NCBI RefSeq assembly: GCF_008016535.1
Contig: NZ_SAXY01000032.1
Coordinates: forward strand, 1-64,000
From: Brachyspira pilosicoli
GTDB lineage: Bacteria; Spirochaetota; Brachyspiria; Brachyspirales; Brachyspiraceae
DNA: 64,000 nt
Direction of reading: 5' to 3'
Shown one piece after another: positions 1 to 64,000 of this stretch (within the stretch, counting starts at the first letter, position 1; the number at the start of each line of letters is the position of its first letter). A model generated the notes under the pieces. The model saw nothing but the letters and a program-made list of their open reading frames with translations. It ran no database searches and had not been told where the DNA came from. The position numbers and the translations under genes were made by a program.

Positions 1-127
1 AATTAAAAGAATATACACATTTTTATAACAATCAAAGATTGATTTCTTCGTTATTGTATATTACAATCAAAGAAAGAATCAAAAATATTATAGCAAGTAA
101 AAGTACAATATCTATGGCTCCATGACA
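1..127 (+). mobile_element. IS481-type insertion sequence, copy 1 (3' end only)
   Basis: This is the right-hand end of an insertion sequence that begins before the window. Positions 3-125 encode the last 40 residues of the same transposase found at 19.3 and 37.8 kb, including YNNQRLISSL and a terminal SKSTISMAP followed by TGA. The stop codon lies inside the terminal inverted repeat, and the element ends in ...CCATGACA at 127. The visible part is intact, but the state of the rest cannot be judged. It is oriented opposite to the other two copies. Confidence 0.85.
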
Positions 128-265
128 TTAATTTTTTAAGCTTATCAAAAATTATATTTTCTTTACATATATATAATTATCTTACAAAAAAGATAAAAAA
201 TAAAATCTTACTATATTAAGACATTAATAAAATATTAACAAATAACTATTTTAAACAGCTACAGT

Positions 266-727
266 TTATTTAAAATTTCTGTCTATTTCTAAATTTCTTA
301 AAGTTTCCATCATCTGTATTTGCATCTGTATTCTAAAATTATCATTAACAGCACTATTTACAGCATTATTATTTGGAGATTTTTGATATATTTCTGACAG
401 TATTTTGGAATTATTTACTCTCACTCTATCTTCAAGCATTCTAATTCTTGGAGAATATCTGCCGTCTATTGCTTTTAATTTTTCTCTCTCTTGATAAGTC
501 ATATATACGTTTCCAAATTTATAGAACCTACCATTTTTGTAATATGTTTTTGTATATCCATAATTTTTATATCTTTGATTATACAAATCATAACGAGGCT
601 GATACATTGGTATTCTCTGATTAGGTATTAATGGTTTTACATTGCCTACTCTTGGTGTTGGAGAATAATAGTATTGTGAAAATAAATTAATTGATAGTAT
701 AAAAAATATACAAAATAATTTCTTCAT
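266..727 (-). CDS. Small exported protein of unknown function
   Basis: A 153-residue protein. It starts with a Lys-containing N-terminus and a hydrophobic core (FCIFFILSINLF) ending near residue 18, which looks like a cleavable Sec signal peptide without a lipobox Cys. The mature part is rich in Tyr, Asn and Arg (several YY and RY pairs) and ends in a helical Met/Gln-rich tail. The start is supported by GGAGGT six bases upstream of the ATG. It stands alone between an IS end and a divergent gene. I recognise no family; a periplasmic or envelope location is inferred from the signal peptide only. Confidence 0.65.
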   Translation of the reverse strand: MKKLFCIFFILSINLFSQYYYSPTPRVGNVKPLIPNQRIPMYQPRYDLYNQRYKNYGYTKTYYKNGRFYKFGNVYMTYQEREKLKAIDGRYSPRIRMLEDRVRVNNSKILSEIYQKSPNNNAVNSAVNDNFRIQMQIQMMETLRNLEIDRNFK

Positions 728-930
728 CGTTTTACCTCCGTATATATTAATTATACAAATAGTAAAAATAAATTCAATAACTCCGCATAATATAAAATAT
801 TACACTGAGTTTTTGAGTAAATTATGAGTAATTATTCTTAAGTTGTGTATTTATTATATTAGACGATTGATATTCAAAAAAAGTTCCCAAAAAATTATTT
901 TTTTATATATTTTTTATGTTTTTTAATACT

Positions 931-959
931 TTGACAAATGAAGCATTTTATTATATTCT
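931..959 (+). promoter_or_regulatory. Candidate sigma-70 promoter
   Basis: TTGACA at 931-936 and TATTCT at 954-959 are separated by 17 bp, about 40 bp before the ATG at 999. The -35 box is perfect and the -10 box matches four of six positions. It would drive the B3/B4 protein and the radical-SAM gene that follows it. Confidence 0.5.
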
Positions 960-998
960 TTATAGAATTATAAAAATAAAATTACATAAAGGATTAGT

Positions 999-1703
999 AT
1001 GAAATTTAAAATAGAAGAAAAAGTATTTAACACTCTAGACAATTTATGTATAGCATTTGTTGTTGCTAAAAATATAGACAACAGAGAAAATGATAAATAT
1101 GTTATGGATTTACTTGATAATAATTTATCAAAAGCTCAAAAAGAATTAGAAAATATAAAGATAAAAGAATACAGCGAAATATTATGCTATAGGAATGCTT
1201 TTGAAAAATTATCTATTAACCCTAATAAGTTTTTATCATCTATAGAGGCTATACTTACAAGGGTGTCAAAAGGTAAAGGTTTCCCTCATATAAATAAAAT
1301 AGCAGATTTAGTTAATGCTTTATCTATAAAATATAAACTTCCTATGGGTTCGCATGATATTGATTCTATGAATAATGATTTTTGTGTAAGATATTCTGTT
1401 AAAGGCGATAAGTTTTTGCCTTTTGGCGAAACTGAAATAGAGTTATTAGAAGACAATGAACTTGTATACACATCTGGTAACGATATAAGAACAAGAAGAT
1501 GGATATGGAGACAAAGCGAATATGGAAAGATTGTAGAAACTACTACTAATATTATTTTTCCAATAGACGGTTTTATTGGAGTTAATGATAAAAAGGTAAT
1601 AGAGGCAAGAGATGAGCTTGAAACAATTTTAAAAGAATTATTTAATTGCACTACTATCAAAGGTTTTTTAAGCAAAGAAAATAATGAATCTGAAGAGTTT
1701 TAA
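999..1703 (+). CDS. B3/B4 tRNA-binding-domain protein
   Basis: 234 residues resembling the stand-alone B3/B4 (B3_4) proteins, which share a domain with the phenylalanyl-tRNA synthetase beta chain. Typical segments are the central YRNAFEKLSINPNKF, the conserved LPMGSHDID stretch and the RRWIWRQSE motif near residues 165-175. The function of the stand-alone proteins is poorly defined; binding or editing of aminoacylated substrates is a family-level guess. The ATG is preceded by AAAGGA. The gene ends 13 bp before the radical-SAM gene, so the two probably share a transcript. Confidence 0.75.
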   Translation: MKFKIEEKVFNTLDNLCIAFVVAKNIDNRENDKYVMDLLDNNLSKAQKELENIKIKEYSEILCYRNAFEKLSINPNKFLSSIEAILTRVSKGKGFPHINKIADLVNALSIKYKLPMGSHDIDSMNNDFCVRYSVKGDKFLPFGETEIELLEDNELVYTSGNDIRTRRWIWRQSEYGKIVETTTNIIFPIDGFIGVNDKKVIEARDELETILKELFNCTTIKGFLSKENNESEEF

Positions 1704-1716
1704 TTAAAGGGTATTT

Positions 1717-4140
1717 ATGAACAATAATTCAAGCAGCAACATGAGAGAAGAGATATTAAATCTTGTAAAAAGTGAAGATATAATAAAACCTACTAGATAT
1801 TTAGGCGGTGAGATAAATGCTATAATAAAATCTGATATGCCTTTTAAATTCGTTATGTGTTTTGCTGATATGTATGAAGTAGCAATTAGCAATTTGGGAC
1901 TTTCTATACTTTATGAGGTTATTAACTCTATTGAATATGCTTCTTGCGAGAGAGTGTATAGTATAGCTGAAGATTTTGAAAAACTTTTAAGAGAGAAAAA
2001 TATACCGCTTTATACTTTGGAAACTTTCAGCAGAGTAAAAGACGCCGATGTTTTGGGATTTACTTTACAATATGAGCTTATATATACAAACATACTTCAA
2101 GTACTCGAATTAAGCCAAATACCTATACATAGAAATGAAAGAGGAGAAAATGTGCCAATAATAGCAGCAGGCGGACCTAGTGTATTTAATCCATTTCCTT
2201 TGGTTGATTTTATTGATGTGTTTTTATTTGGGGAATTTGATTTTGAGATGAAAAACTTCGTTGATATAATTTATAATCTCAAAAAAAATGGTGCTAAAAG
2301 AGATGATATATTAAAAGAGCTTTCAAAACTTGAATATGCTTATGTGCCTAAATATCCGAGAGATAATGTAAAGAGAATATTTGTTGAAAACATTAATGAA
2401 ATGCCTTATGTGAAGAAACCTTTAGTTCCTCTTGTTGAAGGAATTCAAAACAGAATATCCGTTGAAATAGCAAGAGGCTGTACTCATAGCTGCAGATTTT
2501 GTTTGGCTGGAATTACTTATAGACCTGTAAGAAACCGCACTATAGAAAAGATTGTTGATATAGCAATGGAGTCTTTAGAAGCCACTGGAGCAAACACTTT
2601 AAATTTATTTTCTCTTTCTGCTGATGATTATCCGCATATTGGAGAGTTAATAGAATATTTACAAACACTCGGAGAGCATAAAGGTTTTTCTCTCTCTCTG
2701 CCTTCATTAAGAATAGATTCATTCGATAAAGAAACAGCCGAAAGAATTGCACAATTTAGGAAAACAGGATTAACATTCGCATTAGAAGTGGGAAGCCATG
2801 AATTAAGAGAAAAGATAAATAAATCAATGGACGAAGATGCAATTTATAATATACTTGCTGATGTTCAGAAGATGGGCTGGAAAATAGTAAAAATATATTT
2901 TATGATAGGATTCACAGATAATCCAGAAAAAGAAGCTGATGAAATAATAGAAGCATTAGAAAAAATGCTAGAAGTATCAAAAAAGAAAGTAAAAATAAAT
3001 GCTGCTATTAATGTATTTATACCAAAGCCTCATACACCTTTAGAAAATAATAATCAGCTTACAGATGAAGAAGCTATTTACTATATAGGAAAAGTGAAAG
3101 AGCATTTTAGAGGAAGTAAAGTAGCTATAAAATATCACCCACCTAGAATGGCAGAGATTGAAGGCATAATTTCAAGAGGCGATGAAAAAATAGGAGAGAT
3201 TATTTATAGGGCATATAAAAAAGGAGCAAGATTTGATGCTTGGGTTGAATATTTTAAATATGATGTATGGAAAGATGTGATAGAAGAGAGCGGATACACC
3301 ATAAAAGAACTATTAATGAAAAAAATAAATATGCCTTGGAAATGCATTGATACTCTTGTAAGCCAGCAATTCTTTGACAAAGAATATGAAAGATTTCAAA
3401 ATGGAAAGTTTACAGACTACTGCTTTACAGGAAACTGTCAAAACTGCGGTATAGATTATAAAAAATATTGCCATAAATACAAAAAAGAAGTTTTAAATAC
3501 AAATTTTACTCAAATGGTTGAAGAATTAAAAACTCTAAAGAAAAGAGATATATTTGCTGTAAACTATAAAGTATTTATGAAGTTTAAAAAAGAAGGTATA
3601 TCATCACTTTTGGGTATGCATGATTTATCACGTGTGATGGTTTGTGCTTTTAAAATCGCAGGGGCTAGTATATCTTTAGGCAGGGGATTTCACCCTCTTG
3701 AAAAAATAGTTTTTACCCCACCTACTCCTTTTGCCTGCGAAAGTGATGCTGAATATATGGAAGTAAGTTTAACAGATAATATAGACATAGATTTATTAAA
3801 AAACAAAATTAATAATTTACTCTCTCATATAGGAATAGAAATATTAGAAGCTAACTTTATAGCTGAAAACATCAAAAAAATACAAACTCTTCCAAAAAAT
3901 GTTTTATATAAAATTAATACCAATGATAATAATAAAGCATTTAATTTACTTTCAAATAAAGAAGACTTAAAAGAAAGTGAAGAGCGTTTGGGAGATTATA
4001 TATTAAACAAAAAAGATGATGAAATATTTATAACTATACTTCAAAATGATAATAAACCTATAAGAATTAGAGATATTAAGAGCTATCTTTTAAATAATAC
4101 TATTAATATAAAAAATATTAGAAAGCTTAAGTTAGTATAA
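1717..4140 (+). CDS. Radical SAM protein fused to a DUF2344 domain
   Basis: 807 residues. The N-terminal half is a B12-binding-like/radical SAM module of the TIGR03960 type. The iron-sulfur ligands are Cys255, Cys259 and Cys262 (RGCTHSCRFC). The C-terminal part from about residue 615 (YKVFMKFKKEG, then SRVMVCAFKIAG and GRGFHPLEK) matches DUF2344 (TIGR03936), which in many bacteria is either fused, as here, or encoded next door. A Cys-rich segment, CFTGNCQNCGIDYKKYCH, lies between them near residues 568-585. Biochemical role is not established; family context often lies near ribosome or RNA-processing genes. AAAGGG precedes the ATG. Confidence 0.85.
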   Translation: MNNNSSSNMREEILNLVKSEDIIKPTRYLGGEINAIIKSDMPFKFVMCFADMYEVAISNLGLSILYEVINSIEYASCERVYSIAEDFEKLLREKNIPLYTLETFSRVKDADVLGFTLQYELIYTNILQVLELSQIPIHRNERGENVPIIAAGGPSVFNPFPLVDFIDVFLFGEFDFEMKNFVDIIYNLKKNGAKRDDILKELSKLEYAYVPKYPRDNVKRIFVENINEMPYVKKPLVPLVEGIQNRISVEIARGCTHSCRFCLAGITYRPVRNRTIEKIVDIAMESLEATGANTLNLFSLSADDYPHIGELIEYLQTLGEHKGFSLSLPSLRIDSFDKETAERIAQFRKTGLTFALEVGSHELREKINKSMDEDAIYNILADVQKMGWKIVKIYFMIGFTDNPEKEADEIIEALEKMLEVSKKKVKINAAINVFIPKPHTPLENNNQLTDEEAIYYIGKVKEHFRGSKVAIKYHPPRMAEIEGIISRGDEKIGEIIYRAYKKGARFDAWVEYFKYDVWKDVIEESGYTIKELLMKKINMPWKCIDTLVSQQFFDKEYERFQNGKFTDYCFTGNCQNCGIDYKKYCHKYKKEVLNTNFTQMVEELKTLKKRDIFAVNYKVFMKFKKEGISSLLGMHDLSRVMVCAFKIAGASISLGRGFHPLEKIVFTPPTPFACESDAEYMEVSLTDNIDIDLLKNKINNLLSHIGIEILEANFIAENIKKIQTLPKNVLYKINTNDNNKAFNLLSNKEDLKESEERLGDYILNKKDDEIFITILQNDNKPIRIRDIKSYLLNNTINIKNIRKLKLV

Positions 4141-4212
4141 TCATTGTTTTTATTGGGGTATTAATTTTTTATTAATATTTCACTGTATAATAAAAAGTAA
4201 TATGTGCTTTTG

Positions 4213-4236
4213 CAACTTTTGCCACGGGAAAAGTTG
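4213..4236. repeat. Short palindrome CAACTTTT-N8-AAAAGTTG
   Basis: Perfect 8-bp arms around a GC-rich loop (GCCACGGG). The same arms recur at 8694-8719 and, with a much longer insert, at 4509-4597. There is no oligo-T run that would make it a convincing terminator. It lies in the 520-bp gene-free stretch 4141-4661, which otherwise contains only the two repeats listed next. Confidence 0.7.
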
Positions 4237-4320
4237 ATATGAAATTACATACCTAAACAACTATATTTTGTCAAAAATAAAATCATATTTTTGTTTTTAT
4301 ATCTGGGGCTTTGCCCCAGA

Positions 4321-4409
4321 CCCCAGTTCTTTTGCCGATAGGCACCTACTCGGTACGACCGAAGGAAGTGCCTGCGGTATTGGTATAAAAGAACCAAAAA
4401 AACTGCATT
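4321..4409. repeat. Dispersed palindromic repeat with a 45-bp internal insert
   Basis: The flanks CCCCAGTTCTTTT (4321-4333) and ATTGGTATAAAAGAACC (from 4379) are the same as those of the element at 14533-14577, where they are directly joined. Here 45 bp (4334-4378) sit exactly between them. The insert is itself palindromic (AGGCAC...GTGCCT, flanked by CCG/CGG) and contains a 23-bp unit, ACGACCGAAGGAAGTGCCTG with CGG, that recurs at 4532-4577. The stretch is far more GC-rich than its surroundings and has no plausible ORF. Confidence 0.75.
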
Positions 4410-4508
4410 GTTAGTCTAAATTTAGGTTATACCATACATTTAATACATATATTTTTAATATAAAGTTCTAGTAATTGAGTTTTTCGCAAAGCGTACCCAT
4501 AGGGTAAA

Positions 4509-4597
4509 AACTTTTTGACGAAGTCCGCACAGCGACCGAAGGGAGTCCTTCAGGGCGACCGAAGGAAGTGCCTGTGGTGCGAGTGTGGCAAAAAGTT
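4509..4597. repeat. Dispersed repeat with two tandem 23-bp units
   Basis: Outer arms AACTTTTTG / CAAAAAGTT enclose a GC-rich core. The core holds two adjacent 23-bp units (4532-4554 and 4555-4577), both beginning GCGACCGAAGG; the second is nearly the same as the unit inside the 4321-4409 repeat. GTCCGCAC and GTGCGAGTGTGG next to the arms extend the potential hairpin. Non-coding as far as I can see. Confidence 0.7.
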
Positions 4598-4661
4598 GAT
4601 AATTCTATTAAAGTGCATCAATTAACAAACTTAAAAATTTTTACTATAAAATAGCTTTTAT

Positions 4662-5297
4662 TTAATAATCTATAAATACAGAAAAATCGTTTTGCAAATA
4701 TTTATCTTCTATGTGTATTTTATAATTTAAATTAAGCTTTTTTAATATATCTTGAGTAAGCAGAAATATATCATCTTTTTTATAATAATAATATTTATCT
4801 CCGTATTTCTCTTTACAAGGTATATCAAGCAAATTAAAACAAACGCCCTTTCTTGCCACCAACAAAAATGCTTCTATAGCCTCTTTTAAAAATGCTTCAT
4901 TGTTTCCCAAATTCAAATTAAATATTCCAGAAGTATATATATAATCAACATCATCTTTTATATCAGTCTTTTTAAAGAAATCCATAGTCATAAATTGAGG
5001 GTTAATATTTTTATAAGTTTTTGATTTAGCTCTCTCAACCATCTCAGGCATAATATCTATACCTATGTAATATAAGTTAATATTATTATTATCTATGTAT
5101 TCTGCCAAACTTCCAACACCGCATCCAACATCAAGCAAAACATTACCTTTCATATTAAAATGTTCTATCAATGCTTTAAATCTTAAATTCTGTGCCTCTT
5201 CAGACTCCCAGTCCACTACTTTATAATCTGGTATATTTAAATCAGTTACTCTATTTATATAATGCTCTACTATTATAGATTTTCTGCTTTCTTCCAT
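4662..5297 (-). CDS. Class I SAM-dependent methyltransferase
   Basis: 211 residues with a Rossmann-type methyltransferase core. Motif I is LLDVGCGVGSL at about residues 55-65, the acidic end of strand 2 is IGIDIMPEM, and motif IV lies around YIYTSGIFNLN. The substrate cannot be read from the sequence. It is followed on the same strand by, and slightly separated from, galM at 5332-6330, which is transcribed first; the 34-bp gap suggests one transcript. Confidence 0.8.
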   Translation of the reverse strand: MEESRKSIIVEHYINRVTDLNIPDYKVVDWESEEAQNLRFKALIEHFNMKGNVLLDVGCGVGSLAEYIDNNNINLYYIGIDIMPEMVERAKSKTYKNINPQFMTMDFFKKTDIKDDVDYIYTSGIFNLNLGNNEAFLKEAIEAFLLVARKGVCFNLLDIPCKEKYGDKYYYYKKDDIFLLTQDILKKLNLNYKIHIEDKYLQNDFSVFIDY

Positions 5298-5331
5298 AAT
5301 ATAATCTCTCTTTATTTATCAATTTATATAA

Positions 5332-6330
5332 TTATTTATTCAAACTTAATTTATATATAGTTCTCTCTTTATAATCCTTATCAGTCGAATATATTATACT
5401 AGGAAAATGTAAAAAATTCAAAGCACAAGCTAAATACTCACTCTCAAAACAAAAAGCCATATGTTTGTTTAATACAGTCTTGCTCACCTCTCTATTATTA
5501 AGCATGTTTCCAGAATAAAAATGCATAGCAGGTTGTGTTGTATAAAACTCTAAACTTATGCCTGTTTTCTCACTATAAGCCTTAGCTTTTAATTTGTTTA
5601 TATCATTATTAGCAAATATAAAACAATTATCATAGCCTCCACATCTTTCTATATCAGCACCTATTTTTTTGTTTTTCGTAAAATCAAAAGGACTGTTCTC
5701 TGTCTTTAAAATCTCTCCAGTAGATACACATTCATCTGTTACAGGAAGATAATATTTTGAGTCTATAAATAATTCATGTTCATATATAGTACCATCACCA
5801 TTTAGATTCCAGTATGCATGATTAGTTAAGTTCAAAGGAGTTTTTTTATCTGTCTTTGCAAAATAATCTATTATTATCTCATTATCATCAGTAAGAGTGT
5901 AAGTGATGTCAATATTTACGTTTCCTGGATATCCTTCTTCACCATCTTTTGAAAAATAAGAAAATAATACACTTCTATCATTAATGCATTTAGAATCAAA
6001 CTTTTTAAAAGATATTCCCTCAACTCCTCCATGAAGATGATGTTTATTGTTATCATTTTTAGCTAATTTATATGTTATATTATCTAATGTAAACTCTCCA
6101 TTTATAGTTCTATTTGCAACCCTACCCACAGAAGCACCTATATAATCATGAGCTTTAAGATAAAAATTAATATCATCGCTTCCAAAAGAAACCTGAACAT
6201 CATTATTATTTTTATCTTTTACAAATACGCCAACTATTGAAGCCCCAATATCTGTAAGTTTTAATACCACATCATTTTTGTTTTTTAATTCATAAAGTAA
6301 ATATCCATTATTAAAATTTTTTATTTGCAT
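5332..6330 (-). CDS. galM: Aldose 1-epimerase (mutarotase)
   Basis: 332 residues, normal for the GalM family, which interconverts alpha and beta anomers of hexoses in the cytoplasm. The substrate-binding NKHHLHGGVEG segment (about residues 93-103), the LNLTNHAYWNL segment with the catalytic His, and the TQPAMHFYSGNML region are all present. The catalytic Glu would be the one in the FESEYL stretch near residue 294. No signal peptide. It leads a two-gene leftward unit with the methyltransferase. Confidence 0.93.
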   Translation of the reverse strand: MQIKNFNNGYLLYELKNKNDVVLKLTDIGASIVGVFVKDKNNNDVQVSFGSDDINFYLKAHDYIGASVGRVANRTINGEFTLDNITYKLAKNDNNKHHLHGGVEGISFKKFDSKCINDRSVLFSYFSKDGEEGYPGNVNIDITYTLTDDNEIIIDYFAKTDKKTPLNLTNHAYWNLNGDGTIYEHELFIDSKYYLPVTDECVSTGEILKTENSPFDFTKNKKIGADIERCGGYDNCFIFANNDINKLKAKAYSEKTGISLEFYTTQPAMHFYSGNMLNNREVSKTVLNKHMAFCFESEYLACALNFLHFPSIIYSTDKDYKERTIYKLSLNK

Positions 6331-6484
6331 CTTTATATATTCTCCAATTTATTATAGTAAAGATTATATAAATATTTTAAGTAGTTTTCAACTTAATTTC
6401 ATTTATATTTGCAATAAAAAATATTGTTTTTTTTATATACTAAATATAAAATATAGAACATAATTATTTTTAAGGATTATAGAA

Positions 6485-8572
6485 GTGAAAGATTTACTTA
6501 TTGAAATATTGGTTGAAGAAATACCTGCAGATTTTGCCTATCCTGCAAGTGTCAGTTTCAAGAAAATTATGGAAGATACTCTAAAAAACAATGGTATAAA
6601 TTTTAACTCCATAATGGCTTATACAACTCCAAGAAGATTATCAGTTCTTGTAGAAGAAGTAGAAGAAAAGTCAAAAGACGAAATTATAGAGTCAAGAGGA
6701 CCATTATTAGATAGTGCTATAAAAGACGGCACTTTAACAAAAGCAGGAGAAGGGTTTCTAAAATCTCATAATATTGACAATATTAAAAATATAGACGAAA
6801 AAGAAGATTTTAATAAAGCATATATAAAAGAAGTAAACGGAAAAAAATATTTATTTGTAAAAAAAGAAAAAAAAGGAGTGGATACTAAAAAATTATTTGA
6901 AGAAGTTTTAGAAGATATTGTATCTAAAATAGATTTCAAAAAGAAGATGAGATGGGGAAATAAAGATTTTGCATTCGTACGCCCTATTAGAAATGTATTA
7001 GCATTATTTGGAAATGAAGTTATAAAAACTACCGTTGCTGGAATAGAGACTAATAATAAAGTAACTGGGCACAGGCTGCTCTCTCCAGAGTTTAAAGAAA
7101 TTAATAACCCTAGAGATTATGAAAAAACTTTAGCTAAAAAACATGTAATTGTTTCAAGAGAAAAGAGATTAGAAAACATAGTTGGTCAATTAGAAAAAAT
7201 AGAAAAAGAGCTTGGTTTTGAAGCTGTTTCAAAGAAAAAAGTTTCTGAAATAGTTGTTGATTTGGTAGAAGAGCCTTATTTGCTTACTGCTGAGTTTGAT
7301 TCTAAATTCTTAGAAGTGCCTAAAGAAGTTTTAACTAGTGAAATGATTGAACATCAAAAATACTTCCCATTATGTAAAAAAGACAGCTCTTTAACTAATA
7401 TATTTGTAATCACAGCTAATCAGCCTAAAACTCCTCAGATAATAGCAGGAAACATAAGAGTATTAACAGCAAGACTTTCTGACGGAAGATTCCTTTATCA
7501 AGAAGATATTAGAAAGGGAATGGACGAAATGAATGAAAGACTTGAAATGCTTATGTTTAGAAAAGAACTTGGAAGCGTTGCTGATAAAGTAAAAAGACTT
7601 GAGAGAAACTCTGAACTTTTAATAAAGCTTTTAGGTTATGAGAAAGATAAAGAAAATATACTTAAAGCTATAAAATATATGAAATCAGATTTGGTAAGTA
7701 ATATGGTTTACAACTTCCCAGAGCTTCAAGGTATAATGGGCGGATATTTTGCTAAGTCTATGAATCTTAATGATGATGTGGCTTTGGCTATTAATCAACA
7801 ATATAAACCTTTATTTGCTGCTGATGAAATACCTTCAAATGATACTGGCAAGGCTATAGCTATACTTGATAAAATGGATAATATTGTGGCTGGCTTTTAT
7901 GTTGCTGATATACCTACTGGCTCTCAAGACCCTAATGCTTTAAGAAGACAGGCTCTTGGTATTATAAACATTCTTATAAAATCTAAAAAGCATATTAATC
8001 TTAAAAAATTAATAGAGGATTCTATTAACTCTATGCCTAAATATGCTAAGGTAAACAAAAGTAATGATTTATTGAATGATATATTTGAGTTCTTTAAATC
8101 TCGTTTTGAAAATGATATTGACTTTGCAAAAGATTCTGTTGCAGGAGTTCTTTCTACTGGCATAGATGATATGTATGATGCTTACTTAAAGATAGAAGCT
8201 ATTGATGCATTTAGAAAGAAAAATGAAGAATTATTCTCTAATCTTTTATTAGTATTCAAGAGAGTTAAAAATATGATTAAATCTGCTAAAGAAGTTAATT
8301 TAGATGAATCATTATTAAAAGAAGAAGCAGAAAAATCTTTGTATAATATTTATAAAGAAAAATTAAATGAAGTTAATAAACTTATGGAAAAAAGAGAATA
8401 TGAACAAACATTTGCTTTATTAGCAAGTCTTTATGAACCATTAGATAAGTTCTTTAAAGATATTATGGTAAATGTAGATGATGAGAAAATAAAAAATAAC
8501 CGCATAGCTTTGCTTTCTTCGGTTGATAAAATTTTCAAGAATATGCTTGACTTCTCTAGTTTGGTAAAATAA
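6485..8572 (+). CDS. glyS: Glycyl-tRNA synthetase beta subunit
   Basis: 695 residues, full length for GlyS, the tRNA-binding partner of the alpha2-beta2 glycyl-tRNA synthetase. The N-terminus (KDLLIEILVEEIPADF) and the segments YTTPRRLSVLVE, MRWGNKDFAFVRPIRN and GRFLYQEDIRKG are characteristic; a C-terminal anticodon-binding domain (DALR-type) follows. The start is GTG at 6485, preceded by AAGGA. The alpha-subunit gene glyQ, often adjacent in other bacteria, is not in this window. A clear terminator follows. Confidence 0.95.
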   Translation: MKDLLIEILVEEIPADFAYPASVSFKKIMEDTLKNNGINFNSIMAYTTPRRLSVLVEEVEEKSKDEIIESRGPLLDSAIKDGTLTKAGEGFLKSHNIDNIKNIDEKEDFNKAYIKEVNGKKYLFVKKEKKGVDTKKLFEEVLEDIVSKIDFKKKMRWGNKDFAFVRPIRNVLALFGNEVIKTTVAGIETNNKVTGHRLLSPEFKEINNPRDYEKTLAKKHVIVSREKRLENIVGQLEKIEKELGFEAVSKKKVSEIVVDLVEEPYLLTAEFDSKFLEVPKEVLTSEMIEHQKYFPLCKKDSSLTNIFVITANQPKTPQIIAGNIRVLTARLSDGRFLYQEDIRKGMDEMNERLEMLMFRKELGSVADKVKRLERNSELLIKLLGYEKDKENILKAIKYMKSDLVSNMVYNFPELQGIMGGYFAKSMNLNDDVALAINQQYKPLFAADEIPSNDTGKAIAILDKMDNIVAGFYVADIPTGSQDPNALRRQALGIINILIKSKKHINLKKLIEDSINSMPKYAKVNKSNDLLNDIFEFFKSRFENDIDFAKDSVAGVLSTGIDDMYDAYLKIEAIDAFRKKNEELFSNLLLVFKRVKNMIKSAKEVNLDESLLKEEAEKSLYNIYKEKLNEVNKLMEKREYEQTFALLASLYEPLDKFFKDIMVNVDDEKIKNNRIALLSSVDKIFKNMLDFSSLVK

Positions 8573-8591
8573 TAATTATTATTGCAAAATT

Positions 8592-8622
8592 AAAGGGGCT
8601 TTATTAATAAAGTCCCTTTTTT
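8592..8622 (+). terminator. Rho-independent terminator after glyS
   Basis: An AAAGGGGCTTTAT / ATAAAGTCCCTTTT hairpin with a short AT loop runs into a T-rich tail 20 bp after the glyS stop codon. Confidence 0.85.
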
Positions 8623-8693
8623 ATATAAAAAATAATTGATTAGGATAAATTGAATTATATTTTGTCAATTTTTATTTTTTATAAATATATTGT

Positions 8694-8719
8694 CAACTTT
8701 TTCCCGCCGCAAAAAGTTG
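8694..8719. repeat. Short palindrome CAACTTTTT-N8-AAAAAGTTG
   Basis: Perfect 9-bp arms with the GC-rich loop CCCGCCGC. It is the same design as 4213-4236. It sits between the glyS terminator and the 3' end of the leftward YczE-like gene. Confidence 0.7.
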
Positions 8720-8783
8720 CAAAAAATGCAAATATTTTAACTTTATATAATATTAATATGATAGAATATAATTTTAAAATATT

Positions 8784-9445
8784 TTATGATAACAAATACT
8801 TCTCTTCTAAGGCTTTTAAAGGTTTACTAAATTGCTTGGCTAATAATCCCACAAACACAGCACTCGCAATAGTACCCTCTCTCACTCCTTCCAAATGTAC
8901 TAAAAATGATAATACTGTAACTATTGATACTGCTACTAAAAATATATCGAATGCCATTTTTGTATTGCCAAATTTGAGAGAAAATATTTTACAAATAGCT
9001 AAAACTACTCCCTCACCCGGTGTAGTAACTAATTTTGCCATTACCTCTATACTTACCACTAAACCAAGTAATATTATCCCTAATATACATATAAAGCCCA
9101 TTGCTGAATATAATTTGTATATGTTATATCTTTTATTATATAAGCAGAAAAATCAATCATGAGTCCAAATAAAACAAGCGCAGGTATTTGAAAAAGCTGA
9201 AATAAATCATACTTTTTTCTGAGCAGCAATATTTGTATTAATATAAACACAAGATTGATAATAATAGTTGTTGCTCCCACTGATAAACCTGATATTGAAC
9301 TTGCCACATACGGCACACTAGAAATTGGAGAAGTACCAAGTGCAGCTTTAATAGAAAAAGCTATACCTAAAGACATGATATAAAGTCCTATTAATAATAT
9401 TATACATCTTTCAATAAAATGATTTTTAAAAATTTCTCTCTTCAT
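8784..9445 (-). pseudogene. YczE/YitT-like integral membrane protein, frameshifted
   Basis: Two overlapping frames together make one membrane protein of about 220 residues. The first part (9080-9445) has hydrophobic helices and the segment AALGTSPISSVPYVAS, typical of YczE-like transporters. The second part (8784-9101) continues with MGFICILGIILLGLV and TPGEGVVLAICKIF. The combined length is one base short of a multiple of three, so a single-base deletion near 9085-9100 would explain the break. It starts 2 bp after the marR stop codon (TAATTATG), so it belongs to that operon. It could be a real pseudogene or a sequencing error. Confidence 0.7.
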
Positions 9446-9447
9446 AA

Positions 9448-9864
9448 TTAAACTCCCCTAAGCGACTGACACATTTTCATTAACAGTTCTTTTAATTTTT
9501 CTTCATCTTCTTTTGACATCTCATTTGTAGCAATACTTTCTATATCCTCAAAAACCTTCTGCATATAATTTGAAGCTTCTATTCCTTTTTCTGTTAGAGA
9601 AACATAAAGAGAACGCCTATTACCATCATGCTGCTTCCTTAAAATAAGTCCAGCATTTTCCATACCTAGTAATATGCTTCCAACAGTTGTCTGCTCTATT
9701 TCCAAATAATTTGCTATGGTTTTCTGGTCTGCCTCTTTGAATTTAGATAGAAAATATAGAACTTTAGGCTGACCAGATGTAAGCCCTATTTTGTTCGCTT
9801 CAAGCATTACTCTTTTTGCAAAAATAGAATTAGCTTTCATTAGCAAATAATGCAGATTCTCCAA
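9448..9864 (-). CDS. MarR-family transcriptional regulator
   Basis: 138 residues with a winged-helix core: the recognition-helix region KTIANYLEIEQTTVGSILLGME (residues about 45-66, split across the motif) followed by the wing KQHDGNRRSLYVSLTEKG, a signature of the family. The start is a TTG with AAGGAT eight bases upstream; an in-frame ATG eight codons later is the alternative. The downstream membrane-protein gene is almost overlapping, so the regulator probably controls an efflux or transport function. Palindromes just upstream are candidate operators. Confidence 0.88.
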   Translation of the reverse strand: MENLHYLLMKANSIFAKRVMLEANKIGLTSGQPKVLYFLSKFKEADQKTIANYLEIEQTTVGSILLGMENAGLILRKQHDGNRRSLYVSLTEKGIEASNYMQKVFEDIESIATNEMSKEDEEKLKELLMKMCQSLRGV

Positions 9865-9874
9865 TGTGAGTATC

Positions 9875-9913
9875 CTTATAATAAGTATTGTTATAATAAG
9901 ATAGCTTATTATA
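9875..9913 (-). promoter_or_regulatory. Candidate MarR operator palindromes
   Basis: CTTATAATAAG at 9875-9885 is a perfect palindrome. TATAATAAG-ATAG-CTTATTATA at 9892-9913 is a perfect 9+4+9 inverted repeat. A further ACTTATAAGT lies near 9948. All lie in the short region upstream of the MarR-family start codon, where autorepressor sites are expected. Assignment to this regulator is inferred from position. Confidence 0.5.
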
Positions 9914-10074
9914 TATCCTTTAAAAAAATATCAAATAAATTATTATTACTTATAAGTATTATATAAAATATGATATTTTGATTTTGGAGAGTAAAAAATT
10001 ACATGCAAATAAAAAAAGATTACAAATATTTTGTAAAAATAATTTACCTTTTTACAAAAAAACTGTAAAAAAAC

Positions 10075-10103
10075 TTGACAAATATTAAACAATATACTAT
10101 ACT
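10075..10103 (+). promoter_or_regulatory. Sigma-70 promoter of the PepSY-like gene
   Basis: TTGACA (10075-10080), a 17-bp spacer and TATACT (10098-10103), about 38 bp before the ATG at 10142. This is the best match to the sigma-70 consensus that I found in the window. Confidence 0.75.
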
Positions 10104-10141
10104 ATTATTATACTTATAATAAAACCGTTAAGGAGAGTAAA

Positions 10142-10576
10142 ATGAAAAAACAAGTAAAACAAATTATTCTAATTGCTTCTATTATGATGCTATCTATAGC
10201 TGCGGTATTTGCAGCAGACATGCCTATACAGGCTAATCAGCTTCCAAAAAAAGCACAAGATTTCATCAAAGCTAATTTTGCAAACGACCAGATAGTTTAT
10301 GCTGAACAGGATAGAAATAGTTTTAAAGCAGAATTAGCTAGCGGAGTTGAAATAGACTTCGATAGAAACGGAGATTGGACTGATGTATCTTCTAAAATGC
10401 CTTTGCCTACAAAATTTATACCTACCGCTGTAATTAAAGCAGTAGGAACTAAATATCCTCAAGTTCCTGTTTTAGAAATAAGTAAAGAATATAATAGCTA
10501 CAAATTAAAACTAGGAAACAATAGAGAAGTTTATGTAGATAATAGTGGTAAAATTGTAGGAGATAAATTAGACTAA
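10142..10576 (+). CDS. Periplasmic PepSY-like (DUF2874) protein
   Basis: 144 residues. A signal peptide with a clear cleavage region (SIAAVFAAD, about residues 18-26) exports it. The mature part carries two copies of the PepSY-like pattern: LPKKAQDFIKANF...YAEQDRNSFKAELASGVEIDFD, and AVIKAVGTKYPQVPVLEISKEYNSYKLKLGNNREVYVD (described by its end segments). This is the beta-lactamase-inhibitor-like fold common in small exported proteins of gut bacteria; its ligand is unknown. It has a strong promoter, AAGGAG before the ATG, and its own terminator, so it is a single-gene unit that may be well expressed. Confidence 0.8.
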   Translation: MKKQVKQIILIASIMMLSIAAVFAADMPIQANQLPKKAQDFIKANFANDQIVYAEQDRNSFKAELASGVEIDFDRNGDWTDVSSKMPLPTKFIPTAVIKAVGTKYPQVPVLEISKEYNSYKLKLGNNREVYVDNSGKIVGDKLD

Positions 10577-10603
10577 TAGAAAATAGAAATTAATTATTAA
10601 AGA

Positions 10604-10635
10604 AGAGAGAGGTTTTCATGCTTCTCTCTTTTTTA
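10604..10635 (+). terminator. Rho-independent terminator
   Basis: An AAGAGAGAGG / CTTCTCTCTT stem with a TTTTCATG loop is followed by a run of T, about 30 bp after the PepSY-like gene. Confidence 0.85.
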
Positions 10636-10712
10636 TTAGAATTATAAAAATATTTCATTTTTTTCGTATATAGTATATAATTAATGAAAAATACATAAAA
10701 GGATAATAATTT

Positions 10713-11447
10713 ATGAAACATTTAATAATTTTGGCACTATCTATTTTCATTATTTCATGTGGCGGAAACACTGAAACAAATAATCAAACAACAACAGAGC
10801 CTGCAACACTTACTATAGACTTTCAGGCTATATTTGGTGAAAAAGCTAATGATGACAATACTATAATGGAAAACTCATATTTAAAAGTGACAGGAAGCTA
10901 TGGAGATATAGATGCTAAAGTAGATGCAGTTACAGGAGCTTCTACACCTACAGGTGCTACAAAATCTTGGGATTCATATAGATACGAAAACAAACAATTT
11001 GCTAACAATAAGATTGAAAGAGGATTAGGATTTTTTGTATTATATGGAGTATCACCATCTAAAACTTATAATTTTGACGGTATGACAGGGACTTCTATAT
11101 CACAAAAAACTTTAGATGGTACTAATGGACCAAAAGTTACAGGAACAGGCATTACAAAAGATGAAACTGGTGTTATAACTATCAGATATGCACATGCAGG
11201 AGGTCCTACTGTTTATCCTTGGGCTTATGAATTAAAATCTGATACTAATGGAATATTTAAAATTGGTTATGATTTAGAAAACAACAAAATGAGTAAATTA
11301 CAAATTTCTAATGATATTGATTTTGCAAATATAGAAATGGTTACAGATAAAGCAAAAGATGGAATTTCTTATTGGCAAGGAGATTTACAGGGTACTTTTG
11401 AAAATGATATTCTTACATTAAAAGGTACTTTAAAAGAAGTTAAATAA
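10713..11447 (+). CDS. Lipoprotein of unknown function
   Basis: 244 residues. The N-terminus (hydrophobic core then SIFIISCGG) is a type II signal peptide with lipobox Cys16, so the protein should be lipid-anchored. The body is rich in Thr, Gly and Asn and reads as beta-strand rich (DAVTGASTPTGATKSWDSY near residues 71-89, split here for reference). I recognise no family. AAAGGA precedes the ATG, and a terminator follows directly. Confidence 0.75.
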   Translation: MKHLIILALSIFIISCGGNTETNNQTTTEPATLTIDFQAIFGEKANDDNTIMENSYLKVTGSYGDIDAKVDAVTGASTPTGATKSWDSYRYENKQFANNKIERGLGFFVLYGVSPSKTYNFDGMTGTSISQKTLDGTNGPKVTGTGITKDETGVITIRYAHAGGPTVYPWAYELKSDTNGIFKIGYDLENNKMSKLQISNDIDFANIEMVTDKAKDGISYWQGDLQGTFENDILTLKGTLKEVK

Positions 11448-11461
11448 ACTAAATATTTAAT

Positions 11462-11484
11462 AGGGGATTTTTATCCCCTTTTTA
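11462..11484 (+). terminator. Rho-independent terminator
   Basis: AGGGGAT / ATCCCCT stem with a short T-rich loop, followed by T5, 15 bp after the lipoprotein gene. Confidence 0.85.
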
Positions 11485-11536
11485 TATATAACAACATTTT
11501 TATCTTAAAAACATTTTGAAATTTAATATCTACTTA

Positions 11537-11616
11537 CCGCACGCTAAATTAAACAATAAATATAAATTAATTTGAAATACAATTTTAATTATTTTATTAG
11601 TTTATTTAACGTGCGG
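11537..11616. repeat. Imperfect inverted repeat with CCGCACG arms
   Basis: CCGCACGCTAAATTAAAC at 11537-11554 pairs with GTTTATTTAACGTGCGG at 11600-11616 across an AT-rich loop of about 45 bp. The outer CCGCAC/GTGCGG arms recall those in the 88-bp repeats at 25.6 and 28.3 kb, but the rest differs. The 390-bp stretch 11485-11877 shows nothing else that I recognise. Confidence 0.6.
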
Positions 11617-11877
11617 GATATGGTATATTAAACCTAATAAAAATCTTGGGTGGATATGCTTTTTTTATTAAGAATTTTAGAATATAAAAACAAAAATTTT
11701 TTATAATACAGAAAGGTTAATAGGGCGGGAATCAAAATAGATTAAAAAACTTAAATGTATATAAAAAAAATATTTTGTGCCTATTAAATACATTATATAT
11801 TTTTATTTTACTTGATATATTGCTAAAAGTTTTATATAATATTTTAATTAAAAACTATTTATTGTAAGAAAAGTAAG

Positions 11878-12750
11878 ATGAAAAAAAATAATAATATAGA
11901 GAAGAAATTAATAGGCATCATAATAAATAAAAGCAGAAATAATACTGACACTATAGTAAAAAAAATAAAAAATATTATAAATAAATATAATGTAGATGCC
12001 ATACTTATAGATTATGATATATCATCTTATAACAATATCAACAAAGCAATAAAAACCTTAAAAAATGTATCAATGCTTATATCCATAGGAGGAGACGGCA
12101 CATTATTATCAGCATTAAAAATAGCCATTAAATATAATATATCTGTTTTGCCTATATATAACGGTACATTAGGTTTTATCTCAGAAATTCCTCCAGAAGA
12201 GGCATATCTTATTATAGAAGAATATTTTAATAATAAAAAAACATTATATGAAATAGAACCTAGAACACTTTTAGATATAGAAATAAAAACTGAAAAATCT
12301 ATAAAAAAATATTTAGCAATAAATGAACTAGCATTATGTAAATTAGATGGAAGAACTTTATATATGGATATAAACATATCTGGAAAGAAAGTATCATCTA
12401 TAATCGGAGATGGTGTTATTATGGCTACTCCTACAGGCTCAACGGCATATGCTTTAAGTGCAGGAGGACCGATAATTGTTCCTACAATAGATGCTATGTC
12501 TTTTGTACCAATAGCACCTCATTCACTTACATTTAGACCGCTTGTTATACCTAAGGGGGATAATGTAGAAATAAAACTTTCTCAAAAATCCCAAAAAGGT
12601 ATGATAACAATAGATGGTTATGATATATATAAATTTGGAAAAAATGATATTGTAAAAGCAAGTATAAGTGATAAAAACTGCTATATATTTCAGAGTGCAA
12701 ATAGATTATTTTATGATATACTTAGAAACAAACTTAACTGGGGCATATAA
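11878..12750 (+). CDS. nadK: NAD kinase
   Basis: 290 residues, normal for bacterial NAD kinase, which phosphorylates NAD to NADP. The GGDGTLL motif is at residues 71-77, NGTLGFISE follows near 95, and the second conserved loop TPTGSTAYALSAGGPI is at about 184-199. The gene ends 2 bp before recN, a common pairing in bacteria, and is likely co-transcribed with it. Confidence 0.96.
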   Translation: MKKNNNIEKKLIGIIINKSRNNTDTIVKKIKNIINKYNVDAILIDYDISSYNNINKAIKTLKNVSMLISIGGDGTLLSALKIAIKYNISVLPIYNGTLGFISEIPPEEAYLIIEEYFNNKKTLYEIEPRTLLDIEIKTEKSIKKYLAINELALCKLDGRTLYMDINISGKKVSSIIGDGVIMATPTGSTAYALSAGGPIIVPTIDAMSFVPIAPHSLTFRPLVIPKGDNVEIKLSQKSQKGMITIDGYDIYKFGKNDIVKASISDKNCYIFQSANRLFYDILRNKLNWGI

Positions 12751-12752
12751 TA

Positions 12753-14480
12753 ATGCTTAAATATTTAGATATTAGAAATTTTGTATTAATAGATAAAGTA
12801 AAAATCAACTTTGAAAATGGATTTAATGTTTTAACAGGTGAAACAGGTGCTGGAAAAAGCATTATCATTAGTGCATTAGAATTAATTACAGGAGAAAAAG
12901 GCTCTACAAGAATGGTAGGCTTAAATGGAGATAGGCTAACTGTAATAGGAACTTTCTTTTTGCAATCATCATTAAATATAGTAAAAAACAAATTAAAAGA
13001 ATGGAATATAGAAATTACAGGCAATGAACTCAATATAAAAAGAGAAATTACAAAAGACGGTAAAAGCCGTTCTTTTATAAACAATATTGGTGTGCGTGTA
13101 GCAGAATTAAAAGAATTAGGAGATTTAATTGTAGACATACATGGTCAGCATGAACATCAATCACTTTTTAATGCGGCAAATCATATTAATTTTTATGATG
13201 CTTATTTAAACATTGGAGATAAATTGCAAGTTTATAGAGACAATTATAACAAACTTACAAAACTAATAAAACAATATAATGAAATATCACAAAATAAAAA
13301 TACAATATTAAAAGAAAAATCGTTTTTAGAATATGCTATAGAAGAAATAGAAAAGGCAAACTTAAAATATAATGAAGATGAAGAGATAAAAAATGATATA
13401 GCAATGATGTCTAATGCAGAAAATATAGCCTCTGCCCTATCTGTTATAAATAAAGATATATTTGGAAATGAATCTGGTGCTTATTTAAAACTTACAAGAA
13501 GCATTAATACATTACAATCAATTTCTCAATATGATGATAGGCTTTCAGATTTAGCATCACAAATAGAAGCTATATCATTAAACCTTGAGGACATAAAAAC
13601 AGTATTCAGCGAAATAAGAGCGAAGGCTAAATTTGACCCAGAAGAATTACAGGCTCTCAATGAAAGACTTTTCTTTATAAACACATTAAAAAAGAAATAT
13701 GGAAACAATATTAAAGAAATTATTAATTATGCCAAAGAGGCTAAAGAAAAATTAGACTCTCTTAATTTCTCTGATGAAGATATTTTAAAACTAAAAGAGG
13801 AAATAGAAAACATAAGAAAGGAAACATCAGCACTAGCAAAAGAGATTTCTGATATAAGAAAGTCTAAGAAAGATGTTTTTATAAATGCTATAGAAAAAGA
13901 GATGTGCGACTTAGGAATGACCTCTACAAAATTTGATGTTGAGATAACCTATGATGAAGATGATGAAGACGGCATACTTAATATAGACGGCACAAACTTA
14001 AAAGCAAACTATAATGGTGTAGACAATATAGAGTTTATAATAGCACCAAATAAGCAGGCTATGTTTCAGCCTTTAAGAAAGATTGCTTCTGGCGGAGAGA
14101 TATCAAGAATTATGCTTTCATTAAAAAGTGTGCTTTCTAGCGGAGATTATTGCGAGACTTGTGTATTTGACGAAATAGATGTAGGTGTTGGCGGAAGGAT
14201 TGCAGAAGTTATAGGAGAGAAAATTGCTGCTTTATCAAAACAAAAACAAATATTAAGCATTACTCACTTAGCACAAATTGCAATATATGCTAATAATCAT
14301 TTTAAAGTAATAAAAAATGAAAAAGATGATGTGGTTACTTCTACTATAGAAGAGTTAAATGATTCTAATAAAGTAAACGAAATAGCAAGAATGATAACAG
14401 GAAAAGAAATAACAGATGCAAGCATAAAGCATGCCGAAGAATTGTTGGAACATGCGAAAAAGTCATCTGGCTTATTTTAA
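12753..14480 (+). CDS. recN: DNA repair protein RecN
   Basis: 575 residues with the SMC-like architecture of RecN, which acts in double-strand-break repair. Walker A (GETGAGKS) is at residues 29-36. The ATPase head is completed at the C-terminus by the signature ASGGEISRIMLSLK (about 446-459) and the Walker B region CVFDEIDVGVGG (about 470). Long coiled-coil arms lie between (about 150-370). It begins 2 bp after the nadK stop codon. Confidence 0.96.
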   Translation: MLKYLDIRNFVLIDKVKINFENGFNVLTGETGAGKSIIISALELITGEKGSTRMVGLNGDRLTVIGTFFLQSSLNIVKNKLKEWNIEITGNELNIKREITKDGKSRSFINNIGVRVAELKELGDLIVDIHGQHEHQSLFNAANHINFYDAYLNIGDKLQVYRDNYNKLTKLIKQYNEISQNKNTILKEKSFLEYAIEEIEKANLKYNEDEEIKNDIAMMSNAENIASALSVINKDIFGNESGAYLKLTRSINTLQSISQYDDRLSDLASQIEAISLNLEDIKTVFSEIRAKAKFDPEELQALNERLFFINTLKKKYGNNIKEIINYAKEAKEKLDSLNFSDEDILKLKEEIENIRKETSALAKEISDIRKSKKDVFINAIEKEMCDLGMTSTKFDVEITYDEDDEDGILNIDGTNLKANYNGVDNIEFIIAPNKQAMFQPLRKIASGGEISRIMLSLKSVLSSGDYCETCVFDEIDVGVGGRIAEVIGEKIAALSKQKQILSITHLAQIAIYANNHFKVIKNEKDDVVTSTIEELNDSNKVNEIARMITGKEITDASIKHAEELLEHAKKSSGLF

Positions 14481-14532
14481 TATACAGTGAAATTTTTATA
14501 TTTTAATTATTTGCGGGGACTAGCCCACGCAC

Positions 14533-14577
14533 CCCCAGTTCTTTTATTGGTATAAAAGAACCAAAAGAACTGCATTT
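14533..14577. repeat. Dispersed palindromic repeat, uninterrupted form
   Basis: CCCCAGTTCTTTT joined directly to ATTGGTATAAAAGAACC, then AAAAGAACTGCATT. AGTTCTTTT and AAAAGAACT form the arms of a hairpin. It is the version without the 45-bp insert seen at 4321-4409. It lies just past the recN stop codon and could also act as a transcription barrier. Confidence 0.7.
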
Positions 14578-14673
14578 TTACTTTAATTTATCTCTTATAA
14601 TATACTTAATGCATATTATAAAAATATAAATATTGAGAAAATAAATCCTCATAAAATAATCAAATAATTAAAA

Positions 14674-15183
14674 TTAATAAGCCTCATAATGAATTTTGTT
14701 TGATTCAAATCTATCAGGCATAGCTACTTCACCATCAGGATAGCCCACAGCAACTATTCCAAGAGGTTTTATATGCTCTGGTAAATTAAACAATTTTATA
14801 ATATCATTCATTCTCTCTTCACGAGGAGCCACCCCAAGCCATACGCTTCCCAAATCTTTTGCCTTACAAGCAAGCATTAAATTTTCTATTGCAGCAGAAC
14901 AGTTTTGCTGCCAATAAAGTTTTCCAGATTCATCAGATAAATCTCCGCATACAATAACAGCCAAAGTTGCAGTATATAGCATTTTAGCATAAGGGTGAAC
15001 ATCTGCTATTTTATCTAATGTCTCTCTCTTCTCTATAACTATAAACTCCCAATTTCTTTTATTGTTCGCAGAAGGAGCATACATAGCAGCTTTTAATATA
15101 TACTCTATCTTTTCTTTTTCAACTGCCTTGTCTTTAATATATTTTCTTATACTTCTTCTTGTAAATAAAATATCTTCTTGCAT
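14674..15183 (-). CDS. Nitroreductase-family flavoprotein
   Basis: 169 residues from the ATG at 15183. I chose it because GGGGGGA lies just upstream; a longer reading from 15198 would place that site inside the gene. The FMN-binding RRSIRKY motif is at residues 9-15, APSANNKRNWEF lies near 35-46, and the C-terminal GIVAVGYPDGEVAMPDR is typical. The family reduces nitro-compounds, quinones or flavins with NAD(P)H; the substrate is not predictable. It is the last gene of the leftward run that starts at 19231. Confidence 0.9.
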   Translation of the reverse strand: MQEDILFTRRSIRKYIKDKAVEKEKIEYILKAAMYAPSANNKRNWEFIVIEKRETLDKIADVHPYAKMLYTATLAVIVCGDLSDESGKLYWQQNCSAAIENLMLACKAKDLGSVWLGVAPREERMNDIIKLFNLPEHIKPLGIVAVGYPDGEVAMPDRFESNKIHYEAY

Positions 15184-15206
15184 GAAAAATCCCCCCATAT
15201 AAATAA

Positions 15207-16199
15207 TTAAAAAAATAATTTATTAAAAATAATTCCAAACAACATAAATAATAGTTTTAAAACTATCAACACAAATAAAGCAATTATAGCTCCCATAATA
15301 AGTATTTTATTAGATGCCACTATATGACTAGATTCTAATTTGTTAATAGCATCTCCAACTAAAATTCTATCATGAATCTCAGAACATTTAAAATATTCTC
15401 CTCCAAGCTCTATATCCAAAGCCCCCGCAACAGCACACTCCAACCTAGCCTTATTATCATTTCCATCTCTCTTAAAAACTCTAAAAACCTTTTTTATATC
15501 ATATCCCAAAAGAAAATCAGCAGCCGCATATGATAAAAACGCAAATATAGAAGGTATCATATTAATATAGTATGCAAAATTAATATTAAACATTCCATAT
15601 TTATCTTTAGCCCTATTTTCATCAATAGCAACATCATTATCTGATGATATATCAGAAAGCATGCATAATATTTTATACATAAAACAAAGAGGTACACCAC
15701 CTAAAAGAAAGAAAATAGAAGTATATATATAATCTTCCCCAACACTAATAGAAGAATATTCTATAGTCTTTTTAATAATATTTTCTCTATCAATATCATT
15801 AACATCTATATTAGTATTTTCTTTTAAAATCTTCTTTGCCTCGTCTAAGTTTACATATTTAACAGAAGAATATATTGAATCGCTAACTTCAAAAGGTTTC
15901 CTTATTCCTATAATAATATAAGCCGCTATAAGTTCTATTATAATTCCTAATAAAAAATTAACTTTATATAAAAAATAAAATAAAAAATATGGTATGATAA
16001 AAGAGATAAATAAAACTATTAAAGATACTATTATTCCCAAAATAAGCTCTAATGTTTCATTATTTTTATAAACTTTATCTCTTAATAAATATTGCAATTT
16101 TTCTACTGGAATCTTTATATATTGAAATATATCAATTTTAAATTTATATACAAAAATATTTAAAAGAAATGATATAGGAAGTATTAATAAAGTTTGCAT
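15207..16199 (-). CDS. cbiB: Adenosylcobinamide-phosphate synthase CbiB-like
   Basis: 330 residues with several membrane helices, matching CbiB/CobD, which attaches the aminopropanol arm during cobalamin synthesis. Supporting segments are IGIRKPFEVSDSIYSSVK, the central YYINMIPSIFAFLSYAAAD region and FKRDGNDNKARLECAVAGAL (about residues 241-260). The last corresponds to the conserved RDG..NP.N.G..E...AGAL stretch, but the usual Pro-Ser-Pro-Asn part is altered. The next gene upstream is CobC-like, which supports a cobalamin role, although no other cob/cbi gene is visible here. Confidence 0.8.
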   Translation of the reverse strand: MQTLLILPISFLLNIFVYKFKIDIFQYIKIPVEKLQYLLRDKVYKNNETLELILGIIVSLIVLFISFIIPYFLFYFLYKVNFLLGIIIELIAAYIIIGIRKPFEVSDSIYSSVKYVNLDEAKKILKENTNIDVNDIDRENIIKKTIEYSSISVGEDYIYTSIFFLLGGVPLCFMYKILCMLSDISSDNDVAIDENRAKDKYGMFNINFAYYINMIPSIFAFLSYAAADFLLGYDIKKVFRVFKRDGNDNKARLECAVAGALDIELGGEYFKCSEIHDRILVGDAINKLESSHIVASNKILIMGAIIALFVLIVLKLLFMLFGIIFNKLFF

Positions 16200-16218
16200 A
16201 AAATTAATTTCCGTTATT

Positions 16219-16812
16219 TTATAATAAAATTTTTTCTATTATTTTTAAATTGTTATTTTCTATAATTTCGGTAAGATATCCGCAACCATTAGGTAAAAGA
16301 TAATCATAAAATGGAACTTTTTCTGAACTATTATATTTATCTAATATAGTCATAATTACACCTCCATGTGTAACTACTGCAGTGTAGTTTAAATTATTTT
16401 TTTTCATATCTTCTATTATACTTAAATATACATTATAAACTCTATTAAAGAAATCATTAGTTATCTCTCCGCTAGGTACTTCACTTCTCCAAGAACTTTT
16501 AATAAACTCTTTATAATAAGGATTATCTTTAAGCTCGCTATAAGTCATACCTTCAAACTTTCCAAATCCTCTCTCTCTTAAATCATTTAAAACTTCATAA
16601 TTCATATCGTCAAAATATATTTTAGCCGTTTCTGTGCATCTTTTCATAGGGCTTGAATATAATTTATCAAAAGGTTTATATTTATCTATTTTGCTTTTAT
16701 TTTTTAATAAAGCATTTATACCCTCTTGCCAAAGTGATACATCTGTAGAACCTAACCATTTTTGCTCTGCATTGTTTTTTGTTTGACCATGTCTTATAAA
16801 TAAAATTTTCAT
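16219..16812 (-). CDS. Histidine phosphatase, probably CobC-like
   Basis: 197 residues of the phosphoglycerate-mutase/histidine-phosphatase superfamily. The phospho-accepting His is in LFIRHGQT (residues 4-11), the second catalytic Arg region is YSSPMKRCTETA, and the distal His is in VVTHGGVI. Acid phosphatases and alpha-ribazole phosphatase (CobC) share this fold. The location next to cbiB favours CobC, but the sequence alone does not decide. Genes on both sides are within 20 bp. Confidence 0.82.
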   Translation of the reverse strand: MKILFIRHGQTKNNAEQKWLGSTDVSLWQEGINALLKNKSKIDKYKPFDKLYSSPMKRCTETAKIYFDDMNYEVLNDLRERGFGKFEGMTYSELKDNPYYKEFIKSSWRSEVPSGEITNDFFNRVYNVYLSIIEDMKKNNLNYTAVVTHGGVIMTILDKYNSSEKVPFYDYLLPNGCGYLTEIIENNNLKIIEKILL

Positions 16813-16829
16813 TTTCTGCTCCGTATTTA

Positions 16830-17720
16830 TTAATCATCTATTTTTAAATCATCTATAGCTCTATACAATTTACTCTTTAATCTGCTTCTATCATTATAAC
16901 TTTTTATATTATAATCTTTAATCTTATCACTCATATAATTAACTTCATCTTCCATAATTTTAAACTCAAATACCGCTTTCAATATCTCCATAGTATCAAT
17001 ATATCCTCTCTCTATTCTGTACATTGCCCCATCTAAAGTAAAATCTAATCCTCCATTAGTGAAAGCACCTATATCTTTATTAGGCACTATCTCATAAACC
17101 TTGCAAGTTTCAGACTTCTCCACTATAGCATCTCTATATAAATTAACAACTATAATCTCATCGCACCCATATTCATATAAAGGTGTAAGAGGCAAATTAT
17201 TCCCATTTAAAAACTCAATCCCCCCATCAACATAATTAACCCCATTAATCTTCTGCCTTCCAAATATTATAGGTATAGCACTTGTAGCCATCATTATCTC
17301 TTTTATCTCTTGTATACTTTTTCCATTTAGCTTAAAATACTCGACATCAATATTATGTAAATTTACTGCCGCAGCATATATTGGATATTTGCAATTTGAT
17401 ACAGTTTCTACATTTAAATATTTATCTATAATCTCAAGTAACCCCTCTCTGCTAAATATTCCATTTGCTGATATGCTTTTGTTTCTGCTATCTAGCTTTT
17501 TTTTGGATAATATTTTATCTTCTATTTCTTTAGTCCAAATATGCTCTGCTATAGTGTAATCATTCTGTGCCATTAAGCATGCATTCAATACTCCCACAGA
17601 AGCTCCCGATATAGCCTTTATCTGTTTGTCAATATTATATTCTCTTAAAGCCTTCCATACACCTATCTCATAGCTTCCAAGTCCTCCGCCGCCTCCTAAA
17701 ACTAATCCTAATTTATTCAT
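16830..17720 (-). CDS. Patatin-like phospholipase
   Basis: 296 residues with a complete patatin catalytic dyad. The oxyanion loop is GGGGGLGSYEIG (about residues 9-20), the nucleophile is Ser41 in GASVG, and the Asp is D165 in the DGG motif. No signal peptide, so it is cytoplasmic or membrane-associated. It lies 26 bp after the uncharacterised coiled-coil gene 17747-19231 and 17 bp before the phosphatase gene, so it belongs to the same leftward transcript. Patatin enzymes serve in lipid turnover but also as anti-phage effectors; nothing here decides between these. Confidence 0.88.
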   Translation of the reverse strand: MNKLGLVLGGGGGLGSYEIGVWKALREYNIDKQIKAISGASVGVLNACLMAQNDYTIAEHIWTKEIEDKILSKKKLDSRNKSISANGIFSREGLLEIIDKYLNVETVSNCKYPIYAAAVNLHNIDVEYFKLNGKSIQEIKEIMMATSAIPIIFGRQKINGVNYVDGGIEFLNGNNLPLTPLYEYGCDEIIVVNLYRDAIVEKSETCKVYEIVPNKDIGAFTNGGLDFTLDGAMYRIERGYIDTMEILKAVFEFKIMEDEVNYMSDKIKDYNIKSYNDRSRLKSKLYRAIDDLKIDD

Positions 17721-17746
17721 TATATACTCTCCAAAAAATTATACGA

Positions 17747-19231
17747 CTATTTTATCTTACTTAAATAAAGCCCCCAAAAATCATTCAAAAAATCTAAATA
17801 CTCTTTTTTATTATCATCTTTAGTTTTATCTATCTGCTTAGATATTTTATCCTGATATTTTTTTGTTTTTTCATAAAGCTCTTTTAATCTGTTTTTATAT
17901 CTATATAATTCTTTATTATTAGAATGCTCTTCAAAATACTTATTTAAATATTTCATAGATTTATCATATTCACTTTTAATTAAATATACTTTTGCAATTT
18001 CCTTATAGTCTTTAGTTTTAGACACTTCTTTTACTAATATTTTATATAGAGAATCAATCTTCATATTCAAAATCTCTTTATTATTTCCTTTTATTTTACT
18101 AGACTCTAATATAACTTTTAAATACTGTTTTGAAGAATAATACTCTTTTATTAACTCTAAACCATTTTCTAAACTTATAGCTGGTACTTCTATTTTTGTT
18201 GATATTATTTTTAATTCATTCATTATTAAAACTATAAGCTCATAATTATTAATAGTTGTTTCATAATCAAAATTTGAAATATTTTTTCCATATTCTTTTA
18301 TTAAATCAAATTTTATATCTGTTATGTTAGCTTCTATATTTGAAGAAGTAAGTTTCTCTAATATAGATGATACTATATAATTCTCTTCAGAGTTTAATTT
18401 TTCTAATTTTTTTACAGCTCCAAGTATAGGAATAAATATTTGAGCCACATCATTATTAATATCAATTAAAGAAAATATTTTATCTATTAAATAAGGCTTT
18501 TCAATAAATTTAAGATAAAAATCTTTTAAAGATGTAGAGCCTTCTAAGTTTATATTAAAATCAAATAATATAGACTTAATCATAAAAATATTATCTTTAA
18601 ATACTAAACTATCTTTTTTATTATTTGAAGTTATGCTATGATACAAATCATTAGATAAGCATATTAATCTCTCTATATCATCCATCTCAATATATTTTAA
18701 ACCATTATATTCTAATATATTTTTAGAAGCTTTAAACTCTAATAGCTGAACCTTTTTTTCTATATTATCTATTCTGCTTGATTGCTCATCTATCTTATTT
18801 AATAAAACATTAAATGACTCTCTAACATTTTCACATACTGCTATTAACTCTTCGTCTATATCTTTTCCTATATTATTAAGTTTATTATTTAAATATATTA
18901 TTCCCTCATAAGTTATTTTATTTTGTCTTGCTAAAGTTTCTATCATTTTAATAGAAGCATTTTTTACTATAGAGTAATTATAATCAATTTCGTATCTTAT
19001 CTTTCTATTTTGTCCTGTAATTGTATTTAATATATTTTTAATAAACCCCTGATTAGCAATAAATTGTGTTCTAGATTTTGAAGCACTTAATGATGATACA
19101 GCATCCATTGTAAGTTCTGTTAGTTTAGCATAATTATTTTTATATTCTTCTACATTATTTTCTATATATTCTTCTATTATCTTTTTGTCAGATTCTTTTA
19201 TTTTATTTTCGTAGGGAATAGTTAAATTCAT
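17747..19231 (-). CDS. Uncharacterised 494-residue helical protein
   Basis: No family recognised. It is strongly charged and helical, with no signal peptide or membrane segment. A coiled coil is likely near residues 140-170 (DEQSSRIDNIEKKVQLLEF) and again at the C-terminus (about 420-480, YRYKNRLKELYEKTKKYQDK, Lys/Asp-rich). A conserved-looking N-terminal block (SLSASKSRTQFIANQGFIKN, residues about 47-66) may be a functional site. It heads the leftward run with the patatin gene. An insertion sequence sits 70 bp upstream of its start and may have replaced the original promoter region. Confidence 0.75.
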   Translation of the reverse strand: MNLTIPYENKIKESDKKIIEEYIENNVEEYKNNYAKLTELTMDAVSSLSASKSRTQFIANQGFIKNILNTITGQNRKIRYEIDYNYSIVKNASIKMIETLARQNKITYEGIIYLNNKLNNIGKDIDEELIAVCENVRESFNVLLNKIDEQSSRIDNIEKKVQLLEFKASKNILEYNGLKYIEMDDIERLICLSNDLYHSITSNNKKDSLVFKDNIFMIKSILFDFNINLEGSTSLKDFYLKFIEKPYLIDKIFSLIDINNDVAQIFIPILGAVKKLEKLNSEENYIVSSILEKLTSSNIEANITDIKFDLIKEYGKNISNFDYETTINNYELIVLIMNELKIISTKIEVPAISLENGLELIKEYYSSKQYLKVILESSKIKGNNKEILNMKIDSLYKILVKEVSKTKDYKEIAKVYLIKSEYDKSMKYLNKYFEEHSNNKELYRYKNRLKELYEKTKKYQDKISKQIDKTKDDNKKEYLDFLNDFWGLYLSKIK

Positions 19232-19301
19232 GTATACTCCTTAAAGCACCTTTATTATACTATTTTTGTAACTTTTCCACAATAAACTATAAGATGCATA
19301 A

Positions 19302-20338
19302 TGTCATGGAGCCATAGATATTGTACTTTTACTTGCTATAATATTTTTGATTCTTTCTTTGATTGTAATATAACCTAACGAAGAAATCAATCTTTGATTG
19401 TTATAAAAATGTGTATATTCTTTTAATTTTTCTCTTAATAATTCTACAGTTATATTTTTATTTAATCGTGAATAAAATTCTCTTTCGTCTATGCCGTGTA
19501 CTCTTTCTACTACGCCATTGTATCTTGGTGTTGCTATAGGAATATATCTCCTCTCTAATTTATTTTTTAAGACAATATTCATCAAAAATATTTATTTTAG
19601 GAGTATTAATACAGCGATAAGTATATTATAATCCATTGTCCGTTTGTATAGCTTGTATCTTAAAAGGTGAAGTTTTTAAGACATATTTTAAGAAAGATAA
19701 AGCACTAGAAGGTGTTTTATCTTCATAGATTTCTCTCCAACTATAACGAGTAGCTAAATCTACAGCAGTGAATTGATAAACTGTTTTTCTGCCTAATTTG
19801 ATATATTTAGTGTCTATTTGAACTATTTTGCCTTCTTTTTGTATTTTAGAGACAAATTTTCGTTTATCATATCGCTTCTTTTTCTTTTTTATTTTGTATC
19901 TCCAAAGATTATTTCTTTTTAGTACATTTTCAACGGCAGTAACACCTATCTTAATTCCTTTACGATTTAAATATGCTTTAATATAATGCTTACCTCGATA
20001 TTCTTTAGTATAGAGTTTAATAATTAAATTAATAGCTTTTTGGTTATTAAAGATATTTGGAGAAGTTTTCGGTCTAGTGCTAAAATTAGCGACAGTTCCA
20101 GTGTCTTTATATTTCTTAAGCCAAGTGTAAAAAGTGGATTTATTTATTCTTTCCATCTTTAAAAATCTTTTAATATTTTTAGTTTTTAATGCTTCATCCA
20201 CTATAAATAATTTAAATTCTGTGCTATAATCTTTTTTCATAGTAGTATCCTTTTATTTGTTTTCTATATCAAAATATTATAACAAGGATACTGCTTTTTT
20301 TATACTAAAAAATGTCCAATATCTCACACTCCTAAACA
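19302..20338 (-). mobile_element. IS481-type insertion sequence, copy 2, with 15-bp target duplication
   Basis: 1037 bp. Both ends read TGT inward, and the 29-bp ends match at 20 positions (shared GGAG and AGATATTG). The bases immediately outside both ends are the same 15-bp sequence CTATAAGATGCATAA (19287-19301 and 20339-20353), a target-site duplication. TG...CA ends, one DDE transposase gene and a long target duplication fit the IS481 family. The preserved duplication suggests a fairly recent insertion even though the transposase is broken. Confidence 0.88.
19304..20240 (-). pseudogene. IS481-type transposase, inactivated (copy 2)
   Basis: A 312-codon transposase with an N-terminal HTH (STFYTWLKKYKDTG), then a DDE domain: first Asp in VQIDTKY, second in IQTDNG, Glu in NGVVERVHG. 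Two lesions break it. The codon after TDNGL is TAA where copy 3 has GAA, and the A-tract before residue LERRYIP has six A instead of five, shifting the frame near 19570. AAGGATACT precedes the start codon. Confidence 0.9.
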
Positions 20339-20461
20339 CTATAAGATGCATAATTTTAATAAATTACTGCATTATAAAACAATATAACATTTATTCAGAT
20401 TGCTTTTTTTTATAAAAATGTTAAAATCAAAGTAAACATAATATATACGGGGTTGTAGTGT

Positions 20462-21118
20462 ATGAAAGAACTACCATATTTAATTAATTTGATTAATGCA
20501 TTAAAGGGTGAAATTTGTTATTCTTATATTAATAATGTTGTTGCTTTAGACAAAAAATACAAAGAGCTTGAAGAAGTTAAAGGACAAAAAATAATAGATG
20601 TATTAAGACATGGCGGATATATGCATTTTCAGTTCTCACAAGATGCTATGCTTGTGGACTTGGGTTCTGGAGGTTCTTTTGTACTTACAGAAAATAATAC
20701 TTATAAAAATGCTATAATAAAATTAGAAACTGATAACGGAAACTTTTTTGTTGTAGATGAAAGTAAAGATAAAGATGATGCTACACATATTATACCTATA
20801 TGGAAAGATTATACTACAATGCCTCAAGTAGGTTATGACCCTCTCACTAAACAATTTAATTATAATTTATTTTGTCAACTGCTTGCAGATAATACTACAA
20901 CTGTAGAAAAACTTATTAAAAATCCTCTTATAATAAGCGGTATAGGAGATACTTACGGAGATATGATATTAAAAAGAGCTTCTATCACTAAAAGAACTAA
21001 AACTACAGATATAAATAAGGCTAAGGCAAGAGAGATTTTTGATGCTATAAAACAAGTTCTAAGAGAGGCTTCTGGAAACAGAGATGATGAAGAAGAGGGC
21101 GAAGATTCTGAAGATTAA
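20462..21118 (+). CDS. Divergent Nei/Fpg-like DNA glycosylase
   Basis: 218 residues resembling the Fpg/Nei family of base-excision-repair glycosylases. The N-terminus MKELPYL aligns with the family's MPELPEV, and the H2TH-type region LIISGIGDTYGDMILKRA (about residues 157-174) matches the conserved IAGIGNIYADE segment. Two features are unusual: residue 2 is Lys rather than the catalytic Pro, while Glu3 is kept, and the C-terminal zinc finger is absent, replaced by an acidic tail (DDEEEGEDSED). Divergent clostridial relatives also lack Pro2, so this may be a binding protein or a glycosylase with altered chemistry. Confidence 0.7.
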   Translation: MKELPYLINLINALKGEICYSYINNVVALDKKYKELEEVKGQKIIDVLRHGGYMHFQFSQDAMLVDLGSGGSFVLTENNTYKNAIIKLETDNGNFFVVDESKDKDDATHIIPIWKDYTTMPQVGYDPLTKQFNYNLFCQLLADNTTTVEKLIKNPLIISGIGDTYGDMILKRASITKRTKTTDINKAKAREIFDAIKQVLREASGNRDDEEEGEDSED

Positions 21119-21229
21119 TATATTTCTAAAAAATTAATAAATTCTAAAAAAATAAAAATAAAATCAGGCATATTTTTTTATAATTTTTGTTTAACTAATA
21201 CTATAATAAAAAATAAGGAGTAAAAAATT

Positions 21230-21646
21230 ATGTCTGGAAATGCTAATATAATAGTAGTAGAAGGAAGACTAACAAGAGACCCTTCATATATAAAAACTAA
21301 AAACGGAAAATCTTTATGCAAGTTTTCTATAGCCAACAATAGATATTATTATGTTAATGGAAGTTTACAAAAAGAGGTTTACTTTTTTGATTTAATAGCT
21401 TGGGGATTTACTGCAGAAAAAATCGCTGTTAACCTTCTTAAAGGAAGACATATATTAGTACATGGAGAATTAAGACAGAACTCTTATATTGCTAAAGATG
21501 GAACTAGAAAAAACTCTATTTATATACTTGCTCTAGAAGTAAAAAGTTTAGATAAAAAAACTATAGATAAAAATAATTATTATAACAATGCAAATAATCA
21601 AATTGTATCAGATGTTATTGAAGAGGGTTTGGAGCAAGCATTTTAG
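21230..21646 (+). CDS. ssb: Single-stranded DNA-binding protein
   Basis: 138 residues with an OB fold. Typical segments are VEGRLTRDPSYIKTKNGK, YFFDLIAWGFTAEKI and GRHILVHGELRQNSY. The C-terminal tail is short and ends in EEGLEQAF, not the classic DDDIPF acidic tip. GGAG precedes the ATG. The 3' end overlaps the 3' end of the convergent tmk gene by 32 bp. Its sequence suggests a second, divergent SSB rather than a standard one, but this cannot be decided here. Confidence 0.88.
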   Translation: MSGNANIIVVEGRLTRDPSYIKTKNGKSLCKFSIANNRYYYVNGSLQKEVYFFDLIAWGFTAEKIAVNLLKGRHILVHGELRQNSYIAKDGTRKNSIYILALEVKSLDKKTIDKNNYYNNANNQIVSDVIEEGLEQAF

Positions 21647-22226
21647 TTTGTTTTAATATATCAATGAGTTCTTTGTGTATATCATCTATAGATTTATCAG
21701 CATTAATATGATATATAAAAGGCTCATTAAAACTACTAAATATGCTGTTTACTTTTTTTAGATATTCTTTATTTTCGAATCTATCTATGAAGCCTCTTTT
21801 TTCTATGATTCTATTTAAAGATTTTTCTACAGGCAGATGAAAAATAAAGACTATATCTGGAATTAGAATAAAACTTTTATGCATGTTTTTTATTTTTTCT
21901 ATATCTATACCCTTAGCACCCTGATAGGCAATAGATGAATACATATATCTATCAAGCACTACAGTTTTACCTTCTTCTAAAGCTGGTTTTATCATTAGTC
22001 TTATATGCTCTTTTCTATCATCTACAAAAAGCTTTAATTCTCTATCTAAATCCATATCTTTAGAAAGCATAGTATCTCTTAATTTAGCTCCATAGTAGGC
22101 GTTTGTTGGTTCAAAAGTGTATATTGTTTCTATATTATTTTCGTTTAATGTTTCTGCTAATTTTTTTGCAATTGTAGACTTACCGCTTCCGTCTATTCCT
22201 TCTATAACAATCAATTTTCCTTTCAT
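21615..22226 (-). CDS. tmk: Thymidylate kinase
   Basis: 203 residues, usual length. The P-loop GIDGSGKST is at residues 10-18, DRYMYSSIAYQG follows in the middle (substrate-binding DRY), and the lid region IIEKRGFIDRFE is near 140. The enzyme phosphorylates dTMP to dTDP. It overlaps the convergent ssb gene at its 3' end and lies 37 bp after mraY on the same strand. Confidence 0.95.
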   Translation of the reverse strand: MKGKLIVIEGIDGSGKSTIAKKLAETLNENNIETIYTFEPTNAYYGAKLRDTMLSKDMDLDRELKLFVDDRKEHIRLMIKPALEEGKTVVLDRYMYSSIAYQGAKGIDIEKIKNMHKSFILIPDIVFIFHLPVEKSLNRIIEKRGFIDRFENKEYLKKVNSIFSSFNEPFIYHINADKSIDDIHKELIDILKQTKMLAPNPLQ

Positions 22227-22263
22227 AAAGCTTTACACCTATATATAAATATTAAATATCGTA

Positions 22264-23412
22264 TTATCTTATTTTCAAAGTTGCTATGCCAATTAAAGCA
22301 GTTATTATACCAATTATATAAAACCTAAAAACAACCTGCGTTTCTTTCCATCCAGACTTTTCAAAATGATGATGCAAAGGAGCCATTTTAAATACTCTTT
22401 TTTTAAATAGCTTATAGGAAAATACCTGCACAACAACACTAAAAGCCTCAGACACATAAACAGCTCCAACTATCACAAGCAAAAGCTCATGTTTTATAAA
22501 TAAAGCAATTATCCCTAAAACTCCTCCAAGTGATAAACTACCCACATCCCCCATAAAAACCTGTGCAGGATGAGCATTAAACCATAAAAATCCTAAACCA
22601 GCCCCAATTAAAGCACCAACAAATACTGTAACTTCTCCAGCATCGGATATAAAAGGTATTTTTAAATATGTTGAGATTAAAGAGTTACCAGATACATAAG
22701 AAAGCACTGCAAAGGCCATAGACATTATTATTAAAAGCCCTATAGCTAAACCGTCAAGTCCATCAGTTAAATTTACAGCATTACTCATACTCACAACCAC
22801 AAATATAGAAAAAGGTATATAAAGCATCTTTAAGTCTATATAAATATTGCTGAAAAATGGTATAAATAAAGTTGATGAAGGAACCTGTGCAACTTTTACA
22901 GCTTCCAAAACACTTATACTCTTCTCCAAATCAAATTTCATTAAAAAAGTTGATTTATCAAAATAATACAAATATATTCCTATTATTAATCCAACAATTA
23001 CTTGAAATACAATTTTATATTTACCGGGTAATCCCTTAGAGTTTTTGTATTTAATCTTAAGAAAATCATCTAAGAATCCTGCTATAGAAAGTATGATTAA
23101 AGATATTGTAAGAAGTATAATTTTTATGTTGTCTAATTTTCCCCATAATAATATACTTATTAACACGCTTCCTACTATAAATATGCCGCCCATTGTAGGT
23201 GTACCAGTTTTAACTAAATGAGTTTCTGGTCCATCATCTCTTACAACCTGACCAAAATGCAGCTTCTTTAATTTTTCTATTATACCCGGAGCAAATACCA
23301 ATACTAAAATTAATGCAGTGGCAACAGCTCCTGCAGTTCTAAAAGTAATATATCTAAAAACATTGAAACCAAAAAAACTTTCTCGAAGCGGATAAAAAAT
23401 CTCATATATCAT
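22264..23412 (-). CDS. mraY: Phospho-N-acetylmuramoyl-pentapeptide transferase
   Basis: 382 residues, about ten membrane helices. It makes lipid I from UDP-MurNAc-pentapeptide and undecaprenyl phosphate in peptidoglycan synthesis. Visible signatures are TPTMGGIFIV (about 73-82), the catalytic Asp region LTDGLDGLAIG, VFMGDVGSLSLGG and the MAPLHHHFEKSGW loop near 344-356. It is not embedded in a dcw (mur/fts) cluster here, only followed by tmk. Confidence 0.96.
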   Translation of the reverse strand: MIYEIFYPLRESFFGFNVFRYITFRTAGAVATALILVLVFAPGIIEKLKKLHFGQVVRDDGPETHLVKTGTPTMGGIFIVGSVLISILLWGKLDNIKIILLTISLIILSIAGFLDDFLKIKYKNSKGLPGKYKIVFQVIVGLIIGIYLYYFDKSTFLMKFDLEKSISVLEAVKVAQVPSSTLFIPFFSNIYIDLKMLYIPFSIFVVVSMSNAVNLTDGLDGLAIGLLIIMSMAFAVLSYVSGNSLISTYLKIPFISDAGEVTVFVGALIGAGLGFLWFNAHPAQVFMGDVGSLSLGGVLGIIALFIKHELLLVIVGAVYVSEAFSVVVQVFSYKLFKKRVFKMAPLHHHFEKSGWKETQVVFRFYIIGIITALIGIATLKIR

Positions 23413-23553
23413 AATTAGGAAGCCTTTAAATAAAAATATATTATTATAAGTATAATTTTAGCAAAAAAGTAAAATTATTAAAAATAAACTATTTAATAGT
23501 ATTATAAATTTATTTTTTGTCAATTAAAATAATTATGTTAATATAAAGTTTTA

Positions 23554-24354
23554 TTATCCCTTTTTCATCATATCCTGATATAATGCGTACATTGGAGAAG
23601 GCACTCCAAAACCTCCAGAAACAGGCATAGTCTCTCCTGTAATAAACGAAGATAAATCACTAGCAAAAAATAATACGGCATTTGCTATATCTTCTGTTGT
23701 AGCAGGCCTATTTAAAGGAACGTTCTTCAAAAAAGCACTTAAAAACTCTTTTGACATATTCTCCATAGCAGCTTCTGTTGCCACAAATCCCGGAAGCACA
23801 GCATTGCATCTTATATTCTCTCTTGCATATTGTACTGCTATATTTTTAGTTAAAAAATTAATAGCATTTTTGGATATACCATAAGCTAATCGAGATATAT
23901 CCGGAAATAATCCTCCAACAGATGAAATATTAATTATACTTCCTCCCCCATTTGCTTTCATATTTTTTACAGCCGCCTTACAAGGTAAATAAACACTTTT
24001 TATATTCTCATTTACAATTTTAAAAAATGTGTCAGTATCTCCATTAATTAAATCTAAATCTTTATTAACATCAGTTGTACCAAAATTATTAACTAGTATA
24101 TCTATTTTGTTTTCTTTTTTTATAACATCTTCTATCATAGAAGTAAAAGTTTCTTCTTTTGTAGCATCAAAATAAACAACATCTGCCTTACCGCCATTTT
24201 TTATAATCTCATCGACTATCTGTTTACCGGCATCAAGTCTTCTTACTGCCAAATAAACCTTAGCTCCATTTTCTGCCAATTTCTTACTGCATTCTAAACC
24301 TATACCCCTAGTTGATGAAGTTACTAACGCTATCTTATTTTCTACAAGTTTCAT
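23554..24354 (-). CDS. Short-chain dehydrogenase, 7-alpha-hydroxysteroid dehydrogenase-like
   Basis: 266 residues, single-domain SDR. The cofactor loop is TSSTRGIG at residues 12-19, the NN motif is VNNFGTTD (about 88-95), and the catalytic residues are Ser144/145 and the YGISK motif (Tyr158, Lys162). The block following the NN motif (DLDLINGDTDTFFKIVN) and the C-terminal GFGVPSPMY tail closely resemble clostridial NADP-dependent 7-alpha-hydroxysteroid dehydrogenases as I remember them. That would make it a bile-acid-modifying enzyme, apt for a gut organism. The specific substrate is an inference. Confidence 0.75.
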   Translation of the reverse strand: MKLVENKIALVTSSTRGIGLECSKKLAENGAKVYLAVRRLDAGKQIVDEIIKNGGKADVVYFDATKEETFTSMIEDVIKKENKIDILVNNFGTTDVNKDLDLINGDTDTFFKIVNENIKSVYLPCKAAVKNMKANGGGSIINISSVGGLFPDISRLAYGISKNAINFLTKNIAVQYARENIRCNAVLPGFVATEAAMENMSKEFLSAFLKNVPLNRPATTEDIANAVLFFASDLSSFITGETMPVSGGFGVPSPMYALYQDMMKKG

Positions 24355-24557
24355 AATAATACTCCTTTATTAAAAACTATCAATTATAATATATACAATA
24401 TTTTATATAGGTCAACAATATAAATTAGTTTAAGAAATTAAAAATGATAATTTTGATATACTATCTGATACTTTGCCTATAGATGCATTTCAGACTACTA
24501 TAGATATAATAGTATCTAACTATAAAACACTATAAACTTTAAATAAAATTGCAATAT

Positions 24558-24734
24558 TTATGATTTATTTAATGGTATATTTTTCTCTTCAAAATATAAT
24601 GCTATAACATTTTTTATTTCTTTTAAAGCTTCCTCTTCTGTTGCTCCAAAAGCACTTATATTATCTAATTCTTCTGATAAAGCTATATAACCCTCATCTT
24701 CTTCACTATAAAAAATTTTGATGCTGTATTTCAT
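24558..24734 (-). CDS. hicB: HicB-type antitoxin
   Basis: 58 residues, starting MKYSIKIFYSEEDEGYIAL and continuing with ISAFGATEEEALKEI. This is the partial RNase-H-like fold of HicB antitoxins. No C-terminal DNA-binding domain follows, so it is a short form. The ATG lies 2 bp after the hicA stop codon, the usual toxin-first order. It should bind and neutralise HicA. Confidence 0.82.
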   Translation of the reverse strand: MKYSIKIFYSEEDEGYIALSEELDNISAFGATEEEALKEIKNVIALYFEEKNIPLNKS

Positions 24735-24736
24735 AA

Positions 24737-24979
24737 TTACTCCTCCAATCTATATTTTTTTACAAGAAATAAAAATTGTTTAACTTGATAAGGTTTCACT
24801 TCTCCATTAACATTTTGTATATTAATTAATTCACTAACACCTACTTTAGAATATATTCTATGGCTTCCTCTTTGCCTTTTACATACAAAACCAAAAGACT
24901 CTACAATATTACAAAAGTAAGAGTATTTAATATTTTTATTATTGTTTGTAAGTTTAGTTATAACTTCTTTTTTATCCAT
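24737..24979 (-). CDS. hicA: HicA-type mRNA interferase toxin
   Basis: 80 residues, a double-stranded-RNA-binding-like fold. The catalytic His is in GFVCKRQRGSHRIYS (GSH at residues 38-40), where the family has G-S-H. HicA cleaves mRNA when not bound by HicB. Compared with minimal HicA proteins it has an N-terminal extension of about 15 residues. It opens the accessory island on the leftward strand. Confidence 0.82.
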   Translation of the reverse strand: MDKKEVITKLTNNNKNIKYSYFCNIVESFGFVCKRQRGSHRIYSKVGVSELINIQNVNGEVKPYQVKQFLFLVKKYRLEE

Positions 24980-25128
24980 ATTTAATTATAAAGTTATTAA
25001 GTATAAAATCAAGTATTCGCCATACGGAATTTCCGCAACAATCTATATCTACTACATTAAAGAACAATAAACCATTTGTAAAAACATAATCTATATGTTA
25101 AAATTAATTAAAAAATAAGGACTTAAAA

Positions 25129-25383
25129 ATGCCTGTTATATCAAGATTTTATGGTATCATTATTAAAATGTATTTTCAGCAGAAAGAACATAATCCTCCG
25201 CATTTTCACGCTATATATGGTGAGTATGTGGGGGTGATTGATATAAACGAATTAAAAATGATAGAAGGAGATTTACCTAATAAAGCATATTCTCTTGTAT
25301 TAGAATGGGCTAAAAATAATAAAGATGAACTTTTAAATATGTGGAAGACTCAAAACTTTAAACAATTAGAACCTTTGGAGTAA
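25129..25383 (+). CDS. DUF4160 protein
   Basis: 84 residues. The motif KEHNPPHFHAIYGEYVGVID (about 19-38) with closely spaced His residues is the DUF4160 hallmark, and the C-terminal VLEWAKNNKDELLNMW is typical. The next gene is DUF2442, 2 bp after its stop codon. The two families are frequent neighbours and have been suspected of forming a toxin-antitoxin module; the function is unproven. AAGGAC precedes the ATG. Confidence 0.85.
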   Translation: MPVISRFYGIIIKMYFQQKEHNPPHFHAIYGEYVGVIDINELKMIEGDLPNKAYSLVLEWAKNNKDELLNMWKTQNFKQLEPLE

Positions 25384-25385
25384 TT

Positions 25386-25631
25386 ATGACTTTCCATAAA
25401 ATTAAAAATGTTAAAGCTTTGGATAATCTCATTTTAGAGATAATATTTGAAAATGAAGAGATTAAATATTATGATATAAAAAAACTACTCTCTGAACATA
25501 AAGAGTTTGAAATTTTGAGAGACAGGAAATTATTCAATCTTGTAAAAGTGGATGTTGGAGGATATGGTATTTCTTGGAATAACGATTTAGATATATCCTG
25601 CAACACTTTGTATTACGACTACTCGCCGTAG
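25386..25631 (+). CDS. DUF2442 protein
   Basis: 81 residues, usual length for DUF2442: an N-terminal VKALDNLILEIIFENEEIKY strand pair, then YGISWNNDLDISCNTLY, the family's characteristic final block. The last codons (DYSP and the stop) are read from the first bases of the 88-bp repeat that begins at 25618, so the original C-terminus has probably been replaced. It is translationally coupled to the DUF4160 gene. Confidence 0.83.
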   Translation: MTFHKIKNVKALDNLILEIIFENEEIKYYDIKKLLSEHKEFEILRDRKLFNLVKVDVGGYGISWNNDLDISCNTLYYDYSP

Positions 25632-25705
25632 GGGCACTCCGCACGCCATAGCTTTAACCTATTGCGTATGTACTAGTGTGCGGTTCATTATCGCATATTA
25701 GGCAA
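25618..25705. repeat. 88-bp direct repeat R1
   Basis: It begins ACTACTCGCCGTAGGGGC and ends TCGCATATTAGGCAA. CCGCAC (from about 25639) and GTGCGG (to about 25683) form outer hairpin arms. The second copy, R2 (28330-28417), has the same length and orientation and differs mainly in the middle. A degenerate fragment (TATTCGCCATACGGAATTTC) lies near 25013-25040. Confidence 0.85.
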
Positions 25706-25747
25706 GAAATAACTAAAAAATTACTAACAGCACCAAAATAGAATCAA

Positions 25748-27715
25748 TCATTTTTTATGTATAACTTTTTTTATTACAAAATGAAAAATTACAGCACTAG
25801 ATATACTTAAAGAAGTAACTATGTGAGATACAAAAGAATTAAATTCAACAGTTAATACTTTTTTTAAAAAATAAGAAGCTATAGATATAAAAATTGCAAT
25901 AATATAACCAACAAATATTTTGAAATTATCAGATTTTCTTATATTTTCATCTTTTATTCTTTCTATTTCATCTTTTAATACTTTTATATTATCATTATAC
26001 AATTCAGTTTCTGTTTCTTTTTCTTTCTTACTTTCTTCTTTTATTCTTTCTATTTCATCTTTTAATACTTTTATATTATCATTATACAATTTAGTTTCTG
26101 TTTCTTTTTCTTTCTTACTTTCTTCTTTTATTCTGTTTATTTCATTTTCTAAATTTTTTATATTTTTTTCATATTTAATATTTTTTTCTTTTAATTCTTC
26201 TAATTCATCATTTTGTCTTTTAATTTTTTCAACTATTTCATTAGGATCCATATTTATAAGATTAGACCAATTATCCACATCGGCAGCATATGCTAGTAAG
26301 AGTTTCTTATTTTCTTCACTTATATTTTGATTATTTATTATATCATTGAATTTGACAATAAGTTCATTTGACATAATATTATTACAATATTCAAATATTA
26401 TTGTTCTAAAAATTTCTGTGTTTATATTTATATTAGATAAAACATTATCTAATATAATAATTCTAAAAAACTGTTTAATCCACATTATATTAGAGTATGT
26501 ACATTCATTTTGTTTATAAGGTAATGATATTAAGATAGCTTTTTGATATGTTAAAAATATTTCTTTTATACTTCCTAATTGACTATTTAGGTTTTTTTTA
26601 ATTTCTTCTTCATAATATTTAATTATTATATAATCATAGTTAGTTTGTTCTTCAGATGGTCTGATTTCTATTTCTCCACTATCAAATAATGTATTTTTAT
26701 ATATATCATTTCTAACACTAGATATCGTATTATATATAGCATCTTGATAATCTACTTTGATTCCTAGTTCATCATTATTAACTATTATATTATATTCTTT
26801 TAATCTTAATATTATATTTTCTTTTATTAGAGGTGTAGGAATATCATTAATATTTAAATATTTATTATTTGGATCTAAATATTTTAAATAATAATAAAAT
26901 GTACCCATAATTATATTTTTATGATTTGCTAAAGCCTTCTTATATTTTTTTATAGCTGTATATATAATTTCCAATGTTTCTTTATGAACTTTAATAATAA
27001 ATCCATCTTTTTGTAAATGTTGTAATATTAAAATTGAACTCTTATGTCTAATATTATTGCACCAACCTAAAATATTACCTACAAATATATTATCAAGATA
27101 TATAACAGGAAATTCTTTATTTTTATCTTTATTATGCGATATAGCTTTTATTATAGCTATTCCATGCATTATATGTTCTATTACATAAAAATATTTTTCT
27201 TCATTTAAAGTTCTTAATTCTTCTATTAGAATAGCTATTTCTAAATCTATATCCGTAAGACTGTTATTAGTATCATTATCATCTAATAGGTTATTAAAAA
27301 AATTATAAAAAATTTCGTTGAAATTAATTGTATTAATATTCTTTAAATTATTTTTAGTTGCAATATGCAATGAATGATCTTTTAAATTATTCCATAAGTC
27401 TTGACTTTCAATAATATATGTATTTAATTTGTAAATTTCACTATCTAAAGTTAATCTATATGCATCTTGATATTCATCATACATTATAATATTATCATTT
27501 TTAAAATATTCTAAAAAGCTATCAATTATATCTACATCAATGTTGAAATTTTGAAAAAATAACATTACTTCATTTCTTTTATGATAATTTTTATCAATTA
27601 AAATATAACTTATTAATGGTTCTAATAATAAAAAATGACTTTTTAGTTTAAGATCTTTTTTATTAAAAAAATTAGATATAACCAACATCAAAATTATTTT
27701 TTCTCTAACATCCAT
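25748..27715 (-). CDS. Large coiled-coil protein with C-terminal membrane hairpin, unknown function
   Basis: 655 residues, no family recognised. The first 470 residues are helical, soluble and free of signal peptide. From about 480 to 595 there is a Lys/Glu-rich coiled coil containing a 29-residue unit repeated twice (RIKEESKKEKETET then LYNDNIKVLKDEIE). Two hydrophobic segments follow, FKIFVGYIIAIFISIASYFL (about 605-624) and HIVTSLSISSAVIFHFVI (about 632-650), so the C-terminus should insert in the membrane with the bulk in the cytoplasm. AAAGGGAGT precedes the ATG. It lies between hicAB/DUF genes and restriction-modification and retron genes, which suggests a defence role, but this rests on neighbourhood only. 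Confidence 0.8.
   Translation of the reverse strand: MDVREKIILMLVISNFFNKKDLKLKSHFLLLEPLISYILIDKNYHKRNEVMLFFQNFNIDVDIIDSFLEYFKNDNIIMYDEYQDAYRLTLDSEIYKLNTYIIESQDLWNNLKDHSLHIATKNNLKNINTINFNEIFYNFFNNLLDDNDTNNSLTDIDLEIAILIEELRTLNEEKYFYVIEHIMHGIAIIKAISHNKDKNKEFPVIYLDNIFVGNILGWCNNIRHKSSILILQHLQKDGFIIKVHKETLEIIYTAIKKYKKALANHKNIIMGTFYYYLKYLDPNNKYLNINDIPTPLIKENIILRLKEYNIIVNNDELGIKVDYQDAIYNTISSVRNDIYKNTLFDSGEIEIRPSEEQTNYDYIIIKYYEEEIKKNLNSQLGSIKEIFLTYQKAILISLPYKQNECTYSNIMWIKQFFRIIILDNVLSNININTEIFRTIIFEYCNNIMSNELIVKFNDIINNQNISEENKKLLLAYAADVDNWSNLINMDPNEIVEKIKRQNDELEELKEKNIKYEKNIKNLENEINRIKEESKKEKETETKLYNDNIKVLKDEIERIKEESKKEKETETELYNDNIKVLKDEIERIKDENIRKSDNFKIFVGYIIAIFISIASYFLKKVLTVEFNSFVSHIVTSLSISSAVIFHFVIKKVIHKK
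25951..26134. repeat. Two tandem 87-bp units inside the coiled-coil gene
   Basis: The sequence from 25954 repeats with period exactly 87 at 26041, and the unit's first bases recur at 26128. The two units differ at about one base (a Glu/Lys codon). They encode two 29-residue coiled-coil repeats. Such identity suggests a recent duplication and allows copy-number change without frameshift. Confidence 0.88.
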
Positions 27716-27781
27716 ATCGACTCCCTTTATTTATATAATATAATATTGTTTAAAAAAATTACACAATTTATAGTTCCTTTT

Positions 27782-28330
27782 TTACTCCCCTTCTATAATC
27801 CTCTTTTCCTCATCATTTAAATTATAAATAGAAAACATCAAATTATCAAGTTGTTTTTCACAAGCTAAAATCTGCCTATTTATCATATTTAAAGAGTTAG
27901 GATTTTTTTCTGTATTAACCTTTTTATTAAGCTCAATGATGTTATCAACGAGAACAACTATTTTATCATGCACCTCCTTATGACTTGAGTTACTCAAATC
28001 AATAACAGGCATAGGAATTCTTGAAGTTACAGGATTATCAAAGTGCATTGTTCTAATCGCTAAACCAAAAATAAAAATATATACATACCAAGATATTAAT
28101 TTAGAATTCAAAATTGCTAATATAAATCTTGTATCCAAATTACTAATATTTTCAAGTTGATTTACTGTGTTTAATAAAATATATTCGTCTTTATTATCTA
28201 ATATACTTGAAGGCATAGCTATAATTTTTATATGTGGTGTAGGGTTCATTATATGAGCTACTATGTTCTGTACTAAAATATAATTATTTTTTATAAGACC
28301 TTTATCATTTACAATATATTTTTTCTCCAA
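27782..28330 (-). pseudogene. C-terminal fragment of a type IIG restriction-modification enzyme
   Basis: An open frame of 182 codons that aligns with the C-terminus of the intact enzyme at 30352-33312: KIVVLVDNIIELNKKVNTEK matches LVNLVDNIIDLNKKLSYEK, and NLNDEEKRIIEGE matches GLSEEEIGIIEGN. It covers the end of the target-recognition (TaqI-C-like) domain only. The methyltransferase and nuclease parts are missing; the frame stops at the edge of repeat R2 (TAG, then TTG at 28330). It is the tail of a second, different enzyme, removed by an event at the repeat. Confidence 0.85.
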
Positions 28331-28417
28331 CTACTCGCCGTAGGGGCTTTCCGCACGTCATAGTTTTATAGCGTATAGTATGTACTAGTGTGCGGTTCAT
28401 TATCGCATATTAGGCAA
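28330..28417. repeat. 88-bp direct repeat R2
   Basis: Second copy of R1 (ACTACTCGCCGTAGGGGC ... TCGCATATTAGGCAA), same orientation. It abuts the broken end of the restriction-modification fragment and precedes the retron RT 3' end by 44 bp. Together R1 and R2 bracket 2.6 kb containing the coiled-coil gene and the fragment. Confidence 0.85.
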
Positions 28418-28461
28418 AAAATTAATTAACAATTCAATAGTAAAATAAATACGAAACAAAA

Positions 28462-30114
28462 TTATTTATTTTTATAATCTATATTTATTTCGTTAATAAT
28501 ATCAAATATCTTTTTAAAATTAATAAATTCAGATTCTGCTAATTTTCTAACAATATGAATAGCAAATTTATTTTTACTTAAACCTTTTTCACCTATTTTA
28601 TAAAATATTTTTTTATCTTTATTTTGTATATCTAACTCTAATTTATGACCTTTAAAAGGAGTATTTAAAACTTCATCAGAAAAATAATACTCTATTGATA
28701 TATATTTTTTATCTGGTAATTCTGGTATTGGAAAATAATATACATTTGGTTCTAAAAATAGATATTGTGCATTTTTTTGTTCAAAGTCATTAACAAATTT
28801 TTTATTATCTCTATCAAAAATAATTATAATAGGATTTTTAGGTTTAACTAATTTTGACCTTTTCAAAAACATATTAATTCTATCTAAGAATTTTGTTTCT
28901 TTAAACCTTGATAATAATTGATTTAATGAACCTTCACCAGAATTTTTTTGAGAATTAGTTCTTGAGAATGGATTTTTAGTTATTATTTTTAATTTAAACT
29001 TATATTCTGATTTAAAATATTTAAATGCTGATTTTATGTATATTTTATCTGTTATTCCTTCAACTAAAATAGTAATATTATTGTTATTAATAAAGTTGTC
29101 AAAACAAAAAAAATTTTCTAACATTTTCAATGATAAATCTCTATTATTTTCTATATTAATCTTTCTAATTTGATGAATAAATGCTATTCTACCTTCAACA
29201 ATTTTTCTTCTTGAAATATAGTCATCTGAGCTAGGATATAATACTAAATGGTCTAGCATTGCTCTAGTTGCTCTTATATACGAACGTTTTATGTTTACTT
29301 TTTTATTAGTAATTAATCCTGTAACCTCTTGTCTAGATGTTTTATATTGCATCCTGATTTTTTCAAAATTTATATCAAAATGATTATTATTAATTACTTC
29401 TATAATTTTATTACCTAAAAACCATTTTTCTTCATATTCATCAAAATAAGCTATTCCTTTTGGAAATTCTCTTAAATTCGTAGATATAGTAATATCATCA
29501 GCATATCTTGTATAAGTAAATCTATATTTTTTTGACAATGAAAATAAATACTTATCTAAACTTAATGCAAGCAAATTTGATATTATCGGAGAACATGGGC
29601 TACCTTGTGGCAATTGATTATTATGACATGCTATTTGTGCTATTAATGTTGCTATATCTTCATTTAACTGAAAATATTTATTTTTTATAAAAAATCCTCT
29701 TACTCTTCCAAAATTTATACTAGGAAAAAAATCTTTTAAATCTATATTCAAAACATATCTTTTATTTTTATGATATTGAGAATTAGTTATAATTGATTTT
29801 TTTCTTATAAATCCATGAGCTAATCTTTTATTAAAATTATTATGCGTAATAGCTATATAACACATATCAAGATTTTTTTTTAAATTGTGTTGGATTCTCT
29901 TTAAATGTTCATTTGGAGCAGATATGTTTCTCATACTGCCATTTTTTTTAGGAATTGTAAATTCGTTATACAATGGTTCTTTATTTATGAGTAAAATATA
30001 ATATATAGTTTTTAATCTGATATCCAACCAATCAGAAAAATCTTTTTTTGATTTACAATTTACTAATTCTTCTAATTTTTTTACAGCTCTTTCAATTTCT
30101 TCTTTTTTATACAT
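28462..30114 (-). CDS. Retron reverse transcriptase with C-terminal TOPRIM domain
   Basis: 550 residues from the ATG at 30114. A longer frame to 30168 would run into the a2 arm of the retron RNA, so I do not use it. The RT domain spans about 1-320: NSQYH at 111-115 (retron motif X, usually NAxxH), catalytic IDLKDFF (124-130), LPQGSPCSP (168-176), YADD (204-207) and the retron-specific VTG (264-266). A TOPRIM domain follows: LVEGITD (Glu352) and IIIFDRDNK (Asp434, Asp436). The RT would make msDNA from the RNA at 30134-30274, and the TOPRIM part is the presumed effector nuclease. Retron Ec67 (Eco2) has the same fusion as I recall. Confidence 0.93.
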   Translation of the reverse strand: MYKKEEIERAVKKLEELVNCKSKKDFSDWLDIRLKTIYYILLINKEPLYNEFTIPKKNGSMRNISAPNEHLKRIQHNLKKNLDMCYIAITHNNFNKRLAHGFIRKKSIITNSQYHKNKRYVLNIDLKDFFPSINFGRVRGFFIKNKYFQLNEDIATLIAQIACHNNQLPQGSPCSPIISNLLALSLDKYLFSLSKKYRFTYTRYADDITISTNLREFPKGIAYFDEYEEKWFLGNKIIEVINNNHFDINFEKIRMQYKTSRQEVTGLITNKKVNIKRSYIRATRAMLDHLVLYPSSDDYISRRKIVEGRIAFIHQIRKINIENNRDLSLKMLENFFCFDNFINNNNITILVEGITDKIYIKSAFKYFKSEYKFKLKIITKNPFSRTNSQKNSGEGSLNQLLSRFKETKFLDRINMFLKRSKLVKPKNPIIIIFDRDNKKFVNDFEQKNAQYLFLEPNVYYFPIPELPDKKYISIEYYFSDEVLNTPFKGHKLELDIQNKDKKIFYKIGEKGLSKNKFAIHIVRKLAESEFINFKKIFDIINEINIDYKNK

Positions 30115-30133
30115 ATTTTCAAATATTAAAAAC

Positions 30134-30274
30134 AAGCTTACAGATACTCTTAAGTAAAACCGCACCAAGCTTGGTGCAAAAAAATAAACAGATATATAGC
30201 TATATACTGAAAAACTCTTGCTATAATAAATCTTCTCATGCGAAATGCAACATGAAATATCTATCTGTAAGCTT
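30134..30274 (-). ncRNA. Retron msr-msd RNA
   Basis: A 13-bp perfect inverted repeat, TATCTGTAAGCTT (30262-30274) and AAGCTTACAGATA (30134-30146), has the layout of retron a1 and a2. Reading 5' to 3' on the minus strand: a1; a hairpin with stem TTTCATG/CATGAGA; AGCAAGAG; a hairpin CAGTATATAG/CTATATATCTG; a perfect palindrome GCACCAAGCTTGGTGC (30162-30177); a2. It ends 20 bp before the RT start codon, the standard order msr-msd-RT. The boundary between msr and msd and the branching G were not assigned. Confidence 0.85.
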
Positions 30275-30279
30275 TTTAT

Positions 30280-30307
30280 ATTCTACAATTTTAATAATAT
30301 AATTCAA
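30280..30307 (-). promoter_or_regulatory. Candidate promoter of the retron RNA
   Basis: On the minus strand, TTGAAT (30302-30307) and TAGAAT (30280-30285) are separated by 16 bp. Transcription would start at or next to the first base of a1, as expected for a retron RNA. The match is reasonable but the region is AT-rich. Confidence 0.5.
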
Positions 30308-30351
30308 GTATTTTTCATAAAAAAATATAATATAAAATATACATTTTTAAT

Positions 30352-33312
30352 TTAATTACCTTCTATAATTCCTATTTCCTCCTCACTAAGCCCATACAAA
30401 GAATAAACAATTTTATCAATAGCAGCATCAACAGCTTGTATTCGAGTATTAAGCATTTCTATAGTGTTAGGGTTCTTTTCGTAGGATAATTTTTTGTTTA
30501 AATCGATGATATTGTCAACAAGATTAACTAATTTATTTTCAGTATCCTTATCAGGCTCTGGAATTGGAAACGGTTCTATAGCATCCTTTCTATATTGAAA
30601 ACCTGCACTACCTAATTGTATATTAGAATAAAAATTATAAAAAATATAAAAACCTGCTTTTGAAGATAATACAGACATAATATATTTTAAATGTTCGCCT
30701 GTCATAATAAAATTTGTTTTGTCAGGAATAAAATTTTCTTCATCATAATAAAAATTAGCTGATGTCGTGGTTTCTGGATAAATTAATTTCGGCTTGTCAA
30801 AATCTAATAAATAAGCACAATTTCTTAAATTATAAGGAGTATCTCCTTTATCTTGTCTTTTTTCTAATTGTTTATAATATTTATCCAAATGTTTTTTTAT
30901 AGCTGGATAATCCTTTACGTCTATAGGTGATATATCTTTATTTTTTACTCCATTATGAATATTAATTAAATATAAATTATGGAAATTACAAATATATCTT
31001 TTTATATCTCTACCTCTAACTAATTTTCTAATAATTTCTGAACTTTTTTCATCTTCATTTATAAGATTATTTTTTGTTTCTTCATCAATAATAAATGCTT
31101 CATTAAATCCTGTTTTTATACCATAATTAATTTGCACACCCCAATCTTTTAAAGGTTTATGTTTAATTATTTTTTCAAAAATACTATTTTCAACATTATT
31201 CATTATTACCCATTCTTTATCATGATTGGCTATAACTATATCATTTTTAAATTCTAAATCTTTAAGATTTACTAAATCATCATAAAATTTTAAAGCCTTA
31301 AACTCTCTTGGTTCATTAATTTTTATTTCACCGTCATTTTTTGAATATAATATTATGCTCGTATCAACTGTAGCTCCTTTAAATCTTCCTGCTCCCAAAT
31401 CTACAACACCATTAACATTTGCATTCCTATAAAAATAATCTCTTGTAATTGCACCATATCCCGCACGCATCCACTTATTAGAAGTTATCATTCCAACAAT
31501 TCCGCCAATTTTTAATACATCTAAACTTTTTTCAAAAAATAACTGATAAATGTCGCCTGTTAAAACATAATTTTTATAATTAGCTTCTTTGTAACCTTCT
31601 TTAAGTTCTTTTTCCATACCTTGAATTTGAACATACGGAGGATTGCCAATAACAACATCAAATCCGCCTGATTTCATTATGTCCCTAAATTTTAAATTCC
31701 AATCAAAGCAGTTAATTTTATATAAAGTGTCATCGTCCAAATCTAAATGACTTTCATAAAAATCATTGCCTATCAAACTGTTTCCGCACTTGATGTTGTC
31801 ATCCAATGACGGTAAAGCCCGCTCATTAAATAAATCCTGATTGTTCTGTATTGACGCTGGGCTCTCACCCTCCAAACATTTCATTAGCAGCGATAATTTC
31901 GTTACCTCTGCCGCATTGCTGTCTATATCTACACCAAATATGTTGTTGCGTAATATCTGCTTCTTTATCCAAATTGTTAAATCCCCATTCTCCTTTATTA
32001 CATCTTCTTTCACCCCCTTAAACTTCGCCCTGTCCTTTATCTTGTTGTAATATTCTATATGATAATTAAGTAAATATTTATACGCCCCAAGTAAAAAACT
32101 TCCGCTTCCGCAAGCGGGGTCTAATATCTTTATATTGGCTATCTCCTCTGGCTTTTTGCCCTTTATAGCTTCTCCAACCGTATTTTTTACTATATAATCA
32201 ACTATATACTCAGGCGTATAATAAACCCCTCCTGCCTTACGCACCTCTGGTTTTAATTCTATCTTCGCACTGTGATTTTTGCCGATTGTGATAGTTTTGC
32301 CCAAAAACTGCTCATAAGCATTCCCTATTATCTCAACCGATATCACAGAAAACTCATAAGGACTCAAAGGATAATAAAGCTCATTAATAATCTCTTTTAT
32401 CACCTTATTATCAATCACAATACTGCTGCTAATACTGTCTTTAGAGAAATCAAACAGCCCTGAATTATACCTACCGTCTGCATGTTCAAAAACTCTTAAA
32501 AGGTTGCTGTAAAAATTGTCATTTTTGTTTTGGCAAGTTTTTTTCAAATCACCATACTCCTCAATGCCTCTGTCTTCCGCCGCCCTCAAAAATATAATCC
32601 TGTCAATAATCTGCTGAACTGCATAATTTAAATCGCGTACAGATAAATCTTTGTTTAATTTAGATATATTAGAAGCGAGTTTAGTACGAAGATTGTCAAG
32701 GGTGCTTAAGAAATCAATATCAACGCTTTCAGTACCTTTTTTGTTAGAAGTCCCTGCTATATACTTTTCAAGCGAACCCTGTTCAATTCTATCTTTATTG
32801 AGTATCTCATAGAGAAAATCAAACCTTTTTAAATAATCCTCAAAATGAATATACTCAATTCTTGCAGTAGAGGCCTTATCATTAACATTAGGTTTTCTAG
32901 TGCAGTCATAAACGGCAAGCTCTTCAAAATCTGTGAGAAAACTAATCCCGAGCTTTGCACTCCAGCCGTATCTTCTAAGCTGAAAAGCAGGCAAACTGTC
33001 ATCTTTGAGATTAACACCGGGCTTTTTCGCCTCCACAAAGAAAACCCTACTCCCCCCAATACGAAATGCATAATCAGGAGCTTTAGTTTCTTTACCAACT
33101 TTAACTTTATCCTCATGAATTACATCTCTGTAGGTCTGCGATTTCCCTGCCTTGTTAGACACATCCCAGCCAAACGCCTCAAAGAACGGATCCAAAAAAT
33201 CCCTTCTAGTCTCCGTTTCATTATAATTTTTGTTAGTATATTGTTCTCTGTTATTTCTAAACTTAATAACAAGCTCTTCAACTTTTTTATAAACTTCATC
33301 TTTGCTATACAT
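30352..33312 (-). CDS. Type IIG restriction-modification enzyme (Eco57I-like)
   Basis: 986 residues from the ATG at 33312, chosen because GGGAG lies upstream (a TTG 15 bp earlier is the alternative). One chain contains an N-terminal PD-(D/E)xK nuclease (Asp80, then VEAKK with Glu94 and Lys96), an N6-adenine methyltransferase with LDPACGSGSF (SAM site, about 400) and catalytic NPPYVQ (about 560), and a C-terminal target-recognition domain of the TaqI-C type. It cuts and methylates DNA from one polypeptide. It sits immediately upstream of the retron RNA. Its N-terminal half is visibly richer in GC than the surrounding genes, a sign of transfer. Confidence 0.92.
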   Translation of the reverse strand: MYSKDEVYKKVEELVIKFRNNREQYTNKNYNETETRRDFLDPFFEAFGWDVSNKAGKSQTYRDVIHEDKVKVGKETKAPDYAFRIGGSRVFFVEAKKPGVNLKDDSLPAFQLRRYGWSAKLGISFLTDFEELAVYDCTRKPNVNDKASTARIEYIHFEDYLKRFDFLYEILNKDRIEQGSLEKYIAGTSNKKGTESVDIDFLSTLDNLRTKLASNISKLNKDLSVRDLNYAVQQIIDRIIFLRAAEDRGIEEYGDLKKTCQNKNDNFYSNLLRVFEHADGRYNSGLFDFSKDSISSSIVIDNKVIKEIINELYYPLSPYEFSVISVEIIGNAYEQFLGKTITIGKNHSAKIELKPEVRKAGGVYYTPEYIVDYIVKNTVGEAIKGKKPEEIANIKILDPACGSGSFLLGAYKYLLNYHIEYYNKIKDRAKFKGVKEDVIKENGDLTIWIKKQILRNNIFGVDIDSNAAEVTKLSLLMKCLEGESPASIQNNQDLFNERALPSLDDNIKCGNSLIGNDFYESHLDLDDDTLYKINCFDWNLKFRDIMKSGGFDVVIGNPPYVQIQGMEKELKEGYKEANYKNYVLTGDIYQLFFEKSLDVLKIGGIVGMITSNKWMRAGYGAITRDYFYRNANVNGVVDLGAGRFKGATVDTSIILYSKNDGEIKINEPREFKALKFYDDLVNLKDLEFKNDIVIANHDKEWVIMNNVENSIFEKIIKHKPLKDWGVQINYGIKTGFNEAFIIDEETKNNLINEDEKSSEIIRKLVRGRDIKRYICNFHNLYLINIHNGVKNKDISPIDVKDYPAIKKHLDKYYKQLEKRQDKGDTPYNLRNCAYLLDFDKPKLIYPETTTSANFYYDEENFIPDKTNFIMTGEHLKYIMSVLSSKAGFYIFYNFYSNIQLGSAGFQYRKDAIEPFPIPEPDKDTENKLVNLVDNIIDLNKKLSYEKNPNTIEMLNTRIQAVDAAIDKIVYSLYGLSEEEIGIIEGN

Positions 33313-33504
33313 AAAACAATCTCCCAATTAGTTATATAAGAAAACATTAATCAAAAAAACATTGATTATAAAAAACAATTTTGTTATTTTTACATAGTAT
33401 AAGTAATTTTTTTTAATTATTCAATGAAATATAGAATTTTTTATTTATCATTTTTCAGAAAAAAGACTATACTACTAATAACTATATTATAAAACTACAA
33501 CAAA

Positions 33505-33537
33505 CAAAAAAGGACAGCCATTACAGCCACCCTTTTC
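33505..33537 (-). terminator. Probable terminator of the 33571-34491 lipoprotein gene
   Basis: On the minus strand an AAAAGGG...CCTTTTTT hairpin with inner GGCTGT repeats ends in a T-run, about 35 bp after the stop codon. The stem is imperfect. Confidence 0.6.
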
Positions 33538-33570
33538 AATTTAATACATTATAATTTATAAATTTATTAC

Positions 33571-34491
33571 TTATCTTATTTTAGCTTTAACCTTTTCATA
33601 ATCTAATATATCTTCATCCATAAGTTTTTCTAAGTTAGCTATTCTCTTATCCCCATATTGAACATGCTCAACATTATAAAATTTTTCATGTTCTTCATCT
33701 TCAAGAGAATGATTTAACTCATTCCATTCTTTTTCAATTTTATTATTATAAAATATCCAAATAGGTCTTCTACTACCATATTCTTTATCTTTAGCTTGAA
33801 TTGTCAATTCTCTAACCATATCTACATAATCCACCATATGTGTTCCAAATACTTTATCATATTCTTTCATTTTAGAATACCATGGAAAATCTTTTTCTTC
33901 TTTACTAATTATCTCAAAATATTCATTCATTTCTGAATTAATAACTTTTTCTCTTTCATCTGTAAACGTATTACCAATAGTAGTAATTAATGCATGAGCA
34001 TACATAACTTTTATTAGATAATAAGGAACTAAAAAATCAGATTTTACTAAATTATTTTTTATACCTTTATGTTCATCTAACATTTTAAACATATACATAA
34101 AAGCTTTTATAGCATTATAATCTAGTAAGTCATTTTCTATAGTTATTGCTTTCATAAATGTTGTAACTACCCCATTAATGCTTCCTGTTCCATATTGATT
34201 TCCAGCAACTATATTTAATTCATAATTAAACTTATCAAATATGGAATCTACCATATAATAATCTCCACCATCCATATTATATGAAGGTAACCTAAAATCA
34301 AGCATCCTTCTACCATAATCATACATTTGTTCTTTTTCAAAACCATCATCCACTATAGCACCTTTATCTTTCAAATAAATAAAATCACTATATTCTGGTT
34401 CTACAATTTCATATTTTTCCCCACAAGAAATTATTGTAATAGTAAAAGTTATTAATAGAATAATTAAAGTAAATTGTTTGATATTTTTCAT
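33571..34491 (-). CDS. Lipoprotein of unknown function
   Basis: 306 residues. The N-terminus (hydrophobic core then TITIISCGEK) is a type II signal peptide with lipobox Cys at about residue 23. The mature part is acidic and helical, with many Tyr and Met (KAFMYMFKMLDEHKG near 135-150). No family recognised. Upstream lies a 481-bp gap holding a pentanucleotide microsatellite, 256 bp before the start codon, which may influence its expression. Confidence 0.75.
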   Translation of the reverse strand: MKNIKQFTLIILLITFTITIISCGEKYEIVEPEYSDFIYLKDKGAIVDDGFEKEQMYDYGRRMLDFRLPSYNMDGGDYYMVDSIFDKFNYELNIVAGNQYGTGSINGVVTTFMKAITIENDLLDYNAIKAFMYMFKMLDEHKGIKNNLVKSDFLVPYYLIKVMYAHALITTIGNTFTDEREKVINSEMNEYFEIISKEEKDFPWYSKMKEYDKVFGTHMVDYVDMVRELTIQAKDKEYGSRRPIWIFYNNKIEKEWNELNHSLEDEEHEKFYNVEHVQYGDKRIANLEKLMDEDILDYEKVKAKIR

Positions 34492-34746
34492 AATTTTCCC
34501 TCTACTTTGTATTATTATATACTATATTTTTATATATTCTAACTATATATTGTTTCCAAATACTTAATTAAAAATATTTTCTTAAGTAATGTATAAAAAC
34601 AAGAATAGTAATTATAATATGATTATATATTGAATTATTTTATATTATATAATATAGACAAGATTTTAACTATTTTCTTAAATTGATTAATAAGAAATAT
34701 AATAAACATATATTTAAGTAATTTAAAATAATTTCTAAGATGAATA

Positions 34747-34796
34747 GCTGTGCTGTGCTGTGCTGTGCTGTGCTGTGCTGTGCTGTGCTGTGCTGT
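34747..34796. repeat. (GCTGT)10 pentanucleotide microsatellite
   Basis: Ten perfect tandem copies of GCTGT, 50 bp, in otherwise very AT-rich DNA between ileS and a lipoprotein gene. On the minus strand the repeat reads ACAGC and sits inside a 39-codon frame (34735-34854) whose reading frame past the tract changes with each unit gained or lost. The rest of the gap 34492-34972 holds the ileS terminator and nothing else I recognise. Confidence 0.95.
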
Positions 34797-34912
34797 TATA
34801 CATAAAATATACCTCTATAATAACTATATGGTATAATACATCAAAATTAAACATTTTGCAACTAAATATATAATAAAAATTAATAGTAAAACATTATAAA
34901 ATATGAATAAAG

Positions 34913-34950
34913 CAAAAAAGGACAACTATTTATTTATAGCTGCCCTTTAT
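34913..34950 (-). terminator. Rho-independent terminator of ileS
   Basis: On the minus strand, AAAGGGCAGCTAT / ATAGTTGTCCTTT with a short AT loop and a T-run, about 22 bp after the ileS stop codon. Confidence 0.85.
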
Positions 34951-34972
34951 ATTTAAAAAATTATATTATTTT

Positions 34973-37759
34973 TTATTTTACTGCATCAGCACATCTAGTA
35001 CATAACTCTTTATGCTCGCTGTCTGAGCCTACACTGTCATAATGTCCCCAACAACGTACGCATTTTTCATGACTAGCTTTATCTGTCTTAACAAAAGAAA
35101 CCCCACCCTCTATAAATGTGCCGTCCTTGCTGTCAGAGAGTGTTACTTTACTTACAATGAAGATTTCGTTTAAATATTTTTCGTATTTAGCAAGCAAGTC
35201 TTTAGTTGTTGATTCTTTAGTGCATATTGTTATATAAGCCTCTAAAGATTTTCCTATTGTGCTGTTATCTCTAGCTCTTTCAAGCGATAATAATACATCA
35301 TCTCGTACTTTAAGAATTGAAGCCCACTCGCTTTCTAACTCTAAATCAATTAAACTATCATCAGCTTTAGGATATAATTCTAAATGTACAGAAGAAGCAT
35401 TTTCTCCTTTGTAGTATCCCCAAACCTCATCAGTTGTGAAAGGAAGTACAGGAGCTATTAATTTTACTAATACATCTAATATCTCAACAAGTACAGTCTG
35501 AGCACTTCTTCTTGAGAGCGAATCTTTTCTATCACAATATAATCTATCTTTTATAATGTCAAAGTAAGTAGCAGAAAGCTCAACAACACAGTAATTTATA
35601 AGTCTTTGATAGAATAAATGTAACTCATAACCATCGCAAGCTTTCTCAGCAACTTTTATAAAACTATGAAGTCTTGATAAAGCATATCTGTCTACAGGAA
35701 GTAAATCTTTAACTTCAACCTTTTCTTTACTGTAATCAAAATCAGAAATGTTGCCTAACAAATATCTGAAAGTGTTTCTTATTTTTCTGTAGTTGTCAGC
35801 AATAGCCTTCATCATATTATCACCAACACGTGCATTGTGAGTAAAGTCTTCGCTTATACACCAAAGTCTTAATATATCAGCACCATATTTGTCAATAACT
35901 TCTAAAGGTGAAACAACATTGCCCGCACTTTTATGCATAGCTCTGCCCTGCTCGTCTAAAGTCCAACCATGAGTAACAAGCTCTTTGTATGGAGGTATTC
36001 CTCTTATAGCCATAGAAGGCCAAATTGCAGCTTGGAACCAACCTCTGTATTGGTCGCCTCCCTCTAAATATATATCAACAGGGAAAACTCCGTCCAAATC
36101 CTTATTAGTTTTTTGTGATGCAAAAGATGATACCCCAGAATCAAACCAAACGTCCAAAATATCTTCTTCTTTATCAAAATCACAGCTTCCGCATTCACAT
36201 TTAGTGCCTTCAGGAAGTAAGTCTTTAGCCTCTAATTCAAACCAAACGTCCATTCCTTTAGTTTTTACTATTTCAGCAAAATGCCTTGTAGATTCTGCAG
36301 TAAGCAAAGTCTTTCCGCAGTTCTTACAATAGAATGCAGGTATAGGAACTCCCCAAGAACGTTGTCTTGATAAACACCAGTCAGGGCGATTTTCAAGCAT
36401 TTTTTTCATTCTTTCATGTCCCCAAGCAGGATACCATTTTATATTATCTAAAGATTTAACTGTTCTATCATCTATATTATCATGTGTCATATTCATAAAC
36501 CACTGAGAAGTAGCTCTAAATATTAACGGATTTTTACATCTCCAACAAATAGGATAACTGTGAGTAACTTTCTCTTTATAGAATAATGAACCGTTATTTT
36601 CAAGTATCTCTACTACTTTAGGATTTGCATCTCTTACTTTCATGCCCTGCATTTCTGGAAACTCGCTTGTATATCTTCCCGCTTTATCTACAGGACAATA
36701 TATATCAAGTCCATAATTCATACCTGTCTGATAGTCTTCCATACCATGACCGGGAGCAGTATGAACAACACCAGTACCAGAAGCAGCCTCAACATAATCA
36801 GCAAATACAACAGCAGATTTTCTGTCTTTTATAAATGGATGAGCTATTTCAAGTTTTTCAATCTCTTCCATAGATATAGGAATAATATCCCTTCCTTCTG
36901 ATTTCATGTCTTTTTTAGATAGAACTGTATCAACCAAAGAAGTTGTCATTATTGCATATCTTCCGTCAATCTCAACAGCCACATATTCCAAATCTCTATT
37001 GAAAGCACAAGCCATATTTGAAGGCAATGTCCAAGGAGTAGTAGTCCATATCATAACATCAACATTACCGTTTAATTTATCATTGATTTTATTTAATACT
37101 GGAAATCTTACATAAACACTTGTAGAAGTATGGTTCTCATCATATTCTATCTCAGCAGCAGCCAAAGCAGTTTCACAGTCCATACACCAGTGAATAGTTC
37201 TAAGTCCTTTATATATGTAGCCTTTCTCTACTAGTTGTGCAAATACTTCAACTATTTCAGATTCATATTCAGGCGACATTGTAAGATAAGGATTTTCCCA
37301 ATCTCCCATTACACCAAGTCTTTTGAACTCTTTTCTTTGAATGTCAATATATTTCTGAGCATAAGCACGGCATTTTTTTCTCATTATAAATTTAGAAGTT
37401 TCTTTATATTTATCTCCTAAGCTCTCTTGTACTTTTAACTCTATAGGCATACCATGACAATCCCAACCCGGAACATAAGGAGAATCAAACCCCTTAGCAG
37501 ATTTATATCTCACAATAATATCTTTAATAATTTTATTTAATGATGTTCCAATATGAATGTCTCCATTCGCATAAGGCGGTCCATCATGTAAAATACATTT
37601 AGGAGCACCTTTTCTTAATTCTCTAAGCTTTTGATAAAGTTTTTCTTCTTCCCATTTTTTTATTATTTTGGGCTCTTTTTCCTTCAAACCAGCTTTCATA
37701 GGAAAAGCGGTTTTAGGCAAATTGATAGTAGAACTATAATCCATCTTTTTTTGCTCCAT
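34973..37759 (-). CDS. ileS: Isoleucyl-tRNA synthetase
   Basis: 928 residues, standard for bacterial IleS. The class I HIGH motif is HIGT at residues 69-72 (PPYANGDIHIGT). The KMSKS loop is the variant AMHKSAGN near 607-614. An editing (CP1) domain lies between them, and a C-terminal zinc-binding region CVRCWGHYDS...CTRC ends the protein. It charges tRNA-Ile and edits Val. Single-gene unit with its own terminator. The IS copy 3 lies 80 bp upstream of the start codon. Confidence 0.96.
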   Translation of the reverse strand: MEQKKMDYSSTINLPKTAFPMKAGLKEKEPKIIKKWEEEKLYQKLRELRKGAPKCILHDGPPYANGDIHIGTSLNKIIKDIIVRYKSAKGFDSPYVPGWDCHGMPIELKVQESLGDKYKETSKFIMRKKCRAYAQKYIDIQRKEFKRLGVMGDWENPYLTMSPEYESEIVEVFAQLVEKGYIYKGLRTIHWCMDCETALAAAEIEYDENHTSTSVYVRFPVLNKINDKLNGNVDVMIWTTTPWTLPSNMACAFNRDLEYVAVEIDGRYAIMTTSLVDTVLSKKDMKSEGRDIIPISMEEIEKLEIAHPFIKDRKSAVVFADYVEAASGTGVVHTAPGHGMEDYQTGMNYGLDIYCPVDKAGRYTSEFPEMQGMKVRDANPKVVEILENNGSLFYKEKVTHSYPICWRCKNPLIFRATSQWFMNMTHDNIDDRTVKSLDNIKWYPAWGHERMKKMLENRPDWCLSRQRSWGVPIPAFYCKNCGKTLLTAESTRHFAEIVKTKGMDVWFELEAKDLLPEGTKCECGSCDFDKEEDILDVWFDSGVSSFASQKTNKDLDGVFPVDIYLEGGDQYRGWFQAAIWPSMAIRGIPPYKELVTHGWTLDEQGRAMHKSAGNVVSPLEVIDKYGADILRLWCISEDFTHNARVGDNMMKAIADNYRKIRNTFRYLLGNISDFDYSKEKVEVKDLLPVDRYALSRLHSFIKVAEKACDGYELHLFYQRLINYCVVELSATYFDIIKDRLYCDRKDSLSRRSAQTVLVEILDVLVKLIAPVLPFTTDEVWGYYKGENASSVHLELYPKADDSLIDLELESEWASILKVRDDVLLSLERARDNSTIGKSLEAYITICTKESTTKDLLAKYEKYLNEIFIVSKVTLSDSKDGTFIEGGVSFVKTDKASHEKCVRCWGHYDSVGSDSEHKELCTRCADAVK

Positions 37760-37840
37760 TTTTTTATTTAAAATTTTTTATAAAGATATTCAATTTTATA
37801 TTATAAGCTAATTTTTTACAAGGTTTTTATCTTATAATAA

Positions 37841-38876
37841 TGTCATGGAGCCATAGATATTGTACTTTTACTTGCTATAATATTTTTGATTCTTTCTTTG
37901 ATTGTAATATACAATAACGAAGAAATCAATCTTTGATTGTTATAAAAATGTGTATATTCTTTTAATTTTTGCCTTAAGAACTCTACAGTTATATTTTTAT
38001 TTAATCGTGAATAAAATTATCTTTCGTCTATGCCATGTACTCTTTCTACTACGCCGTTGTATCTCGGTGTCGCTATAGGAATATATCTTCGTTCTAATTT
38101 ATTTTTAAGACAATATTAATCAAAAATATTTATTTTAGGAGTATTAATACAGCGGTATGTATATTCTAATCCATTGTCTGTTTGTATAGCTTGTATCCTA
38201 AAAGGTGAAGTTTTCAATACATATTTTAAGAAAGATAAAGCACTAGAAGGTGTTTTATCTTCATAGATCTGCCTCCAACTATAACGAGTAGCTAAATCTA
38301 CAGCAGTGAATTGATAAACTCTTTTTCTGCCTAATTTGATATATTTAGTGTCTATTTGAACTATTTTGCCTTCTTTTTGTATTTTAGAGACAAATTTTCG
38401 TTTATCATATCGCTTCTTTTTCTTTTTTATTTTGTATCTCCAAAGATTATTTCTTTTTAGTACATTCTCTATAGCTGTAACCCCTATCTTAATGCCTTTA
38501 CGATTTAAATATGCTTTAATATAATGCTTACCTCGATATTCTTTAGTATAGAGTTCAATAATTAAATTAATAGCTTCTTGATTATTAAAGATATTTGGAG
38601 AAGTTTTCGGTCTAGTGCTAAGATTAGCGACAGTTCCAGTGTCTTTATATTTCTTAAGCCAAGTATAAAAAGTGGATTTATTTATTCTTTCCATCTTTAA
38701 AAATCTTTTAATATTTTTAGTTTTTAATGCTTCATCCACTATAAATAATTTAAATTCTGTGCTATAATCTTTTTTCATAGTAGTATCCTTTTATTTGTTT
38801 TCTATATCAAAATATTATAACAAGGATACTGCTTTTTTTATACTAAAAAATGTCCAATATCTCACACTCCTAAACA
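37841..38876 (-). mobile_element. IS481-type insertion sequence, copy 3
   Basis: 1036 bp with the same TGTCATGGAG left end and CTCCTAAACA right end as copy 2. No exact target duplication is seen: the flanks both contain CTTATA, but not at equivalent distances. It lies between ileS and the chemoreceptor gene, 138 bp before the latter's start codon, so it may have changed that promoter. Confidence 0.88.
37843..38778 (-). pseudogene. IS481-type transposase, inactivated (copy 3)
   Basis: The same 312-codon transposase, in frame throughout (936 bp), but with at least two TAA stops. One follows KINIFD, where copy 2 has GAT GAA. The other is in the block before the C-terminus, where DERE of copy 2 becomes DER-TAA. 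The DDE Asp residues (VQIDTKY, IQTDNGLE) are intact. Copies 2 and 3 carry different lesions, so they broke independently. Confidence 0.9.
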
Positions 38877-39014
38877 AAAAAACTTATAAAAAATATTGAA
38901 AAAAATGATAAAAAGTTTAGAATAACATCTATTTAATAGACAAAGTTTATTTTAAAAAACTAATGACGAAAATACATAAATATGTATTTTTTATAAAATA
39001 TATTGGAGAGAAGT

Positions 39015-40976
39015 ATGTTTAAAAAATTAAATTTACAGGCAAAAATCAGTGCTGTTATATTAATTCCTTTTTTGCTTATGATTATTGTTTCTGGTGCTGT
39101 CAATGTGAAATCTGTAAGTACTATTACTAAAGATTTGTCATATAAGGTGCTTGAGCAAAGTTCTACAGGCGAAGCTACTATATTACAATTTTTCTTGAGA
39201 GAGGAATTATTATATATTACAGGTTTACAATATGATATAGAAACATTATATAATAATGGCACTAGAACAAGAGCAGCATACGAAAATATGATAAGCAATT
39301 TTTTAGACAAAATGAATCCAAATGTATGCGGAATGTCTATTACATTCTTACCAAATTATATAGACGATGATATAAATTATATAAATGATCCAAAATATTC
39401 TGCTGCAAACGGTCAATTTAGCTATTATATTGCTAGAAGCGGAAATCAAAAAGAATCCAGAGGTTTTACATCTCAGGAATTAACTGAAGATTACATAACA
39501 AAACCATTATCAACAGGAAAACCTTATATTACATCTATATATGAATATTTATCAGTTGGCACTCAAAAAGAGTTAATTTTTACTTGGTGTGTGCCTATTA
39601 AAAATAATGGAAACACTATTGGAGTTATTACTATAGATATACTAGTCTCTTCAATTAATTCTTTAGTAGCAAATATACAGCCTTTTGAAGGAGCAGAAGC
39701 TTCTTTATTTGATAGCGACGGAAATATATTATATGATGCACAAGAGACTAATAATGTAACTAAACAATTATATGCAGCATATGATTATTACAAACAATAT
39801 AATGTATTAGACCAAATCAATAAAGGAGTATCAACAAACTTCTCTGCTTATAGTGCAAAATTAAAAAATAATGTTACATATACATTTGTACCATTAGAAC
39901 TTACATCAGGACAGTATTGGGGACTAAAATTGCTTGTTCCAAACAATGTTATCTTTAGAGAAAGCAACAATATAAGAAATAGAATTATTATTATTTCATT
40001 AATTATTATGATTGTAGCATTTGTTCTTACTCCGCTTATTATCAAAAAGAAAGTAAGCAACGTTATTTATCTATTAGCACAAGATATGACTAAATTATCA
40101 AATGGAGATATATCTTGGAATCCGCCTGCACAGTTCTTGGCATTAACTGATGAATGGGGAATTATAGCTAAGGGTATGCAAAATACTATAACTAACCTTA
40201 ATAAAATAGTTCAAATTGTTAAAAACTCTGCTGAGCATGTATCTACTGCTGCAAATGAAGTTTTGAGCGGAAATAATGACCTTGCAAGCAGAACTGAAAT
40301 GCAAGCTTCAAGTTTGGAAGAAACTGCTTCTTCTATGAATGAAATAGCGAGCAATATAAATGAATCTGCTGATGGTGTATTAAAAAGCTCTCAAATGGTT
40401 ATGGAGGCTAAAGAATATATAAACAGAGTTGGAAATATAGTTAAAGAAAGTGTTATAAAGATGAATGATGTTAATGAAGCTAGCGGTAAAATTATGGATA
40501 TTACCAAGCTTATAGAAAATATAGCTTTCCAAACAAATATACTTGCTCTTAATGCTTCTGTTGAGGCAGCACGTGCAGGAGAGCAAGGAAGGGGATTTGC
40601 TGTTGTTGCTTCTGAGGTAAGAAACTTAGCACAAAATGCTCAGGAATCTGTAAAAAATATTACTAACCTTATTAATGACAGTAATGACAAGGTTACTTTA
40701 GCTACTGAAAGTGTAAAAGAATCTCAAAGTATATTTATAGAGTTGGAAGAGAAAATGGATAAAGCGGCTGATATTATGGAAAAAATAAATAATGTTTCTC
40801 AAGAACAAAAAAGAGGAGTTGAACAAATAAACTTAGCTATCATGGAAATGGATAGCTCTGTACAAAAAAATGCTGCTTTGGTAGAAGAAGCTACTGCTGC
40901 TTCACAATCTCTATTAGAGGAATCTAGAGATTTAACAAAATCTATTGAATATTTCAAACTTAGAGAAGAAGAATAA
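39015..40976 (+). CDS. Methyl-accepting chemotaxis protein
   Basis: 653 residues from the ATG at 39015; GGAGAGAAG just upstream is the ribosome site and rules against a TTG start at 39003. Layout: a membrane helix ([13 protein letters not shown]), a large extracytoplasmic sensor region of dCache type (about 35-310), a second helix ([20 protein letters not shown]), HAMP, and the cytoplasmic signalling domain. The hairpin tip [20 protein letters not shown] and [15 protein letters not shown] are intact. It senses a small molecule and feeds CheA/CheW. The last residues (FKLREEE) show no CheR-binding pentapeptide. Confidence 0.95.
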
Positions 40977-41002
40977 TTTAATAAACTAAATTGTTAAAAT
41001 AT

Positions 41003-41040
41003 AAAGAGTATGTTTATAAATATTAAACATACTCTTTTTT
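41003..41040 (+). terminator. Rho-independent terminator after the chemoreceptor gene
   Basis: AAGAGTATGTTTA / TAAACATACTCTT stem followed by a run of T, 27 bp after the stop codon. Confidence 0.88.
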
Positions 41041-41141
41041 GTATTTAAAAACATACTTCTAAACTAACTTTATTTTTAGTATTTAGATTTAAAATAAATA
41101 TAAATAACTGATGAAGTTAATATAAAAAAATTAAAACTTTA

Positions 41142-42620
41142 TTATTTTTCAATTAGCCACTTATCACCATATTGTTTTACTTCTAAAAGTAAAAACTTTC
41201 CCATATCCTCATTACTAATGCATAAAACATCATCAGAATAAATTGTTATATCATCAAGTTTCATTTGATTATTTATAATATCAAGATAATAGTCAATTTC
41301 CTGAGTTGCCAAAAACCAATCAGCATCCATACCTTCTGGAGCTCCGTCATTTTGTTTATTTTCTTCCAAATGCTCTTTTATTTCTTCAAAACTATTCTCT
41401 AAACTTTTAATATAGTTATCAGAAAAATATCCTGATTCTCTAAACTTAGATATATAATCATTAGCATTGCCCATATTAACTTCATAATATCCGCCATTTT
41501 CAAAATTAAACTCAACTATTTTGTTGAAGGCTTCATTTATTTCATCATAATTTTGAGCATACCATTTACAAGCATTATAATATGCTTTCTCTTTAGTGCT
41601 TTTATCATTAGAGTCAATTTGTTCAGGCAGTTTTTTATATATGCCAGTAAATCCATAGCTTCCGTTAGGCTCTGTTACTATAATAGTATCAGCATTTATA
41701 GGCTGAATTGATATAATATAGCCTCCATCAGCCCCCACAACTTCTTCATAATCTAGAGTATAAGAACCTACAGAGCAATAAGGTTCAACATATTGATTTT
41801 CTTCTAATATCATTTTGTTTGTGTCTGTGCTTTGAATATTGGTTAATATATCACCATTTTCATTTGTTATTATATTAATGGCATATAAATAAAAACTCTC
41901 ATCATCATTTTTATTTAACTCAATAGAAGCATTATTATTTGAATATATACCGTCAAAATTATAATTATTAATATCCCCTACTTCTTCTGCTTTGTAGTCT
42001 GACTCATTTATTAATATACCTTCCTGTCTTTCATTATATTTATCAAAAGTTACATCTGCTTTATTCTCATAAGGGAAATTATCAAAATTAGGATTTTCTT
42101 TTACTTCTCTGTAATAATAATTAGAATAATAATTTTCTCTTTCCCATTTAGTAATTATAGTTCCAACAGGGTCGCTTTCATATCCCTTGTAATTATCCTC
42201 ATAAAGAATGCCGTCTTTTACAGAAAAACCTTTGTAATTTGCGGCGATATTGCTTGGTCCTTTTTCGTATCTATCTTGTATATTATAAAGCTCATAATAA
42301 TAGGCATTAGTGCCGTCTAAAGAAGATTCGAATATATAATTTTTATCTTCTCTGTAATCTCCAGAATTAAACACATACTCTATATCGCCATTATCTTTAA
42401 AAGTGTATTTAGCTCTGCCGCTTATAATTATTTTATTTTTTACCTTATCCAAAAATGCCGCATCTGACTGTGATAATATTTTTGCTGCAGGTATAGTTTC
42501 ATTTGACTTAACTATTTCATTTGTAGAATTATTGTTATTATCAATATTTTCTTTTGTTTTACTGTTACATTGAATTATAATCAAAGAGATTGTTATAGTT
42601 AATATAAATATTTTTTTCAT
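41142..42620 (-). CDS. Lipoprotein of unknown function
   Basis: 492 residues. Type II signal peptide ending in LIIIQC (lipobox Cys at about residue 18), then a long Asn/Ser linker. The mature part is Tyr- and acidic-residue-rich with beta-strand character (NIAANYKGFSVKDGIL; GSYGFTGIYKKL) and a short helical C-terminal domain. I recognise no family. It stands alone, converging with the chemoreceptor gene. Confidence 0.75.
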   Translation of the reverse strand: MKKIFILTITISLIIIQCNSKTKENIDNNNNSTNEIVKSNETIPAAKILSQSDAAFLDKVKNKIIISGRAKYTFKDNGDIEYVFNSGDYREDKNYIFESSLDGTNAYYYELYNIQDRYEKGPSNIAANYKGFSVKDGILYEDNYKGYESDPVGTIITKWERENYYSNYYYREVKENPNFDNFPYENKADVTFDKYNERQEGILINESDYKAEEVGDINNYNFDGIYSNNNASIELNKNDDESFYLYAINIITNENGDILTNIQSTDTNKMILEENQYVEPYCSVGSYTLDYEEVVGADGGYIISIQPINADTIIVTEPNGSYGFTGIYKKLPEQIDSNDKSTKEKAYYNACKWYAQNYDEINEAFNKIVEFNFENGGYYEVNMGNANDYISKFRESGYFSDNYIKSLENSFEEIKEHLEENKQNDGAPEGMDADWFLATQEIDYYLDIINNQMKLDDITIYSDDVLCISNEDMGKFLLLEVKQYGDKWLIEK

Positions 42621-42746
42621 AATTTAATCCTTTTAATAAGTATACTATAGTAAATTTCTTATTTCAATAGATAATAATTGCTATATATCAAGTTAAAAAT
42701 ATGATTTTCTAATTCATATAATAGTTATTTATTAATGCAAATGAAA

Positions 42747-43342
42747 TTAGTTTATTATTTTTAGCATAGCAGCAATATCTTCAGTTATCATTTTTACTTT
42801 TGATTTTTCAATTAAAATATTTCCTCCTGTAATTATATATGAAGGCATCACTCTAATTCCATTATAAAATAATTCACTATATCTTAACTTATAAGTAGAA
42901 ATGGAAGGTATAAGATTTTTATTTGTATGTTTTTTACTAATCATATTAAATGCTTTTTTGGCAACATCCCCATAAGCATTATAACTTTTATATTTTTAAA
43001 TAAAGAAATTTCTTCTTCAAGATATGGTAAACTATTTTTTATACTGCTTTTATCAATTGTATATTCTTTCTTTGGAGTTTTTACGGCATTTGTAATATAT
43101 ATTCCTATTTTCAATATATCATCTATTGAATTAACTTCAGCTCCAACACTTTGTAAAATATCAATAACTGTTTTTATGTAATTAGAATTATGTTCTCCAT
43201 AAAAATCTTCTGAATGTTTATGCTGTACTACTTCATTTATCATAATAGCTTTAATTGTAATAGGATCTATTTCAATATCATTTATATATATGTTATCTGA
43301 TACATTTACTTTTTTCTCAATCTCTTTTTTATATTCATATAT
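42747..43342 (-). pseudogene. Uracil-DNA-glycosylase-family protein, frameshifted
   Basis: Two adjacent frames join into one protein. The first part has ILQSVGAEVNSIDDILKIGI followed by YITNAVKTPKKEY; the second has MPSYIITGGNILIEKSK. These are segments of a divergent uracil-DNA-glycosylase family found in clostridia and spirochaetes. The break is at ATGGGGATG near 42955, where one G more would restore MGDVAKKAFNMISKK. No in-frame ATG is found upstream either: the frame opens at 43342 after a TAA, and an ATG at 43338 is one base out, so a second lesion is likely. Confidence 0.75.
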
Positions 43343-43383
43343 TTATTTTACTCCATAAGTATTTATTTAAAATATTTATAGAT

Positions 43384-44133
43384 TCATAATTTGAATTTCT
43401 TTTTTAAAAATGTTTCATTTAAAAGATGAGTTGTTTCAAATTCTCCATTATAAAAAACAGCCCAATTATTGAAAATACATGGTAGATTTTTAGCCTTATC
43501 TAATGTATCAACTGAAATCAGTTTTAATGGTATATTATTTTTATTGCAGTATTCTTTTATCTCTTCAATACAATTCGGTATATATGGGCATTGCATACTA
43601 TAATAAATTGTAAGCTCTTTATTTTTAATTTTCATTTTCTTTGCATTTTCTAAAAAATATGGTTTCTTTCCATTAAAAGATAAAGCCAAAAGCTCATAAT
43701 CATTTTTTATTGTATCCACTGTTTCAAAACCATATTTAATAAAAATTTTTTTGTCTGATAGAAATGGTTTTTTCTTTTTTGAACTAATTACGCAAATACC
43801 AGATTTATTTTTCTCTTTTGCATCATTAATACAATATTCTATAAGAGATTTTGCATATCCTTTTCCCCTGAAAGAACCAGCAACCCAGAGACAGTAAATA
43901 TAGAAATAATTATCTCCATTAATAGGAACCCAAGCATTTTCTAATGGAGCATATTCAATAAATATTTTTCCTTTTTCATCAAGTTTACGAAAAACATGCC
44001 CTTCTGCAATCCTGTCTTTTAGCCATTCTTTTTTTATACATACTCCAGATTGATGCTTTTTATCAGATATAGCACAGCATAAATGTTCATTATTAATATT
44101 ATCAATTGATAAGTTTAAAAAATTATCATTCAC
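43384..44133 (-). CDS. GNAT acetyltransferase with C-terminal YoaP domain
   Basis: 249 residues. The N-terminal part is a GNAT fold: LWVAGSFRGKGYAKSLIEYC (about 85-104) is the acetyl-CoA-binding region. The C-terminal 80 residues (NKELTIYYSMQCPYIPNCIE) form a thioredoxin-like YoaP domain with two Cys four residues apart in CPYIPNC. The fusion is a known small family of unknown substrate; a role in thiol or metal-stress chemistry is only a guess. It is followed by a decaying uracil-DNA-glycosylase-like gene. Confidence 0.82.
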   Translation of the reverse strand: MNDNFLNLSIDNINNEHLCCAISDKKHQSGVCIKKEWLKDRIAEGHVFRKLDEKGKIFIEYAPLENAWVPINGDNYFYIYCLWVAGSFRGKGYAKSLIEYCINDAKEKNKSGICVISSKKKKPFLSDKKIFIKYGFETVDTIKNDYELLALSFNGKKPYFLENAKKMKIKNKELTIYYSMQCPYIPNCIEEIKEYCNKNNIPLKLISVDTLDKAKNLPCIFNNWAVFYNGEFETTHLLNETFLKKKFKL

Positions 44134-44150
44134 AATAATTACCTCAATAA

Positions 44151-44924
44151 TTATAATTTATTTCTTAACTCATCATAATTTTTTGTCATTATGTTATACC
44201 AATAATCCAATTTATCATTATCATCACCTTCTATATCTTTGAAATAAAAAGGCTCTAAAAATCTTATCTTTATTTTCTTAAAAGGTCTTAACACAAAACT
44301 TTTAGCCTTCATAATATCTCTAGTACCATATATAACAACAGGAAGCACAGCTACATCTTCACATCTCTCGGCAATTTTTAATATTCCTCTTTTTGGTTTT
44401 TTAATCTCTCCGTCTTTGCTTCTAGTACCCTCTGGATATATTATTATACTTGTTTTTGATTTTAGCCTATCTTCCATATCATCTATAGATTTTGCTGCCC
44501 CTATAGTTCCCCTCTTTACAAATATATAATTAGCTAAACTCATACCAAAACCAACCATAGGTACTTTACCATAGGTGTCTTTAGAAACAAAAGCAAACAT
44601 ACCCTTAAATATTGCAAAACAACAAAATATATCAAAAGCACTTTGATGATTTGGAGTAATTAAATAAGTTTTTTTATAATCATAATTCTCTATGCCTTCA
44701 ATATCAAAAGAGATAAAGGCACTTTTCATCAAAAAAGTTCCCCAGAGCTTTGCTATATTATGAGTAATTTTTATTGAAAGCCTCTTACTAAAATGTCTCA
44801 CAAAAATAAACAAAATCAAAGCCACTATAAATAAAACAATAGTAAAAAGTACATTTAATAAAATATAAAATATGCTAAATATAATCATAGCGAAAAGTTT
44901 AATATAAATAAAAAAAATTATCAA
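44151..44924 (-). CDS. plsC: 1-acyl-sn-glycerol-3-phosphate acyltransferase
   Basis: 257 residues with an N-terminal membrane region (about 1-45), catalytic NHQSAFD (92-98, the H-x4-D motif) and PEGTRSKDGE (164-173). It acylates lysophosphatidic acid to phosphatidic acid in phospholipid synthesis. The start at 44924 is a TTG; an in-frame ATG lies 12 codons later, without a better ribosome site. It precedes the GNAT-YoaP gene by 17 bp. Confidence 0.9.
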   Translation of the reverse strand: MIIFFIYIKLFAMIIFSIFYILLNVLFTIVLFIVALILFIFVRHFSKRLSIKITHNIAKLWGTFLMKSAFISFDIEGIENYDYKKTYLITPNHQSAFDIFCCFAIFKGMFAFVSKDTYGKVPMVGFGMSLANYIFVKRGTIGAAKSIDDMEDRLKSKTSIIIYPEGTRSKDGEIKKPKRGILKIAERCEDVAVLPVVIYGTRDIMKAKSFVLRPFKKIKIRFLEPFYFKDIEGDDNDKLDYWYNIMTKNYDELRNKL

Positions 44925-45014
44925 TAGCCTAAATTATTATTTTTTGTATTATTAATGCAAAATAACAAATCATCATCTTGTAACAGTTTGAAAACTCCAG
45001 CCTAAAAAACTTTT

Positions 45015-46004
45015 TCATTTTTCATCATCAATATTTAAATCATTAGGCACTTTCAAAGTTGTGAGTTTAAAACAACCTTCAAATGCATTACCTGTATAAC
45101 TTATAATATCAGGAGAATTACCATAATAAACAACGCTTTTTAATGCTGTAAATGAAAATGCAAATGCTTTATTTCCTATTGTTTTCACTGAAGCGGGTAT
45201 TATTAATTCTTCTATTTGCAAATAAGTAAAAGCACTTACCCCTATTGTTTATAATGAAGAAGATAATTGCAATTTTTGTAAACTTCCATTTGCAAATACT
45301 CCCTCTTCTATTGAAATTACAGAATCAGGAATAACTAATTCTTTCAAACTTTGAGCATATACAAATGCATATTTTCCTATAGTTTTAAGATTTTTACCTA
45401 AAGTTAATTTTTCTATGTTTTGAGAATTCTGAAATCCTCTTTCTTCTATTGTAACAACAGAATCTGGTATTACTATTTCTTTTGTATTATATAAATTATC
45501 AAAAGACATCTCTCCTATAGTTTTTATTTTATTTTGTGGAAATATAATATTTATAAATATATTTTCAGTACCATCAACTACATATCCAGAAAACATCCAT
45601 TTATTTATAGTTTCATTGTGGAAATCAATATTTTTTATATCCATATCTATATTCATAGTACTATTAACTTTTGATGCTGCTTTTAAAGTTAAAGTATACA
45701 AAGATTCATAAGTACTATAATCTTTAGGAGTTCCCGTAAATATTACTCTATACGAACCCATTTCATCATGATAGGCTTTTAAATTCGCCTCTATTTGTTT
45801 GCTTATTTCTGCATCTGCCTGACCTATATCTATACCGTATTTTTTTATCAATTATTCTTCTGTAGGTGTTGTAATTGGCGGTGGTACTGTAGAGCCTCCA
45901 TCTCCGTTATTACCTTGATTGCCATTATCTGGATTACTCGGACTTGAACACGAAATTGTAAATAAAAAACACAATACCACTAATAATACAATTTTTTTAT
46001 ACAT
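45015..46004 (-). pseudogene. BspA-like leucine-rich-repeat lipoprotein with two in-frame TAA codons
   Basis: A continuous 330-codon frame read from an ATG at 46004 (GAGAGG upstream). It starts with a lipoprotein signal (CFLFTISCSS) and a Gly/Asn/Pro linker. BspA-type LRR_5 repeats follow: IKTIGEMSFDNLYNTKEIVI, then VVTIEERGFQNSQNIEKL, then LKTIGKYAFVYAQSLKELVI, then VKTIGNKAFAFSFTALKSVV. Two TAA codons interrupt it, after TTPTEE (about codon 51) and after QLSSSL (about codon 252). There is no frameshift. Surface LRR lipoproteins of this type bind host or bacterial ligands. Confidence 0.8.
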
Positions 46005-46099
46005 GCATAACCTCTCATATTTACTCAAACTTTACATAATATTACTTAGAATAACATTATATATAATATATTAAAATGTTGTAGTTTTTTTGAAAAAAT

Positions 46100-47530
46100 T
46101 TAATAATCTCTTTCTATTGTTTCTGTTATAGAATCATTAGTGTAAGGCAAATCAAAATAATCAACTACTTCTGAAGTGATATTATCATAAACTACCATAT
46201 TAATGCCATTTGTGGTTTCCCTTAAATTGCTCCTGCTTATAAGTATTCTGTTTCCACTGTCTATCACCAAATCATTATATTTATTAAGCTCTTTATGATA
46301 AATATAATTAGTCTCACCCATTGAAGAAAATACAAGCTTGTTTTTATCTATAACATAAGAAACATTATTAGTATATATTTCATTTGTTATATTAAAATTA
46401 GAATACAAACTCTTAACAACATTATCATTAGTGGAATACTCACCAAGCATATTTATAACTATAGTATAATCATTAAGATTAGTGATTTTTTCTATATAAT
46501 CATAAATATTATATGTATCCCTTAAGCCCATATCATAAACTTTATTATACTCATATAAAGCATTTCTCTCCCAAGTATAATAATTAGTATCTCCTCTTCT
46601 GTCCGGCAAATCAAAATTATCTTTTAAATATTTTCCCAAAAAGGAAGTATATTTCTGAACGCCCTTATAATTCAAATGCCCAGAATCATTATAATCTCTC
46701 CAAAAATCCAAATCATAATCATCATAATAATGATTAAAATTCATAAAAGGAACATCATATTCTTTTGCAATTTCTCCTACCCTATTAAAATGTCTTGCCT
46801 CATCATCGGTCATAGGAAAAGGAGAAGCTATCACAACAATAGGTATATTATTTGTTTTTGCTAATTCCAATATTTTTCTGTAATAAGTTTCCTGTTGCTC
46901 TAACAAAGGAAGGCTATCTTTAATATTTTTTATATTAGGCTTTTTAACAGAAAATGTTTTATTATGAAAAGAATATCCTTTAAAATATCTATAATGATTA
47001 TAATTATTAGCATAAGGCACAAAATCTTCTGGCTTTAAATCTTTGTATCTGTTATGATATCTATACATAGGGTTAATAAACTCATCAAACCTTTCTGCTG
47101 CAGTTACTTTGAGAGAGTTTATTCTGTTTTCTGACCATTTTAATGCATAAGTGGCAGCCACTATCTGATAATCTACAACATTAGTTCTGCTTGCTGCAAT
47201 AATATAAGACTCTAATGCAATTAATTTAGGCTTTTGATATTTTAAAACTTCTATTAAATAATGATAAGTACTCCAAATAGGCTGACTTCCAGAGGTAAAA
47301 TTATAAGCGGCAATTCCATATTCATTAAAAAGTATAGCAGGATTAACATTATAGTGAACATGACTGCTTCCCAAAAAAATTACATCTATAGAATTGGTTT
47401 TCTGTTCATAAAAGCTGTCGCCTTGATATATACCATTTTCATTTTTAAATCTTAACGCTCTGCTTGAAAACCAAAGCAATGTAATAAATATCGCTATAAA
47501 GCAAATAATTTTTATAGTGTTTTTTATCAT
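46100..47530 (-). CDS. SGNH-hydrolase-like membrane-anchored protein
   Basis: 476 residues with one N-terminal membrane anchor (about 7-24). An extracytoplasmic SGNH domain follows: DVIFLGSSHVHYNVNP (nucleophile Ser near 55), AYNFTSGSQPIW, and the Asp-His pair in NDSGHLNYKG (about 276-285). Proteins of this DltD/AlgJ-like group work with MBOAT acyltransferases; one is encoded at 48367-49842 with a methyltransferase between. A role in O-acylating a surface polysaccharide is inferred from this context. Confidence 0.82.
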   Translation of the reverse strand: MIKNTIKIICFIAIFITLLWFSSRALRFKNENGIYQGDSFYEQKTNSIDVIFLGSSHVHYNVNPAILFNEYGIAAYNFTSGSQPIWSTYHYLIEVLKYQKPKLIALESYIIAASRTNVVDYQIVAATYALKWSENRINSLKVTAAERFDEFINPMYRYHNRYKDLKPEDFVPYANNYNHYRYFKGYSFHNKTFSVKKPNIKNIKDSLPLLEQQETYYRKILELAKTNNIPIVVIASPFPMTDDEARHFNRVGEIAKEYDVPFMNFNHYYDDYDLDFWRDYNDSGHLNYKGVQKYTSFLGKYLKDNFDLPDRRGDTNYYTWERNALYEYNKVYDMGLRDTYNIYDYIEKITNLNDYTIVINMLGEYSTNDNVVKSLYSNFNITNEIYTNNVSYVIDKNKLVFSSMGETNYIYHKELNKYNDLVIDSGNRILISRSNLRETTNGINMVVYDNITSEVVDYFDLPYTNDSITETIERDY

Positions 47531-47599
47531 TTTACAAACAACCTATTATTTTATAATATTTTCTTATTATTTATCAAGTAATCAACTACATTATAATAA

Positions 47600-48355
47600 T
47601 TATAAAAAACTACATTCAAATAAAAACATATCACATTTATCATTAACTGCAATTTCCTTTTCAAAAGAAGAAAATGTTTTAACTTGAGTAAATCCAACTT
47701 CTTTTAAATACTGCTCCATTTCACCATATTTATAAAGATGCGTCTGAAAATCCATAAACTCACTTTGAAGTAATTCAGTATTATTATACATCTCATAAAT
47801 TGACGGCGAGAACTGAGTTTGAGTTTGTTCTTCATAATAATTTTTTGATTTAAGCACTATTTCAAAATCTTCTTTTGTTTTAACAGATACAGCAATATTA
47901 TAATCATTATCATCTATACATCTATTTTTTATTGTATCAACTGCAAAAACAAATTTACCCGTTTTAAAAAGCCATTCTTTTATTCTTATTAGAATTTGTT
48001 TGCAAATATCAATATCTGTAAACAATGATACTGAACCTGAACTAATAAATATATAATCAAATTTTTCTTTCGGATAATATTTCATAATATCAGTATGAAC
48101 TGTTTTTGCATCAGGAAATTTTAATTTTAGTTTTTGCAGCATTTCATTAGACATATCTATTCCTGTTATATCAAACCCTCTTTCTATAAATGGAATAAGA
48201 AATCGTCCGCTTCCGCATAAAGGTTCTAAAATCTTTTTACCTTTTTCAGCATAAGATAAATAAAAGTTTAATTCATCTTCAGGTGCTTTTTTATGTAGTA
48301 TCTCATACATTTCAGTACAAAGACTGCCATAATAATTTTTTTTAACTTCACTCAT
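47600..48355 (-). CDS. Class I SAM-dependent methyltransferase
   Basis: 251 residues. Motif I is KILEPLCGSGRFLIPFIERG (about 35-54), then FDITGIDMSNEML (strand 2) and FDYIFISSGSVSLF (motif IV). The substrate is not identifiable. It lies 11 bp after the MBOAT gene and 69 bp before the SGNH gene, so it may modify the same surface glycan, but it could equally be unrelated. Confidence 0.82.
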   Translation of the reverse strand: MSEVKKNYYGSLCTEMYEILHKKAPEDELNFYLSYAEKGKKILEPLCGSGRFLIPFIERGFDITGIDMSNEMLQKLKLKFPDAKTVHTDIMKYYPKEKFDYIFISSGSVSLFTDIDICKQILIRIKEWLFKTGKFVFAVDTIKNRCIDDNDYNIAVSVKTKEDFEIVLKSKNYYEEQTQTQFSPSIYEMYNNTELLQSEFMDFQTHLYKYGEMEQYLKEVGFTQVKTFSSFEKEIAVNDKCDMFLFECSFL

Positions 48356-48366
48356 TTTTATAATTC

Positions 48367-49842
48367 CTAAAATTGGAAATATATAAACTGCTTAGGGTCA
48401 AAACCCGCTCCATATTTTCCATATATTATTATAAAAAATAATAAGAAAAATATCGCTGCCCATCTAAAATATAAACATTGATTTTTCAAAAACATATAAA
48501 TAGTTTCTTTCTTTATATATTTTATTAAATCAACTAAAAACAAAATCACCAAAGATATTATAAGTATATTCATTTCAAAACGGTCTAAACCAAGCTTATA
48601 TAATGAACCGTCAAATATACGCCATAAATCTATTTTAGTAAACATTCTTTGTATATAGTAAAAAGCATCATGTATAGTTTCAGCTCTAAAAAATATCCAA
48701 GCCAAATCAACTATTATAAATGTAATAATCACTTCAAGCAATTTAAAACTAAAACTTTTCACTTTTACATTAAGCTTATTTAAGACATTATTTTTAAATT
48801 TTGATGTAATATCTTCTATTAAATAGCATACACCATGAATAGCACCCCAAGCTATAAAAGTAAAATTAGCCCCATGCCAAAGACCGCTTACTAAAAACGT
48901 TATTAATATATTTATGCTTCTTCTAAACTTTGAGCATCTGTTTCCGCCCAAAGGTATATAAAGATAATCCCTAAACCAAGTAGACAACGATATATGCCAC
49001 CTGCCCCAAAACTCTTTTATGCTTCTTGCAAAATATGGAGTGTTAAAATTCTCCATTAAATCTATGCCCATAACCTTAGCTGTTCCTATTGCTATGAGTG
49101 AATAACTCGCAAAATCACAGTATATCTGCACCGCAAAAAGCAATGCTGATAATACCAATTCACTTGTATTATAAATATAATATCTGTTAAATACAGTGTC
49201 TACCAATATAGAAGCTCTATCCGCTATTACCATCTTCTGAAAATAGCCAAACAGCATTAATATTAAACCTTCTGTTATTCTCTGATAATCAAACCTTTTA
49301 ATTTTATCCATATTCTGTATTTGACCAAGCAAATGTTTTGAACGCTCTATTGGACCTGCCACTAACTGCGGAAAGAATGATACAAACAATGCATACTTAA
49401 TAATATTTTTTTCTGACTTTATCTCTCCCCTATAAACATCTATAGTATAGCTTAATGCCTGAAATGTGTAAAATGATATGCCTACAGGAAGCACTATATC
49501 AAAAGGCTTTTCTACCAACTCAATATTTAATGCCGCCAACAAAATATTAATATTCTGAAGCAAAAAGTCAAAATACTTAAAAAATACAAGTATTGCAATA
49601 TTTATTATAAAGCTAAATGCTACCACTATTCTTTTATATTTTAATTTTTCTATTAATATACCGCTTAAAAAAGTTACAACAGTGGAAGTTGCCATTAATA
49701 ATGCATATTTAGGGTTCCAAAACATATAAAATATATAACTTGCTATAAACAAACAAATATATCTTAACTTCTTTGGAAATATCCAATACAAAATAAGCGT
49801 TATAGGAAAAAATATCAAAAAATCCGTAGAATTAAACAGCAT
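48367..49842 (-). CDS. MBOAT-family O-acyltransferase (AlgI-like)
   Basis: 491 residues, about ten or more membrane helices, of the AlgI/DltB type. It moves an acyl group across the membrane onto extracytoplasmic polymers. Characteristic segments are LPVGISFYTFQALSYTIDVY (about 118-137), ASYSLIAIGTAKVMGIDLMEN, FNTPYFARSIKEFWGRWHIS and the conserved His in VSGLWHGANFTFIAWG. First gene of a leftward set with the methyltransferase and SGNH protein. Confidence 0.92.
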   Translation of the reverse strand: MLFNSTDFLIFFPITLILYWIFPKKLRYICLFIASYIFYMFWNPKYALLMATSTVVTFLSGILIEKLKYKRIVVAFSFIINIAILVFFKYFDFLLQNINILLAALNIELVEKPFDIVLPVGISFYTFQALSYTIDVYRGEIKSEKNIIKYALFVSFFPQLVAGPIERSKHLLGQIQNMDKIKRFDYQRITEGLILMLFGYFQKMVIADRASILVDTVFNRYYIYNTSELVLSALLFAVQIYCDFASYSLIAIGTAKVMGIDLMENFNTPYFARSIKEFWGRWHISLSTWFRDYLYIPLGGNRCSKFRRSINILITFLVSGLWHGANFTFIAWGAIHGVCYLIEDITSKFKNNVLNKLNVKVKSFSFKLLEVIITFIIVDLAWIFFRAETIHDAFYYIQRMFTKIDLWRIFDGSLYKLGLDRFEMNILIISLVILFLVDLIKYIKKETIYMFLKNQCLYFRWAAIFFLLFFIIIYGKYGAGFDPKQFIYFQF

Positions 49843-50117
49843 TTATATAACTCATCATAAAATATACATTTATAACTAAAAAAATCTTTAATTGTAATAT
49901 AATTAAATTTTATAATATCTTAAATTATATTATAATATTATAAAACTAAATATATTACAACTTACTTTGATGAAAAGTGCAGAATATGATATTTCATACA
50001 CTATATTTTTTATACATTATAAATAAATATATTATTTTCTTATACTAAAAAACAACTTATAAAACAAACATTATTTTTTATGTTGTAAGTTATTGAAAAA
50101 TAAATTATTATATTAAA

Positions 50118-51242
50118 ATGAAGATTAAAAAGATTGCTATAATGCATCCTACTTTTGGATATAATGGCGGAGCAGAAAATGTAATACTTGCCACAGTTAA
50201 GCATTTTTATGAGAAGTATAATATTGAATGTACTATTTATACTTACAAATTAAGAGAAAATGTTCCAGATTATATAAAACAAATAAAAACAGATATAACT
50301 TTAAATCCATTTATTTTTAGAAAAACTGCTAATTTTTTGGCTTATCAATTAAAAGATTATGATGCTATATTGATTCATAATTTTCCAGCAACTATATTTT
50401 TTGGCTTGGTTTATAAGTATGCCAAAAAGAACTCTATAAAACTTCCTAAAAGTTTTTGGTATTGTCATGAACCTAGCGTGCGTCTTTATGGTGAAGATGA
50501 TGAAAGCTATAAATCTAAACAAAAAACTTTAGATTTTATTGCCCGTTATACTATAAAATTAGATAGATTTGGAGTGAGTTTTATAGATTATATAATGGCT
50601 AATAGTGAGAGAACTTCAAATTCTGTAAAGCGTGTTTATAATAGAGAAAGTAAGATTATATACCCTTGTGTAACTGGTTTTGATTATGTAATGAACACAA
50701 AAAAGGCAGAGCATTTTTTTTATGTGGGCAGATTAGAGAAAGTTAAGAATCTAGAAAATGCTATTATTGCTTTTAAGAGGCTTTTAGAAAGAATTGATAA
50801 TAAAGATTTAAAGTTTATAATAGCAGGAAAAGGCAGATATGAAGAGAAATTAAAAAAATTAGTTTCTAGTATTGGTATGAACAAAAATATTATATTTGTT
50901 GGTTTTGTTAGCGATGAGGAGAAAAAAGATTTATTAAACAAAAGTTACTCTCTTATTATGCCAGCTATAAACGAACCTTTTGGACTTACGGTTATAGAGG
51001 CACTTTATTGTTCCTGCATTTCAATTATTTCAAAATATTCTGGTGTTTACGAGGTTGCTAAAGATTGCAGCATTTCGTGTGATATGAATAATATTAATGA
51101 TATATCTAATTCTATGTATGAAGTATATATTAATAATGACAACATAAAAAGAAAATTGCTCTCTAATGATGATATTTTATCAATTTTTAAAGTTGATAGT
51201 TATTGTTTGAGTCTTTTAGAATATATTGAAAATCACTTGTAA
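50118..51242 (+). CDS. Glycosyltransferase family 4 protein
   Basis: 374 residues of the GT-B fold. The N-terminal Gly-rich HPTFGYNGGAENVILATV (about 10-27) and C-terminal GRLEKVKNLENAIIAF, IAGKGRYEEKLKKL and EPFGLTVIEALYC (Glu of the E-x7-E motif) are typical. It transfers a sugar from a nucleotide-sugar donor; the acceptor is unknown, but surface polysaccharide or lipid is likely. Single gene on the plus strand. Confidence 0.88.
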   Translation: MKIKKIAIMHPTFGYNGGAENVILATVKHFYEKYNIECTIYTYKLRENVPDYIKQIKTDITLNPFIFRKTANFLAYQLKDYDAILIHNFPATIFFGLVYKYAKKNSIKLPKSFWYCHEPSVRLYGEDDESYKSKQKTLDFIARYTIKLDRFGVSFIDYIMANSERTSNSVKRVYNRESKIIYPCVTGFDYVMNTKKAEHFFYVGRLEKVKNLENAIIAFKRLLERIDNKDLKFIIAGKGRYEEKLKKLVSSIGMNKNIIFVGFVSDEEKKDLLNKSYSLIMPAINEPFGLTVIEALYCSCISIISKYSGVYEVAKDCSISCDMNNINDISNSMYEVYINNDNIKRKLLSNDDILSIFKVDSYCLSLLEYIENHL

Positions 51243-51333
51243 TATTTTTTATATATATTATGATAGTTAAAAGTAATTAGTTTTATAACATAGTAATAAT
51301 TAACTATTTTAAAAAATCATTATCGGGGGATTT

Positions 51334-53205
51334 ATGAAAGGATATAATTCTATACCTAGTGCTTATTTTGATACTGTAAAGGAAATGCCTCAAAGCCCTG
51401 CTTATAGATATAGGAACAATAATGGCGAAAAAGTAACTATAGTATATAAAAAATTATATGATAAGATAAATGCTATTGCCAAAGCATTTGATGCAAAAGG
51501 ATTATCTGGTAAGCATGTTGCTATATTTTCAGAGAACCGCATAGAGTGGTTTATATGCGATATGGCTCTTTTAGCTATAGGCTCAGCAGATGTTCCTAGA
51601 GGAAACGATTCTACATCTGAAGAATTAAATTACATAATAGATCATAGTGATTCAATGGCTGTAATAGTAGAAAATCAGTATGTGTTAAATAAAATAGATA
51701 GATCTTCAAAAAAAATACAGCTTATACTCGTTTTGGATAATTCTATTCATGACCCAAAAAATAATATTTATTCATTTAGTAAGTTTTTGGAGTTTGGAGA
51801 AGAGGCTTTAAATGGAGATAAAGACTTTGCTGTAAAAAAAGCCTCAAAAATTAACAATGATGATACAGCTACTATAATATATACATCAGGAACAACAGGA
51901 AAACCTAAGGGAGTAATACTTACACACGGAAATATTTTGCATAATGTGAGAGTGCTTCCTGATATAATAAAGCTTCAAAAAGGTGAAAAACTTTTAACTA
52001 TTCTTCCAATATGGCATATATATGAAAGAACAATTTCTTATGTTACAGCAATAGTAGGCTGTTTTACTGCTATTACCAATAAAAGAGATTTAAAAAATGA
52101 TTTTGTTGAGGAGAGACCTGACATATTTATATCTGTACCTGCAATTTGGATTAATATATATAATGGAGTTATGAAAAATATAGAGAAAAAGCCTGCTGCA
52201 GTAAAAATGATGGTTAAATCTTTCATACAAGGCTCTATTAGATATATAAGAAATTTAAGATATCAAAATAATATGATTTATTTACTTGGGGATGAAAAGA
52301 GAGAAAGCAAAAAAACAGAGTATGATATATTGCCATTAGATCCTATGAGTCATAAAATGGCACAAAAATTAGTTTATAAAAAGATAAAAGAACTTACAGG
52401 AGGAAGGCTTCGTTTAACTATATCAGGCGGCGGAGCTTTGCCTATGTATATAGAAGATTTTATAGAAGCCACTGGAATTAATTTGGTTGTTGGCTGGGGT
52501 ATTACAGAAACTGCACCTGTTGTAACTTTAAGGTCTCCTTTTAAAAACTATAGAGGAACTTGCGGAGCACCTGTGCCTGAAGTACAAATAGAAGTGAGAG
52601 ATAAAAATGGAAATATTTGTAAAGACGGGGAATTAGGAGTATGTTATATTAAAGGACCTAATATTTTTAAAGAATATTATAAAGATAGAGAATTAACAAG
52701 ACAGGCTAAAAAAGATGGCTTCTTTAATTCTGGAGATTTAGGAGCTTATACAAAACAAGGTGAAATAGTACTTACAGGAAGGGCAAAAGAAACTATAGTT
52801 CTTCTAACAGGTGAAAATGTTGAACCTCAGCCTATAGAAAACAAGGCTATGGAATCTAAATATATCTCTCAGATAATGCTTGTAGGTCAGGATAAAGCTG
52901 CTACAGGGGCTATAGTTGTAATAGATAAAGAGAATGTTAAAGAGTTTTTAGATAAACATAAAATGCATCATGATGAAAATAATATGGAAGATTCTAAAGA
53001 TGTTGTTAAACTTATTAAGCATGAATTAAATAGATTAATTAATAGTAAAAACGGATTTAGACCTTATGAAGCTATTTCTAAACTTATTATAACAAGCAAA
53101 GATTTTACAATAGAAAATGGCTTACTCACTCAATCATTAAAAATAAAAAGACATAAAATAATGGAAGAATATAAAGACCAAATAGAAGAGCTTTACACAA
53201 AATAA
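51334..53205 (+). CDS. Long-chain acyl-CoA synthetase (AMP-forming)
   Basis: 623 residues of the adenylate-forming family. The phosphate loop is IIYTSGTTGKPKGVIL (about 182-197), followed by ILPIWHIYERTI, the SGGGALP stretch, VGWGITETAPVVTLR and the A8-hinge region YTKQGEIVLTGRAKETIVLL. It activates fatty acids as acyl-AMP and then acyl-CoA. GGGG-AT upstream of the ATG is the ribosome site. It is convergent with rpoD, and a terminator lies between. Confidence 0.92.
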   Translation: MKGYNSIPSAYFDTVKEMPQSPAYRYRNNNGEKVTIVYKKLYDKINAIAKAFDAKGLSGKHVAIFSENRIEWFICDMALLAIGSADVPRGNDSTSEELNYIIDHSDSMAVIVENQYVLNKIDRSSKKIQLILVLDNSIHDPKNNIYSFSKFLEFGEEALNGDKDFAVKKASKINNDDTATIIYTSGTTGKPKGVILTHGNILHNVRVLPDIIKLQKGEKLLTILPIWHIYERTISYVTAIVGCFTAITNKRDLKNDFVEERPDIFISVPAIWINIYNGVMKNIEKKPAAVKMMVKSFIQGSIRYIRNLRYQNNMIYLLGDEKRESKKTEYDILPLDPMSHKMAQKLVYKKIKELTGGRLRLTISGGGALPMYIEDFIEATGINLVVGWGITETAPVVTLRSPFKNYRGTCGAPVPEVQIEVRDKNGNICKDGELGVCYIKGPNIFKEYYKDRELTRQAKKDGFFNSGDLGAYTKQGEIVLTGRAKETIVLLTGENVEPQPIENKAMESKYISQIMLVGQDKAATGAIVVIDKENVKEFLDKHKMHHDENNMEDSKDVVKLIKHELNRLINSKNGFRPYEAISKLIITSKDFTIENGLLTQSLKIKRHKIMEEYKDQIEELYTK

Positions 53206-53214
53206 TAAAATAAT

Positions 53215-53245
53215 AAAGGGAGATAATTAATTATTACCTCCCTTT
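53215..53245. terminator. Bidirectional terminator between fadD-like gene and rpoD
   Basis: AAAGGGAG / CCTCCCTTT stem around an AT loop, with T-run downstream on the plus strand and A-run upstream, so it could serve both convergent genes. Confidence 0.82.
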
Positions 53246-53264
53246 TATTTTTATATAAGAATTT

Positions 53265-55028
53265 TTAAGAATCTAAAAACTCTTTTAATTCCTTCTTTTT
53301 TGAAGTGGCTCTTAATCTTCTTATAGCTTTAGCCTCAATCTGTCTTATACGCTCTCTTGTAACTTTAAATACATATCCAACTTCTTCTAAAGTGTGATTG
53401 TATCCGTCATCTAATCCATAACGCATTCTAATAACTTTCTGTTCTCTTTCAGGCAAATTATCAAGCAAAGAGTCTATATGCTTTCTTAAAATTTTAAAAG
53501 TTGTAATATTTTGTGGGCTTTCAAACTCTTTATCTTCAATAAGTTCCCCAAGTATAGTATCTTCTTCATCACCAATAGGAGCATTCAAAGATACAGGGTC
53601 TTTTGCAACGTTTCTTACGCTTTTAACCCTGCTTTCTGGCCATCCTAAAGCTCTTGCTATTTCCTGTATAGAAGGCTCTCTTCCATATTGCTGCATATAC
53701 TGTCTTAATACTCTAGTTACTTTATTAATTTGTTCTATCATATGAACAGGTACTCTTATAGTTCTAGCCTGATCGCTTATAGAACGAGTGATAGCCTGAC
53801 GAATCCACCAAGTGGCATATGTTGAAAATTTGTATCCTTTTTTGTATTCAAATTTATCAACAGCCTTAATAAGACCAATATTTCCTTCTTGTACTAAGTC
53901 AAAGAAATGAAGACCTCTGTTAGTATATTTTTTTGCTATAGATATAACAAGTCTTAAATTAGCCTTAACAATATGATCTTTTGCTTGAGCAATTTTCCTT
54001 CTTGAAGAATCAATTTTTCTCACCCATTCAACTAAAGTCTCTTTATCTGTACGAACTTCATCATAAATATCAGCCATACGAACTTGAGAATTATGGAAAC
54101 TTGTTAATACCGCTTTTATAGCCTCTGGAGTAATATTAAACTCATCAACAAGTCTAGTATATATTTTTTTATTTCCAATTTCTATTTCATTATAGTAATT
54201 TTCAAAATCACTTATCTCTCTGTTGTATCTCTTTTTTAGTTTCTCAAAATACTCTTCTATTTGATTAATTCTATGAAGATAAAACTTTAATTTCTCTGCT
54301 ATTCTATCAATTTCCATTCTATTAAGTTTTACTTTGCTTAATAGTTTTACTATATTTTCTTTTATTTCATTTTGTTCGTTTGTAAGAGTTTTAATAGTTT
54401 TTTGTGTAGTAGCTTTCTTTATTCTTTTGTCTAAAGCTAAATATTTCTCTGCCAACTCCACATATTCTTTTTCAAAGTTTTTATATTTTCTCTCTAATTT
54501 TCTCTTTTCTTGTGTAGAGACATTGTATATTCTTGGAGGCTCTAATATCTCATGTATAGAAACCTTTCCACTTTTTACACATTTAATAGTATTTAAAACT
54601 TCTCCAACCACTAAATGCGTATTTAATATAATAGATTCTATCTCAGATTCTCCAAGTTCTATTTTTTTAGAATACTCTACTTCATCATCATGTGTAAGCA
54701 AATCAACTTTGCCAATCTCTTTAAGATAAAGTCTTATAGGGTCATCATTGTTTCCAACTTTATCTTCTACATGTATGAATCTTGCAGCCTCATCAATTTT
54801 ATTTTGATTTTTAGAAAGACTTTCAAATTCCCTTTTGTCTTCAACAATGGCAATCTTTCTAGCACTTAATAATTGAAAAAGTATATCCATTACATCCGTA
54901 TCCATATTGTCTATGGTAGCATTAATCTCTTTGAATGTAAGATATTTGTTGGCATTTCCTTTTTCAAGCAATTTTCTAATTTTTTCATTATTTTTAATTA
55001 GAAGATCGCAATCCTCTTCAATCATCAT
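53265..55028 (-). CDS. rpoD: Primary sigma factor RpoD
   Basis: About 587 residues. Region 1.2 is [18 protein letters not shown]; a long non-conserved insert follows (about 150-340). The core 2.x regions are [40 protein letters not shown] and [16 protein letters not shown]. Region 4 is [20 protein letters not shown]. The start is taken at ATG 55028, behind AAGGAAG; an upstream GTG at 55034 is less likely. It overlaps the end of dnaG by 11 bp, the classic macromolecular-synthesis arrangement. Confidence 0.95.
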
Positions 55029-56832
55029 AATCACTTCCTTGATATAGTTTTTCCTTTTGCTTATTTAGTAAATGTATTTCTCGGGCTTTATTACATATAG
55101 CTTCAAATCCTTCATTATTTTGGAGCGTTGCAGTTTTTAATACTTCCTCTCTCCTATAGTCTATATCCCCGCTTTTTATCTTTACAATAAGCTCTTCTAA
55201 TTTTTCTTGTATATTATCACTATACAATTTTTCCTTGCTTCTTATCTGATTAGCTATATGCTCATTGCCTAATACATTAAGAGCATCTTCAGCTGTTGCA
55301 TCTTTATTAAGAGTTAAGAGCCTTATATAAAATTCCCTTGTGATATCTTTCTTAATAAGATCTACACCTATCTCTTTCTCTGCCTCTTTTATTAAAGATG
55401 GATTTAAAGCAAGTAAATATATTAAACTATTTTCATAGTAAAATCTGTTATCTTTTATAGGTTTTTGTAAAGCAGAAACAACTTTTGTATTTTGAACTTT
55501 ATTAGCTAAAGTTTTTAAATAATCTCTATTGAAAGCATCTCTGTCAATAGAAAGTTCTGATGAAACATGAGAGATTATCATTTGTTTTTCCGTCTCACTT
55601 TTCAAAACATCTAAATAATTATAAAATAACTTTACTATATAGAGCTTTTCTTCTATAGTAAGTAATGATATATCCTTATTTATTAATGTTTTTAACAAAT
55701 AATCATACCAAGTTAATTTTTTATTATATAGTATATCAAAACCATTAGCATTATTTATAGTAAAAAACTCATCTAAATCTTTAGTTGTTTCTATCAATAG
55801 TATAGTCAATTTTAAATCAAACTTCAATAGTGTTAGTATAGCCATTTTAGTAGCTTTTTGACCCGCCTCATCATTATCTAAAGCTAAAACTACATTATTT
55901 GTATATTTTTTTATTTCTTTTGCATGCTCTTCTGTGATGGCAGTACCCAAGCTTCCAACAACATTTTTTATATTCATTTTGTGACAAGCGATTGTGTCCA
56001 TATAGCCTTCCACTAATATAACTTCATCTTTTTTCATTATATGTGTTTTGGCTATATTTATGCCGTATAAAGCGGATTTTTTCTTAAATATTAAACTTTC
56101 TTTCGAGTTTAAATATTTAGGCTCTTTTCCATCAATGCTTCTTCCGCCAAAGCCTATAATCTCTTCTTTTTCATTGATTATCGGAAACATTATTCTATTT
56201 ATAAATGTGTCATAAAAATGATTCGGATTATTTTTGCTTATGCTTGCTAATCCTAATGCATTTATATTGTTTGTGCTTATATTATTTTCGTTTAAAGCTC
56301 TAATCAAAGCATTCCAGCTTGGAGGAGCATATCCTATTTTAAACTCTTTTATAATAGAAAAGGGAATTTTTCTTTTCTTTAAATAATCTATAGCCTCTTT
56401 ATAAAAATATTCTCCATTATTATTTTTTAATAAAAGGTTTTTACCAAAGAAATTGCAGGCTATTTTATTTATTCTTTTACTTTCTAAAAATATTTGGTCT
56501 TTATGTTTATTTTTTTGAGAGAAGAAATTACTAGTATCAACAGAAAATCTCTTTCCCAAATATTTTACAGCCTCTTTAAAATCCATAGCCTCTTTTTCTT
56601 TTAAGTATGTAAATACATTTCCTTTAGCACCGCATGTAAAGCATTTGTATATACCCTTAGAATCATCAACAGACATAGAAGGATTTGCCTCTTGACCATC
56701 TTTATGAAAAGGGCATTGAACGGTATACTGACTTCCGCCTCTTGATATAACTTTGTATCTATCTCTTAATATATCTATAAGAGATACATTGGATAAAAGC
56801 TGATTTAGTTTTTCTGTAAATAAAGTATCCAC
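55018..56832 (-). CDS. dnaG: DNA primase
   Basis: 604 residues. The N-terminal CHC2 zinc site has Cys40, His43, Cys64 and Cys67. The catalytic TOPRIM domain follows: [15 protein letters not shown] (about 268) and [11 protein letters not shown]. It synthesises RNA primers for replication. A C-terminal helicase-interaction region follows. Upstream (56833-57103) is AT-rich with no gene visible. Its 3' end overlaps rpoD. Confidence 0.96.
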
Positions 56833-57103
56833 AATGTTTAAAATATAGTATAATTTAATTTATTTGTGTATAAATATTATTAATATTTACAAAAAAGTCA
56901 AGTATAATTTATTATGTTTTTCATATTAAACAATATAAAAAATAATACATTTTTTACATAAAAAATACTATAACTTAAATTATTTACTAAGTATATTTAA
57001 TAATTTATATCAATAACAAAAAATAAAATAATTAGTAATAGATTTTTACATTAAATAATACTTTCTTATTTATTTTTATGTTTTTTAATATATAATAATT
57101 TTT

Positions 57104-58084
57104 ATGAAAAAAGAAAAAGAAAAGATTTATTTAGATAAAAACGAAAACCCTTATAAACCTTCAAAAAATATTATAAAAGAACTTGAAAGTTTTGATATAG
57201 AATCTTTTAGGCTTTTTCCAGATTATAGTGCTAAAGAATTAGATTTAGCTATGGCGAATAATCTTAATATTGATAAAGATAATATTATATCTGTTAATGG
57301 AATGTATGAGGCTTTTTATTGTATATTAAATTCTTTTGAAAATAAAAAAATATTTCTACAAGAGCCTTATAGAGATTTATATAAAAACATTTTAGAATAT
57401 TCAAAAATTGATTTTGAAATTATAAAAGCAAAAGAAGATTATAATATAGATTTGGATGCTTTTAATAGTATAAAGAAAAGCATAATAATAACAAGCAGCC
57501 CCAATGCAGAAACAGGACTTTTTATAGAAAATATAGAAAAATACATAAATAAAAATAATATATATGTTTTAGATGAATCTTACATAAGTTTTGCTTGGAA
57601 TAGTGCTTTAAGATTGATAGACAAATATGACAATTTAATAATAATCTATTCAATAGCACATTCTCATTCACTCTCAGCTCTTAATATAAACTTTTTAATA
57701 TCAAACAAAATTAATATAGATAAGTTTTCTAATATAAGACAAAAATACGGCATAAATAAATTATCAGAAAAAATAGCTATAGCTTCAATTAATGATAAAG
57801 AAACTTCCATAAAAAATATAAGTTCTATAATATTGGAAAGAGATAAAATGGAGAGTTTACTAAGCAAAGAAGGTTTTTTGGTGCTGCCTTCTAAATCAAA
57901 TTTCCTTCTTATAAAACACCCAAATAGAAGCTCTAAGTATATATATGATGAACTTACAAAAAATAATATATTTGTAAAAAACTATGAAGATAGCAACATA
58001 TTAAAAGATTTTTTAAGAGTTACCATATCAGACAGTGAAACAAATAATATACTGCTAAAAACTTTATATAATATACTTAATTAA
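57104..58084 (+). CDS. HisC-like aminotransferase fold protein lacking the PLP lysine
   Basis: 326 residues with the layout of histidinol-phosphate aminotransferase: LDKNENPY (10-17), FPDYSAKELDLAMANNL (38-54), SPNAETG (132-138, usually NPNxPTG), VLDESYISF (155-163) and a C-terminal FLRVTISDSETNN. The segment that normally reads TFSKAFGLAGLRIG here reads SIAHSHSLSALNIN, so the Schiff-base Lys is His186 and the phosphate-binding Arg is Asn194. It should not do normal PLP transamination. It does not sit in a his or cob cluster, although CobD-type decarboxylases share this fold. Its stop codon is within a TTAATTAA that also supplies the atpG stop. Confidence 0.82.
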   Translation: MKKEKEKIYLDKNENPYKPSKNIIKELESFDIESFRLFPDYSAKELDLAMANNLNIDKDNIISVNGMYEAFYCILNSFENKKIFLQEPYRDLYKNILEYSKIDFEIIKAKEDYNIDLDAFNSIKKSIIITSSPNAETGLFIENIEKYINKNNIYVLDESYISFAWNSALRLIDKYDNLIIIYSIAHSHSLSALNINFLISNKINIDKFSNIRQKYGINKLSEKIAIASINDKETSIKNISSIILERDKMESLLSKEGFLVLPSKSNFLLIKHPNRSSKYIYDELTKNNIFVKNYEDSNILKDFLRVTISDSETNNILLKTLYNILN

Positions 58085-58958
58085 TAGCTTCAGAACCGCC
58101 TATAATATCAAGAAGCTCATTAGTAATATGTTCTTGTCTAGCTCTGTTAGCTTTATTTTTTAAGTCTTCAAGAAGTCTTTCAGCATTATCAGTAGCGTTT
58201 CTCATAGCAATAGCCCTCTCAGCATTCTCTGACAAAAAAGAACTAGTTATCATAAAGTAAAAATAAGTTTTTATAGCTAATGGCACAACTTCTTTTAATA
58301 CATCATCAATATTTGGCTCTATTAAATAATCAAGCTGTTTTTTTATTTTTCTTCCTTCAATATCTTCTTCATCTGGAATCATAGGGATTAAACTTTTAAT
58401 TTTAGGAATATGAACCACTCTTGTATAATATCTTGTATATATAACTTCCACTCTAGAAGCATTATCCACAACATAATCATGCATAAAACGCTGTACAACT
58501 GTAGCACAATCATCAAAAGTAGACTCTTCATCTATACGAGGATATTTACGTGATATTGGTATGTTTTGTTTTTCAAAGTATACTTCGCCCTTTTTACCTA
58601 ATACGTGAAGCTCAACAGTTCTTCCATGTCTGTAATGATGCCTAATTCTCTCCATTGCTTCATCTAATATTTTTGTGTTATAAGAGCCGCATAATCCTCT
58701 GCTTGATGTTATTACAAATAATATAATATTTTTTATCGTTTTTTTAGGAGATAGCAGCGGATGCAAATGATCCATATCTGAATGTGAAAGCTCTTCTACT
58801 ATTCTATTTAACTTTTGTGTATAAGGTCTCATACCTTGCTCTACGCTAAGTATTTTAGCTGTTTTAGAGCGTGCTATCATATCCATAGTTTTTGTAATTT
58901 TATGTGTGCTTGTTACGGCTTTAATTCTTGCTTTTAATACATTAAGTTTCTCTGCCAT
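58077..58958 (-). CDS. atpG: F-type ATP synthase gamma subunit
   Basis: 293 residues, normal length. The N-terminal helix contains LKARIKAVTSTHKITKTMDM, and the C-terminal helix has SENAERAIAMRNATDNAERL, the two coiled-coil ends of the rotor shaft. It rotates within the alpha3-beta3 hexamer. It starts 1 bp after the glycosyltransferase fragment, and its ribosome site GAGGTG lies inside that gene's last codons. It is the last atp gene here: no atpD or atpC follows. Confidence 0.95.
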   Translation of the reverse strand: MAEKLNVLKARIKAVTSTHKITKTMDMIARSKTAKILSVEQGMRPYTQKLNRIVEELSHSDMDHLHPLLSPKKTIKNIILFVITSSRGLCGSYNTKILDEAMERIRHHYRHGRTVELHVLGKKGEVYFEKQNIPISRKYPRIDEESTFDDCATVVQRFMHDYVVDNASRVEVIYTRYYTRVVHIPKIKSLIPMIPDEEDIEGRKIKKQLDYLIEPNIDDVLKEVVPLAIKTYFYFMITSSFLSENAERAIAMRNATDNAERLLEDLKNKANRARQEHITNELLDIIGGSEAIN

Positions 58959-58959
58959 A

Positions 58960-59795
58960 TTATTTCACCTCTAAATCTTTATATAGCTTATCTATTATAT
59001 CATTATCAATATTTTCATCAAATTTACGGGCAAATAAATTATTATTAATATTGTTTTTTATATTCTCATAATCTTTCATTTTTAGATTAAATGGAGCTCC
59101 GCCATCCCATATAATATATCTAAGACAATCATTCACACAATTATCTTTAAACTTGCTATTGAGAAGTATTGATTGAAAATAAAACTCATCACTTCCCCAA
59201 GTATAATTAAATCTTTTAAGAAAGTTAGGATTTTTTTTCGTATAATCCAATATATATTTAATAGCATCATTAGTTAAATTCCACCACTGCGAACCATAAT
59301 AAATATTTTCCGGAGTAGTGCGTTTTATAGGCGGAAATTTAGATATTAATTCTCTTATATTTCTATGAAAAATTAGTCTATACAATTTACCAAAATTATA
59401 AGAATTTAATCTAAAACTCATTTCATTGTAAAAACCTTTATCATATTTTATATTTTTGAAAGATGTAAACTCTTTATCTTTATTTAAATCAAAAAAATCA
59501 ACTATTTCTTTATTAGTTTTTAATGGAATATCTTGTCCGCTATAAAAACATATCTGTCGTAATTATTTTTCACAGCCTCTTTAATTAAAAATAAAGTGGC
59601 AATGACTAAATTAACATCTCCATGATAAGTTTTAAATCTTTTATAAATATTTACATTGTCAAAGCTTTCTATATTTAATTTATTTCTTTTATCTATATGC
59701 ACATATAAATCAAAATCAGTTTTAAGATGATTAATTAACCTCATAATCTGATTGTGATTCTTATGTGCCAAGATTAAAATACAATTTTTATTCAT
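58960..59795 (-). pseudogene. GT14-type (core-2/I-branching-like) glycosyltransferase inside the atp operon, frameshifted
   Basis: Two frames form one protein of about 278 residues. The first (59520-59795) starts CILILAHKNHNQIMRLINHL and continues FDLYVHIDKRN, typical of the GT14 family. The second has YYGSQWWNLTNDAIKYILDY and FNYTWGSDEFYFQSILL. The break is at ATAGCGGACAAG near 59538: one base more would give the family's SGQDIPLKT. The full length is one base short of a multiple of three. It starts 2 bp after atpA (TAATAATG) and ends 1 bp before atpG, so it is fully built into the operon. Confidence 0.85.
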
Positions 59796-59797
59796 TA

Positions 59798-61297
59798 TTA
59801 GAATTTAGCCTTAAACTCTTCTATGATGCTGTTAAGTTCATCAACATTTTCAATATCTTTCTTTTCTTTTATGCTATCTAATATATACTGCTTATCAGCT
59901 TTCATATATTGAAGCAGTCTCCATTCAAATTCAGGCACTCTTTCTAATTCAACATTATCCAAAAATCCCTTTGTAGCGGCAAATAATATAACAACTTGCT
60001 CTTCCATAGGTATTGGGCTATACTGTTTTTGTTTAAGAAGCTCAACCATTTTAGCACCTCTGTCTAATTGAGCCAAAGTAGCCTTATCAAGACCTATACC
60101 AAGCTGCGAGAAAGCCTCAAGAGACCTATATGATGCCAAATCAAGCCTCAAAGTACCAGCAACTTTTTTCATAGCCTTAGTTTGAGCATTACCGCCTACA
60201 CGAGAAACCGATATACCAACATCAATAGCAGGACGAACACCGCTCATAAACAAACTAGGAAGCAAATATATCTGTCCGTCTGTAATTGATATTACGTTTG
60301 TAGGAATGTATGCAGATACTTCATTGTCTTGAGTCTCGATGATAGGTAAAGCAGTTAAAGAACCCGCACCTAATTCATCGCTCAATTTTGAAGCTCTTTC
60401 TAATAATCTTGAATGCAAATAAAATACATCGCCGGGGAAAGCTTCTCTTCCAGGAGGTCTTCTAAGAAGAAGTGATATTTGTCTGTATGCATTAGCCTGT
60501 TTAGATAAGTCATCGTATATTATAAGAGTGTCTTTTTTCTCTTCATACATAAAATATTCTGCCATCGCACAACCAGCATAAGGAGCAATATATAATAGCG
60601 GAGCAGAATCTGAAGCAGTAGCAGCAACCACTATAGTATAATCTAAAGCTCCATGCTGTCTTAAAGTTTCAACAACACCCGCAACAGTAGAAGCCTTTTG
60701 ACCTATAGCTACATACACACATATAACACCAGTATCTTTTTGATTGATAATTGTATCAAGAGCAATAGAAGTTTTACCAGTGCTTCTGTCTCCAATAATA
60801 AGCTGTCTCTGTCCTCTTCCTATAGGTGTCATAGAATCTATTGCCTTTATACCAGTTTGAAGCGGTTGCTTTACAGCCTGCCTATCTGCAATTCCCGGAG
60901 CAGGATATTCTATTACTCTTCTTTTGCTTGTATTAATATCGCCCTTACCGTCTAAAGGAACCCCCAAAGGATTAACAACTCTTCCTAAAAGCTCTTCCCC
61001 TACAGGAACTTCTAATATTCTTTTTAATCTGCTAACCTTACTTCCTTCTTTTATGCCGACATAGTCTCCTAATACAATAGCCCCAATAGTCTCTTCTTCC
61101 AAGTTAAAAGCTATTCCTATAGCACCGCATTCAAATTTAATCATCTCATTGGACATAATATGCGGAAGTCCAACTATCCTTGCTATACCATCACCAACCT
61201 CTACTACTACACCCACTTCATTAGGAGCAAAATCTGCTTTGTAATTTTTTATCTCCTCTTTAAGTAAAGCAGCAATTTCATTAGCTTTTATATTCAT
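59798..61297 (-). CDS. atpA: F-type ATP synthase alpha subunit
   Basis: 499 residues, normal length. Walker A is GDRSTGKT at 169-176 (most relatives have GDRQTGKT). The visible signature [20 protein letters not shown] (about 280-299) and the [11 protein letters not shown] region support the call. It forms the non-catalytic sites of the F1 head. Gap of 32 bp after the preceding delta-like subunit. Confidence 0.97.
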
Positions 61298-61329
61298 AAA
61301 ACATTTCCTTAAAAATTATTATGTAAAAA

Positions 61330-61956
61330 TTATTCCGCAAGAAGAGAATCTTTTACACTATTTAAAAGCCTCTTCATACTATAATCATATATAATATCTT
61401 CTATCTCTACTATTATACCGCCTATAATAGATTCATTAATATCAATATAAAAATGAACATTCTTATTAACCATCTTTATAATCTCTCTTTTCAATTCTTC
61501 AATGCCTTCCAACTCTTTAGCAATAGTAATTCTTACAGAGAGTATATCATAAAACTCATTACATAAGTTTTCATATTCCACTATTATAGCAGGTAAAATA
61601 TTAAATAAATCCTTTTCTACTAATATAGATAATAAATTAAGAGCCTCCTGAGATATTTTATTCTCATATACTCTCCTAATAACATCAACCCTTACATTTC
61701 CATCTATAAAATTTGAAGTGAAAAAAGAAAAAGTATCTTTATCTTCAAATAAAGATGAATAGATAACATCAAAATCTTTTTTAATAATATCTATCTTTTT
61801 TAATTCATTAGCTGCATCAAACATAGCCTTAGCATAGTTTTTAGCACTTGCCTCATTTTTTACTATACGCTTAAATCTAGCGGTTTTTTCTTTCTGAACC
61901 TCATTGAATATTTCAGTTTTTAAATTTGTAAAAATTTCGGCAGTTATAGGATCCAT
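61330..61956 (-). CDS. atpH: F-type ATP synthase delta subunit, second copy (with N-terminal extension)
   Basis: 208 residues. The delta-subunit (OSCP) body starts at ASAKNYAKAMFDAANELKK (about 35-53), preceded by a 35-residue charged extension. It ends with the diagnostic ESIIGGIIVEIEDIIYDYSM block. It connects the F1 head to the b-subunit stator. It lies 25 bp after a related but shorter delta gene, 61982-62518, and the two are clearly different proteins, not a split gene. Confidence 0.85.
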   Translation of the reverse strand: MDPITAEIFTNLKTEIFNEVQKEKTARFKRIVKNEASAKNYAKAMFDAANELKKIDIIKKDFDVIYSSLFEDKDTFSFFTSNFIDGNVRVDVIRRVYENKISQEALNLLSILVEKDLFNILPAIIVEYENLCNEFYDILSVRITIAKELEGIEELKREIIKMVNKNVHFYIDINESIIGGIIVEIEDIIYDYSMKRLLNSVKDSLLAE

Positions 61957-61981
61957 ATTCTCCTCTATAAACTAATAATTA

Positions 61982-62518
61982 TTAAACAAATCTATTTTTC
62001 ATCATATTTATCTGATTCTTTATACTATAATCATAAACCGTATTGCCAATATTAACTATTATACCGCCAATTAAACTATCATCTATCTCTATAGTATATT
62101 CTATTTTTTTATCAGAAAATGATTTTATAGTGTCTATTATTTGTTTTATAGTATCTTCATTTATGTTACAAGAAGCTGTAATTTTTACTCTCACAGTATT
62201 ATTATATTCATCAAGCATTGTACCATAAATATCTACTATATTAGCCAATTCATCTATAAGCTCATTTTCTATAAGTAAATTGATAAAAGAAAAAATCTCC
62301 TTAGAAAATATTGATTTTAATTTCTTTTCTACAAGTTTTATCTTTTCTCTTTTATCTATTTTTTTATCATCAAAATATTTTTTTATCTCTTCATCTTCAA
62401 ATAATTTAGAGCATTCTTTAAGTTCTTTATATATTTCATTTATTAAACCAGACTCTTTAGCTATATTAAATATAGCACTAGCGGCAGGTGTTAATAATTT
62501 TTCATCATTACTGTTCAT
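61982..62518 (-). CDS. atpH: F-type ATP synthase delta subunit, first copy
   Basis: 178 residues, the usual delta length. The N-terminal helix pattern is TPAASAIFNIAKESGLINEI, and the C-terminal diagnostic block is DDSLIGGIIVNIGNTVYDYS. It follows atpF by 37 bp in the standard B-E-F-H order. The extra delta gene next to it is what is unusual. Confidence 0.88.
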   Translation of the reverse strand: MNSNDEKLLTPAASAIFNIAKESGLINEIYKELKECSKLFEDEEIKKYFDDKKIDKREKIKLVEKKLKSIFSKEIFSFINLLIENELIDELANIVDIYGTMLDEYNNTVRVKITASCNINEDTIKQIIDTIKSFSDKKIEYTIEIDDSLIGGIIVNIGNTVYDYSIKNQINMMKNRFV

Positions 62519-62555
62519 TTTAATAAAGCCCTATCTTTATTAGAGATACATATTT

Positions 62556-63056
62556 TTATTTATTGTTATCTTTCTCAAAATTATTTACAAACTCATTTAT
62601 CAAAGCCTGATTATCATTTTTATCTATATTTCTTTTTAATATAGTTTCAGCCATAACAACGGCAATGTCCACAGCCTGTTTTCTAACATTTCCCATAGCT
62701 TCATCTTTAGCTCTGTCAATTTCAGAGAGTATTTTACTTCTATGAGATTCAGCCTCTTCACGAGCATTGCCAATAATTTTATCTCTAACCCTATTAGCCT
62801 CAATCCTAGCATTTTCTATTATAGAACTAGCCTCTGCCTTAGCATTATCTATTTGTTCCCTATATGCAGCCAAAGATTTCTTAGCATTTTCTCTAGTTTT
62901 TTCTGCCTCTTCTAAGTCCTCTTGTATCTTATCTGCACGTGCATTTAAACCTTTAAGAATAATCTTCCAAGTAGAAGCTCCAAGTACAGCAAGAACTAGT
63001 AAAAATGTAATCCAAGTCCATATAATAATACCTGGATCTATTTTTAAAAGTGCCAT
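62556..63056 (-). CDS. atpF: F-type ATP synthase b subunit
   Basis: 166 residues. One N-terminal membrane helix (IIIWTWITFLLVLAVLGAST, about 10-29) is followed by a long Lys/Glu/Ala-rich helix that dimerises as the peripheral stalk. It binds the delta subunit at its C-terminus. Normal length. Only one b gene is present, even though delta is doubled. Confidence 0.94.
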   Translation of the reverse strand: MALLKIDPGIIIWTWITFLLVLAVLGASTWKIILKGLNARADKIQEDLEEAEKTRENAKKSLAAYREQIDNAKAEASSIIENARIEANRVRDKIIGNAREEAESHRSKILSEIDRAKDEAMGNVRKQAVDIAVVMAETILKRNIDKNDNQALINEFVNNFEKDNNK

Positions 63057-63097
63057 AGGTATTTACCCCCATTTATTATAATCAATGCCCTTAAATA

Positions 63098-63355
<258 letters not shown>

Positions 63356-63361
63356 TTATAA

Positions 63362-64000
63362 TTAATGCTCATCGCTAATGGCAATCTGTATATAAACCGC
63401 CGATAACAATGAGAATATATAAGCTTGTAAAACAGCAACAAACATCTCAAGTACATATATAAAACTCAAGAATAATACCGCAAAAGGCGATACCAATAAA
63501 CTTCCAGACATAATAATAAGATAAGGTATTACTATCATCATTATATGTCCGCCTGTGATGTTGGCAAATAAACGTATAGTTAAAGCAAATGCACGGTTAA
63601 ACAAAGTGATAAACTCTAAAACCCATATTATAGGTATTAAAGGTATTGGAAGACCTTTTGGTACTAATTTTATCCAATATTTTATTATTCCTTTCTTTCT
63701 TATTCCTGCGAATATATAAACAACAAATACTAATAAAGCAATAGCACCTGTAAAACCAATGTTAGCTCCTAAACCGCCTGCTAAATAAGCATAATGTCCA
63801 TCTTCTGTAGGAAGTTTTATTAAGGCAGGTAATAGTCCTAAAAGGTTAGAAAATAATACGAATAAAAACACAGTCAAACAAAAAGGTACATATTTTTTAC
63901 CCTCTTCGCCTAAAGCGGCTCCTATAACATCTTTATTCATATAGTCTATTATAATTTCTAATAGGTTTTGTAAATATGTTGGCTTATTAAATGGTCTTTT
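63362..64000 (-). CDS. atpB: F-type ATP synthase a subunit (5' end beyond the window)
   Basis: 213 codons are visible and the frame is open to the window edge (YLQNLLEIIIDYMNKDV...). The methionine at 63940 is therefore internal, not the start. Membrane helices include the conserved Arg-containing TLFNRAFALTIRLFANITGG (about residues 135-154 of the visible part), where Arg of IRLFAN is the essential ion-channel residue. It is the first visible gene of the atp operon. Confidence 0.94.
   Translation of the reverse strand, partial: KRPFNKPTYLQNLLEIIIDYMNKDVIGAALGEEGKKYVPFCLTVFLFVLFSNLLGLLPALIKLPTEDGHYAYLAGGLGANIGFTGAIALLVFVVYIFAGIRKKGIIKYWIKLVPKGLPIPLIPIIWVLEFITLFNRAFALTIRLFANITGGHIMMIVIPYLIIMSGSLLVSPFAVLFLSFIYVLEMFVAVLQAYIFSLLSAVYIQIAISDEH

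What the first reader, a model, noticed from the sequence alone, without database searches (positions are those of the whole stretch)
25748..27715. Unknown coiled-coil/membrane protein inside the defence island
A 655-residue protein without recognised family sits between toxin-antitoxin genes, a broken restriction enzyme and a retron. It has a large soluble helical sensor-like part, a tandemly duplicated 29-residue coiled-coil unit and a C-terminal two-helix membrane hairpin with the bulk facing the cytoplasm. This is the architecture seen in membrane-acting abortive-infection effectors. It is the strongest candidate in the window for an undescribed defence gene.
Basis: partly seen in the sequence, partly recalled or inferred. 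Interest (0 to 1): 0.72.

Follow-up and report, generated by a model that had tools for sequence, protein, structure and literature searches.

The report
Cargo gene of switchable defence locus
The unknown gene is a rare, Brachyspira-only protein (probably a nuclease-like domain tied to the membrane) that sits, next to a retron, as interchangeable cargo behind a restriction enzyme whose DNA-recognition parts are swapped between species, so it is most likely an anti-phage gene in a reshuffling defence locus.

Summary
The 655-aa ORF is real, on the minus strand, with a 28/29-identical duplicated coiled-coil unit and a C-terminal two-helix membrane hairpin. No Pfam, NCBIfam, PADLOC or PDB sequence match places it in a family. 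Homologues: 6 copies in 5 of 26 Brachyspira genomes, none elsewhere in the collections searched. The 'sensor' part looks instead like a winged helix plus a PIN-nuclease-like domain (VapC match, Z 5.8; acids D208, E249, D361 kept, fourth replaced); sequence profiles do not confirm PIN, so this is inferred. The bigger result is the setting. The 'broken restriction enzyme' is a truncated extra target-recognition (TRD) cassette. Genus-wide, a type IIG enzyme gene is followed by extra TRD cassettes, each followed by cargo genes, with a shared repeat. TRDs that are extra in one species are in the full-length gene of another. Homology between relatives stops at the enzyme's stop codon (-10 to +33 nt, ten comparisons) and unrelated cargo follows: Gabija, retrons, AIPR, RES toxins, many unknowns. 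The gene is cargo in two species. Best reading: a membrane-tethered nuclease-type defence effector carried by a TRD-swapping type IIG locus. Defence and nuclease activity are untested.

The parts
25748..27715 (-). the unknown gene (P0001), 655 aa, cargo gene
   Evidence: homologues; SD AGGGAG upstream
27446..27652 (-). residues 22-90, winged-helix-like N-terminal region (inferred)
   Evidence: Z up to 8.4 to winged helices (cullin C-terminus, YodB, LmrR), but model pLDDT about 33-62 here
26480..27118 (-). residues 200-412, PIN-nuclease-like domain; D208, E249, D361, T389, Q391 (inferred)
   Evidence: sequence-profile tests negative
25952..26125 (-). residues 531-588, tandem 29-aa coiled-coil unit
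25772..25921 (-). residues 599-648, two-helix membrane hairpin
   Evidence: conserved in homologues
27782..28330 (-). truncated extra TRD cassette (C-terminal specificity part of a type IIG enzyme), 66 nt before the gene
   Evidence: 66% to an extra TRD in another genome
28319..28434 (-). array repeat, upstream copy
25607..25722 (-). array repeat, downstream copy; the two copies bracket the TRD fragment plus the gene
28462..30168 (-). retron reverse transcriptase-Toprim fusion (type I-C, Ec67-like), cargo directly behind the enzyme
   Evidence: (E 1.6e-148)
30134..30274 (-). putative retron msr/msd RNA with a1/a2 end stem
   Evidence: z -3.1, 0 of 200 shuffles; no Rfam match
30352..33327 (-). 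full-length type IIG restriction-modification enzyme heading the array
   Evidence: mosaic with other species
25129..25631 (+). DUF4160 + DUF2442 pair marking the distal end of the array in many species
24737..24979 (-). HicA-like gene, also found next to arrays in other genomes

Best explanation
The gene is interchangeable cargo of a Brachyspira type IIG restriction-modification locus. The locus holds one full-length enzyme gene followed by extra 3' cassettes that encode alternative TRDs; cargo genes begin right behind the TRD stop codons, with a shared repeat between modules. Recombination has swapped TRDs between extra and full-length positions and exchanged the cargo (shown by sequence comparison between species; how often, and by which enzyme, is unknown). 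The product is most likely a membrane-tethered toxin-type effector: winged-helix-like N-terminus, PIN-nuclease-like domain, variable coiled-coil spacer, and a hairpin that holds it at the inner membrane with its bulk in the cytoplasm. It would cut RNA or DNA on infection, blocking the phage or stopping the cell (inferred).
For: Array and exchange: extra TRDs match the TRDs of full-length enzymes in other species (84-92%); the window's own enzyme is a mosaic, body 88% to G018's full-length gene and TRD 86% to G018's extra cassette; homology between loci ends at the enzyme stop codon (-10..+33 nt) in ten comparisons and cargo differs. All 29 exact copies of the 26-nt repeat core in 26 genomes lie at such loci. 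Cargo includes Gabija GajA/GajB, retrons, AIPR, RES, KAP, IrrE peptidases, PADLOC candidate families. The gene holds this cargo position in two species. PIN reading: best full-domain matches of two models are VapC/PIN (Z 4.3-5.8); Foldseek lists PIN protein AF1683 and a phage 'PIN like domain' near the top; conserved D208, E/D249, D361 and invariant T389.
Against: Models are weak (pLDDT 52 and 68, 5-sequence alignments). Z is under 8 for PIN and no Foldseek E is below 0.09. Sequence-profile comparison with PIN and PIN_8 is at chance and Pfam finds no PIN in any homologue. The fourth PIN acid is Q or H. Two of six homologues lie outside defence or mobile surroundings and two copies look damaged (L002 N-terminal frameshift; L003 truncated). 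No experiment. Genomes are one per species, so switching within a strain was not seen.
Confidence: 0.5

Rival explanations
1. Membrane-acting abortive-infection effector: the soluble part senses infection and the hairpin damages the membrane.
For: Hairpin conserved in all intact homologues; coiled-coil length varies freely as in a spacer; defence setting.
Against: Conservation is concentrated in residues 205-430 (D208, H244, T247, QTxYD361, T389), which looks like an active site; the hairpin sequence itself is poorly conserved beyond hydrophobicity.
Confidence: 0.22
2. Non-defence membrane-linked regulatory or housekeeping protein that happened to be carried with a defence array.
For: Two homologues next to ordinary or glycan genes; some arrays carry cargo with no defence match.
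Against: Patchy presence (5 of 26 genomes), low identity (28-42%), damaged copies, and location in cargo slots filled by defence genes elsewhere are typical of accessory defence genes.
Confidence: 0.18
3. The array is only a passive remnant: repeated insertions and decay next to an old restriction gene, with no exchange or switching now. (This concerns the locus and can be true together with any reading of the gene.)
For: Several TRD cassettes, including the one before this gene, are truncated or split; no recombinase gene was noticed in the arrays.
Against: Near-identical TRDs in extra and full-length positions, within one genome (94%, G018) and between species; 98%-identical loci that differ in cargo (G008/G005).
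Confidence: 0.3

Closest known systems
VapC / PIN-domain ribonucleases
   Same: Predicted fold of residues 200-412 and three acidic positions.
   Different: Not found by sequence; fourth acid is Q/H; about 110 residues between second and third acid; winged helix, coiled coil and membrane hairpin added; no small antitoxin gene next to it.
Pneumococcal tvr locus (SpnIV type I RM; PMC6265443)
   Same: Restriction locus with spare specificity segments and direct repeats; specificity changes by recombination.
   Different: Here a single-chain type IIG enzyme, no recombinase noticed, and defence cargo genes begin at the enzyme's stop codon and are exchanged too.
TRD movement in type I and type IIG specificity genes of Helicobacter pylori (PMC3077401)
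   Same: TRD exchange by recombination at flanking repeats, type IIG included.
   Different: There a separate S subunit, and no cargo in the passages read; here the TRD is the enzyme's own C-terminus and extra copies lie downstream with cargo.
Phase-variable type IIG enzyme of Campylobacter jejuni (PMC4889913, abstract seen in search only)
   Same: Type IIG enzyme with switching expression; several Brachyspira copies carry 5- or 7-nt repeats at or near the 5' end.
   Different: The window's copy has no such repeat; TRD and cargo exchange are additional.
Variable 24-kb region with a 'type IIS' RM enzyme in B. hyodysenteriae (PMC4476648)
   Same: Possibly the same kind of locus, already noticed as strain-variable.
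   Different: The passages read list gene types only; TRD cassettes and cargo exchange are not mentioned there.

Membership tests
PIN / VapC ribonuclease | PIN fold (beta-alpha Rossmann-like core) | tested here: inconclusive
   Consistent VapC/PIN matches at Z 4.3-5.8 on low- to medium-confidence models; Foldseek PIN hits without significant E
PIN / VapC ribonuclease | Sequence-profile match | tested here: not met
   No Pfam PIN hit in any of 6 members to E 10; hhalign within shuffled controls
PIN / VapC ribonuclease | Three to four catalytic acids | tested here: inconclusive
   D208, E/D249, D361 kept; fourth is Q391 or H
VapBC toxin-antitoxin | Antitoxin gene next to the toxin | tested here: not met
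   66 nt upstream lies a TRD fragment, downstream a repeat; no small co-directional ORF of 60 aa or more next to it
PIN_8 (PF18476) | Score above curated cut-off | tested here: not met
   Not among Pfam hits; no Brachyspira genome matched at E 1e-5; hhalign at chance
Membrane-acting Abi effector | Conserved transmembrane segment(s) | tested here: met
   Hairpin in all intact homologues by hydropathy
Membrane-acting Abi effector | Phage-triggered membrane damage and growth arrest | not testable with these tools
   needs bench work
Type IIG restriction-modification (the locus) | Endonuclease, methyltransferase and TRD in one chain | tested here: met
   30352-33327: HSDR_N, Eco57I/N6_Mtase, TaqI_C; PADLOC REase_MTase_IIG E 1.7e-191
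tvr-like switching RM locus | Extra TRD segments homologous to the TRD of full-length genes | tested here: met
tvr-like switching RM locus | Dedicated recombinase in the locus | tested here: inconclusive
   None noticed among ORFs and shown families, but only 25 of 39 Pfam families were listed
tvr-like switching RM locus | Rearrangement within a clonal population | not testable with these tools
   one genome per species held

The most novel reading that the evidence does not exclude
Brachyspira use the type IIG gene as a recombination platform: TRD cassettes and defence cargo behind the enzyme's stop codon are exchanged as modules between repeats, so one locus can change both its DNA specificity and the accompanying anti-phage gene; the gene studied is a new membrane-tethered PIN-like effector carried by it.
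Probability: 0.33. Interest if true: 0.78.

Novelty: new variant of a known kind. Interest (0 to 1): 0.62.

Why it matters
If right, it identifies a genus-wide defence hotspot in spirochaetes where restriction specificity and defence cargo are exchanged at a fixed point, the enzyme's stop codon. That gives a simple way to list many undescribed defence genes: read what follows each TRD stop codon. It also offers a testable candidate for a membrane-tethered nuclease effector, for which no described relative was found here.

Tried and rejected
Family searches in Pfam, NCBIfam, PADLOC, PHROGs and PDB sequences gave only coiled-coil or chance matches for the gene. Phages, plasmids and viral contigs gave no relative; one spirochaete outside the genus matched only the coiled coil and hairpin region. 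Integron attC sites: the repeat has CCGCAC...GTGCGG arms but not the attC R-box order, and no Rfam match. VapBC and PIN_8 membership rejected by sequence. TRD and cargo as a fixed pair rejected: near-identical TRDs are followed by different cargo. Prophage context of one homologue (L023) not supported by PHROGs. Tyrosyl-tRNA-synthetase and AAA-lid fold matches judged partial or generic.

Full report
WHAT IS THERE. The ORF at 25748-27715 is real and on the minus strand: 655 aa, ATG start, a good ribosome-binding site. The window is contig C40 of a 2.76-Mb genome. Its close relatives in the named collection are Brachyspira, so I take the host to be Brachyspira. The duplicated 29-residue unit (residues 531-588, 28 of 29 identical) and the C-terminal pair of hydrophobic segments (599-617, 630-648) are as described.

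HOMOLOGUES. Six copies are found in 5 of 26 genomes of the genus. None was found in the rest of about 390 spirochaete genomes (one match to the coiled coil and hairpin region only), in the one-genome-per-species collection apart from Brachyspira (a single pattern), or in phages, plasmids and viral contigs. Identity is 28-42%. The copy in G010 has a frameshift near its start and the B. catarrhinii copy ends at 497 aa. Invariant residues lie mostly between 205 and 430 (D208, N209, H244, T247, Q357, T358, Y360, D361, T389). The coiled coil varies from about 20 to over 100 residues. The hairpin is present in every intact copy.

FOLD. A model of the whole protein is poor (pLDDT 52), and one of residues 193-428 is medium (pLDDT 68, pTM 0.67, core about 75-90). 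In both, structural rows that cover the whole domain are nearly all PIN domains: VapC of Rickettsia, Shigella and Mycobacterium, PAE0151, AF1683 (Z 4.3-5.8, about 110-130 residues aligned). Against viral models the top hit is a phage 'PIN like domain' protein (prob 0.80, E 0.09). The conserved acids D208, E/D249 and D361 and the invariant T389 come in the order expected of PIN acids; the fourth acid is replaced by Q or H. But profile comparison with 23 PIN and 5 PIN_8 sequences was no better than shuffled controls, and Pfam finds no PIN in any member. So 'PIN-like' is an inference from predicted topology and motif order, about 50-60% likely. Residues 22-90 resemble a winged helix, on a low-confidence part of the model.

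THE SETTING. The fragment just upstream (27782-28330) is the C-terminal specificity part of a type IIG enzyme. In G010 the homologue lies in a long array: a full-length type IIG gene, then four further 3' pieces that begin near the methyltransferase motif GFDVVIGNPPY and end in the enzyme's conserved tail, each followed by unrelated genes. Fetching the locus from the other genomes shows extra TRD pieces in about ten of 26 species, and ileS nearby in about nine. The 26-nt core of a repeat found on both sides of the window module occurs without mismatch 29 times in the 26 genomes, every time at such a locus: 28 near an enzyme hit, the last next to the conserved distal flank on a separate contig. 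Looser variants are scattered elsewhere.

EXCHANGE. TRDs that are extra copies in one species match the TRD of the full-length enzyme in another: window/G018 84%, G004/G016 89%, G025/G011 92%, G004/G014 92%, G010/G015 87%. G018 holds two copies 94% alike. The window's own enzyme is a mosaic: its body is 88% identical to G018's full-length gene, and its last 1.4 kb 86% identical to G018's extra cassette. Near-identical loci carry different cargo: G008 and G005 are 98% identical up to the enzyme's stop codon and unrelated after it until the repeat zone. Ten comparisons end between -10 and +33 nt of the stop codon. Because coding sequence is always better conserved than spacer, the diverged pairs alone would be weak evidence; the 93-98% pairs are the strong ones. 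TRD and cargo are therefore exchanged, but not as a fixed pair. Seven other genomes carry AGCAC (7-14 copies) or AGTCAAC-type repeats (5-7 copies) at or near the enzyme's 5' end, suggesting on/off switching there; the window's copy has none.

CARGO. Among 57 cargo proteins: Gabija GajA and GajB, a type VI-like retron RT and another RT, AIPR, RES domain (6 by Pfam), KAP NTPases, IrrE-type peptidases, Mrr, PIN, PADLOC candidates PDC-S42, PDC-S49, PDC-M11A and RmrA, and many without any match. The window itself carries a type I-C retron directly behind the enzyme with a folded RNA bearing the a1/a2 end stem. No control set of random genes was scanned, so the enrichment is not given as a number. 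The gene studied thus sits where defence genes sit.

OTHER HOMOLOGUE SETTINGS. One lies between a DNA methylase-Mrr fusion and an integrase, one between a protease and a glycosyltransferase gene (no phage match), one between a hydrolase and a metal-transporter gene, one truncated copy near glycan genes. Three of six are therefore in clear defence or mobile surroundings.

JUDGEMENT. Shown: the ORF, its repeat and hairpin, its narrow distribution, its position in a type IIG TRD/cargo array, and the exchange footprints between species. Inferred: defence function, PIN-type catalysis, anchoring at the inner membrane, ongoing switching. Literature in the held library describes TRD switching in type I loci (PMC6265443, PMC7394358), TRD movement in type IIG S subunits (PMC3077401), and a strain-variable 24-kb region with a type IIS enzyme in B. 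hyodysenteriae (PMC4476648). A few searches found no description of TRD cassettes with exchanged defence cargo; that is not proof of absence.

Noticed in passing
window 28462-30274 (-): Apparently intact type I-C (Ec67-like RT-Toprim) retron with a folded RNA upstream (z -3.1) in a spirochaete.
   Followed up: partly
L007, L041, L051, L058 (AGCAC x7-14); L048, L056, L057 (AGTCAAC-type x5-7): 5- and 7-nt tandem repeats at or near the 5' end of the type IIG gene; copy changes would shift the frame, so on/off switching is likely.
   Followed up: partly
L041:6436-9274: A Gabija GajA/GajB pair sits directly behind the type IIG stop codon.
   Followed up: partly
L038:8007-8828, L043:3849-5156 and 8339-9160, L047:208-1020: A recurring cargo family with a hydrophobic segment and no match in Pfam or PADLOC (one member scanned): another candidate defence gene.
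   Followed up: no
L007:12058-12432: Four to five tandem 70-nt copies of the array repeat; the repeat looks modular, with interchangeable middle parts (GTACATTGTAC versus TATAGTTGAC).
   Followed up: no
window 24737-24979 (-): HicA-like gene without a recognised HicB partner; close copies stand beside the array in G008, G017 and G025.
   Followed up: no
window 19304-20240 (-): Transposase-like gene split into two ORFs, beside a 494-aa protein (17747-19231) without a Pfam family.
   Followed up: no
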